The notes below the pieces were generated by a model. It was not told where the DNA came from and searched no databases. It worked only from the letters and a program-made list of their open reading frames with translations. This document shows, one piece after another, positions 1-40,309 of a stretch of DNA of 40,309 nucleotides. Both the position numbers and the translations under genes were made by a program. The number at the start of each line of letters is the position of its first letter. The stretch's first letter is position 1. Source of the DNA: Patescibacteria group bacterium (lineage in GTDB: Bacteria > Patescibacteriota > Dojkabacteria > JAHIVN01); the NCBI GenBank assembly GCA_018816645.1, contig JAHIVN010000100.1:1-40309 (forward strand), read 5' to 3'.

Positions 1-2853
1 ATCCGCAAAAATCGGCACAGCAACTCGGATTCCCAACTGTTCAGCTAGACGCCCGACATGAGTCTCCATAAGCTGCCCTAAGTTCATTCTCTTTATGAAA
101 AGCGGCGAAGACAGGATGATATCTACTGGAGTTCCATCTGCCATATAGGGCATATCCTCTTCCGCAAGGACACGACTAATACACCCCTTATCTCCGTGCC
201 TTCCAGTAAGCTTATCTCCTATAGATATTTTATGTGTTCTTGCTACCCACACCTTCACCTGCTTTAGAACACCCGGAGAAAGTTTTGCACCTTTTTCTTT
301 ATCAAGAACCTGGGTATCTATTATAATCCCCTTCTCACCGTGAGGCAGTCTCAGCGAATTATCTCTTACATCCCTGGCATATTCTCCGAATATTGCCCTC
401 AGAAGCTTTTCCTCTGCGGTCAATTCTGTCTCGCCTTTCGGAGCGATAATACCAACAAGTATGTCCCTTGGCTCGACTCTCGCACCAACTCGGACAATTC
501 CCTCTTCGTTTAAGTTTCTAAGCGCATAGGTACTGACATTTGGAATATCTGTTGTGATTTGTTCAGGTCCTAACTGAGTTTCGCGAATATCGCGAATATA
601 CTCACTGATATGTACCGAAGTCAAAACATCATCCTTCACTAGTCTTTCAGAAATTATCAACGCATCTTCAAAGTTATAACCTTCATAAACCATATAAGCA
701 GCTGTAATATTCCGTCCAAGCGCAAGTTCACCATGATCCATCGATGGACCGTCTGCCAACAACTCGCCTGACTTTATAGCATCTCCTACTCTAACCCTTG
801 GTGTCTGATTAAAGGAGGTATTTTGGTTTGTTCTTAAAAATTTGTCTAATTTGTACTTCTTTTTCCTTTTTGACTCTAGCTGTTCTACCTCAATCATAGA
901 GGCATCGACCGCTAAAACCTTACAGTTCTCTTCTGCGTAAACAGCTCTCCGTGATGACTTTGCAACAAGTCCTTCATAACCAGTTCCCACAACAGGTGCC
1001 TCAGGACTCAACAAAGGAACCGCCTGTCTCTGCATATTTGATCCCATCAAAGTTCTAGTTGGGTCATCGTGAGCTGCATAGGGAATCAGAGCTAATCCAA
1101 GTCCTGCAATCTGGCCTGGATTTACATCTACAAAATCAAGTTCCAAAGATGAAGTACTCTTAAAACCACCCCCGGAACGCACAAAAATAGTTGAGTCGAG
1201 GATATTACCATCCTCATCAGACGCAGCCCCTTTTGATCCAATTTTGTAGCTAGCCTCTTCGTCAGGGCCAAGATATTCTATCTGATCAGTAACAAATGGC
1301 TTTACCTTTATAGTCTTTTTTCCTATCTGAATTATTTTATCTATATCCTTTTCATCAAGTTTTTGTCCAACAGCAAATTTCGCCGACCCTTTCTCAAGTT
1401 TTTCATCTAAAATTCTGCCTACGAGATCTGACTTATTGCACTTAACTTCCTTCGCTACCTTCTTATATGGAGCCTCTAAAAATCCAAAGCCATTGATCCT
1501 CGCATAAATCGACATATGAGAGACAATCCCGATCATAGGTCCTTCCGGAGTTTCGACAGGACAAAATCTTGAGTAATGAGAGCTATGCACATCTCGAACT
1601 GAAAAAGTCGCGCTCTGCTTTGTTAGTCCTCCTTCACCTCCAGATGTAATTCTCCTCTTTATTTCCAATTCACTGAGAATATTCTCTTGATCCATATATC
1701 TGGAGAGACTACTGCTTCCAAAGAAATGGTTCAATGCGCCCACAACAGGCCTTGTATTTACTAACCTTGAGGGAGTTATCAGCTCATCTGCACCGTAAGT
1801 ACTCATTCTGTCTCTAATGTTCTTTTCCATTTGCAGCATCCCTTCTCTAATACTCTCAGCAACAAGCTCCCCCGGACCTCTCACACGCCTATTCGCTAAG
1901 TGATCGATGTCATCTGGCTTTATCTGCCCGTTGTTTACCTGAATAAGAGACCTAATAACAGATACTAGATCATCTTTCCTCAACAGGTAATTCTCTTCTT
2001 TTACCTCAATATTTGTCCCAAGTTTCTTATTTAACTGGTGCCTTCCGATTCTCCCCAGATAAAATCTTCTTGGATTAAAGAAGATATTATTCAATAAAGT
2101 TTTTGCCCCCTCAAGATTTATTGAGTCCTCAGGCCTAAGTTTTGAATATATATCTATCAAGGCTTCCTCTTTTGTTCTAGTTGAATCCGCTTTTAGAGTC
2201 TCTTCTACAAATTTCATTTCCTCCCCAGTATCTACATCACCAAGAAGCTTGCGTATCTCATCATCGGTTGAATATCCAATAGCACGTAATAGCGTAGTTA
2301 AAAGAATTTTTGGCCGCTTATTGACCAGCTGCACAGACATTACTCCGTACCTATTGATCTCAAAGTCAAGCCATTTACCCCTCTGGGGAATAAGTTTTAC
2401 TATAAACAACTCCTTCTTTTGAGTAACTTTGGGTCTTACAAAGAGAACTCCCTCTGCTCTGACAAGCTGCATCACAACTACCCTCTCATTTCCATTTACC
2501 ACAAAACTACCCCTTTTTGTCATCAAGGGCAAATCTGCAACAAATAGTTCCTGCTCTTTAATTTCCCCAGATTTCTTGTTGATCAGCTTTGCTTTAACAT
2601 AGAGTGGTACATCGAAAGACAGACCCAGAAGCTTTGCCTCTTTTGCACTATATTTGGGATCTCCAAGTCGCACATCTCCAAACTCCATTATCCAAGATTC
2701 TCCAGTATAGTCTTCAATAGGAGATATCTCCTTGAAAAGGTCTCCTAAACCTTCCTTCAGGAAGTTTTTATAGGAACTAATTTGGGGTTCAATTAAATTG
2801 ATGGGGAAATCTCGTAGCTCGAAGTTTGATAGGTTTAATCTTTTTTTGGCCAT
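1..2853 (-). CDS. rpoB: RNA polymerase beta subunit, C-terminal end cut by window edge
   Basis: This encodes the beta subunit of DNA-directed RNA polymerase. About 951 residues are present; the C-terminal part, with the end of the switch and anchor regions, lies beyond base 1. Translation of the minus strand from ATG 2851-2853 (MAKKRLNLSNFELRDF) gives family hallmarks: the rifampicin-pocket stretch FFGSSSLSRYMDQEN followed by KRRITSGGEGGLT, then HSSHYSRFCPVETPEGP, and near the left edge GRHGDKGCISRVL. Rifampicin-contact positions differ from E. coli: Gln513 is Arg385, His526 is Ile398, Ser531 is Thr403 and Leu533 is Gly405. rpoC is expected beyond the left edge. No Shine-Dalgarno is seen; a TATAAT box ends 3 nt before the ATG, and a hairpin with a T-run lies 45 nt upstream. 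Confidence 0.98.
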   Translation of the reverse strand, partial: MAKKRLNLSNFELRDFPINLIEPQISSYKNFLKEGLGDLFKEISPIEDYTGESWIMEFGDVRLGDPKYSAKEAKLLGLSFDVPLYVKAKLINKKSGEIKEQELFVADLPLMTKRGSFVVNGNERVVVMQLVRAEGVLFVRPKVTQKKELFIVKLIPQRGKWLDFEINRYGVMSVQLVNKRPKILLTTLLRAIGYSTDDEIRKLLGDVDTGEEMKFVEETLKADSTRTKEEALIDIYSKLRPEDSINLEGAKTLLNNIFFNPRRFYLGRIGRHQLNKKLGTNIEVKEENYLLRKDDLVSVIRSLIQVNNGQIKPDDIDHLANRRVRGPGELVAESIREGMLQMEKNIRDRMSTYGADELITPSRLVNTRPVVGALNHFFGSSSLSRYMDQENILSELEIKRRITSGGEGGLTKQSATFSVRDVHSSHYSRFCPVETPEGPMIGIVSHMSIYARINGFGFLEAPYKKVAKEVKCNKSDLVGRILDEKLEKGSAKFAVGQKLDEKDIDKIIQIGKKTIKVKPFVTDQIEYLGPDEEASYKIGSKGAASDEDGNILDSTIFVRSGGGFKSTSSLELDFVDVNPGQIAGLGLALIPYAAHDDPTRTLMGSNMQRQAVPLLSPEAPVVGTGYEGLVAKSSRRAVYAEENCKVLAVDASMIEVEQLESKRKKKYKLDKFLRTNQNTSFNQTPRVRVGDAIKSGELLADGPSMDHGELALGRNITAAYMVYEGYNFEDALIISERLVKDDVLTSVHISEYIRDIRETQLGPEQITTDIPNVSTYALRNLNEEGIVRVGARVEPRDILVGIIAPKGETELTAEEKLLRAIFGEYARDVRDNSLRLPHGEKGIIIDTQVLDKEKGAKLSPGVLKQVKVWVARTHKISIGDKLTGRHGDKGCISRVLAEEDMPYMADGTPVDIILSSPLFIKRMNLGQLMETHVGRLAEQLGIRVAVPIFAD

Positions 2854-2856
2854 AGC

Positions 2857-2862
2857 ATTATA
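2857..2862 (-). promoter_or_regulatory. candidate -10 box directly before rpoB start
   Basis: On the minus strand TATAAT is followed by GCT and then the rpoB ATG. The hexamer is a perfect -10 match, but no good -35 lies 16-18 nt upstream, and a start only 3 nt after the box would put the usual transcription start inside the first codon. It may be a very short-leader or leaderless promoter, or chance. Confidence 0.3.
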
Positions 2863-2892
2863 TTGATTTAAACACTAAATATTGTAGGAGCA

Positions 2893-2924
2893 TAAAAAGT
2901 ACGTACAATGTGGATGTACGTACT
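2893..2924 (-). terminator. hairpin plus T-run between pil operon and rpoB
   Basis: A perfect 10-bp inverted repeat, AGTACGTACA and TGTACGTACT with a 7-nt loop, occupies 2898-2924. On the minus strand it is followed by TTTTT at 2897-2893. This fits an intrinsic terminator ending the pilN-pilO operon. It lies only about 40 nt before the rpoB ATG, so it could also act as an attenuator in an rpoB leader. Confidence 0.6.
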
Positions 2925-3065
2925 ATACAGTCTAGGCTATTGATTTTTATGAGATTTGATAATAATCAAGTTCGACTTTTATTGAATAGGGCCCCTAAAA
3001 AACGTCATTTACAATACCACAAAAAAACCTGATTGTCAAATGTTTCAGATTCTGACTAAATAAAA

Positions 3066-3299
3066 TCAATTTGAACCTTTGGGGGGTTCTATCTCTGTCT
3101 CTTTTACCAAAACTTTATTCTGAAGCTCATAAACCTTTTTTATCAGATCTGTATCAATTTGGGGATTTATGTAGGAAACATAAGCTTCATATTCACCAAC
3201 TTCTTTTTTTTCGGAAAATGCTTTATATACCTCCCACCCGGACCACAAGATCACAGTTAAAACGGAAACAAAGATTACAATTGCCCATCTCCTCGACAT
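3066..3299 (-). CDS. small single-span membrane protein of the pilus operon
   Basis: This 77-residue protein has one N-terminal membrane segment (about residues 5-22, WAIVIFVSVLTVILW) followed by a charged, probably helical, extracytoplasmic tail. I do not recognise a family. It lies 36 nt downstream of the PilO-like gene in the same direction, so it is probably co-transcribed. A bitopic accessory protein of the PilN/PilO inner-membrane platform is a reasonable guess from position and topology only. The start is ATG at 3299. A complementary plus-strand frame over the same bases has no such topology and was treated as a shadow. Confidence 0.65.
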   Translation of the reverse strand: MSRRWAIVIFVSVLTVILWSGWEVYKAFSEKKEVGEYEAYVSYINPQIDTDLIKKVYELQNKVLVKETEIEPPKGSN

Positions 3300-3335
3300 A
3301 TTTTCCTTATAATAAAAGATAAAAAAAACGACCTA

Positions 3336-4016
3336 TTACTCTGGAATAAGTTCCTCCTCTGGACTAACTTCTCCTGTCTCGTCAATTGTCACTGCATTCA
3401 CGTCCCAATGAAATACATATAAAGAAATATTGGCTACATAAGGATAATATTTCGCCGAATTTTCTGACAAGGCACTTGGGTCATTTTTCCTATAGCCGAT
3501 ATTTATAACATCAAATATTCTCGGAAACGTTTCCAGGTGTTTCAAGTATTTTTCAATACTGCTCATTTCCCCTTCTAGTGAGACATTTACATTTTCTATG
3601 AGTACTCCTTGCGGCCTTTCTATTTGCATAGACACCTGCTTCTCAGACTCAACATCCTTTGACTCAACCGAGACCAATAAAACATCATAACTTTCTGCAA
3701 TCTCAGCTAAATTTGCAACCAGAAAGCCTGACTTTTTGTCCTCCGGCAAAGCTTTATCGAAGTACACCAATTCTTGAGAAACAGATTGTTTCTGCTGAAT
3801 TAAGTCATTTACTGTTGTCAGTTTATCGTCAATTTTAGCCAGAAATTCTTTTTTATCTTTTATCTCGGCATTTAGATCAGCAATTTTTACGAAAGTCGGC
3901 TTGAGGGCAAAAAAGACAAAAACTCCCACAGTCAAAGCTGTAATACCTGCAAGTGTATATGTCTTTCGCTTTGGTGTCTTGAACAATTCTGTTAGGCTAG
4001 GATTCGATATCTGCAT
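3336..4016 (-). CDS. pilO: PilO-like type IV pilus assembly protein
   Basis: PilO is the bitopic inner-membrane partner of PilN in the alignment subcomplex linking the pilus motor to the cell envelope. The 226-residue product has the expected order: a short cytoplasmic N-terminus, one membrane span (about residues 21-40), a coiled-coil stretch with repeated Lys/Asp/Glu (about 45-85), and a C-terminal ferredoxin-like domain with the characteristic LVANLAEIAESYDVLLVSVE segment. Its start overlaps the end of pilN by 20 nt, showing a shared operon. The C-terminus carries an acidic tail. The assignment rests on architecture and gene order, since PilO sequences diverge strongly. Confidence 0.82.
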   Translation of the reverse strand: MQISNPSLTELFKTPKRKTYTLAGITALTVGVFVFFALKPTFVKIADLNAEIKDKKEFLAKIDDKLTTVNDLIQQKQSVSQELVYFDKALPEDKKSGFLVANLAEIAESYDVLLVSVESKDVESEKQVSMQIERPQGVLIENVNVSLEGEMSSIEKYLKHLETFPRIFDVINIGYRKNDPSALSENSAKYYPYVANISLYVFHWDVNAVTIDETGEVSPEEELIPE

Positions 4017-4593
4017 AACTGCTTAAAGGCCCTCTCGACTGATTAAGTAAAATTTTTGCTTCAATAGTAAAAACATATCGAGACTCAGTCCCGCTTGACT
4101 TCCTTTGAATAGTTGATAGCACTACATCAGTAAATGTGTTTGAATCTTTCAGATTGTTCTCCAGCTTGTCTATTTTTTCTCTTTCAACTTCTCCTGATAC
4201 AGACATACTTTGAAATTCTCTTGACGAGCTGATACTTACCACAAGCTCATCTACACCATCTGGGATATACCTATTTAACTCCTCAAAAATAGGACTAAAA
4301 TTTGAACTCGCATTCCAGATAGTTCTATAAGTGTCCACTTTCGTCTGAATCAATCGAATCTCTTGCTCCTGTTCGCTTAAGCTTTTTAGAACTTCTCCTT
4401 TTCTTTCGATATCATCATTTAAATCGTTTATAGTTCTATCGAGCCAAAATCTCCACCCAAAAGCTCCCAGAACCAATACCTCCGTCAGTACAACTATGAT
4501 TCTACAGGTGTTTGTCATCCACTCATACAACCTCTCCCAGAAGGTAGGTGGAGCCCCGCGCTTTTGAAGAAGATTTACTGATTTCTTTTGCAT
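3997..4593 (-). CDS. pilN: PilN-like type IV pilus assembly protein
   Basis: The protein begins with the short PilN-type cytoplasmic N-terminus, MQKKSVNLLQKRG; the SVNLLQKR segment resembles the conserved I-N-L-L-P/R motif that binds PilM. A membrane span follows (about residues 31-51), then a coiled coil (55-90) and a periplasmic-type alpha/beta domain with VVSISSSREFQSMSVSGEVE. The length of 198 residues is normal. No pilM gene adjoins it: pilN is first in this operon, behind a good promoter at 4624-4652, so PilM must be encoded elsewhere if present. Confidence 0.85.
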   Translation of the reverse strand: MQKKSVNLLQKRGAPPTFWERLYEWMTNTCRIIVVLTEVLVLGAFGWRFWLDRTINDLNDDIERKGEVLKSLSEQEQEIRLIQTKVDTYRTIWNASSNFSPIFEELNRYIPDGVDELVVSISSSREFQSMSVSGEVEREKIDKLENNLKDSNTFTDVVLSTIQRKSSGTESRYVFTIEAKILLNQSRGPLSSYADIES

Positions 4594-4623
4594 AAGGGAC
4601 AGGTTTAAATGTGTAATGTAAAT

Positions 4624-4652
4624 ATATTAGCTTTAAAGGCGTAAATTGTCAA
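4624..4652 (-). promoter_or_regulatory. sigma70-type promoter of the pilN operon
   Basis: Reading the minus strand, TTGACA (4652-4647) and TAATAT (4629-4624) are separated by 17 bp. The expected transcription start near 4617 gives a leader of about 24 nt before the pilN ATG at 4593. Confidence 0.65.
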
Positions 4653-4768
4653 AGGGTTCAGGGACTCAAAGTTAAAGAGCTCAGACACTCTCCTCCCCTA
4701 TAATTGCCTTCCTTGAGGCAAAATGAAATAATATAAGACTGTTACACATATCTCTTTATATCCGAAAA

Positions 4769-5665
4769 ATGAAGAATTTTCTTCTAGGTGTAAATGGTGG
4801 TGCTGGGAAAACTGAGTTTCTACTTACCGATCGCTTAGAGAAGAAAGTATATTCCTTCACTATCGACAAAGGAACCAATCCATGGCACTGCGGAATCGAG
4901 CAAACCAAGAATGTGTTGAGGGATGGGTTCTCCAAACTTAAGCAGGAATACATAGACAACACAGAATTTGCCTATTTGGGAATCAGCGGGTGTTTTGGAG
5001 ATAGTAAATATAATTCTCAAATTGAAGCTTTCGTATCAAAAATCTTTCCCAAATTTAAGCTTGCTGGTGATTTGTATTCCAGTTTTAGAGCACTCTCCAG
5101 AAATAAGTATGGCCTTATTGCAATTGCAGGCTCCGGTTCATCCATCGCAAGCTTTTCCTCAAGAGGAACATACTTCTTTGATGGACCTGCCTTTGGAGGT
5201 CGTGATTTTGGATATATGCTTGTGAAACAACTGATAAGTGGTCATCTGGAAACGAAAGCTTATCTAAAAGGATTTATTGTACAGCAAATTGCGCCTTGCA
5301 TGATTAGCGGGAGTGGGAAGATTTCGGAATGGAGCAAAGAGCCCAAGGTATTGAACCTATCAAGCTCTTTCAATTCGTTGCGTGCTAATGAGGAAACATT
5401 TAAAGAAGCAAAAGCTTACCTTGACCTTGTAATAGATCGCTGGGTCTATAAAATCTGCAGTTATGTGACAAAGTACAAGAACGATTTAGATGAAGCTCAC
5501 GAACTTGTCCTGTCCGGAGGATTTTGGAAATTTACATATATCAGGAAAAGCGTAATAGAAGGAATACAGGAAAATATTCCAGAAGTAAGCGTTCTTTATT
5601 CTGAAAATGCAAAGCCTGTTATTGGGTGTATCAGAATTGCGGGGGAAATGACAAAAAACAGATGA
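4769..5665 (+). CDS. BadF/BadG/BcrA/BcrD-type ATPase, N-acetylglucosamine kinase-like
   Basis: This is a member of the ASKHA kinase/ATPase fold. Near the N-terminus LLGVNGGAGKTEFLLTD (residues 5-21) is the phosphate-1 loop of the family. KYGLIAIAGSGSSIASF is the phosphate-2 loop, and LVLSGGFWK near the C-terminus is the adenosine motif. At 298 residues it matches single-domain N-acetylglucosamine kinase-like members, which phosphorylate amino sugars during cell-wall salvage; the substrate here is not shown by sequence. It is divergent from pilN and has no obvious operon partner. TGA ends the gene, and a REP-like repeat cluster follows. Confidence 0.8.
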   Translation: MKNFLLGVNGGAGKTEFLLTDRLEKKVYSFTIDKGTNPWHCGIEQTKNVLRDGFSKLKQEYIDNTEFAYLGISGCFGDSKYNSQIEAFVSKIFPKFKLAGDLYSSFRALSRNKYGLIAIAGSGSSIASFSSRGTYFFDGPAFGGRDFGYMLVKQLISGHLETKAYLKGFIVQQIAPCMISGSGKISEWSKEPKVLNLSSSFNSLRANEETFKEAKAYLDLVIDRWVYKICSYVTKYKNDLDEAHELVLSGGFWKFTYIRKSVIEGIQENIPEVSVLYSENAKPVIGCIRIAGEMTKNR

Positions 5666-5674
5666 TTTGAACAT

Positions 5675-5795
5675 ACGGCAGAGAGAGAGGCCTGCCTGCG
5701 CAGGCAGGGATTCCCTCCTATGGCAGACTAATTCCCCTTCGATAAACTCAAGGTCATTGAGCGAACCCTTTGAGTTCTCACCTTCCATTCCTCTC
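5675..5795. repeat. REP-like palindromic repeat cluster
   Basis: The gap 5666-5967 has no convincing gene. It contains a perfect 18-bp palindrome (5691-5708, CCTGCCTGCGCAGGCAGG) and a 26-bp unit (5709-5734) that recurs at 6880-6905 with 23/26 identity. It also has an imperfect hairpin, AACTCAAGG (5745-5753) with CCTTTGAGTT (5767-5776). The composition is GC-richer than the neighbours. It may also stop transcription from the upstream kinase gene. The rest of the gap, to 5967, shows nothing further. Confidence 0.7.
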
Positions 5796-5967
5796 CGATC
5801 GCTCTCGCCTTTGGCAAGAAATTGGAACTTTTCTATTGCTGAGCCATACGTAGCCTTGGCGAAGTATTGCATAAGCTTTGTTCGTGACCTCATTATATTT
5901 GATGGACAGGCCCTTTTCGATATATTAGAGATTGTAAAATCGATATGTAATCAGAATAATTCTAATT

Positions 5968-6708
5968 TTATTGGACTCTCTTTCTAATTTCTTGACCTAT
6001 TAGTTCATATTCTTCTCTAGCATTTCCATACTCAGGTTTATAGCCCTCATGGACCATCGGGATATTTGTCTCTATTATTCCATTCAGGATAACAATCTCA
6101 TCTGGATATTTTGTAAATGAGTCATGTTGAGCTCCCAAAGCAGATATATGATAATGTGTGAGTCTGTCTCTAAATGCATCAAAGAAACTTTGGGCCGAGT
6201 TCATTGAATTATCATTTGTATATAAATGATTAACATCAAAAATAAATTTAGCCATTGGACATTTTTTAAATACAGAATCCAGATCTTTGACTGTCTTCCC
6301 GTACTTTTTCTTGTTATCCATGTTTTCAAAACCTAATAGGTCTCCAAATTCGCTTGATGCCCATTCAAAATCCACCACCTGATCAGGATGCAATACGTAG
6401 CTATTTATTCCAATATCCTGTGCAACTTTTTTTATGATTTTTAGATATGGCTCGACTTTTCTGTTAGGATAAATCAAAAATTCATTGTTAGAGCGATCAT
6501 CTCCTGTAACAACTGGCAGATGTAACGATTTATACTTAAATCTGCTGAAAGCTTCATATGTTTTCTCAAAAGGAAATTCAAGAATCCCGGATAATGATGT
6601 TAGGCTCAGTTCGATTACATCAGTACTTACCTTTTGGTATTCAAAGATCTCTGCCTGAACTTGCTCTAATGTCTTTCTCTCAATTGAAAGGTTAAATCCT
6701 AATTTCAT
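5968..6708 (-). CDS. xylose isomerase-like TIM barrel protein
   Basis: The 246-residue protein matches the sugar isomerase/AP endonuclease 2 barrel family. Metal-site motifs appear in the expected order: SLHLPV, YVLHPD, LGFENMD, FIFDVNHLYTND, HYHISALG and MVHEGY. These supply the His, Glu and Asp ligands of the divalent-metal centre. Members include sugar isomerases/epimerases and endonuclease IV. The protein is shorter than endonuclease IV (about 280), and nothing in the context fixes a substrate. The ATG at 6708 starts with the family-like beta strand MKLGFNLS. No operon partner is adjacent. Confidence 0.75.
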   Translation of the reverse strand: MKLGFNLSIERKTLEQVQAEIFEYQKVSTDVIELSLTSLSGILEFPFEKTYEAFSRFKYKSLHLPVVTGDDRSNNEFLIYPNRKVEPYLKIIKKVAQDIGINSYVLHPDQVVDFEWASSEFGDLLGFENMDNKKKYGKTVKDLDSVFKKCPMAKFIFDVNHLYTNDNSMNSAQSFFDAFRDRLTHYHISALGAQHDSFTKYPDEIVILNGIIETNIPMVHEGYKPEYGNAREEYELIGQEIRKRVQ

Positions 6709-7042
6709 TTATATTTATATTAGATAAAAATTTGTACACTATCCCGTTTGTCAACATTCTTTCAAGATTTATCCTAATAAGCACAATTAGAGCCCAACAA
6801 AGTTATGTGAATTTTGTGAAACATTTGGATAATTTGATACTCATGAAGCTTTGACAGGATACTCTGACGGAGAGGGAAGGATTCCCGCCTGTGGCGGACT
6901 AATTCGACTTACAAATATATATGTTCCCAAACTTTCTTTCAACTTAGGTGTTTCTGGTAAGTTACTCAATTTTGGTGCTTAATCGTATGATCTCTCCAAA
7001 AGGTAAAGGTTCAAGTATCTATTACCACTCTGGATTTAGTAG
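6709..7042. other. gene-free spacer with one REP-like copy
   Basis: No coding signal was found in these 334 nt. The only structured part is 6867-6905. It starts with ACGGAGAGGGAAGGATTC (6867-6884), which matches the 3' end of the tRNA-Ser gene (10329-10346) at 17 of 18 positions, and continues into the 26-bp repeat shared with 5709-5734, including a CCGCC-TGT-GGCGG hairpin. Confidence 0.6.
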
Positions 7043-8959
7043 TTATTGTTGTTTAAGTTTACTAACAGTTCCCTTGTCGGCATCAACTTCGACATAGTCT
7101 CCATCCTTCAAAACGCTGGTCGCATCCCCAGTCCCTACAATACATGGTATGTTCAATTCCCGACTGATGATAGCTGCGTGAGAAAGCATCCCACCTTGGT
7201 TTGTAATTATTGCTTTTGCTTTTCGGCATGCGGAAATCAATTCAGGACCAGTTGTATCTGCAACAAGTATTTGCCCTTTCTTCATTGATTTTATAAGTGT
7301 TGCTATTTCTTTCGTATTTGCAAAGCCAAACTTGAGTACTTTCACCTCCCCACGGACCTTTCCACTACTCGCAACTTGCCCCTTCAGTACAGACGCTTCT
7401 TCATTTGCTCTTTCTCTCATTTCTGCTATTGCTATTTTCGCTCTTTTGCCGTACGTATTTGTCACTTTTCCATTATTACTCCCTGAGATGTAAGCTACTT
7501 TCCTTTCCCTTAGTGTCTTCTCGCTTAATTTGGTACCGTCAAACAAGTCTATCACTTCTGAAATAGAATAAAGATTTAAATCCTTAGTTGGAATATTGAA
7601 GCTCTCTGAGATTTTTTCTAATAGTCGATCATAGTAGCTATCATCCGCATATACCTCATTCAAGAAGCTCCTTTTCTTGTTCTTGAACTCGCCAAAATCA
7701 GGAAAACTTGACTCAAATCTTTTTCTTTTCTTTGGATCTTTGAAAATTAATTCTGTGTAAAAAAATTCGGTCTTTGAATAAAAAAAGTAAGTCTTTGAGA
7801 TTAATTCCAAGAACCTTTGAGTAGTTCCTTTTCTTACCTTACCGTCATCCAAGACCTCTTCAAAATACTCCTTCGAATTTTTTACATGACTTGTGAAAGA
7901 TGCTCTATACTTCTGAATCGCATCTTTCTGGCTATATAATTTTAAACCCTCTTCGCAAGTATTTCTTATTATTCTGTTAGGGAGATAACTTATCCACAGT
8001 TTATTGGAAAACAAAAGGAGTGCATCCAGTTTTTTGTAATAACCCATAAACAAGTCAGAACCTAAAAACGAGGCGGGACCCTCCACTTCAAAAAGCTTTT
8101 GATAGCCATGGATATTAATAAATAGACGGTCAGAACTACATTGACTCTGATGATGTTTTCTACCTGTTACGGGTCGAGCTTGGAGAATATATAGCTCATC
8201 TCGTTCGTACGTCCATTCAACATCCACCGGATAGCTATAATGATCTTCTATCTCTAGCACCGTCTTGGCGATGGTTATTACTTTTGAATCAGCTATTTTC
8301 TGTTTGTTTTGTAAATGTTTAGATACCTGTTTCTGGTCGGTATCTCCGCCCTTTTTGACTACCCCCATAATTCGTTGCTTCCCAATTGTCCTTGATACTA
8401 TTTTGGCCTGCGGCTTGCTAACAGTATACGTGTCTGGTGTTACCTTCCCAGAGACAATCATTTCCCCAAGCCCCAGGACGACTTCAATTATGATCTCGTT
8501 CTTATTTCCTGTGACAGGATTTAAAGAAAATCCTACTCCCGACACATCACTGTTTATCATTTCTTGAACAATAACAGCAACTCTCACATCTTTCGGGTCA
8601 ATCTTATTTGCCTTGCAGTACGCAACCACCCGAGAGTTAGCGATCGAATTACGACACTTTTTAATTCTTTCAATAAGTTCATCTTTGTTCACATTCAAGA
8701 AGGTGTTAAACTGTCCTGCAAAACTTGCGTCCTTTGAATCCTCAGCTGTTGCACTACTACGTACGGAGACACGATTAAGCCTAAGGTTGTCATATTCTTT
8801 ATAGATTCGTTTTTCATCTTTCTGCAAATCAGTTTCTGGGAGCACAACAAAACCTTTAGGGACATTCATTCCAATTTTGATAAGCTCTCCAAGGTTAGCT
8901 GCTTTACCACCGACAGAATTTATATCTTTAACTTGAACCTTGTCTAGATTTATTATCAT
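7043..8959 (-). CDS. PEP synthase-like protein with ATP-grasp and phospho-His domains
   Basis: The N-terminal part (about 1-275) is the PPDK/PEP-synthase ATP-grasp domain: GGKAANLGEL, VSVRSSATAED followed by ASFAGQ, and LYILQARPVTG with its nucleotide-binding Glu/Gln. The C-terminal 100 residues are the swivelling phospho-histidine domain, GGMLSHAAIISRE, with His594. In between lie about 230 residues with no PEP/pyruvate TIM barrel. The order ATP-grasp, middle domain, His domain is that of rifampicin phosphotransferases and related dikinases, but at 638 residues it is over 200 shorter than those enzymes. The residue two before the His is Leu, as in that subgroup, not the Thr of PPDK. The gene follows its partner by 4 nt and is surely co-transcribed. 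The substrate is unknown. Confidence 0.8.
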   Translation of the reverse strand: MIINLDKVQVKDINSVGGKAANLGELIKIGMNVPKGFVVLPETDLQKDEKRIYKEYDNLRLNRVSVRSSATAEDSKDASFAGQFNTFLNVNKDELIERIKKCRNSIANSRVVAYCKANKIDPKDVRVAVIVQEMINSDVSGVGFSLNPVTGNKNEIIIEVVLGLGEMIVSGKVTPDTYTVSKPQAKIVSRTIGKQRIMGVVKKGGDTDQKQVSKHLQNKQKIADSKVITIAKTVLEIEDHYSYPVDVEWTYERDELYILQARPVTGRKHHQSQCSSDRLFINIHGYQKLFEVEGPASFLGSDLFMGYYKKLDALLLFSNKLWISYLPNRIIRNTCEEGLKLYSQKDAIQKYRASFTSHVKNSKEYFEEVLDDGKVRKGTTQRFLELISKTYFFYSKTEFFYTELIFKDPKKRKRFESSFPDFGEFKNKKRSFLNEVYADDSYYDRLLEKISESFNIPTKDLNLYSISEVIDLFDGTKLSEKTLRERKVAYISGSNNGKVTNTYGKRAKIAIAEMRERANEEASVLKGQVASSGKVRGEVKVLKFGFANTKEIATLIKSMKKGQILVADTTGPELISACRKAKAIITNQGGMLSHAAIISRELNIPCIVGTGDATSVLKDGDYVEVDADKGTVSKLKQQ

Positions 8960-8963
8960 GTGT

Positions 8964-9899
8964 TTATTTTTTTATAATCCTAACAATACCTTCATTTGCA
9001 TTCACCTCAATATAATCACCATCTTGTAAAACTTTTGTAGCAATTTCTGTCCCCACTACACATGGTATATTAAGTTCTCGAGACAAAATGGCAGCGTGGC
9101 ACAACATTCCACCCTCATCGGTGATAATTGCCTTTACATTCTTGATGATAGATAAAAATCCTGCTGAGGTCATCTTGGTAACCAATACTTTTTGACTGCT
9201 CAAAGATTCAACACACGTTGGATCAAATATTATCTTTACGGTCCCTTCCGTAATACCACCTCCTGCAGGAATTCCCTTCAACTGATCTGAATCTTTTGAT
9301 AACAACTGATTATCCGATTTTCCAATTTTAGTAGCATACTTATTGATAAGTTTAGATAACTCCTTTGCTTCATCAAATTTACCAGCTTGTTCGAATTTGT
9401 CTTTAAACACACTAATATTAGCCAATATTCGTCTTCCTTTTTCTGGACCATATCCTGCACGAGTGATTAACAAAGGTAATAAAAAAGAGTATTCCTTAAT
9501 AGATCCTTGCTCACTTTGAATGTGGACCGTCCTACTTGAAGTAATCTGGTATTTGTATGAGGTTTTAATCCAATCGGCAAACTGAGTTTTAGAAAAAGGT
9601 ACCAAGTCAAAATTGTAACCAGTCGTCTTTGTAAAATTCTCATACTCATCAAAGAACTTGGACTCAATAGGTGGATGAATTTCTATTGCAGAGGGATCAA
9701 AATTCCAAGGGATTAGGTCTTTCTTTAAGAGAATATTGAAGTGCCCGTCACGCAGAGGGGTATCATATCCGAGTAGTACATAAGGATATTGCCCTATCAG
9801 CATCCAGTTGTTTACATCTATACCCCAATCTTTTAACAAGTTTGTTAAGCTGGATAAAACGGAATTAATCCTGTTAATCTTTGCCGAAGTTTTTTTCAT
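8964..9899 (-). CDS. phospho-His domain protein with divergent N-terminal domain
   Basis: Only the C-terminal third is recognisable. It is a PEP-utilising-enzyme mobile domain with GGMLCHAAILSREL (His268 from the ATG used here) that closely resembles the end of the downstream 638-residue protein. No ATP-grasp domain is present. The N-terminal 200 residues include LIGQYPYVLLGYDTPLRDG, faintly like a minimal nucleotidyltransferase start but lacking the paired Asp residues; this comparison is weak. The gene lies 4 nt upstream of the ATP-grasp protein. An in-frame GTG at 9929 would add 10 residues; the ATG at 9899 (MKKTSAKINRINSV) was preferred. It could receive or relay phosphate from its partner. 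Confidence 0.65.
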   Translation of the reverse strand: MKKTSAKINRINSVLSSLTNLLKDWGIDVNNWMLIGQYPYVLLGYDTPLRDGHFNILLKKDLIPWNFDPSAIEIHPPIESKFFDEYENFTKTTGYNFDLVPFSKTQFADWIKTSYKYQITSSRTVHIQSEQGSIKEYSFLLPLLITRAGYGPEKGRRILANISVFKDKFEQAGKFDEAKELSKLINKYATKIGKSDNQLLSKDSDQLKGIPAGGGITEGTVKIIFDPTCVESLSSQKVLVTKMTSAGFLSIIKNVKAIITDEGGMLCHAAILSRELNIPCVVGTEIATKVLQDGDYIEVNANEGIVRIIKK

Positions 9900-9929
9900 T
9901 ACTTGCTGAATGATGTTAACACACTTCAC

Positions 9930-10329
9930 TTATAAATATTGTTTTCTCTTTTATTTTATCTCAAACCATAGAGTTTTACACGCAAATTGTTTATCACAGA
10001 CTTTAACCTCAACGGTCTCAATCATTCCTAGATGAAATTAGATGGGTTTTTGAGTCTCGCTATTGTGAGCAAATATCCAATGAAAGAGCTGTCATCATTG
10101 CGAATAATCTGTATAGATACGCAACAATTTGCATGAAGATAGATAAAAAATTTACCCAAAAGAACAAGCGTGGGATTCGAACCGCCAGAAAGCCTGTTGT
10201 ACCAGGTAGAAATAAGTATCACTGCTACAAGTAATCGCAAAGTTTGAAGATTAATAAAAATCGTTAGAACCCCAGAACAGCTTGGTCCATAGGGGTTTTG
10301 ATGTAGTTTGAGAGAATCGTAGCAAGAAA
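9930..10329. other. gene-free spacer with tRNA-like relic
   Basis: No convincing gene lies here. On the minus strand at about 10168-10190 there is a T-arm-like sequence, GGTTCGAATCCC, but the stem around it does not pair and no matching acceptor strand exists, so it is at most a tRNA remnant. The hairpin at 10268-10297 is listed separately as the tRNA terminator. Confidence 0.5.
10268..10297 (-). terminator. probable terminator of tRNA-Ser
   Basis: AACCCC (10268-10273) and GGGGTT (10292-10297) can pair around an 18-nt loop. On the minus strand ATTTTTAT follows within about 10 nt, 33 nt past the tRNA 3' end. Confidence 0.4.
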
Positions 10330-10420
10330 CGGAGAGGGAGGGATTCGAACCCTCGGTACAGTTTATTAACCGTACGACGGTTTAGCAAACCGTTGCATTC
10401 GACCACTCTGCCACCTCTCC
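10330..10420 (-). tRNA. tRNA-Ser (anticodon GCU)
   Basis: The minus strand folds into a 91-nt class II tRNA. The acceptor strands are GGAGAGG and CCTCTCC with discriminator G. The anticodon arm is ACGGT-TTGCTAA-ACCGT with anticodon GCT. A long variable arm and the T-arm GAGGGTTCGAATCCCTC follow. The 3' CCA is not encoded. The long variable arm and GCT anticodon identify serine (AGC/AGU codons). Confidence 0.95.
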
Positions 10421-10429
10421 AGCTAGTTA

Positions 10430-10453
10430 TTTAAGAAACAATGACTTCTTAAA
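10430..10453. repeat. perfect inverted repeat upstream of tRNA-Ser
   Basis: TTTAAGAA and TTCTTAAA pair perfectly around an 8-nt loop, 10 nt before the 5' end of the tRNA on the minus strand. It may be an operator-like or cruciform element in the tRNA promoter region; its role is unknown. Confidence 0.35.
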
Positions 10454-10558
10454 ACACTTACCGCCTTGCCTGCCTTTGACACTCTCCCCTATTCGGTTGC
10501 AGAGAGTATAGCAAAATAAAATTGAATTCTCAATTTTTGTTTACAATCTAAGCAATAG

Positions 10559-10943
10559 TATAATAAATATCTAGCCGACAGACTAACCGGAATTAATTTT
10601 TTAAAACTAAATAAACTCACAAACCTTACCTTTATTCCAATCATAGTACTACTGCTCCCTTTAATCATAGCGACACTGGTAGAGACTTTTCTTGCAGACA
10701 AGTATAACCAGTTTAAATCCTCTAGATACGTCAAAAAAACATTGGTTCAAAAAAGGCAGTGTGAAAATCTTAAGGTTTTACAAGGCCTTCAAAGATTACA
10801 AATCCGGTAAGAAATAGACGCTTGAAAAGCTCGAAGTTGACTTATATAACTTATGCAAGGACTTGGAAATTAAAAGCCAACTATGTAACTGTTCGGAATT
10901 AAAGAAAAGCAGGCAGAACAACATTAGAACAGACTCCTCTTAA
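10559..10943 (+). pseudogene. decayed small membrane protein gene
   Basis: In one frame from 10559, just after an in-frame TAG, the translation is protein-like. It has a clear membrane segment (FIPIIVLLLPLIIATLVE) followed by a basic stretch ending at LVQK. At an A6 tract (10749-10754) the sense switches to the +1 frame, giving GSVKILRFYKAFKDYKSGKK, then a TAG (10815-10817). The same frame then continues with the charged segment TLEKLEVDLYNLCKDLEIK to a TAA at 10941. Removing one A and reading through the TAG restores about 125 residues. No ATG is visible at the front. I read this as a broken gene; the family is not recognised. The rest of 10421-11019 shows only a TTGCCTGCC repeat fragment near 10468. 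Confidence 0.5.
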
Positions 10944-11019
10944 CCTTTAACCTCGTTTTTGATAGAATTACTTACTGCCTCATAGTTCAAGATTAATCTA
11001 TTATCAGTAGCACCTCTCC

Positions 11020-11553
11020 ATGAGTAAATCAAAACCTATCTTCTCTCTAGAATCTCTTTTCAAAATCTGCTACGACTTAAAGAAGTATGGGAAAAGAATA
11101 GGTCTGACACATGGTGCATTTGATCTTTTCCACCATGCACATCTTGATCTGCTTCAAAAGTCAGCTACTATGTGTGATTTTTTAATTGTTGGTGTAGACA
11201 GTGACTCAAGCATTCGAAGCTATAAAGGTCACAAAAGACCAATCGTAAAAGAAGAACATAGGATGGAAATCATAAGCGAGCTGAATTGTGTTGACGCTGC
11301 TTTCATAAAAGATATTCCGCATGATTCACCTAGCCACACCGGATTGTATAAAAATCTTTTGGTAGACCAGATCATCATAGGGACCAGATTTGACGAAAGA
11401 TACAAGAAAGAAATATATGAAGAAGCCCATTCTCTAGGGACAAATCTTATAGAAATAAAGGTGGAAGACGATCCGTCTACTACTACAATGATAAATATGA
11501 TAATTGACAAATACTCTATAGATAGCTACAAACCTGCGGAGAAGATCCTGTAG
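11020..11553 (+). CDS. cytidylyltransferase-family nucleotidyltransferase, RfaE/HldE C-terminal-like
   Basis: This is an HxGH-superfamily nucleotidyltransferase. LTHGAFDLFHHAHLDLL (residues 29-45) is the N-terminal nucleotide-binding motif, with His38 and His41; the usual Gly between them is Ala40. VGVDSDSSIRSYKGHKRPIV corresponds to the substrate loop of heptose-phosphate adenylyltransferases, and DPSTTTMINMI to the C-terminal STT motif. At 177 residues it is one catalytic domain. Relatives activate sugar phosphates or glycerol-3-phosphate with ATP or CTP, so a role in surface glycan precursor supply fits the following genes. The exact substrate is not shown. Confidence 0.78.
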   Translation: MSKSKPIFSLESLFKICYDLKKYGKRIGLTHGAFDLFHHAHLDLLQKSATMCDFLIVGVDSDSSIRSYKGHKRPIVKEEHRMEIISELNCVDAAFIKDIPHDSPSHTGLYKNLLVDQIIIGTRFDERYKKEIYEEAHSLGTNLIEIKVEDDPSTTTMINMIIDKYSIDSYKPAEKIL

Positions 11554-11681
11554 AAAAACAAAAGCCATCTTTCTAGATTGGCTATAAATCTACTAGTCAC
11601 CCCATACCAGCTATCAGTTACCTGAAATTTTGAAATTAACCTTCTAACCCAAATCTGCTAAACTGTCAGTTATCAAATCAT

Positions 11682-12731
11682 ATGAATCATAACGGCAAGC
11701 ACAGAATAGTAGCCTTAGATATCCTCAGAGGAGTTGCTGTTTTCCTCATGGTACTTGCACATACGATTTCTTTTATATACAAAGGCAATTCGGAAACACT
11801 AGAGCTTCTCAAAAATGTTGGCAACACAGTCTGTTTCACTACCTTTTTGTTTACATCCGGCGTTTCTTCATACCTAGCATACATACGCATTCCCGAAAAC
11901 AGCTGGAACAGAAAAAGGAAGTCTCTTTCAAAGAGGCTACTTGCATTAATTCTCGGATATTATCTTGTGGCGTTTGTCTCGAGAATTGACAGCATCGGAT
12001 CAGTGCAAGATGTTATTAGAATATTAATTCTCAGAGACGTTCCCGGCTATACTGAATTTCTTATACCCTTCGTAGTGTTTGGTATCCTAATTCTTTTCGG
12101 AAGAAGTTTTATAAAAAGAATTTCAAGTTCAGTCTCTACGACCCTGGTACTCTCCGTTTTCTTCTTTGTGCTTGGAAGCACTATATACGACTTAAACACG
12201 GGAGGTCTACTAAAGCCCTATATCTCAATTCTTGCAGGAGCCGACGGATTATACAGATTCCCGCTCTTTCAATACTTCCCTGTATATCTGATCGGACTAA
12301 ACTTTGGCAGCAGGCTCAAGTCAAATGGCGGCAATATCAAAATAATGGCTCTTCGATATATACCTGCTCAGCTTATTTCAATGTTTGTTTTCTTTCTTCC
12401 CTGGGAGATTCCTCACATAAATACTTTCAACAGATGGCCACCTTCTATCTTCTTTATTTCTGTCGGTCTATTATTTTCGCTGCTTACCTTAGTTTTTACC
12501 GAGATAATTCACAAGAAAAAATCACTAAAAAAATTTGCGGGGCTTGGAAAAACTGCTTTGGGAATCTACATCTGGCATGATATAATTCTTCAGATAAATT
12601 CGAAGGTTTTCGAATATGAAACAGAGCTGTTTCTTCCGACTATCCTGGCCTTCGCTCTAGTTCTTTCAGCATCATTTGGGTTGGTTACACTTACAAGATA
12701 CAGCCGTTTTAAAGTAAAGAGTAGTAAGTAA
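11682..12731 (+). CDS. multi-span membrane acyltransferase (acyltransferase 3/HGSNAT-like)
   Basis: The N-terminus RIVALDILRGVAVFLMVLAH (residues 8-27) is the signature of the membrane-bound acyltransferase and heparan-alpha-glucosaminide N-acetyltransferase-like group, with the conserved Asp-x-x-Arg-Gly and His. About nine further hydrophobic segments follow. Near the C-terminus GLGKTALGIYIWHDIIL matches the conserved last helix with its His. Such proteins move acetyl or other acyl groups across the membrane onto glycans. It is followed after 5 nt by a polysaccharide deacetylase gene, suggesting coordinated O- or N-acetyl modification of a surface polymer. Confidence 0.78.
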   Translation: MNHNGKHRIVALDILRGVAVFLMVLAHTISFIYKGNSETLELLKNVGNTVCFTTFLFTSGVSSYLAYIRIPENSWNRKRKSLSKRLLALILGYYLVAFVSRIDSIGSVQDVIRILILRDVPGYTEFLIPFVVFGILILFGRSFIKRISSSVSTTLVLSVFFFVLGSTIYDLNTGGLLKPYISILAGADGLYRFPLFQYFPVYLIGLNFGSRLKSNGGNIKIMALRYIPAQLISMFVFFLPWEIPHINTFNRWPPSIFFISVGLLFSLLTLVFTEIIHKKKSLKKFAGLGKTALGIYIWHDIILQINSKVFEYETELFLPTILAFALVLSASFGLVTLTRYSRFKVKSSK

Positions 12732-12736
12732 ATAAA

Positions 12737-14077
12737 ATGAACTATAAACAAACCGGAAAAGCAAAATACTTGGTCGTAGTTATAACAGCGCTTATTCTTT
12801 CAATCGCCGGTCTCACCTTTGGTATATATTATCTTCACAAACAAGTTGTTTCACCAGGATCTATCCTTGGTATCACTAGCAAAGCTGCACCTCAAGAGGA
12901 TCCTAGTTTTGCATTTACGGCAAATCGAACTTGGCATCTAAAAGGATCTGCCGAAAAAGAATATTCGACAATTGCGCTTACATTTAAGCTCAAGAATTCA
13001 CTTATTCCAGATGATAACCCAACTTACAAAATTGAGAATTCAGGTATTAAGGGTCGGTTCAACAAATCAAAAGATGGTGAATACACAGCAAAAATATCAA
13101 CTTCTGAACTGGATCCAGGGACCTACCGGATCTTAGCTTCTGCTGATTTCGGCGGCAGGGAATTTACGGCTGATCCTGTTCAGGTAAAGGTGTCATATCC
13201 GGTCTATGTCATATGGACTATGGACTGGGAGGGAGGAGACACAGTTGATGCGGAATTAAAGAATCTAAATAATTTTTCCAACAAATACAATATTCCCATT
13301 ACCCAATTCTTCAACCCCAGCATTTACACTGGAACGGTAAGTTCACAAAGAGCTGAATATCTGACAAAGTGGCTGCTGGACCGAGAAGCAGCTGGAGATG
13401 AGATTGGGATGCACTTGCATATGCACAAAACTCTTGTCGCTGCTGCTGGTCTTGAACCAAAAGACAAGCCTCAGTGGACAAACTACCTCGACAACGGCCA
13501 TGATGTCCCCTGCTCAACATATTCATACAAAGAGTTTAAACAAATTCTTGATTGGTCTATCGATAAATTTGCAGAAAATGGACTCGATAAACCGAAGTCT
13601 TTCAGAGCAGGCGGCTGGTTTGCTGATCTAGACAATCTCAAAGCACTCCAAGATACAGGCTTTCTGATAGACTCTTCTGGACGGGATGCATATGTGTGGG
13701 GAAGTCCTGAGACTAAGATCACAGGGCCTTGGAACTTGAGCATAACAACTCAGCCATATAAACCATCTGCTTCAAACCAAAATTCTTCAACTCCCTATCC
13801 AAACCTTGACCTATGGGAATTCCCCAACAATGGTGCAAATTCACTATTTTACACTTCCGACGATCTGATAAATCGGTTCGATATAAACTACAACAAAAAG
13901 ATTCTGACCGAATACAGAGTCGTCACTTACCTCACACATCCGCATGAAATCAGCAAAGATATACAGGTGCTGGATCCTGTATACAAATACCTAAGCAAAA
14001 GCAGCATAGAAAAGGATAAAGGGCCGGTTATTTACACGACACTGATTGACGCCTATAATGACATAGTTTCAAATTAG
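12737..14077 (+). CDS. membrane-anchored polysaccharide deacetylase-like protein
   Basis: A signal-anchor helix (about residues 10-31) is followed by an Ig-like beta domain (about 55-155), then a NodB-type deacetylase domain. Visible motifs are VIWTMDWEGGD at its first strand, EIGMHLHMHK with the metal-binding His residues, SFRAGGWFADLDNL, and YLTHPHE near the end. The family removes N- or O-acetyl groups from peptidoglycan, chitin-like or exopolysaccharide chains outside the cell. The gene starts 5 nt after the acyltransferase gene, so the two are one operon and may act on the same polymer in opposite senses. Confidence 0.8.
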   Translation: MNYKQTGKAKYLVVVITALILSIAGLTFGIYYLHKQVVSPGSILGITSKAAPQEDPSFAFTANRTWHLKGSAEKEYSTIALTFKLKNSLIPDDNPTYKIENSGIKGRFNKSKDGEYTAKISTSELDPGTYRILASADFGGREFTADPVQVKVSYPVYVIWTMDWEGGDTVDAELKNLNNFSNKYNIPITQFFNPSIYTGTVSSQRAEYLTKWLLDREAAGDEIGMHLHMHKTLVAAAGLEPKDKPQWTNYLDNGHDVPCSTYSYKEFKQILDWSIDKFAENGLDKPKSFRAGGWFADLDNLKALQDTGFLIDSSGRDAYVWGSPETKITGPWNLSITTQPYKPSASNQNSSTPYPNLDLWEFPNNGANSLFYTSDDLINRFDINYNKKILTEYRVVTYLTHPHEISKDIQVLDPVYKYLSKSSIEKDKGPVIYTTLIDAYNDIVSN

Positions 14078-14138
14078 TAGCCTAAGTGTAAGAAAATAGA
14101 CATTAGGCCGTTTTACCTTAAACTTTACCTGGCTAGGC

Positions 14139-16412
14139 GTGCACAACTTATTTGGGAATCTAAAACTTATTGTACCCGCGTTACAAGCATTCTTCGGTCC
14201 GTTCTTAAAAACCTTGGGGCAATACAAGTTTGAACTGGCTACCATAGCAATTGTCTACATAGTCATCCTTCTTCTACTTTTCAACTCCCGGGAGCTAATA
14301 AAACTTTTTTATACAGAGATATTTTCAAAACGCATCAAGAGAGTATCCTATCAACTTGAAACCCAACCCGCGTCATCAAACATCCTAAAAAAAACTCTTT
14401 ATTTGCTTAAAATACTCACAAGAAGAATCTTCAACATCACTGCTCATACAGCCGATTCAGTAAAAGGGTATAAGGAAATGAAAGTACTAAACTATAGAAT
14501 TCGTCTACCCTATCTCTCTGTCCTTGCAGGTAAGTTTATTTTTGTAAACATTTTCTTTTTACTAGCGATCTTCTTGATAGCCAAAAAATATATTCTGATA
14601 TATCCCAACTTTACGGTTGTATATCCAACAGAGAACGAAGTCTGGGACAACTTCCGAAAGCCTATCGAAATAGTCTTTGAGGGGCCGATAAACAAGAATG
14701 ACCTCATCATAAATATGTCTCCCGAAACTGATGGCGAATGGGTCTTTGAGAAAAGTTTTTCTTTTCTTCCATTCTACAGAAAAGCCCTATTCTATCCTAA
14801 GGAAACTATCATGCCCGGCAACAAGGTTATGATCTACCTCACTGATTTGAACAATTATTTTGAATTGTATCCAAATGGTGAACATCTTATCACGCTGCAG
14901 TCATTGACTCTTCCCGAGATTGTTAGCATCACTCCGGCAGAGCAAGCCGTAGATGTCCCAGTAGAAGAGGACATCATCATTACTCTCAATCAAAACGACG
15001 GATACTATGTAGAATGGGATTTCGAGTTCAACCGAGATGTCAAATATCAACAAGTACGCGGGTACTCAAACGAGGTAAGGCTAAGGTTTGACGAACCACT
15101 GAAACAAGGTAAGGATTATGAACTGAAAGTGTACCTAGCTCCTGTAACTACAGACTTAGAAAGCGGAGAAATTTTGAAGCGTGGCAAAAAAAGCCTTGTC
15201 AAAACTATTAAATTTAAGACGGTCACCCCTCCCCTGATTGAATCTCTTTACCCCGAGGGAACTGGAATACTGCCAAATGACAAGATAAAAATCGTGTTTG
15301 ATCAGCCAATGGTCAAAGATTCTGTTGAGCAATTCTTTACGATAAAACCGGAGACAACCGGAGAGTTGATATGGGAAGACAAGAAAACTTTTGTATTTCA
15401 GCCAGCTTCCCTGAACAAGGAAACACACTATGAAGTTGAGCTGGCCAAGGGGATAAAAAGTCTCGCAGGCGGTCTCACCGAGGAGAAAATAACGTATGGT
15501 TTTGACACTATTGGAAAGGTGAAAGTCATCGGATGGATTCCCTACTACAACTCGTCTGGGATCAGTGTTTCAACAAATATAAATGTAACATTCGACCAGT
15601 CTGTTGATAAAGCTTCAGCCGAAAGCAACTTCTCAATAAGCCCTTCCATCAGTGGAAGTTACAGCTGGAACGGAAATACTATGATCTTCCATCCTTCAGC
15701 AAATTTGAAATATAGTACAACTTACACTGTTACTATTGCTGCCGGTATAAAAACAGTTAACGGTCTAGATTCAGCAGCTAACTTCACGATGCCTTTTACT
15801 ACAGAACATCAAACAATTATTCTAAATGTTCCACAGTATTATCAAACACATGCCTTCACATGCAATATTACAGCAGCAACAATGGCGCTCGGATACAAAG
15901 GAGTCTCGGCAAGTGAAATGTCCGTGTACAACGGAATTGCAAAAGACAGCACAGCCTGCAAAAAGGATGCAACAGGCAAAATAACAGTCTGGGGAAACCC
16001 GCATAGCGGATATGTCGGCAGCATCGATGGAACTGGGGACTGCGGTGGATACGGAGTTTACTGGGGCCCTGTATCGTCGTATATGAGCAGCCGCGGGGTT
16101 TCAAATCAAGTTTTCTCAGGATGGAGTGTTTCCACACTTGCTAAAGAGATAGAGAAAGGTCATCCCGCGGTTGTCTGGGGACAGAACGGCTGGTCATCTC
16201 CTTATGACAAATCCTGGGACACACCCGGTGGAACAAGAATTTATGCGATAAACGGGATGCACTCTGAGGTTGCTGTCGGCTTTATCGGCCCTTCAAGCAA
16301 TCCAACGCACATTATCACAAATGATCCTTGGAGAGGACGACGCACTCATACAGTAGCACAGTTTAATGTCTTCTGGAGTTATTTCGGCCATACTGGAATT
16401 GTTATATACTAA
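14139..16412 (+). CDS. membrane-anchored Ig-like repeat protein with C39-type peptidase domain
   Basis: The 757-residue product has two membrane segments (about 33-51 and 126-148) separated by a basic cytoplasmic loop. Three or four Big_5-like Ig domains follow (about 165-560; for example PPLIESLYPEGTGILPNDKI, and KVIGWIPYYNSSGISVSTNI with repeated FDQ/FNR strands). The C-terminal 190 residues are a papain-fold C39-like peptidase with HAFTCNITAATMAL (Cys575), GMHSEVAVGF (His708) and TNDPWRG (Asp729), a full catalytic triad. It probably projects the protease from the cell surface. The start is GTG at 14139, 61 nt after the deacetylase gene; the next in-frame ATG lies too far inside. Confidence 0.82.
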   Translation: MHNLFGNLKLIVPALQAFFGPFLKTLGQYKFELATIAIVYIVILLLLFNSRELIKLFYTEIFSKRIKRVSYQLETQPASSNILKKTLYLLKILTRRIFNITAHTADSVKGYKEMKVLNYRIRLPYLSVLAGKFIFVNIFFLLAIFLIAKKYILIYPNFTVVYPTENEVWDNFRKPIEIVFEGPINKNDLIINMSPETDGEWVFEKSFSFLPFYRKALFYPKETIMPGNKVMIYLTDLNNYFELYPNGEHLITLQSLTLPEIVSITPAEQAVDVPVEEDIIITLNQNDGYYVEWDFEFNRDVKYQQVRGYSNEVRLRFDEPLKQGKDYELKVYLAPVTTDLESGEILKRGKKSLVKTIKFKTVTPPLIESLYPEGTGILPNDKIKIVFDQPMVKDSVEQFFTIKPETTGELIWEDKKTFVFQPASLNKETHYEVELAKGIKSLAGGLTEEKITYGFDTIGKVKVIGWIPYYNSSGISVSTNINVTFDQSVDKASAESNFSISPSISGSYSWNGNTMIFHPSANLKYSTTYTVTIAAGIKTVNGLDSAANFTMPFTTEHQTIILNVPQYYQTHAFTCNITAATMALGYKGVSASEMSVYNGIAKDSTACKKDATGKITVWGNPHSGYVGSIDGTGDCGGYGVYWGPVSSYMSSRGVSNQVFSGWSVSTLAKEIEKGHPAVVWGQNGWSSPYDKSWDTPGGTRIYAINGMHSEVAVGFIGPSSNPTHIITNDPWRGRRTHTVAQFNVFWSYFGHTGIVIY

Positions 16413-16485
16413 GGCTTAAAGGCATAATTAAAACATAAAATATTAGATGGAGTTTTCACTAGTATTGGTTGCTTTCATTGGGGGT

Positions 16486-16558
16486 TTGGGGTGAGGCAAC
16501 TCCCTTTCTCTGTCTCCTGAACAAACTTTGTATCCTGTTGGAATTTGACTCACCCCAA
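16486..16558. repeat. long-loop perfect inverted repeat
   Basis: TTGGGGTGAG (16486-16495) and CTCACCCCAA (16549-16558) form a perfect 10-bp stem around 53 nt. It lies in the 231-nt gap between the C39 peptidase gene and the glycosyltransferase gene, next to a second hairpin. It may be part of a structured untranslated RNA. Confidence 0.5.
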
Positions 16559-16567
16559 CACTTTTTG

Positions 16568-16593
16568 CATACTTTTTAGTGATAAAAAGTATG
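16568..16593 (+). terminator. hairpin, possible terminator of the surface operon
   Basis: CATACTTTTT (16568-16577) and AAAAAGTATG (16584-16593) pair perfectly across a 6-nt loop. The stem is AT-rich and is followed by AGTTTTGG rather than a pure T-run, so termination is only moderately likely. Confidence 0.4.
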
Positions 16594-16643
16594 AGTTTTG
16601 GTTCTTTATAAAATGAACATGTTTCGTACAAACCTAGATTATT

Positions 16644-17909
16644 ATGAAGATTACCTTTTCCCTGCATAAATACTATTTTAAGATGAAGATGAAATTGAAA
16701 CATATAATTTCTACCTTTAATAGCAGCCAGCTATTCTTTTCAATGGGCAAGAAATGCTTAAAAGTGGCTCTATTTATTTTATTCTCAACACTCGTAGCAT
16801 TTTTCTGCTTTTATAAACTTAGTACTCCTTCGCTTGAACGCTGGGACGAACATACTAATTACAAAGTCGTTGAAGAGAGTCTGAGATCCACTGATCCTCT
16901 CGAATTAAAATATGAAGGTGAACCATTCCTTGAAAAAACCCCTCTTTGGTACTGGGCTTCAATGGTATCGGTGCAAATATTTGGCCTTAATAACTTCTCG
17001 ATAAGATTCATCAGTGCCATATCTGGATCTGCAGTTATACTACTCACATTCTACATCGGATGGAAGATGTTTTCCTACAAAGCTGGGCTTATCTCGGGAA
17101 TGGTACTACTGGCAACACGACAGCTCTTTGTGAAACATACTGAAATTTTTGCAACACACACTTTCAGATCCGCCAATCTGGATTCACTTCAAATTTTATT
17201 CATGCTTATAACATTTATTCTCTTTTACAAATTCTACAAAAATAAAAGGTGTCTCGGCTATCTATTCGCAGCAGGCATCTCAACAGGTTTGGGGTTTCTT
17301 ACCAAAGGTCCTCTTTCTCTTGTCCCACCAATCGTGTTCTTTACATTTCTGACCACCAATAGAAACTCCCTCAAATTAAAACCCTTCCAGATTATGAGAT
17401 TTTTCACTTTACACTTTTCACTCTTCATCATAGTTACCCTTCCATGGCACATTTGGATGTTTGTGATAAATGGAAACGAATTTGTAACACAGTACTTCAT
17501 CTACCATATTCTGGGTCGTGGCCTAACAGCGCTTGAAGGCCACCAGGAATCTGTTTTCTACTATGTGAAACTACTATTTCGAAAAGACTTCTTTTTCTCC
17601 GGAGAGATACTTTTAGCCTCCGTAATATTTTTAATATTAAAGTACAAGAGGAAAATATTCGTTGACTTTTCGCTGCTTAGCTGTTTAGCTGTCTGCTGTT
17701 TGCTACTTCTCACTGTTTCACTAGCACAAACCAAGCTTGCGTGGTACCTGTTACCTATCTACCCTTTCGCAGCACTTTTAATTGGAAAATTCTTCCATGA
17801 CATATGGAATGTTAAGAATAAATTATTAAGAATTATTGTAATTTCAATAGTTATACTTACATTGGGAAGCCAGACATTTTCTAATCTCTACATTATTCTC
17901 CAGCTTTAG
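16644..17909 (+). CDS. PMT/ArnT-family membrane glycosyltransferase
   Basis: This is a polyprenyl-phosphate-sugar-dependent glycosyltransferase of the dolichyl-phosphate-mannose/ArnT type (GT-C fold). The first loop carries SLERWDEHTNYKVV, with the acidic catalytic Asp-Glu, and KTPLWYWASM, the usual KPPLYYW-type motif. About ten membrane segments follow, with LTKGPLSLVPPIVFF and LPWHIWMFVINGNEF typical of the family. The 421 residues lack the large C-terminal soluble domain of ArnT. The acceptor is unknown; a surface protein or glycan is expected. The start may be internal: ATG 16683 or 16743 (MGKKCLKVALFILF) places the first helix nearer the N-terminus. Confidence 0.82.
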   Translation: MKITFSLHKYYFKMKMKLKHIISTFNSSQLFFSMGKKCLKVALFILFSTLVAFFCFYKLSTPSLERWDEHTNYKVVEESLRSTDPLELKYEGEPFLEKTPLWYWASMVSVQIFGLNNFSIRFISAISGSAVILLTFYIGWKMFSYKAGLISGMVLLATRQLFVKHTEIFATHTFRSANLDSLQILFMLITFILFYKFYKNKRCLGYLFAAGISTGLGFLTKGPLSLVPPIVFFTFLTTNRNSLKLKPFQIMRFFTLHFSLFIIVTLPWHIWMFVINGNEFVTQYFIYHILGRGLTALEGHQESVFYYVKLLFRKDFFFSGEILLASVIFLILKYKRKIFVDFSLLSCLAVCCLLLLTVSLAQTKLAWYLLPIYPFAALLIGKFFHDIWNVKNKLLRIIVISIVILTLGSQTFSNLYIILQL

Positions 17910-17916
17910 AATATTT

Positions 17917-17935
17917 ATGCGGCCCGTGGCCGCAT
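17917..17935. terminator. hairpin between convergent genes
   Basis: ATGCGGCC, a 3-nt loop CGT and GGCCGCAT form an 8-bp GC-rich stem between the glycosyltransferase stop (17909) and the merR-type stop (17964). There is no strong T-run on either side, but its position suggests a bidirectional terminator. Confidence 0.55.
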
Positions 17936-17963
17936 TCTACAGCTACTGCTTACGGAATACAGA

Positions 17964-18797
17964 TTACATTTTCAACGGTCTCTGCAGCTCAAAAACATGC
18001 TCTTCCTCGTCTGCAAAGCCATTTAACGAAGTTTTACGGTAAATCTCGCGATGCAGAATATCTGGATGCGGCTTTAGATTCTTTCTTCGCATAAAAGTTG
18101 CCAAGTGATTCCATAGCAATGAGTTGAATCTGCCGGATCCCTTATGAGTGTGAACAAACGCTTTATGGGAAGGAACAATACCCGATTGTAACTCATCGAT
18201 TATTTTACTATTGTCTAACAATCGTTTTACTGTATTTTGCTCCCCTTTAACCTTCAGCCCAATCTGCATCCTAGCTGCCTTCGGACGATAAGCTCTCTCA
18301 TAAAATGCCGTATAAAATGTTCCTTTGTCGGCTATCTTCTTTCCTACAATATCTCCCAGCTCCAAGCAATAATCTTTAATCCTCGCATAGGGTCCTTTTC
18401 TCTCAATATACAGAACAACATACCGTTTCACGAGTTTAATTCTTGGCTTGACCAGCAGATCCCCTGTTCCAAGATTGCGATAGTATTCCTCGATAGAATC
18501 TAGTTTCAATCGTAATTTCCTCAGCTCATTGCCTATCAGTTCCTGCTTGCTTTTAAACAAAGCTTTTAACGATCTAGAGTCTTTCAAAAATTCCTGAATA
18601 TCAGTAATTGAAAAGTCCAACTGCCGAAGTAAGGAAATTACCTGGAAATCGATTATCTGCCTGGGAACATAATATCTGTAACCATTATCTTCCACTTTAT
18701 ATGGTTCTAATATTCCCTTCTCGTCATACCAAACTATGGTTCTTTTGGTTGTACGAGCAAGCTTTGCAAATTCACCGGCTGAGAGCAGATTGGTCAT
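17964..18797 (-). CDS. MerR-family transcriptional regulator with GyrI-like effector domain
   Basis: The N-terminal winged helix (LLSAGEFAKLARTTKRTIVW then YDEKGILEP, with GYRYY) is the MerR DNA-binding domain. A long dimerisation helix (about residues 75-105) follows. The C-terminal half, from about 120, resembles the GyrI-like/effector-binding domain of BmrR and TipA relatives, which bind bulky organic ligands. No Cys cluster for metals is present. A TTG at 18854 would add 19 residues, but ATG 18797 places the MerR domain at the correct N-terminal position. An ACGTTACGT operator core lies 10 nt upstream, and the same core is found in two nearby promoters with 19-bp spacers, so it probably controls itself and both units. 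Confidence 0.85.
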   Translation of the reverse strand: MTNLLSAGEFAKLARTTKRTIVWYDEKGILEPYKVEDNGYRYYVPRQIIDFQVISLLRQLDFSITDIQEFLKDSRSLKALFKSKQELIGNELRKLRLKLDSIEEYYRNLGTGDLLVKPRIKLVKRYVVLYIERKGPYARIKDYCLELGDIVGKKIADKGTFYTAFYERAYRPKAARMQIGLKVKGEQNTVKRLLDNSKIIDELQSGIVPSHKAFVHTHKGSGRFNSLLWNHLATFMRRKNLKPHPDILHREIYRKTSLNGFADEEEHVFELQRPLKM

Positions 18798-18800
18798 AAT

Positions 18801-18832
18801 AGTATAACGTAACGTAATAGTACATTGTACAA
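18801..18832 (-). promoter_or_regulatory. operator copy in front of the MerR regulator
   Basis: On the minus strand TTGTAC (18832-18827), a 20-bp spacer containing ACGTTACGT (18815-18807), and TATACT (18806-18801) lie 3 nt before the ATG at 18797. The layout resembles a MerR-type promoter, but a start this close would be leaderless at best; it may be only an autoregulatory operator for a promoter further upstream. Confidence 0.55.
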
Positions 18833-18945
18833 CAAATGCGCAGTTAATGCACAAATAGCTTTATAGCTCTAAGGCTTCATGTCTTTCCCGTCTTCGCTTC
18901 TCATTATATTTGAGTTTTTACATTTGACATTTGAGATTCCTCACC

Positions 18946-18976
18946 TTGACTATAACGTTACGTCGTAGGATAGAAT
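18946..18976 (+). promoter_or_regulatory. MerR-type promoter of the SDR/transglutaminase unit
   Basis: TTGACT (18946-18951) and TAGAAT (18971-18976) are separated by 19 bp, the long spacer that MerR proteins correct by DNA distortion. The spacer contains ACGTTACGT (18955-18963), identical to the cores at 21454-21462 and upstream of the regulator gene. The expected start is near 18983, about 31 nt before the ATG. Confidence 0.75.
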
Positions 18977-19013
18977 TGTTAATAATCAGCTATTTAACTA
19001 TTATCATTTTCCA

Positions 19014-19805
19014 ATGAAAATCAAAGTCGCTTTAGTTACGGGGGCAGCAATGGGTTATAAAAAAGGAGGGCCTTCGATTGGAGGATCAATAGCCATCCAG
19101 CTCGCAAAAGATGGCTTCAAAGTAGTTGTTGTTGATGTGCTAAAAATGCGAGAAAAGACTGTTGAAATTATCAAAAAGAATGGAGGAGAAGCAATCTCTG
19201 TAAGGGCAAATGTTACAAAGAAGAAAGATATCCTAACTGCTCTGAATATCGCGAAAGAAAAGTTCGGAGGACTAACATGTCTTGTGAACTGTGTTGCACG
19301 CTACTCAGCCGGCATGGCAAATAATGTTGTGAAAACTTCGGAAGATGAGTGGAACAAAACATTGGACGTTAATCTGGGCGGATATTACAGATGTGCCAAA
19401 TATGCTATACCGTTAATTCTCAAATCCGGCGGAGGAACGACAATCAACATCTCCTCTCCTAAGGGAATCAGAGTCATCAGGAATTTTGCAGTTTATGCCG
19501 TTTCAAAAGCGGCTATTGAAGCTCTCACCAAAACACTTGCCATTGACTTTGCACCAAAAATAAGAACAAATTGCGTCAGTCCGGATTTTGTAAGAATTGA
19601 AAACTCTGAACGAGGTAGATCCAAAGAAGAACTAGAAAATTGGTACAAAGAAATTGCAAGAGATTACCCGATGGGAAGAGTCTGTGAAACACAGGAGGTG
19701 GCAAATGTAGTATCGTTCCTTGCTAGCGATAAAGCTTCATACATAAACGGAGAAACAATTTATGTTGACAGCGGGAAAACACATTCCGATCGTCATAACT
19801 TCTAA
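19014..19805 (+). CDS. short-chain dehydrogenase/reductase
   Basis: This is a classical SDR of 263 residues. The NAD(P)-binding start is VALVTGAAMGYKKGGPSIGG, a glycine motif lengthened by a few residues. Other marks are NCVA in place of NNAG, catalytic Ser at NISSPKG (147/148), and Tyr161 and Lys165 in YAVSK. The C-terminal SFLASDKASYINGETIYVDSG is typical of FabG-like SDRs. It is the first gene behind a MerR-type promoter and lies 11 nt from the transglutaminase-like gene. A carbonyl-reducing or ligand-detoxifying role is possible; the substrate is unknown. Confidence 0.88.
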   Translation: MKIKVALVTGAAMGYKKGGPSIGGSIAIQLAKDGFKVVVVDVLKMREKTVEIIKKNGGEAISVRANVTKKKDILTALNIAKEKFGGLTCLVNCVARYSAGMANNVVKTSEDEWNKTLDVNLGGYYRCAKYAIPLILKSGGGTTINISSPKGIRVIRNFAVYAVSKAAIEALTKTLAIDFAPKIRTNCVSPDFVRIENSERGRSKEELENWYKEIARDYPMGRVCETQEVANVVSFLASDKASYINGETIYVDSGKTHSDRHNF

Positions 19806-19816
19806 ATCACGACCAT

Positions 19817-20713
19817 ATGCAGAAATATAAAACAGCTCAAGTTCAGCAAAATCTTCAGAAACACTTCTTAAAGTTCAGTCCGTTCACCTACCCTGGATTC
19901 TACCAAGACTCGTTTGAATCACTTCCAAGTAATATTAATAAACTTGGATATCTGATCCGAAAGCAGATTATTCATCCAATTGTTCTCAGCAATCGAAATC
20001 TTAACCTCACCCATCATGGAGATATGAGTAAAATCCCCTGTTACAGACAAAGGGAAGAAGATAATTTTCAGACGGTTGGGGCAATGCTAACCGAACTTCA
20101 CAGAAGAGACGAACGTGGGATAATACTTGATCAAGCGGTTGAAGACAAGCTAATTCTATCCTGCAGAAATGTCGCAATTCTGACAGCTTCAATTCTAAAA
20201 TCTAAAGGAATTCCAGCAAGAGTCAGATCTGGGTTTGCTGGCTATGTTGCATTGTCTAAGGAGAGAAATGTCGACCATTGGATAAATCAGTACTGGGATA
20301 AGAAGAAGGGAAGATGGGTTACCATAGATATCGATGCCTGTAAAGAAAGTCTTATCTTTGACCCATTCGACATACCAAAAAAAGAATTTCACTTTGCCGC
20401 CGAAACTTGGCTTAGAGTAAGAAATAACAGCCTGGATGGTTCAAAATTTATACACTTCTCTGGTTACGGCGGTCTGCCTGCTATAGTAGAGGCCCTTTTC
20501 TTTGACTTTCACTGCCTTATGAATAATGAAATCATCTATGTTCATTTCCCTGCATATTTATATGGAAGATTGAATATGGCTTCACACGGAGAATGGGAAG
20601 AAATCGATGAACTAGCAACTCTTATGCTCGATCCTGATAAGAATTTTACACAGTTAAGAAACCTATGGAAGGAGAAAAGAAAGTTCAGGATTCTAAAAGG
20701 TGGTTTGCTTTAA
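19817..20713 (+). CDS. transglutaminase-like protein
   Basis: A 298-residue cytoplasmic protein with a transglutaminase/protease-like core. LSCRNVAILTASILKSKGIP carries Cys116, NVDHWINQYWD carries His154, and WVTIDIDAC carries Asp171, giving a complete Cys-His-Asp triad in the usual order. The PARVRSGFAGY strand between Cys and His is also typical. No signal peptide or membrane span is seen. It follows the SDR gene after 11 nt and shares its MerR-type promoter. Family members are amidases, peptidases or cross-linkers; the target is not evident. Confidence 0.8.
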   Translation: MQKYKTAQVQQNLQKHFLKFSPFTYPGFYQDSFESLPSNINKLGYLIRKQIIHPIVLSNRNLNLTHHGDMSKIPCYRQREEDNFQTVGAMLTELHRRDERGIILDQAVEDKLILSCRNVAILTASILKSKGIPARVRSGFAGYVALSKERNVDHWINQYWDKKKGRWVTIDIDACKESLIFDPFDIPKKEFHFAAETWLRVRNNSLDGSKFIHFSGYGGLPAIVEALFFDFHCLMNNEIIYVHFPAYLYGRLNMASHGEWEEIDELATLMLDPDKNFTQLRNLWKEKRKFRILKGGLL

Positions 20714-20758
20714 AGAAAGCTTATAATGTAGTTTAAATTACAACCACATCCCGACATT

Positions 20759-21373
20759 TCAAAGGAGGGTAAATTCTCTGAGTTTCACAAGCTCGACTCC
20801 TTCAAGCTTGTACAGGGAAAATCTGTCGACAATAAAAGACTCCCCTAAAAGAATATCTTCCCCCATTTTCTTTCTTGCATCCTTTGCCGATTTATAGTCC
20901 GCATCATCGTAAAGCAATGTAATATGCGGTGTATATTCAAGATGTTTTCTATCCGGAAAGTACTTATGTAATGCCTGAAATAACTTGGTTTCAAGCTCGA
21001 GAAATTCACTTCTTTTTGACAGCTTTAGAAAAAAAGTAAATGACTCTCCATGATCACCGATTCCTTCTATTTCAGTACTGAAACTATGCACTCCGTTTAC
21101 AGCTTCTTTGATCCTGTTGCTTATCTCCTCTTTTTCCACCTCACTATTAAAAGGTTTCACCAAGCTACAATGTGGCGCCAGATCAAACTCAAGGATCTTC
21201 CCGTCCCCTGAAACAAATAACTTTAAAGGATCGTCATCTACTGCTTTCGACTTCACTCTGTATAATATATTGCGAACGTTCTTCTTATATACATCCTCAA
21301 CAATTCTTTGCGATACATCCAAAATTTTACTTTTTAATTTCTCCGGGGGTGAAACTTGAAGTACATATACCAT
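20759..21373 (-). CDS. 2H phosphoesterase / 2'-5' RNA ligase-like protein
   Basis: The two active-site motifs of the 2H superfamily are present: APHCSLVKPF (His68, Ser70) and TPHITLLYDD (His150, Thr152), about 80 residues apart as in LigT and related cyclic phosphodiesterases. Length is 204 residues, normal for the family. Members hydrolyse 2',3'-cyclic or ADP-ribose-cyclic phosphates, or join RNA 2'-5'. It sits on the opposite strand between the transglutaminase-like and UvrA-like genes, with its start 72 nt from the -35 of the latter, so it may share or be unaffected by that regulation. Confidence 0.82.
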   Translation of the reverse strand: MVYVLQVSPPEKLKSKILDVSQRIVEDVYKKNVRNILYRVKSKAVDDDPLKLFVSGDGKILEFDLAPHCSLVKPFNSEVEKEEISNRIKEAVNGVHSFSTEIEGIGDHGESFTFFLKLSKRSEFLELETKLFQALHKYFPDRKHLEYTPHITLLYDDADYKSAKDARKKMGEDILLGESFIVDRFSLYKLEGVELVKLREFTLL

Positions 21374-21444
21374 CTTTTATAAGATCCAAGTTTAAGAAGT
21401 TAGTATAACACATTTACTTGTCTCTATGGAGTTGAATATCCCCC

Positions 21445-21475
21445 TTGACTACTACGTTACGTCATACCCTATAAT
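21445..21475 (+). promoter_or_regulatory. MerR-type promoter of the UvrA-like gene
   Basis: TTGACT (21445-21450) and a perfect TATAAT (21470-21475) are separated by 19 bp containing ACGTTACGT (21454-21462). This matches the SDR-unit promoter in -35, core, spacer length and position. The start near 21482 gives a leader of about 69 nt. Confidence 0.8.
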
Positions 21476-21493
21476 GCACATAGCTTGATAGTA

Positions 21494-21539
21494 GGATAGT
21501 TGAACAGCTAACTATCCAGCTATCCAACTATTTAACTAT
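21494..21539 (+). promoter_or_regulatory. leader with alternative hairpins before the UvrA-like gene
   Basis: GGATAGTT (21494-21501) pairs perfectly with AACTATCC (21510-21517). The overlapping ATAGTTG (21496-21502) can instead pair with CAACTAT (21525-21531), and a third AACTAT lies at 21534-21539. CAGCTATCCAACTAT (21517-21531) resembles CAGCTATTTAACTAT in the SDR leader (18987-19001). This may be a shared post-initiation control element. Confidence 0.45.
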
Positions 21540-21550
21540 ATCCTAATATA

Positions 21551-23818
21551 ATGACCAACTACATCTCACTTAAAGGCGTGAGAACCAACAATTTAAAAAA
21601 TGTCTCAGTCGACATCCCCCGAAATAAGGTGACTGTCATCACAGGGCTATCGGGCTCAGGCAAGACAAGCCTTGCCTTTGACACGATCTTCGCTCAGGCA
21701 CAACTTGAGTATCTGGAGTCAATCTCTACTTACTCCAGAAAGGGTTTTGGGAAGGTAAGGAAGCCAAAAGCACAGTCGATAGAAGGCCTCTCCCCTGCCA
21801 TCGCCATAGAGCAGAAAAAGCTTGGGAATAATCCTAGATCAACCGTTGGAACATATAGTGAGATCTATACTTATCTCCGACTATTATTCTCTAGAATATC
21901 AACTCCAGACAGACCGCGTCTAAGTGCCGGTCACTTCTCGCCAAATAACCCCAAAGGAGCATGTCCGAAATGCAGGGGAATTGGGTTCACATTTGAAGTG
22001 AATATTGATAATTTGATTGACCTTGATAAGTCGATTAATGAAGGCGGGATATTGTGGAAAAGGTTAAGTCCCGACAGTTTTGGGATAAAAATATTGAGAG
22101 CAACGAACTTCTTTGACTTCGATAAGAAAATAAAGGACTTCTCGAAGAAAGAATTGAATCTCCTGCTCTACTCTGAGCCGGTAAAGGCGCACGTCCCGGA
22201 ATATGTAGCAAAAGGATTTTCGTACTCAACATTTAGAGGAATGATTAAGTCCATTAAAAGGTTGAAAAAAAGAAGTGATGGCAGGAAAATGGAAAGAGAT
22301 AGGAATCTTCTTGAATATGATAAGAATTTGTATATCAGAAAGGAGTGCGCTAGCTGCAAAGGCTTATTGCTCCAAAAAAAGGTGCTCGCTAAAGAAATAA
22401 ATGGTTTAAATATAGCCGAAGTATCAAGCCTGGATCTTGAGCAGCTGCTCAGATGGCTCAGGAAGTCAGATAGCCCATTAGCCAAACAGCTTATAGAACA
22501 CACAATCGGAAACGTTCAGAGATTAATAGATATCGGCCTGGGGTATCTCAGTCTAAATAGGCCAATTCCGACTCTTTCTGGCGGCGAGTCACAAAGATTG
22601 AAATTAGCAAAGCACCTTGGAATTAATCTTATCGAAATGATCTATGTCTTAGATGAGCCGACTATAGGAATGCATCCGAAAGATATCCAAAGGATCATAA
22701 AACTTTTAAAGCTTCTCAAAGCCAATGGAAACACAGTTATCGTAGTGGAACATGATAAGGAAGTTATCAAAAGTGCGGATTTTATAATAGATATAGGTCC
22801 TAAGGCCGGTAAGTATGGCGGCAAGATTGTTGCACAGGGTGGCTACCAGAGAATTATTGCGGGAAGTGGTCTAACTTCACAATATCTGAGCGACAAGAAA
22901 AGATTTAAGAACTCATCAAGGAAGAGAATTGTCAAAAGTCTCTTGGAGTTTCATAATTTAAAGAGGAATAACCTGAGCCATATAGATGTAAAGATAGCCA
23001 AAAATGCTCTTAATTTAGTCATTGGCGCCTCGGGAGCAGGGAAAAGTAGTCTTATCGAGGAGATTGTAGAAAAGGCGCCGGAAGTCGTTCTTATCGATCA
23101 AAGTCCCATCGGTAAAACTTCAAGGTCAAATCCGGCCACATATACAGGACTCTTTGATGTCATCAGAGAAGAAATGGCGCTGCATCTCAACTGCTCAAAA
23201 GCTGATCTGTCATTTAACTCAAAGGGGGGATGTGAAAAATGCGGGGGCCAAGGAATAGTAAAGATTGATATGCACTTCTTGGAAGACGTCGAAGTTGTAT
23301 GTGATAGATGCAAAGGAACACGGTATAAAAAAGATGTGCTGAAGAACTTAATATATAAAGGGAAAAATATAGCAGAAATATTAGGCATGTCCGTTAGCGA
23401 GATCAGCAGTATATTCACATCGGAAAGTGTTCTCTCTAAGGCAAAGCTCTTAAAAGATGTCGGACTAGGATATCTTAAGATTGGTCAGGAAGCTACGCAC
23501 CTCTCCGGGGGAGAGTCTCAAAGAATCAAGCTTGGCAAGCACCTAGACAGCAAAGGAGATATCCTGATACTTGACGAGCCAACCGTTGGACTGCATCTAT
23601 ATGACATTGACAGGCTTATGTCGGTAATGCACCAGATTGTCGATAGAGGCAACACTGTTATTATTGTAGAGCACAATGTAGAAGTAATAAGAAATGCTGA
23701 TTGGATCATAGAACTTGGACCTAGCGGGGGAACAAAGGGAGGAAAATTATTGTATCAGGGAGATTTAAATAGTATCAAAAATAGCTCACGTTCCAGTATG
23801 AAGAATTATCTCTGGTAG
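21551..23818 (+). CDS. short UvrA-like tandem ABC ATPase lacking the UvrB-binding domain
   Basis: The protein has both ABC modules of UvrA: Walker A GLSGSGKT (32-39) with LSGGESQR (from 342) and YVLDEPTIGMH, then Walker A GASGAGKS (492-499) with LSGGESQR (from 651) and LILDEPTVGLH. Zinc-type CxxC pairs occur at 138/141, 266/269, 561/564 and 584/587. At 755 residues it is about 185 shorter than repair UvrA. After the first Walker region it passes from RLLFSRISTPDRPR to ACPKCRGIGF without the UvrB-binding domain. Such short paralogues are linked to drug tolerance rather than classical excision repair. Its MerR-type promoter supports a ligand-induced protective role. Confidence 0.85.
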   Translation: MTNYISLKGVRTNNLKNVSVDIPRNKVTVITGLSGSGKTSLAFDTIFAQAQLEYLESISTYSRKGFGKVRKPKAQSIEGLSPAIAIEQKKLGNNPRSTVGTYSEIYTYLRLLFSRISTPDRPRLSAGHFSPNNPKGACPKCRGIGFTFEVNIDNLIDLDKSINEGGILWKRLSPDSFGIKILRATNFFDFDKKIKDFSKKELNLLLYSEPVKAHVPEYVAKGFSYSTFRGMIKSIKRLKKRSDGRKMERDRNLLEYDKNLYIRKECASCKGLLLQKKVLAKEINGLNIAEVSSLDLEQLLRWLRKSDSPLAKQLIEHTIGNVQRLIDIGLGYLSLNRPIPTLSGGESQRLKLAKHLGINLIEMIYVLDEPTIGMHPKDIQRIIKLLKLLKANGNTVIVVEHDKEVIKSADFIIDIGPKAGKYGGKIVAQGGYQRIIAGSGLTSQYLSDKKRFKNSSRKRIVKSLLEFHNLKRNNLSHIDVKIAKNALNLVIGASGAGKSSLIEEIVEKAPEVVLIDQSPIGKTSRSNPATYTGLFDVIREEMALHLNCSKADLSFNSKGGCEKCGGQGIVKIDMHFLEDVEVVCDRCKGTRYKKDVLKNLIYKGKNIAEILGMSVSEISSIFTSESVLSKAKLLKDVGLGYLKIGQEATHLSGGESQRIKLGKHLDSKGDILILDEPTVGLHLYDIDRLMSVMHQIVDRGNTVIIVEHNVEVIRNADWIIELGPSGGTKGGKLLYQGDLNSIKNSSRSSMKNYLW

Positions 23819-23830
23819 AATTTCACAAAA

Positions 23831-25231
23831 CTACTTCTTACCTTTCTTAGAGGGAGGCCCGGCTACTGTTCCAAATTTCAAGTTTACACCCTGCTTCTTT
23901 TTCCTTTTATTTAGAACATACCAAACACCAAGAATCGGCCATACTGTAAGGTTCAGAATCAACAGCCCTTTCCAAAAGCTGAAATCTTTCTCTCCTGGCT
24001 CTCCGTCTGGTCCATATATCGTTATCACTTCCTCGTTTGAATCTCTCGACTCAAGATCTCCCTTGACTGTCCTAACAACATAAAAATATGTCTTTCCCTC
24101 CTCTACTTCCCCATCTTTATAACTTGTCTTATCTGCACCAATCTCAGTAAGAAAAACATAAGAAGTGCTATCCTCCTCACTCTTATAAATCCTGTACCCA
24201 TCTATCCCCATAGTACTTGAGTGCTCCCATTTCAACTCGGCATAGTATTTATCCTGATCGATACCTGAAATAACTTCCAGATTAGACGGCGGGGAAACTT
24301 CGTCGGAAATGTTTTCTTCTGTTTTAGGTTCCTCCTCTTTATCTTCATCTTCGCCTGACATCTTTGTTTTAAACGTTGCTTCGAGAGACTCTGACTTATT
24401 TCCATCCATATCCTCGCTTACCACTTTGAAATGGTATTTTGTATCCGGCTTTAAATCAGTTAAACTTACACTGTGTGTGGATGTGTAATCGCCGCTTCCG
24501 GCTACTTTGCCATACGATGAACTTTCTCCGTATTCAACAAAGCTAGTTGAACTCTCATCAGTTTTCCATCCTATTTTGGCTGTTGTTTGTGAAATTGTCG
24601 TTATCCCAATGTCCGAAATAACCGGCGGAATTTCATCCGGTACAGAATAGGTAATAGCCAGTGCTGGTTTATTTACACTTTCCCGGCTCCCAAAGGTATG
24701 ATCATAATCAGCTGAATCAGCTGATTTAGTTGACTCAAAGTATAAGCCATAGTTCATCGATACGTTTGAAATCCAGGTTTCGACCAGATCAGAAAAATCT
24801 TGAGAAAAAGTAACTTGTCCAACATTACTCCCTACGGACTGTGCTCCATATACAACACCCAAATCTACTCCTGGTTTCGAAGCCCCCGAAACTGTTGATT
24901 CGCTCCAAGTAGAAGTTACCTTGTAGACGTTTAATGTAACAACATTGCCATCTACCTCACTCTGATGAAGAGATAAGCTTGCCGATTGTATAACAGCATT
25001 TGAAGGAACACTCCCAAGATCAAACTTTACTAGAAAAGCCGAAGAAGATGTCGCGTCATTTCGGCATTTAAGCGTCACTTCAGAGCCATGGACAGTACTA
25101 TCCGAGTCAACTATAGTTGCATCTGCAGAAGGATAGAGACTTACAGATTTGGTATCCTGCGCAAAAGAACCCTGTGGGAATAATGATAAAATAAAAGCAG
25201 TAATAATTGTGCTGCCTAGAAGCTTTTTCAC
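23831..25231 (-). CDS. secreted DNRLRE/FN3 surface protein with C-terminal anchor
   Basis: Residues 1-24 form a signal peptide (MKKLLGSTIITAFILSLFPQ, cleavage near SFA-QD). Residues about 30-195 resemble a DNRLRE domain: SLYPSADATI, then AFLVKFDLGSVPSNAVIQSA and SLHQSEVDGN. Two fibronectin type III domains follow (about 200-295 and 320-415). Near the C-terminus a membrane helix, GLLILNLTVWPILGVWYVL, precedes a strongly basic tail with RKKK and KKGKK. No LPxTG is visible, so the protein is held by its helix and is not an obvious sortase substrate. An adhesin or structural surface role is likely. Confidence 0.78.
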   Translation of the reverse strand: MKKLLGSTIITAFILSLFPQGSFAQDTKSVSLYPSADATIVDSDSTVHGSEVTLKCRNDATSSSAFLVKFDLGSVPSNAVIQSASLSLHQSEVDGNVVTLNVYKVTSTWSESTVSGASKPGVDLGVVYGAQSVGSNVGQVTFSQDFSDLVETWISNVSMNYGLYFESTKSADSADYDHTFGSRESVNKPALAITYSVPDEIPPVISDIGITTISQTTAKIGWKTDESSTSFVEYGESSSYGKVAGSGDYTSTHSVSLTDLKPDTKYHFKVVSEDMDGNKSESLEATFKTKMSGEDEDKEEEPKTEENISDEVSPPSNLEVISGIDQDKYYAELKWEHSSTMGIDGYRIYKSEEDSTSYVFLTEIGADKTSYKDGEVEEGKTYFYVVRTVKGDLESRDSNEEVITIYGPDGEPGEKDFSFWKGLLILNLTVWPILGVWYVLNKRKKKQGVNLKFGTVAGPPSKKGKK

Positions 25232-25428
25232 AAATTTCTCTCCGACTTATGGGATAAAGGTACTATATAAAGGGGAAAATATCAAGTCCTAATAGCGACT
25301 GTTTCGCCATATATTTTATACCTCCTTTGCTTTCTCTATAGAGTAGCTCAACAATTCTGCAACATAGCTATTTAATAATTATCTTCAAGCAGCATTCCCA
25401 AGTTGCAATATTTTTTTTGGCAATTCTA

Positions 25429-25458
25429 TTGAACCTATAATGTCAAATTTGATATAAT
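25429..25458 (+). promoter_or_regulatory. sigma70-type promoter of the 78-residue protein gene
   Basis: TTGAAC (25429-25434) and TATAAT (25453-25458) are separated by 18 bp; the expected start near 25465 leaves a leader of about 17 nt. The rest of the 25232-25481 gap shows only an AT-rich stretch and TAGCTATTTAATAATTATC (25365-25383), which resembles the leader motif of the MerR units. Confidence 0.6.
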
Positions 25459-25481
25459 ATAAGAATACTAGATTTACCATT

Positions 25482-25718
25482 ATGTTAGTTCCTATCCGGT
25501 CAACCGAAATATTAGAAGGAATAAGATCAACAGCATCAACGCTTAAAGATGCTCTAATGCACACTGCCGGAAAAGTTATAACGACATCGCTAGAGGTAGT
25601 GCAACATGGAGTCGAGCTTTCAGGTCAAGCATTAGATGCTCTGAGAGGCGCTTTATTCGAAGTAGTATCAATCCTCGTCGGCCAAACCTCCCCTTCACCC
25701 AGACTAAACGACGTCTAA
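25482..25718 (+). CDS. small helical protein of unknown function
   Basis: This 78-residue protein has no family I recognise. It is almost wholly a predicted amphipathic helix, with Leu, Val, Ala and Gly spaced at about 3-4 residues (STLKDALMHTAGKVITTSLE) and few aromatic residues, ending in a short polar tail. There is no clear membrane span. A convincing promoter lies just upstream and the frame is protein-like, so it is probably a real gene. It may bind membranes or form bundles. It ends 5 nt from the convergent DUF6580 gene. Confidence 0.55.
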   Translation: MLVPIRSTEILEGIRSTASTLKDALMHTAGKVITTSLEVVQHGVELSGQALDALRGALFEVVSILVGQTSPSPRLNDV

Positions 25719-25723
25719 GATCA

Positions 25724-26299
25724 TTATCTATTTAGAAGCTTCAGATTTACATTCTTGAGATATTTGTACCCGCTATTGTAGGCAAGTTCTGTTGCAACAA
25801 ACACCGCTGGAACTATTATCATGTTTCCGATCAGTTGCGGAATCAGGAAAGGAACTCCCATTTCATAACTAAGCAACAGTCCTTCTAATGTCTTCGGATA
25901 CAGGTTCGAGACTAAAACCACACCAAAGTTTGTCCACAGGAAAAAGAAGACTGTGAACACAATCCCCGCAAGTTCTGACAACAAAGCTGTTTTGACTATT
26001 GCAGGAACTTTGCTCAAGAATCTGTCCGCCTGCTTTCCCCTCATTAGTTTACCGAGCAAATGCGCTGACCCGAAAGCGGACCAGGTAAAGATAAATACTG
26101 GCGAGTTTCCGATGATTAGATCCGACACAATCATGATACCTAAAGGAATAGCGTATGAAGAATTTTTTCGCATGAAAAAGGCCCCTGCAAGACATAGAGC
26201 TGTCACAAATTCTACATTTGGAGCGATATGCCACACTGTTCTTGTAAGCACTCCAAATGAAATATAGACCAGTACGAAAACGATATCTTTTATTTTCAT
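25724..26299 (-). CDS. DUF6580/ECF S-component-like membrane protein
   Basis: The 191-residue protein has five or six membrane helices and resembles DUF6580 proteins, relatives of ECF-transporter substrate-binding (S) subunits. Typical marks are AFFMRKNSSYAIPLGIMIVS followed by DLIIGNSPVFIFTWSAFG. It is the second gene behind a cobalamin riboswitch and follows the DUF4430 protein gene after 49 nt. From that context I infer that it carries cobalamin or a related corrinoid. No EcfA or EcfT energising subunits lie in this window, so they would have to be encoded elsewhere or not be needed. Confidence 0.75.
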   Translation of the reverse strand: MKIKDIVFVLVYISFGVLTRTVWHIAPNVEFVTALCLAGAFFMRKNSSYAIPLGIMIVSDLIIGNSPVFIFTWSAFGSAHLLGKLMRGKQADRFLSKVPAIVKTALLSELAGIVFTVFFFLWTNFGVVLVSNLYPKTLEGLLLSYEMGVPFLIPQLIGNMIIVPAVFVATELAYNSGYKYLKNVNLKLLNR

Positions 26300-26348
26300 C
26301 TATTAAAAATAATAATTAAGTTAATACCAAATTCTTTAGCAGCAGGTC

Positions 26349-26858
26349 TTAAAATTCTACATTCTCAACCTGTAATGTCAACTTGTCTCCAGCAGCTGCC
26401 TTATAGTCGCCAACACCTACCATACTCATCTCGCCATTTACAAGAAATGCCCAGAACTTTGTTTTCACATCAGGATGGTAGTTATTTACAGATGAAACAA
26501 AAACTCCAAAGTCGCTCTCTTCATAGTCAAATGAAAACTTATCGCTCCGCTCATCCAGCATTTTCATATATTCAAACGCCGTCTTTCCTTTTTCAAAACC
26601 AAGGCAATAATTCCTAACTTCCTTCTGCCCCTGAGTCACAACTTCAGAATCAAAATCTATACAGTCCTTCCTCACAGAAATATTTACTTCCCAGTCTGTT
26701 ACTTCAGCTTTTTGCTGCTCTCCCAAAACAGAGTCGTCACAAGTCTTTCTGTCGTAGCCGATCTTATATGATATGACCATTAAACCAACCGTAATGATAC
26801 CGGCAAGCAAACCCCATTTGAGCTGCCCTAAGTCAAGCTTTTTTATCAAGTTGCCCAT
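26349..26858 (-). CDS. membrane-anchored DUF4430 (transcobalamin C-like) protein
   Basis: An N-terminal membrane helix (about residues 15-31) anchors an extracytoplasmic domain. That domain ends in KFWAFLVNGEMSMVGVGDYK followed by AAAGDKLTLQVE, the core of the DUF4430/transcobalamin-like C-terminal family. In other bacteria such domains are found with B12-uptake components, and the animal relatives bind cobalamin. The length of 169 residues fits one domain. It is the first gene after a cobalamin riboswitch with its own terminator, which strongly supports a surface B12-capture role. The ATG at 26858 is 80 nt past that terminator. Confidence 0.78.
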   Translation of the reverse strand: MGNLIKKLDLGQLKWGLLAGIITVGLMVISYKIGYDRKTCDDSVLGEQQKAEVTDWEVNISVRKDCIDFDSEVVTQGQKEVRNYCLGFEKGKTAFEYMKMLDERSDKFSFDYEESDFGVFVSSVNNYHPDVKTKFWAFLVNGEMSMVGVGDYKAAAGDKLTLQVENVEF

Positions 26859-26937
26859 AAATAAATTTATAAAAAATTAATTCGGGCAGAATTACCAAAC
26901 AACTATTCGGCACTAAACACTTTTTAATAATTCACTA

Positions 26938-26969
26938 GCAAAACAAAAATCCTCCCAAGAGAGAGGATT
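26938..26969 (-). terminator. riboswitch expression-platform terminator
   Basis: On the minus strand AATCCTC (26969-26963) and GAGGATT (26954-26948) form a stem around an 8-nt loop, followed by TTTTTGTTTT. It stands about 54 nt after the aptamer and 80 nt before the DUF4430 ATG. AGGAT at the 3' side of P1 could pair with ATCCT of its 5' arm, giving a simple antiterminator. Confidence 0.75.
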
Positions 26970-27022
26970 ATGCTTATTCTGAACTTAGTTCTCCACTTTC
27001 TTGCTCGAGAAAATACTATGAT

Positions 27023-27163
27023 CCTTATCTAAGTTTTCAGACTTTAATCCCGCTAAGCGGGAAACTGTTGCGGCACAGTGAGGGAATTTCACCCAGGAAC
27101 GAAATCTCATTCCCGTAATGAAGTGAATTTATTCTACTTCACTACTGCTTGCCTCAGATAAAG
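27023..27163 (-). ncRNA. cobalamin riboswitch aptamer
   Basis: The minus strand carries the conserved cobalamin-aptamer core: GGGTGAAATTCCC, then CACTGTGCCGCAACAGT, then AAAGTCTGAAAACTTAG. The outer strands CTTTATCTGAG (27163-27153) and CTTAGATAAGG (27033-27023) pair over 11 bp (two or three G-T pairs) as P1. A perfect TCCCGC-TTA-GCGGGA hairpin lies inside. An intrinsic terminator follows, so high B12 should stop transcription into the DUF4430-DUF6580 genes. The remaining parts of the 26859-27389 gap show no gene. Confidence 0.88.
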
Positions 27164-27389
27164 ACATTTGCTGTTGTTAATGTCTCTTAACGAGCCGATT
27201 CTTGATCAGATTCGTTAATATATCAGACGATATCAGTATAAAGCCCACTTGTCAAATGTTTAAATTAGTTGGATAGAATGATGGAGGAATGTACTCGACC
27301 CAGGTTAGTATTTCTATCTACTATTCGTTAAACATACATAATACAAAACAACCGTTGAACTATATTGCAGCTAATTTTTGTGTTTCACT

Positions 27390-28301
27390 CTAGTTCACCA
27401 GATTCCTCGGCTTCTGCTTAATTACCGAAATGATGCTATCCACCCACACCTCAACTTTCTCCTCAAGCGTTTCTCTTGTAAACCAATTGACATGAGGCAT
27501 TATAAAGATATTATCCTCTGGACTGATAGATATATTCTCTTGATTATCGCTGGCAGCTCCATAAAGCTTTCCCTGTTTAACGCTTCGAACTAAGCTCTTC
27601 CAATCCACTATTCCCCTATGCGAAATATCTATGAGCGAGGAGGTCTTCTTCAAAAGATCCATTTCCTCCTTTGAGACAAAGTTGGATGTTTTGTCGTTCA
27701 TTTCCAAACAAACAAAGACAAAGTCAGAAACTTTTAGCAGCTTCTTCAATGCAAGATATTTATAGTTCATATTTCTGGATTTTTTGGACCAGTAAACAAC
27801 CTTCATACCTAAGCTATCAGTTAACTGTGCAATTCTGCTCCCTATATTTCCGAGCCCTATGATTCCAGCCGTCTTCCCTTTGATTTCTGCTAATAAATTT
27901 TCGGGAATATAACTAAATTCTTTTTGCTTCATAATAACTGGGAATCTTCTAGCAACTGCAAACATCATGCATATTGCGCCCTCAGCAACAGCATTTGTTG
28001 AACTTGCAGGAACATTGGTCAATGAGATTCCCTTCTTTCTAAGTGCTTTGCCGTCAACCCATTCAAAGCTTGTTGTCGATAGGCATACCCCTTTCAGATC
28101 AGGTATCTCCGCCAAGAACGCGCCTGGAAGAATCCAGTTCATAGGCTCTGGGAACGGAGCAAGGATTTTATCACCATCTTTTAACAAGGGCTTAATCTTT
28201 CGTATATCTAACGAATCATCCTCGACAAATTCTACTTCAGCATATTTTCTTAGCCGCTTGAGCTGCTTTTCCGGAATATTTATTCTTTTAGTGATAAACA
28301 T
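27390..28301 (-). CDS. D-2-hydroxyacid dehydrogenase homologue (paralogue 1)
   Basis: A 2-hydroxyacid dehydrogenase-fold protein with NAD(P)-binding GIIGLGNIGSRI. Arg is kept in IDISHRGIVD and His in MPHVNWFTRET; the catalytic Glu region (SDNQENISI) is altered. The end of the second strand, VVYWSKKSR, has Ser/Lys rather than Asp, which suggests NADP(H). A TTG at 28316 would add five residues; ATG 28301 (MFITKRINIPEKQL) looks like the natural start. It is divergent from a TrmB regulator gene, an arrangement repeated at 30829-32693. It may be enzymatically active; the substrate is unknown. Confidence 0.82.
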   Translation of the reverse strand: MFITKRINIPEKQLKRLRKYAEVEFVEDDSLDIRKIKPLLKDGDKILAPFPEPMNWILPGAFLAEIPDLKGVCLSTTSFEWVDGKALRKKGISLTNVPASSTNAVAEGAICMMFAVARRFPVIMKQKEFSYIPENLLAEIKGKTAGIIGLGNIGSRIAQLTDSLGMKVVYWSKKSRNMNYKYLALKKLLKVSDFVFVCLEMNDKTSNFVSKEEMDLLKKTSSLIDISHRGIVDWKSLVRSVKQGKLYGAASDNQENISISPEDNIFIMPHVNWFTRETLEEKVEVWVDSIISVIKQKPRNLVN

Positions 28302-28398
28302 TACTTTCACAAACAAAATAACCTAATAATTTAACAATAAACCGTCAGTGTCCCAGCTTGCCTGCCTCTGGAAGGCTCTGATCTAATATTCCATGTTA

Positions 28399-28427
28399 TT
28401 GACCTAGATTCTACCCCCTGTTACAAT
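28399..28427 (+). promoter_or_regulatory. promoter of the first TrmB regulator
   Basis: TTGACC (28399-28404) and TACAAT (28422-28427) are 17 bp apart; the start near 28434 gives a leader of about 19 nt. A TTGCCTGCC repeat fragment lies upstream near 28357. Confidence 0.55.
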
Positions 28428-28452
28428 CAGTTATCAATTAGTCGTCCGAACA

Positions 28453-29244
28453 ATGGACCAACAAAAAGTAACGGCAACACTTCTGCAACTTGGACTCGAT
28501 AAAAAGGAAGCTGAGATATATATCACAACGCTAAAGTCGTCTTCTCTATCTACCACACAACTATCAAAAGCAACAAACATTCCCAAAACAACTATTTATC
28601 GATATATAGAAGCTCTAATACAAAAAGGAATCCTGGATAAAGTTGTAGGGCCAAGAGGGATGCTTGTGAAAGCAAAGGAGCCGCAGAATCTTGACCTTTT
28701 GCTCTCAGAAAAACTGGGAAATGTAAAAATGGCAGAACACTTATTTCCACAGGTAGTCGGATTTCTAGACACCTTAAGAACGAATAAAAAGCACAAAACT
28801 GAGGTGCGTTATTTCGAAGGAAAGACAGGAATCAAACAACTACTTTGGAATACACTTCGAGCTGAAAGTAAAGATCCGGTTGTTGGTTATGGCTGCAAGA
28901 CTTGGAATGATTATGTCGGCAGAAGTTTTGCAGAAAAAGTACGATTTGAATACATAAGAAGGGGGATAAATAATAAGGAAATTCAGAATGATAAGATACT
29001 AGGCAAAAAGTTTACTGACGTTCAACAATATATCACTTCAAATTACCGCTTGAGAACAATACCTAGGTCGAAAATGAAGATAAACTATAATACCATAATT
29101 TACGATGAATTTTTCTCATTTTACAGCATGCATCAGGATGAAGTCTTTGGTATAGAAATTCAAAACGCTGAGATAGCAAGAAGTCAGCGACAGATATTTG
29201 AACTGCTCTGGGAGATAGCTGAGGAAGCAATAGTACAACGATAG
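28453..29244 (+). CDS. TrmB-family transcriptional regulator 1
   Basis: The N-terminal winged helix (LLQLGLDKKEAEIYITTLKS, then LSTTQLSKATNIPKTTIYRY) is the TrmB/sugar-specific regulator domain. A linker helix and a C-terminal domain of about 170 residues (EVRYFEGKTGIKQLLWNTL) follow. The C-terminal part is shared with the second regulator at 31911 but does not show the full sugar-binding domain of archaeal TrmB. It is divergent from dehydrogenase paralogue 1, which it may regulate. A hairpin overlaps its stop codon. Confidence 0.85.
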   Translation: MDQQKVTATLLQLGLDKKEAEIYITTLKSSSLSTTQLSKATNIPKTTIYRYIEALIQKGILDKVVGPRGMLVKAKEPQNLDLLLSEKLGNVKMAEHLFPQVVGFLDTLRTNKKHKTEVRYFEGKTGIKQLLWNTLRAESKDPVVGYGCKTWNDYVGRSFAEKVRFEYIRRGINNKEIQNDKILGKKFTDVQQYITSNYRLRTIPRSKMKINYNTIIYDEFFSFYSMHQDEVFGIEIQNAEIARSQRQIFELLWEIAEEAIVQR

Positions 29245-29255
29245 TTATACTATCG
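29239..29255. terminator. hairpin at the end of TrmB gene 1
   Basis: CGATAGT, TAT, ACTATCG forms a perfect 7-bp stem that includes the stop codon; CTTTTG follows 7 nt later. It lies between convergent genes and may stop transcription both ways. Confidence 0.45.
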
Positions 29256-29268
29256 CTAGACTTTTGTA

Positions 29269-29811
29269 TTACTTCGCTTCAATCTCCCAAAGCAGCTCTG
29301 GAAACTCTACCACTCCCGAATCTTTCGTAAAATGTCCCCTACCCTTCAGCATCATCCACTTCGCCTTCATCCGTTTCGAAAACTCATGCGCTGTATATTC
29401 TGTAAAATACGGATCATTATCAGAATGGATCACTATTCTTTTACTGGCATTTTTTATTATCTGTTTATGCTCTATAGGATTTTCGAAGAATGTTTTATGT
29501 TCTGGAACCAAGCTCCAGAAATCCCACCCACTAACTGTAATCAGTCCTGCTACCTTTGCTGTAGAATTCTCAACCAGCCGTAAAGCAAGAACGGCTCCAA
29601 GACTATGTCCTATCATAATAGTTCCTTCATCGAGAGAATTCTCCCTAAGTGCACTTTTCGTCCATCTTGATAAGATCGGCTTCTCATTGTCCTTTAGTTT
29701 AGGGATAGAGACCTCGTAGCCTTTTTTAACCAGCTCATCTCTTATCCAGGGATACCAGTGAGAATCAGGAGTTGCATACCAAGCGTGTAGAAGGAGGACT
29801 TTCTTAGTCAT
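29269..29811 (-). CDS. RBBP9/YdeN-type serine hydrolase
   Basis: A 180-residue alpha/beta hydrolase. VLLLHAWYATPDSHWYPWI is the N-terminal strand and oxyanion loop. MIGHSLGAVLALRL holds the nucleophilic Ser in GHSLG, IHSDNDPYF the Asp, and LKGRGHFTKDSG the His. Length and motif order match the RBBP9/YdeN family of small serine hydrolases, whose natural substrates are mostly unknown. It is downstream of the dehydrogenase pair on the same strand with a gap of 52 nt, so it may be in the same operon. Confidence 0.83.
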   Translation of the reverse strand: MTKKVLLLHAWYATPDSHWYPWIRDELVKKGYEVSIPKLKDNEKPILSRWTKSALRENSLDEGTIMIGHSLGAVLALRLVENSTAKVAGLITVSGWDFWSLVPEHKTFFENPIEHKQIIKNASKRIVIHSDNDPYFTEYTAHEFSKRMKAKWMMLKGRGHFTKDSGVVEFPELLWEIEAK

Positions 29812-29863
29812 CTCAAATTCGAAACACTAATATTAGTTCTGGATTATTATAAATCGGACACCC

Positions 29864-30832
29864 TTAATTTACAACATTTGTCGGCTTCCCCTTACAAAAA
29901 TCTGTGATATTTCCTATCACTATTTCTGCTAGTCTCTCCAACCCTTCCCTCGTATACCATGCAATATCTGATGTCACAATTGCATTTGGAAGATTCATGA
30001 TGCCTAGGAGGTAAATCGGAGACTTCTTATAATCCTTGGGATGAATTCTTATTGTGTCAAGCCCTGCTCCTACTATCCTGTTACTTAAAAGCATTTTATA
30101 AAGGTAATCCATGTCGACAAGTTCGCTTTGAGATGTATTTATAAAAATTGCAGAATTTTTCATTAGTTCCAGCTTTGATTTCTCAAGCAGCTGCCTTGTG
30201 GAGTCATTGAGAGGAATATGCAACGAAATGAAGTCGCTCTTCTTTAACAGGTGATTTAGTGAAACAAACCCGTTTAGACCAAGCCTCTTAGCTCTTTCAT
30301 CCGAAGGATGGGCTGTATGCACTAAAACTTTCATCCCAAGCCCCTGTCCTATTTGAATTGCCCTGCTTCCAATATTCCCAGCACCGATAACTCCCAGAGT
30401 TTTACCGCTTACTTCAGTACCGCAAAACAAATTAAATGCCCAGATTCCTGCTTTGGCAAATTCTGCTATCTGCTTTGTATTACGGCAAAGAGATATGATC
30501 ATACTGAAAACAAACTCTGCAACAGATTGTGAAAAAACACCGGGACAGTTACAGACAACAATCCCCTTCTTCTTTGCATAATCTATGTCAATATTGTGAA
30601 AACCTGTAGATGAAGTTATTAAACATTTCAGTTTTTCACACCTATCTATTACCTCCCTATTCACCTTTGAGATTAAATCGAAAACACCCACATCAGCATT
30701 ACGAAGTCTTTGAATTAAATCGTCTTTGGAGAAAGGAATGCTCTCATAGTAATCAACTAAAAATCCACTCTTACGAAGCTTCAAAATATGTTCCCTTTTC
30801 AATGCTACATTGTCTGTAACGCTGATTCTCAT
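29864..30832 (-). CDS. 2-hydroxyacid dehydrogenase-like protein lacking catalytic residues (paralogue 2)
   Basis: This protein has the full fold of a D-2-hydroxyacid dehydrogenase, with Rossmann motif LGVIGAGNIGSRA and the family segment SVAEFVFSMIISLCRN. The active site is altered, however. The Arg motif (normally NTARG) reads INTSQSELVD, so Arg becomes Gln. The usual PHIA reads TSDIAWYTREG, so His becomes Asp. The Glu segment reads LDTIRIHPKD. The NAD(P) strand ends HTAHPSDER, without Asp. The gene overlaps its upstream paralogue by 4 nt (ATGA), so both are translated together. A sensor or NAD(P)-binding regulatory role is more likely than standard catalysis. Confidence 0.82.
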   Translation of the reverse strand: MRISVTDNVALKREHILKLRKSGFLVDYYESIPFSKDDLIQRLRNADVGVFDLISKVNREVIDRCEKLKCLITSSTGFHNIDIDYAKKKGIVVCNCPGVFSQSVAEFVFSMIISLCRNTKQIAEFAKAGIWAFNLFCGTEVSGKTLGVIGAGNIGSRAIQIGQGLGMKVLVHTAHPSDERAKRLGLNGFVSLNHLLKKSDFISLHIPLNDSTRQLLEKSKLELMKNSAIFINTSQSELVDMDYLYKMLLSNRIVGAGLDTIRIHPKDYKKSPIYLLGIMNLPNAIVTSDIAWYTREGLERLAEIVIGNITDFCKGKPTNVVN

Positions 30833-31830
30833 TTTTTATAGTTTAATACTTTAAAATTTTCTCCTTTAACAAATTTCTCTACAATATCAATTGTCATCTT
30901 ATTTTTTTGTTTTATAGCTTCTTCGGTATTGAAGGCTATATTGCTTGTTATGAGAACATTTGGAAGAATGGATATCCCCTTTCCCTTTGTCTTGAACTTG
31001 TGTTCTAGCTGCAAGGGATTCAGGTCAAGCGCTGCGGAATATATTTTTTTTTCTAGAATTAAATCATAAAGCGAGGCTATGTCTATAGCATTTAGACTAT
31101 CACAAATGCTTATAAGGATAGTCTCGTTTTTGATTAGAAGAAGCTTTTCCTCTCCAATCAAAAACTTCCTCCCATAATATTCTTTCGGATCAAGCCGGAC
31201 ACAACAAATGATAATGTCCGACTCACCGAGAACCTCTTTCAGAGTTGAGAATTTCTCAATACGAAGTCTAATTGCTCTTTTCCGGCTAGGCCTTTCTGTA
31301 CAGACCCTGATATTCAAGCCAAAACCTTTGGCTATAGGTATCAGTGCGCTTCCTACCCGCCCCGCACCAACAATTCCGATAGTTTTCCCAGCAAGCTGAC
31401 TACCTTGTACCGCAAACACATCATATCCTCCAATTTTTGCATACTGGTTAGCCGTATGAACGTTTCGTAACAAAGTAAGAATTTGTGCAAATACAAACTC
31501 TGCTGTAGATTCGCTGGAGTAATCTTTGATATTTGCCACCTGAACCTTCGTTGAGTGTAGAAGACCTTGAGACAACCCCTCGGTTGAAGTGCCGCTTCGA
31601 ACAGCTAGTTTCAAATTCGGACATTTTCTAATAAGTCTTCTAGATAAAGATACCAGTGTGTCCAGTATAGCTATATCAGCAACTCCTATATTCTCAATGA
31701 TTTCCTCCTCTCGAGTAGGAATGCTATCACCACTGAATGTATAAGCAATATCGACAAATGAACCCAGTCGTCGAATATCTTTTTCACTAAAATGTACATT
31801 ATCTGCGATACTGCATTTATATCTTCTCAT
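30829..31830 (-). CDS. 2-hydroxyacid dehydrogenase-like protein lacking catalytic residues (paralogue 3)
   Basis: Fold and length (333 residues) match the family, with IGIVGAGRVGSALIP as the nucleotide-binding motif and ESTAEFVFAQILTLLRN. The catalytic Arg is missing (ISICDSLNAID) and the His position reads TSNIAFNTEEA, with Asn. The NAD(P) strand end, VCTERPSRKRA, has basic residues suited to NADP(H). It is the first gene of an operon with paralogue 2 and is divergent from TrmB gene 2, with only 80 nt between the starts. Like its neighbour it is probably not a conventional dehydrogenase. Confidence 0.8.
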   Translation of the reverse strand: MRRYKCSIADNVHFSEKDIRRLGSFVDIAYTFSGDSIPTREEEIIENIGVADIAILDTLVSLSRRLIRKCPNLKLAVRSGTSTEGLSQGLLHSTKVQVANIKDYSSESTAEFVFAQILTLLRNVHTANQYAKIGGYDVFAVQGSQLAGKTIGIVGAGRVGSALIPIAKGFGLNIRVCTERPSRKRAIRLRIEKFSTLKEVLGESDIIICCVRLDPKEYYGRKFLIGEEKLLLIKNETILISICDSLNAIDIASLYDLILEKKIYSAALDLNPLQLEHKFKTKGKGISILPNVLITSNIAFNTEEAIKQKNKMTIDIVEKFVKGENFKVLNYKK

Positions 31831-31854
31831 AAACCTCAGAATATCAAATAAATA

Positions 31855-31882
31855 TTGACAACCAGATTTTATCTGAGATAAT
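31855..31882 (+). promoter_or_regulatory. promoter and operator-like palindrome of the second TrmB regulator
   Basis: TTGACA (31855-31860) and GATAAT (31877-31882) are 16 bp apart. The spacer holds CAGAT-TTT-ATCTG (31863-31875), a perfect short inverted repeat placed where a repressor would block polymerase. It may control both the TrmB gene and the divergent dehydrogenase-like genes. Confidence 0.6.
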
Positions 31883-31910
31883 AAACTCCATAAAACTGTT
31901 GTTCAAATAA

Positions 31911-32693
31911 ATGAACAAGGATTCAAATTCTGAAGTACTACAAAAATTAGGTTTAAATGACAAAGAAATCGTGATTTACTTGCATCTTACAAATTCTGGA
32001 GTTCAGAGTATTAAACAGATATCAGATGCTACATCCGTTAACAGAACTACTGTCTACCGCTATCTCGAATCGCTAATAAAAAAAGATCTTATAGAATGGA
32101 TTATCGGTGAGCGTGGACGAAAGGTGCAGGTAACTCCGCCAAATAACATCAAATTATACTTATCCGAGAAGAAACAAAGGTTAGAGAATCTTGAAAAAAC
32201 AATCCCCTCATTGATATCTCAGCTTCAGATGATCAAGCCTATTGAAAAATTTGCCACGCAGGTTCGTTATTATAAAGGCGAAGAAGGAATCAAACAAATA
32301 ATTTGGAATACTCTTCAAACGAAAGGACCACTTTATAGCTATACCCCATTAGGAAGAAGAGATGTTATCAATCCCGATTTTGAAGATCGGTTTGAACATG
32401 AATGGGCCAGAAGAAAGCTCATCGATAAGGTGATAACAAACGAAACGCACCTTGATTATTTCAGAAAGAACTTAGTAGATTCCTATAAGAAAACCCTTGA
32501 GGTAAGAATCCTACCTTCTGATAAGTTTTATATAACAAGCGACACTAGCATCTATAACAACACAGTCTCAATTATGTCCTTTGAAAAGGAGGCCTTAGCT
32601 GGGGTCGAAATCGATAACAAGGAAATGGCGAGCAACCAAAAATCTATCTTCAACATCGTCTGGGAGGTAGCGAAACCGTTTAAACAACTGTAA
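31911..32693 (+). CDS. TrmB-family transcriptional regulator 2
   Basis: A paralogue of the regulator at 28453, with the same order: winged helix LGLNDKEIVIYLHLTNSG then ISDATSVNRTTVYRYLESL, a basic linker, a coiled helix, and the shared C-terminal domain beginning VRYYKGEEGIKQIIWNTL. Length is 260 residues. It is divergent from the dehydrogenase-like operon and carries a palindrome in its own promoter, so autoregulation and control of that operon are likely. The ligand is unknown; the paired dehydrogenase-like proteins might supply or sense it. Confidence 0.85.
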   Translation: MNKDSNSEVLQKLGLNDKEIVIYLHLTNSGVQSIKQISDATSVNRTTVYRYLESLIKKDLIEWIIGERGRKVQVTPPNNIKLYLSEKKQRLENLEKTIPSLISQLQMIKPIEKFATQVRYYKGEEGIKQIIWNTLQTKGPLYSYTPLGRRDVINPDFEDRFEHEWARRKLIDKVITNETHLDYFRKNLVDSYKKTLEVRILPSDKFYITSDTSIYNNTVSIMSFEKEALAGVEIDNKEMASNQKSIFNIVWEVAKPFKQL

Positions 32694-32714
32694 TACAATT
32701 GTTTAACAGTTGTT
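32683..32714. terminator. bidirectional terminator between TrmB gene 2 and rpoD
   Basis: AACAACTGT (32683-32691) and ACAGTTGTT (32706-32714) form a perfect 9-bp stem, with a further ACAATTGT palindrome in the loop. It spans the whole gap between the two convergent stops. No strong T-run follows in either direction. Confidence 0.55.
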
Positions 32715-33806
32715 CTATTTCAAATAATCCTTAAACGCCTGCTGAATTTCCGGGGATTTCAATGATTTCAACGCTTTCGCCTCAATCTGTCTGATTCTTT
32801 CTCTGGTAACCTTGAACTCATGCCCTACTTCTTCAAGGGTTCGTGAAACTCCATCTTTGAGCCCGAACCTGAGTTCGAGAACCTTCTTCTCCCTATCCGA
32901 AAGATTTTCCAGCATAGTATTCACCTGCCGTTTTAGATAAGACCAGCTGGCTATATCTGCCGGAGATACGCTGTACTCATCCGGAATGATATCACCCAGC
33001 TTACTGTCCTGATCTTCTCCAATCGGAGCATCAAGTGAAGACGGCCTTTGAGCTATTTTTATTATTTCATGAATTCTTTCAACATCTAGATTCATCTCAT
33101 CTGCAATCTCCTCAGGTTCTGGACTTCTTCCAAGCTTTGCAGACAATTTATTGATCACCTTGCTCAATTTATTAATTGTCTCAATCATATGTACAGGAAT
33201 TCTTATGGTTCGAGCCTGATCAGCTATTGCCCTTGTAATAGCCTGACGTATCCACCAGGTGGCATAAGTAGAGAACTTGAATCCTTTTCGGAATTCAAAC
33301 TTCTCAACAGCTCTCATAAGCCCAATATTGCCTTCCTGTATCAAATCCAAAAGATCTAAACCTCTTTTGGCATATTTTTTGGCTATACTCACAACGAGAC
33401 GAAGATTAGCTGTAGTAAGCAGGTCTTTTGCTTCCTGATCCTTCTTCTCTATTCTCTTTGCCAAAATGACTTCCTCCTCGGCCGTCAAAAGCGGAATTTT
33501 ACCTATCTCATGCAAATACGCTCTTATCGGATCAGTTGAAATGTGAGAACGAATTTTTTTGAGTACCTGAATCTTCTGCTCGAAATCCATTCTCTCCGGT
33601 TTAACTACCTCCTGAGTTTCTTCGACCGGCTCAATTATTTCTATCTCCTTTTCCTGAAGTTTGATGATTATATACTCTAGAAGTACCAGATCTTCTTCAA
33701 TTTCTGGAAATTTTTCCAAGACCTCATCTTGCGTAAGATAACCCTGCAGCTGTCCCTGCTTCACCAATTCTTTAAGAAGCGTTTTATCCTTTTTCGCTAC
33801 TTTCAT
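32715..33806 (-). CDS. rpoD: primary RNA polymerase sigma factor
   Basis: A group 1 sigma70 factor of 363 residues. The N-terminal 60 residues resemble a shortened region 1.1. Region 1.2 is [20 protein letters not shown]. Region 2 includes [17 protein letters not shown] and the core-binding and melting stretch [20 protein letters not shown]. Region 3 begins [14 protein letters not shown]. Region 4 ends with [20 protein letters not shown], the -35-binding helix. The TTGACA/TATAAT-like promoters seen in this window fit recognition by such a factor. The gene is alone between a bidirectional terminator and the divergent sortase gene. Confidence 0.97.
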
Positions 33807-33919
33807 ATTGAAAATTATTAAAGTAATCTAGCTCAATGAAAGCTTGAATCAATACAAAAAATCTATTATTATGTGGTTTCTAATAATAATACAAAAGCAC
33901 AAAAATATGCAATTCTTTT

Positions 33920-33948
33920 TTGGGGATTAACTATTAATTGCATATTAT
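33920..33948 (+). promoter_or_regulatory. candidate promoter of the sortase gene
   Basis: TTGGGG (33920-33925) and TATTAT (33943-33948) are 17 bp apart, and the ATG follows after GCT. The same TATxAT-GCT-ATG layout precedes rpoB. Transcription would begin at or within the start codon, so this is uncertain. Confidence 0.35.
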
Positions 33949-33951
33949 GCT

Positions 33952-34827
33952 ATGATATTTAACGAAAACCTAAGTCAATTAGCACAAATGTCCTTATACT
34001 ATTACAAAAAAGCTCCACCGAAAAGTTCTAGTGATATCGAAAGTTCGATTTCGAAAAAGCAGGATAAAAACACTCCTACTCTTTCGACTGTATTGGATAA
34101 TATCACTTACCGCATAAAAAGCAAGATATCTACCCTAAGACCCATCTCTATCATTATCCCGTTAATATTTATCCTCAGTGGACTAGGAATACTTTACCGG
34201 CAAATTAAACCATATGCACTACACTATATCCAAACAAAGTTCTCCGATAGATTTGATCAAGAAGTAGTTTCGCTGGTTCCAACAAGCTACGATAAGATAA
34301 GAGCGGAATATATCTCTGATCCGTCAGCCGGATCTTTCAACGAACTAGTCGATATCAAGAAGATAAATAAGGCGGCTCTTGACTATAACGGAACTTTTTA
34401 TCTGACTATAGAAAAAATTCAGATCTACAATGCTCCAGTTATCGCAAACGTTGACAGTACAAAAGAGGAAACTTATAAAGAGGCCCTCGGGAAAGGCCTT
34501 GCTCACTTTAGAGGTTCAGACCTTCCAAATGGAGGCAAAAACGTCTTAATCTATGGTCATAGTGCAGCAGGAGATTACGCAGAGAAGAATCCAAGTGACG
34601 TCATTACTTCTTTTACTAGACTATTTAAACTAAATATTGGAGACTCAATCGTAGTAAAGTTTGAAGATCAAGAATACAAATATATTGTAAAGAAAATCAA
34701 AGAGGTCTACCCGCAAGATGTGGATGTAATAGTTGGAGAGGGAGCTAAAACGCTGACACTGATGACTTGTTCGCCACCAGGATTGAGTAGTAGAAGATTA
34801 GTGATTATAGCAGTACCTTCAGTCTAA
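33952..34827 (+). CDS. sortase
   Basis: A membrane-anchored cysteine transpeptidase that attaches surface proteins or assembles pili. A membrane helix (about residues 64-82, SIIIPLIFILSGLGILY) follows a polar N-terminal region. The sortase barrel starts near residue 150, YLTIEKIQIYNAPVI. The active site is His203 in LIYGHSAAGDYA, Cys273 in LTLMTCSPPG, and Arg281/282 in LSSRRLVIIA. At 291 residues it is longer than most class E/D enzymes because of the N-terminal extension. It ends 5 nt from the convergent ftsZ gene. No LPxTG substrate is obvious in this window. Confidence 0.88.
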   Translation: MIFNENLSQLAQMSLYYYKKAPPKSSSDIESSISKKQDKNTPTLSTVLDNITYRIKSKISTLRPISIIIPLIFILSGLGILYRQIKPYALHYIQTKFSDRFDQEVVSLVPTSYDKIRAEYISDPSAGSFNELVDIKKINKAALDYNGTFYLTIEKIQIYNAPVIANVDSTKEETYKEALGKGLAHFRGSDLPNGGKNVLIYGHSAAGDYAEKNPSDVITSFTRLFKLNIGDSIVVKFEDQEYKYIVKKIKEVYPQDVDVIVGEGAKTLTLMTCSPPGLSSRRLVIIAVPSV

Positions 34828-34832
34828 TTCTT

Positions 34833-35981
34833 TCAATCTTTCTTTCTTCTCAAAAATGCAGGCGTTTCCAGCCATTCATCTTCCTCATCACCCCTGCCCT
34901 TCAGTGAACGTTTCTTCACATTATCATCATCCCTTATCACTGATTCCGGCTTGCTTTGTACAGGCCTAGAACTAGTTGTTGTCGGACTCTCTGGTACTGA
35001 GCTCAGGGGATCTTTGACTGCTCTTTGATTCTTCTCAAATCCTGTAGCTAGAACTGTGATCTCAATACTATCATCGAGATCTGGATCGATCGTTGCGCCA
35101 AAGATTATATTCGCCCCAGGATCAGAAGCACCTGCTATAACCTGAGCTGCCTCATCAACTTCATGCATAGACAAATCCTTTCCGCCAATAACATTAAACA
35201 AGACTCCAGTAGCACCATCGATCGAGAGTTCAAGAAGAGGGCTTTCGATGGCCTGCTTTGCTGCCGCTGTAGCGCGATCTTCCCCGCTTGCAGATCCCAT
35301 ACCCATTAGTGAAGTTCCAGCATTTGTCATGATAGACTTCACATCAGCAAAATCTACATTTATAAGTCCCGTTTGAGTTATAAGGTTTGAAATACTTCTT
35401 ACTGCATTGCCAAGAACATCATCTACTTTTTTCATTGCTTCTAGAAATGAAACATTTCTGTCAACAATTTCAAGTATTCGCTGATTTGGAATTACAATCA
35501 GTGTATCCACCTTGTCTATTAAATCATTTATACCAAGGTCTGAAGTTCTGGATCTCTTGTCACCTTCAAAGTTAAATGGTTTAGTAACGATAGCTATTGT
35601 CAAAGCTCCAAGGTTTCTAGCTATTCCGGCGATAGTTGGGGTAGCACCAGTTCCCGTCCCGCCTCCCATTCCAGCTGTCATGAAAACCATATCGGATCCA
35701 GCAAGATTTTCATGGATAAGATCTATGCTCTCTTCAGCAGCCTTCCTACCAATATCCGGATCTCCACCGCTGCCAAGTCCTCTTGTCAGATCTTCACCTA
35801 TCCGCAGCTTCAGTTCTGCTTGATTTGCCGCCAATGCAGCAGCATCTGTATTTACTGCAATAAACTCAACACCATCAATATTATAATTATTGATCATATT
35901 ATTGATAGCATTCCCCCCTCCCCCTCCAACTCCGATTACCTTTATTTTAGCCAGCGACGATGATTGTGGTTTTATTAGCAT
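34833..35981 (-). CDS. ftsZ: cell division protein FtsZ
   Basis: The tubulin-like GTPase that forms the division ring. The N-terminal GTP-binding strand is IKVIGVGGGGGNAINNMI, the signature loop GGGTGTGATP begins at residue 106, and the catalytic T7 loop region reads NVDFADVKSIM. A disordered linker (about 315-365) leads to the conserved C-terminal peptide ETPAFLRRKKD, which binds FtsA. At 382 residues it is normal for the family. It is the last gene of the ftsQ-ftsA-ftsZ cluster, 82 nt after ftsA. Confidence 0.98.
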   Translation of the reverse strand: MLIKPQSSSLAKIKVIGVGGGGGNAINNMINNYNIDGVEFIAVNTDAAALAANQAELKLRIGEDLTRGLGSGGDPDIGRKAAEESIDLIHENLAGSDMVFMTAGMGGGTGTGATPTIAGIARNLGALTIAIVTKPFNFEGDKRSRTSDLGINDLIDKVDTLIVIPNQRILEIVDRNVSFLEAMKKVDDVLGNAVRSISNLITQTGLINVDFADVKSIMTNAGTSLMGMGSASGEDRATAAAKQAIESPLLELSIDGATGVLFNVIGGKDLSMHEVDEAAQVIAGASDPGANIIFGATIDPDLDDSIEITVLATGFEKNQRAVKDPLSSVPESPTTTSSRPVQSKPESVIRDDDNVKKRSLKGRGDEEDEWLETPAFLRRKKD

Positions 35982-36063
35982 GATCGAATTTTACAAGTTA
36001 AGTTAAAACACATTTTTCCTAAGTAATTTTCATTCCCTATTAAGTCGCAGAGTTCGTAGGCTT

Positions 36064-37350
36064 CTAGGGGATTAGATTCTTGAAGAATCTACCTACCTTT
36101 GAGAACACCCCGCCGATACCATCTCCCTTTGAAAACCCCATGCTCTCGCTAATTCTTCCCTCCCCATTACTATTCGCTCCATACAAAATAAGTCCTTGGG
36201 TTGTAGAATATGCAGGACTAATAATCTCATCAACTAACCCTTCCAGACCCTTTGGATACCCTACCCTTGCAGGAACTTTGAATACTTTTTTCGCAATTTT
36301 GGTAATATTTGGGAGCATAGAGCTCCCCCCAGTCAAAACTACTCCAGCGGGCATGGAAGTTCCCACTCCAGATTGCTGAAGCTGCGCAATGATGAGATCA
36401 AAAATCTCACAAAATCTCGCTTCGATTATTTCTTCAAAAAGTGTTCTCTCTATCTCCTTAGCTCCTTCAATCCCCAGGGAAGATACATCTATAATCCTGG
36501 CCTTTTTCACTCCTTTTTTCTTTTCGACATTATCTTCTGATTCTTCCCCTCCTGCTACTTTTCCCCTCATAAGATCGAAAACGTTCACCTTTATTCTTTC
36601 TGCATCATCCAGACTGACCCTGAGTCCAATCGCAAGATCGCTCGTAACATTTAGTCCTCCAAAAGGCACACAACCACTATAGGAGATCGCCCCCTCAACA
36701 AATGTCGCTATCGAAGTGACTCCACCGCCGATATCGAGAAGCATAACCCCCAGCTCTTTTTCGGTATCAGTTAATACTGCACTCGAAGAAGCCCAGCCGC
36801 TGAACACAACATCCTCTACTTTTAGTCCTAACTGCTGTACGCATTTCAAAAGGTTATGAAGAACCGTAGAGGTAGCTGAAACTATGTGTGCATCAACCTC
36901 CAACCTCGTTCCTGTCATACCAACAGGGTCTTTGACTCCACCCTGAGAATCAACAATAAATTCTCGCGGAATAACATGAAGAATTTCACGCCCCGGAGGA
37001 ATTGAAACTGTTCTTGCGCTCTCGATGCTCCGGAAGACATCATCCTCGATAATTTCATCAGTTGAAACAGCTACTACTCCTTTATTATTTGTACTAGTAA
37101 TATGCTTCCCTGAAACCGATAAGAAAACAGAGGGTACAGTAATCCCAGCCATGCGCTCAGTCGCCTCAAGAGTCGATGCTATAGAATTTATAGCATCATC
37201 GATATTTACCACCACTCCTTTCTTGATACCAGAACTTGGCTGACTTGCAACTCCAATAACTTGAGGAACACCATCTTCTTCCACCGAGGCAATGACTGCA
37301 CATATCTTCGATGATCCCACATCCAAAGCACTTATTACTCTCTTGGCCAT
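36064..37350 (-). CDS. ftsA: cell division protein FtsA
   Basis: An actin-fold ATPase that ties FtsZ filaments to the membrane. The phosphate-1 motif is ISALDVGSSKICAVIA at residues 6-21. The 1C domain follows (MAGITVPSVFLSVSGKHI), then phosphate-2 LGVMLLDIGGGVTSIATF and the adenosine motif GVVLTGGSSMLPNI. The C-terminal amphipathic helix, VFSKVGRFFKNLIP, is the membrane-targeting sequence. A charged insertion, EESEDNVEKKKGVKK, lies in the 2B region. Length is 428 residues. It is followed by ftsZ and preceded by ftsQ with a 172-nt gap, long enough to hold its own promoter. Confidence 0.97.
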   Translation of the reverse strand: MAKRVISALDVGSSKICAVIASVEEDGVPQVIGVASQPSSGIKKGVVVNIDDAINSIASTLEATERMAGITVPSVFLSVSGKHITSTNNKGVVAVSTDEIIEDDVFRSIESARTVSIPPGREILHVIPREFIVDSQGGVKDPVGMTGTRLEVDAHIVSATSTVLHNLLKCVQQLGLKVEDVVFSGWASSSAVLTDTEKELGVMLLDIGGGVTSIATFVEGAISYSGCVPFGGLNVTSDLAIGLRVSLDDAERIKVNVFDLMRGKVAGGEESEDNVEKKKGVKKARIIDVSSLGIEGAKEIERTLFEEIIEARFCEIFDLIIAQLQQSGVGTSMPAGVVLTGGSSMLPNITKIAKKVFKVPARVGYPKGLEGLVDEIISPAYSTTQGLILYGANSNGEGRISESMGFSKGDGIGGVFSKVGRFFKNLIP

Positions 37351-37522
37351 CTCAAATTTTAAAAATGTTAACTATTACATGTATACCAATTTGTTTTTAC
37401 CGAATAGATTTTACTAACACTAAATGACTAGCTACATTTTTTCGCACTTAGGCTGTTTTGTCAAGTATTTTAGATAATTTATGAACAAAGATTTGTATCA
37501 CCTGTGATAATAATTATCAAAA

Positions 37523-38620
37523 TTATTCCTCAAACTCATAGACTATAATCTCGCTACTTAAGTCTATATACTGAAATTTTTTATCTTTTGCCTTTAAATC
37601 AGCCAAAAACACATCCAGATCATATATCTGTTCTTCTAACTCTCTTCTAGTCGAGAATATTATTTTACGATCATCCTTGAGATACAAAACGAACCTATAT
37701 TCACTTTCCCAAACATATCTGAGAACAACCTCTCCCTTCAGATCGAGATTTATAACCGTACGACTTGATTTCATGAGTGATAGATCAATATTATCCAACA
37801 CCATATAGCTTTTTGGAACATAGTTGTATACAAACGGGTAAGCCTTATATTCATCTCCCAGATTCTTCAAGTTCTTCCCCCAGAACTGATCTACTCTTGA
37901 AACCACTTCTTTCCTGCCTTCTTCGATTATCTTCTGTTTCTCTTTGTTGGTAAGTTCCTCTTTTTCGACCTCTTCTTCACTACTTTTCTTCTTTTCTGCT
38001 GGCTTTTCTTCTTCGACGGCACTTAAATCCCCATAACCTTTCAACAAGTCGATGTCCTCCTGATCCAGTACCAAATCCTCGTAGTCTAAAACCATCCTCA
38101 ACACCGTCCCTTCTTGATCTACTAAGTATGCTCCAGAGAGATTGACCCATACGAGTGAAGGTTTCCTTTCTATAATATTTATATAAACTGTATCTGGTAA
38201 ATGTTTTTCGACTTTTAGATCTTTGATATACGGGGAAAGTGTAACCACATTACCCTTAAGCGTTGACGATCTCACAAGAAATATGTTTACTCCATAAAGA
38301 TACGCTAATTTATCGTCTAATAAAGATGTCTGGAGCTGCTCACATCCTTCTATTTGGATATTCTTGATGTCAAACCTGTCGCTGAATATAAAGTATCTTC
38401 CCCCTAGTATCAATAATGCCAGCACAATACCGATAATGAGGATACGGACGATTTTGTTCCTAAGCGTTTGAGCAACAATATTCGCAAATACCAGTTTCGT
38501 TTTTCTTTTTTGAATTTTTATGCTCGAGAACAATTTCTTCCCAGCTCTCTTCCTCCGAAATTTGGCTGTTGCTCGGTTAGATGTTACTTTACTTTTTGGC
38601 AGTCTATTTTTCCCAAACAT
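37523..38620 (-). CDS. ftsQ: FtsQ/DivIB-like division protein
   Basis: A bitopic division protein: a basic cytoplasmic N-terminus (about 1-55), one membrane span (56-75, RILIIGIVLALLILGGRYFI), a POTRA domain beginning FDIKNIQIEGCEQLQ, and an FtsQ beta domain ending near the C-terminus. Between them lies a highly charged helical insertion (about 195-245, many Glu and Lys), which makes the protein 365 residues, longer than most FtsQ. The gene precedes ftsA and starts only 4 nt from the T-run of the rpsO terminator, so how it is transcribed is unclear. Confidence 0.88.
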   Translation of the reverse strand: MFGKNRLPKSKVTSNRATAKFRRKRAGKKLFSSIKIQKRKTKLVFANIVAQTLRNKIVRILIIGIVLALLILGGRYFIFSDRFDIKNIQIEGCEQLQTSLLDDKLAYLYGVNIFLVRSSTLKGNVVTLSPYIKDLKVEKHLPDTVYINIIERKPSLVWVNLSGAYLVDQEGTVLRMVLDYEDLVLDQEDIDLLKGYGDLSAVEEEKPAEKKKSSEEEVEKEELTNKEKQKIIEEGRKEVVSRVDQFWGKNLKNLGDEYKAYPFVYNYVPKSYMVLDNIDLSLMKSSRTVINLDLKGEVVLRYVWESEYRFVLYLKDDRKIIFSTRRELEEQIYDLDVFLADLKAKDKKFQYIDLSSEIIVYEFEE

Positions 38621-38623
38621 ATA

Positions 38624-38654
38624 AACAACAAAAGGGGCATACTCTATCTGCCCC
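38624..38654 (-). terminator. intrinsic terminator after rpsO, abutting ftsQ
   Basis: On the minus strand GGGGCA (38654-38649 complement) and TGCCCC (38639-38634 complement) form a 6-bp GC-rich stem around a 9-nt loop, followed by TTTTGTTGTTT. The ftsQ ATG begins at 38620, immediately after. It should end rpsO transcripts, or act as an attenuator for ftsQ. Confidence 0.7.
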
Positions 38655-38685
38655 AGAATAAATTTTTATTGTTTGATTTCAGAAA

Positions 38686-38952
38686 TTAATCTATTCTCAA
38701 ATCCTTTTTCAGTTTCTCAAGCGACTTTGAATCAGTTTTCTCAAGATACTTTAGAAGTTTTCTTCTTTGGCCGACTAGCTGTAATAGACCTCTTTTTGAA
38801 TGAAGGTCCTTTTTGTGTCTGCTCAGATGATCTGTCAGTTCCTCTATTCTAGCGGTAAGAAGAGCAACTTGAACCTGAGGTGACCCCGTGTCACTTTCAT
38901 GCAACCGATATTTTCCTATTATTTTTTTCTTTTTATCAGCATCAAGCGCCAT
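38686..38952 (-). CDS. rpsO: ribosomal protein S15
   Basis: A small-subunit protein that binds 16S rRNA helices 20-22 early in assembly. The sequence matches S15 throughout: [40 protein letters not shown], then [14 protein letters not shown]. The ATG at 38952 ([12 protein letters not shown]) is the expected start; a TTG three codons earlier (38961) is less likely. From the ATG the product is 88 residues, the usual size. It is followed by an intrinsic terminator. Confidence 0.97.
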
Positions 38953-39004
38953 AAATACCAACTAAATAAATTAAATTTCTCCAGCCCTGAAGACTGAGAA
39001 CTTA

Positions 39005-39062
39005 ATCCTTGCCTGCCAACAAGCAGATCACCGAATCCCGCTGAGCGGTAAAAGGCGGATTA
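39005..39062. repeat. REP-like fragment between rpsO and trxA
   Basis: The stretch contains TTGCCTGCC, as at 10468 and 28357, and a small CCGC-TGA-GCGG hairpin, with flanking AATCC and GGATT that can close a larger stem. It is probably a member of the same dispersed family as 5675-5795 and may terminate trxA transcripts. Confidence 0.45.
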
Positions 39063-39094
39063 ATACTTAAACATTATATCACAACTTTACAAAT

Positions 39095-39418
39095 TTATTG
39101 AAGTTCGTCTATCTTTCCGGCGATAAGCTCTTTTGGCTGCAAGCCAACTATCTCGTCAACTATCTCTTTACCCTTAAAGAATTTCATTGTAGGAATGCTC
39201 ATAATACCATATTTTTGAGCAATTTCCTGATTTTCATCAACATTCAGTTTACAAATCTTTACTTTATCATTATCTTTAAATTCTTCCGCCAACTCCTCAA
39301 CAATAGGAGCTACCATCTGACAGGGACCACACCAGGGTGCCCAAAAGTCAACCAGGACAAGCCCGTCAAAGTTTAAAACCTCGGTATCAAAATTATCATT
39401 AGTAAGTTCCAAAGCCAT
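39095..39418 (-). CDS. trxA: thioredoxin
   Basis: A 107-residue cytoplasmic disulfide reductase. The active site is FWAPWCGPCQM, with Cys30 and Cys33. Asp24, the cis-proline segment GIMSIPTMKFFKG, and the final helix are as in TrxA. No signal peptide is present. It lies in a same-strand run with the YtxH-like gene upstream and rpsO downstream, each separated by a gap of 49-142 nt. Confidence 0.97.
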   Translation of the reverse strand: MALELTNDNFDTEVLNFDGLVLVDFWAPWCGPCQMVAPIVEELAEEFKDNDKVKICKLNVDENQEIAQKYGIMSIPTMKFFKGKEIVDEIVGLQPKELIAGKIDELQ

Positions 39419-39467
39419 AGCAAAGCCAATAAGAATTTAAATCGCCAATAAATGGAATTTCCTAGTA

Positions 39468-39749
39468 TTACTTCGAAACCTTGATACCTTTTTCAAAACC
39501 CTCTTTCACATCTTCCACTTTCTCAACAACACCCTTTCGAATCCCCTCCAAAGCTGGCTTTATCTTTCTGCCAGCTTCGAGTGCACTTCCCTTCATCTCA
39601 TTAAAGGCTTTTTTACCTTTCTGCCCTATTTTCCTCCTGGTCTCTTTCCCCTCAGCTGGAGCAAATAGGATTCCGATAGCTCCACCGATGGCAGCCCCAA
39701 GAATTACTCCAGAAAGAAATGGAAGCGTGCCTTTTTCTTTTGTACTCAT
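39468..39749 (-). CDS. YtxH-like membrane protein
   Basis: The N-terminus has a Gly/Ala-rich membrane helix, FLSGVILGAAIGGAIGILFA, ending in the PAEGKETRRKI motif of YtxH-family (general stress) proteins. A basic, amphipathic helical tail follows, with KGKKAFNEMKG and repeats of Lys-Val/Glu-Asp. Length is 93 residues. It follows a DUF948-like gene after 23 nt, the same order as ytxG-ytxH of Bacillus. Its molecular role is not known. Confidence 0.8.
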   Translation of the reverse strand: MSTKEKGTLPFLSGVILGAAIGGAIGILFAPAEGKETRRKIGQKGKKAFNEMKGSALEAGRKIKPALEGIRKGVVEKVEDVKEGFEKGIKVSK

Positions 39750-39772
39750 TTAACTTTTGATAATAAGTAAAA

Positions 39773-40123
39773 TTAATTTTTCTTTTTTGAACCGCTAAGC
39801 CCTAGTGACTTCAAAAGTCCCGCTACTGATGCCAGCATTGCAAAAATTGTATTTAGCGGTTTTATGATCTTGTTTGAAACAGAATCGACCACTCCCTCGA
39901 CTTTCTTCACGATTCTGCCAGCACTATCCAAAGCTGAAGATATACTCCTCTGATTTTCTACCAGCCCATCTGTAATGACACCCACATTTTGAACTGTCTT
40001 TCGAAGATCATTGATGTTGTCAGTTACTGCTGAAAGCAGTTTCGCAAGATAAACGCTTATACCAACAATGCTTCCGCCAATAGTAACCGCCAGAATCAAT
40101 TTATACAAATCATTTATCTCCAT
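39773..40123 (-). CDS. DUF948-like membrane coiled-coil protein
   Basis: A short membrane anchor (about residues 8-27, LILAVTIGGSIVGISVYLAK) is followed by a helical region of regularly spaced hydrophobics with Asn, Asp and Ser (LLSAVTDNINDLRKTVQNVG), as in DUF948 (YtxG-like) proteins. A second hydrophobic segment, NTIFAMLASVAGLLKSL, lies near the basic C-terminus. Length is 116 residues. It is the upstream partner of the YtxH-like gene. Confidence 0.65.
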   Translation of the reverse strand: MEINDLYKLILAVTIGGSIVGISVYLAKLLSAVTDNINDLRKTVQNVGVITDGLVENQRSISSALDSAGRIVKKVEGVVDSVSNKIIKPLNTIFAMLASVAGLLKSLGLSGSKKKN

Positions 40124-40208
40124 TTTTTGGGAACTGAAATTATAACATCATATAGTATGACACAGAGGGTAGTTTACGTCAAATGAGAGAATGTACTCAT
40201 CGGGAAGA

Positions 40209-40276
40209 TATTACCCACCTAAGACTTGCAAAGGAATGGAGCCAGGTGAGAGAATTGGGTAATACTTTACATTACC
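40209..40276 (+). ncRNA. possible two-state RNA switch at the window edge
   Basis: TATTACCCA (40209-40217) pairs perfectly with TGGGTAATA (40256-40264), with CACCT and AGGTG (40216-40220, 40244-40248) able to form an inner stem. GGTAAT (40258-40263) can instead pair with ATTACC (40271-40276). The two structures exclude each other. No known riboswitch class was recognised, and the strand is a guess; the downstream gene is outside the window. Confidence 0.4.
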
Positions 40277-40309
40277 AATGTCTCAACCATGACTCCAATC
40301 ATATCTTAC

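Follow-up and report, generated by a model that had tools for sequence, protein, structure and literature searches.

A leader RNA of the cobalamin riboswitch type and the two genes behind it, encoding DUF4430 and DUF6580 proteins, probably form a B12-repressed salvage operon in the genome of a reduced Patescibacteria member of the Dojkabacteria lineage, with the two proteins acting as an importer that has no ECF module and supplies the class II ribonucleotide reductase NrdJ (a reading to which we give a probability of about 0.86). The RNA family, the gene families, the folds, and the linkage were established by computation, as was the lack of matches to the alternative systems sought. The operon lies on the minus strand of a 40,309-nt stretch of DNA (the window) from a draft genome of 1.65 Mb (140 contigs, 91% complete), in which each of the two genes is present in a single copy. 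All of the parts described in an earlier note on this DNA were found in their places on that strand, as follows.

27227-27255, minus strand: promoter-like site, a candidate only (TTGACA-N17-TATCGT, the second hexamer being preceded by TG; about three such sites are expected by chance in the region)
27011-27165, minus strand: cobalamin-type riboswitch aptamer, by fold, family membership, and sequence
27064-27096, minus strand: conserved core of P4 (GGG/CCC, TGAAATT loop) and P5 with a GCCGCA loop, by hold-out model R1 and P4 covariation
26998-27011, minus strand: P13-like strand TTCTCGAGCAAGAA (consensus TCCCGAGCAGGA), kept in relatives, the proposed antiterminator arm
26948-26969, minus strand: intrinsic terminator, AATCCTCTC-TCTT-GGGAGGATT and then TTTGTTTT
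26349-26858, minus strand: gene for a DUF4430 protein of 169 aa (Pfam PF14478, E = 4.8e-13, 49.8 bits against a cutoff of 23.8)
25724-26299, minus strand: gene for a DUF6580 membrane protein of 191 aa (Pfam PF20221, E = 8e-28, 98.1 bits against a cutoff of 27)

The genes flanking the locus encode a 2-hydroxyacid dehydrogenase (27390-28316) and a CBM96/fn3 protein (23831-25231). Two other features of the window were recorded. Between 27390 and 32693, two TrmB-like regulators—one confirmed by Pfam (28453-29244) and one whose likeness was judged by eye (31911-32693)—lie among 2-hydroxyacid dehydrogenase-like genes (27390-28316, 29864-30832, and 30829-31830). Tandem PEP-utilising/pyruvate-phosphate-dikinase-like genes (7043-8959 and 8964-9929) share, by eye, a similar C-terminal segment that resembles a swivelling domain.

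The membrane protein had been described in the earlier note as ECF-S-like, and both its fold and its sequence kinship bear this out. An AF2 model of DUF6580 built from a 72-sequence alignment (pLDDT 91.4) had ECF S-components as all of its ten best Foldseek matches (RibU, PanT, FolT, ThiT, and others; probability 0.80 to 1.0), at TM scores of about 0.5 to 0.6 and an E value of 0.03 at best; CbrT was not among the 50 matches listed. When the family profile was searched against the PDB, the sole sequence matched was 6fnp_A (E = 1.1e-6, residues 6 to 163). Entry 6FNP is ECF-CbrT, a B12 ECF transporter from Lactobacillus delbrueckii (PMC5997447), and chain A is presumably its CbrT S-component, judging from the chain length of 182 aa and the S-component-like match. 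DUF6580 thus appears, from sequence and model, to be a membrane protein of S-component fold that is related to CbrT and probably transports B12.

DUF6580 and CbrT share the S-component fold, profile similarity, and B12 as the indicated substrate. In contrast to CbrT, which requires an ECF module, DUF6580 occurs in a genome where EcfT was not found, and it is accompanied by DUF4430. Poor alignment with CbrT also affects several invariant residues of DUF6580 (F119, T123, N124, G126, V127, Y134, G140, P150, and F151). BtuM (PMC6072759) resembles DUF6580 in being a B12-linked S-component whose host organism lacks an ECF module. However, the profile search of the PDB gave no match to BtuM, and two alignments of the family contained no invariant or near-invariant cysteine and no equivalent of BtuM Cys80. 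By sequence, DUF6580 is closer to CbrT, and yet it is BtuM-like in context, without EcfT and without the BtuM cysteine.

The partner protein begins with a membrane anchor helix (residues 10 to 34), which is followed by a beta domain. The DUF4430 family profile matched transcobalamin-1 in the PDB (E = 5.6e-8) as well as transcobalamin-2 and intrinsic factor. Its AF2 model (mean pLDDT 84.8, with the beta domain above 90) gave Foldseek matches to 2bb5, 2pmv, 4kki, and 5no0 and resembles the beta domains found in the human proteins transcobalamin, intrinsic factor, and haptocorrin. These results agree with the claim of a membrane-anchored, transcobalamin-C-like protein; as far as profile and model indicate, DUF4430 is an anchored C-terminal beta domain of the transcobalamin/intrinsic-factor type. 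It shares the domain fold and the sequence profile with transcobalamin, intrinsic factor, and haptocorrin but differs from them in being a membrane-anchored beta domain alone; the N-terminal alpha6-alpha6 barrel of the full family is absent from the 169-aa window protein. Several relatives have lipobox-like N termini. A secreted 613-aa protein in another genome (L234:5501-7342, minus strand), with the same riboswitch upstream, joins an alpha-alpha toroid to DUF4430, an architecture like that of complete transcobalamin or intrinsic factor, here in a Patescibacterium.

The B12-dependent enzymes that the earlier note had suggested looking for are present in the genome, which encodes the adenosyltransferase BtuR (E = 1.8e-48), three NrdJ catalytic modules, and three B12-binding radical SAM proteins. 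Two of the complete NrdJ modules lie in a single 1,606-aa open reading frame (contig C56, L226:703-8073, minus strand) on either side of a HAM1/RdgB-like NTP-pyrophosphatase domain. Beside it are a third NrdJ of 588 aa that stands alone and a protein of 205 aa that is weakly similar to dCTP deaminase. The active-site cysteines, C...CGEQPLLP(Y/F)E(S/A)C, are retained in each of the three modules, and similar three-NrdJ sets were seen in nine relatives, one of them of the same genus.

Among candidate importers, an ordinary BtuCDF system was rejected because FecCD/BtuC (PF01032) had no match in this genome (nor in two relatives, one of them congeneric), and BacA-type import was rejected because the SbmA_BacA family was not found. 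No candidate B12 importer other than the DUF4430-DUF6580 pair was found. The EcfT partner was likewise sought in vain: EcfT/CbiQ (PF02361) had no match in the genome and was over the cutoff in 0 of 115 relatives, compared to 10 of 14 controls detected with the same profile. DUF6580 is therefore apparently not part of an ordinary ECF transporter. This absence poses a problem for a carrier of the CbrT type, since solitary CbrT without an ECF module does not support uptake (PMC5997447), whereas BtuM does support uptake without one (PMC6072759). It is conceivable, though we consider it unlikely, that DUF6580 does work within an ordinary ECF transporter whose EcfA/EcfT motor has diverged beyond the reach of Pfam CbiQ or is encoded in the missing 9% of the genome. 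The draft state of the assembly and the dependence of CbrT, the nearest characterized relative, on an ECF module (PMC5997447) would favor this. The contrast between relatives and controls argues against it, as does the fact that no EcfA/EcfT-type gene was recognised in the neighbourhoods examined. DUF6580 is either a solitary B12 carrier of a second type, assisted by DUF4430, or the partner of a motor that was not recognised. The broader proposal that DUF4430-DUF6580 is a widespread, ATPase-free, ECF-independent B12 importer of Patescibacteria, in which a tethered bacterial transcobalamin beta domain passes B12 to a solitary CbrT-like S-component and BtuR and NrdJ drive the trapping, seems to us evenly balanced.

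The two genes are consistently linked to each other and to B12 use. The DUF4430 gene is immediately followed by the DUF6580 gene in 20 of 21 neighbourhoods, the window counted, and the same order was found in 45 of 50 loci from Patescibacteria, DPANN, and uncultured lineages and in all 18 actinomycete loci (lineage groups taken from record titles). Of those 50 loci, 29 also contain NrdJ and 13 contain BtuR, with confirmation by Pfam; a PduO-type adenosyltransferase is found at locus L123. Across 115 relatives, DUF6580 co-occurs with NrdJ (19/23 versus 31/92; P = 2.5e-5), with BtuR (P = 2.5e-4), and with the RNA (P = 5e-8), all by Fisher's tests in which kinship is ignored. In Omnitrophota and other gram-negative bacteria, DUF6580 lies next to a TonB receptor gene that carries a Cobalamin riboswitch; the order at one Omnitrophota locus is BtuR, DUF6580, Cobalamin riboswitch, and TonB receptor. 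B12 acquisition by a reduced bacterium had been put forward as a notable find; the pair and its RNA are real, but the pair is widespread across Patescibacteria and thus not peculiar to this genome.

Other arrangements were also observed. In one relative (L211; G110:C5:307942), the riboswitch precedes the DUF4430 gene, and DUF6580 is encoded at another place, next to NrdJ and BtuR; even in separation, the two thus seem to belong to one system. At six loci of Gottesmanbacteria and their relatives, L123 among them, the operon behind the riboswitch is longer. It encodes an unannotated protein of 700 to 880 aa, DUF4430, DUF6580, a protein of 152 aa, and a HerA/TraD-like ATPase, and it is situated just after NrdJ and an adenosyltransferase.

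Cobalamin riboswitches elsewhere in bacteria also control cobalt transporters and corrinoid salvage, so the pair might handle a related corrinoid or precursor (cobinamide or alpha-ribazole) or cobalt, not complete B12. CbrT, too, takes cobinamide (PMC5997447). We regard this reading as improbable: the beta domain and CbrT bind corrinoids, the linkage to BtuR and NrdJ requires a complete corrinoid, and CbiC had no match in this genome or in any of the 115 genomes searched, so that cobalt alone would be of little use. That the pair is a B12 sensor or receptor, not a transporter, is improbable as well. S-component folds are found in receptors and sensory proteins as well (PMC11109136), and no motor protein was found, but neither protein carries a signalling domain, the genes are linked to NrdJ and BtuR, and other B12 importers were sought in the genome and none was found.

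The leader RNA folds as a cobalamin-type aptamer, with P1 (27165-27153 paired with 27033-27021), P4, P5, P6, and two hairpins at the P3 position. GGGTGAAATTCCC and ACTGT-GCCGCA-ACAGT together span 27096-27064 on the minus strand, and this core pattern, with up to three mismatches allowed, occurs once in the window versus 0 expected in shuffles. The Infernal comparison with Rfam that the earlier note had proposed fell below every gathering cutoff. No family reached its cutoff for the RNA at 27165-26948 (minus strand) in a search of the window, the best cobalamin-clan score being that of AdoCbl-II (RF01689; 13.8 bits versus a cutoff of 36.5), and RF00174 had no match over the whole genome. Rfam alone would therefore not have confirmed a riboswitch here.

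Comparison with relatives was more informative. Whole-leader MAFFT alignments were dropped because they were poor 3' of P5, where P6 and the linkers vary in length, and therefore only a 45-column core was modelled. Covariance model R1, made from 18 homologous elements that all come from outside the genus of the window, had its match at precisely 27096-27064 (E = 2.8e-7 in the window, at 28.1 bits); this match was the only one over the 1.65-Mb genome (E = 1.2e-5). P4 covaries at all five of its pairs (21 aligned cores, each pair altered on both sides). Double-change cells numbered 39 over the whole structure, compared to 14.3 in shuffles (0 of 500 reached 39), and the covariation signal was lost when the partner strand was slid. 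The motif GCCGC[AT]ACNGT is present in 12 of 21 leaders, the window counted.

When 97 relatives were searched with RF00174, 14 genomes yielded 15 matches in all, of which six were over the cutoff; six genomes have a match, mostly below the cutoff, immediately upstream of the pair and in the same orientation. Cobalamin RF00174 elements adjoin DUF6580 in Bacteroidota, Omnitrophota, and Ignavibacteria (63 to 112 bits), AdoCbl-II elements do so in Levy- and Woesebacteria (45.6 and 38.1 bits), and a further Cobalamin/AdoCbl-II match beside DUF6580 in relatives scored 32.8 bits. The core of clan CL00101 (P4, P5, and GCCGCAACNGU) is supported by covariation and is common to the window RNA and these Rfam-positive relatives. 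The window RNA resembles RF00174 and RF01689 in P4, P5 with its GCCGCA loop, a J6/3-like AGTCTGA, a downstream P13-like element, and a terminator, but it has other peripheral helices and has diverged below both gathering cutoffs. Patescibacteria cobalamin riboswitches thus escape present Rfam cutoffs.

The family model and the Rfam-positive relatives beside the same genes support the earlier identification of the leader as a cobalamin-type RNA, which probably binds cobalamin. The claimed core motifs and P1 were likewise recovered, with the correction that P1 has 13 bp, including G-U pairs, and not the 11 first counted. A chance look-alike, with the terminator belonging to the upstream gene, would fit the subthreshold Rfam scores but is hardly credible given the hold-out model, the covariation, and the repeated occurrence of such RNAs ahead of this operon across many genera.

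Just downstream of R1 matches in nine relatives, we observed an unannotated family (or two) of soluble-looking proteins of about 400 to 590 aa with an E(F/I)SP motif and, in several, a zinc-ribbon-like C terminus. The family had no Pfam or NCBIfam match and nothing credible in a PDB profile search; it may be a new B12-related family.

The intrinsic terminator that had been claimed after the aptamer is present at 26969-26948. In all 14 leaders examined, the best downstream partner of the P13-like strand was the terminator hairpin, at its 5' arm and loop, and the pairing was better than most shuffles in each, marginally so in the window (P = 0.097); since the leaders are related, these pairings are not independent. 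The pattern fits a P13-like strand that acts as an antiterminator, available when no ligand is present and sequestered once B12 binds. Some Woesebacteria-type leaders have the P13-like element directly before the start codon, which suggests translational control in these cases.

From these results we infer ligand binding, the direction of switching, handover, transport, and the energy source as follows. When B12 is scarce, P13 (CUCGAGCAAGA) would pair with the terminator at its 5' arm and loop, allowing read-through and production of both proteins; when B12 is bound, the aptamer would hold P13, the terminator would form, and the pair would be switched off. DUF4430, anchored in the membrane and facing outward, would capture a corrinoid with its transcobalamin-like beta domain and hand it to the CbrT-related DUF6580, which would bring it into the cell. 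BtuM and solitary BioY work alone. Because the genome has no recognised EcfT, DUF6580 may also act alone, or with an unrecognised motor. Inside the cell, BtuR would adenosylate the corrinoid, and the class II ribonucleotide reductases would use the product to make deoxyribonucleotides, with the B12-binding radical SAM enzymes as likely additional users.

The overall interpretation in the earlier note is therefore supported, as the computable tests that it proposed came out in favor of it, with the corrections given above. Searches of the open literature found DUF6580 mentioned in no paper, no paper joining Patescibacteria, cobalamin, and riboswitch, and no earlier report of a DUF4430-DUF6580 module. 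Cobalamin riboswitches, S-component carriers, and transcobalamin-like binders are already known kinds; the variant seen here is new. The recurrence of cobalamin-type RNAs beside both genes is consistent with the suggestion that the RNA is evidence for a B12 role of two poorly described families, and these two families of domains of unknown function gain a concrete, testable role. The pair also sharpens the question of how S-component proteins might work without an ECF motor. For streamlined bacteria that need B12 for DNA precursors yet are unable to make it, the operon offers a possible route of acquisition.
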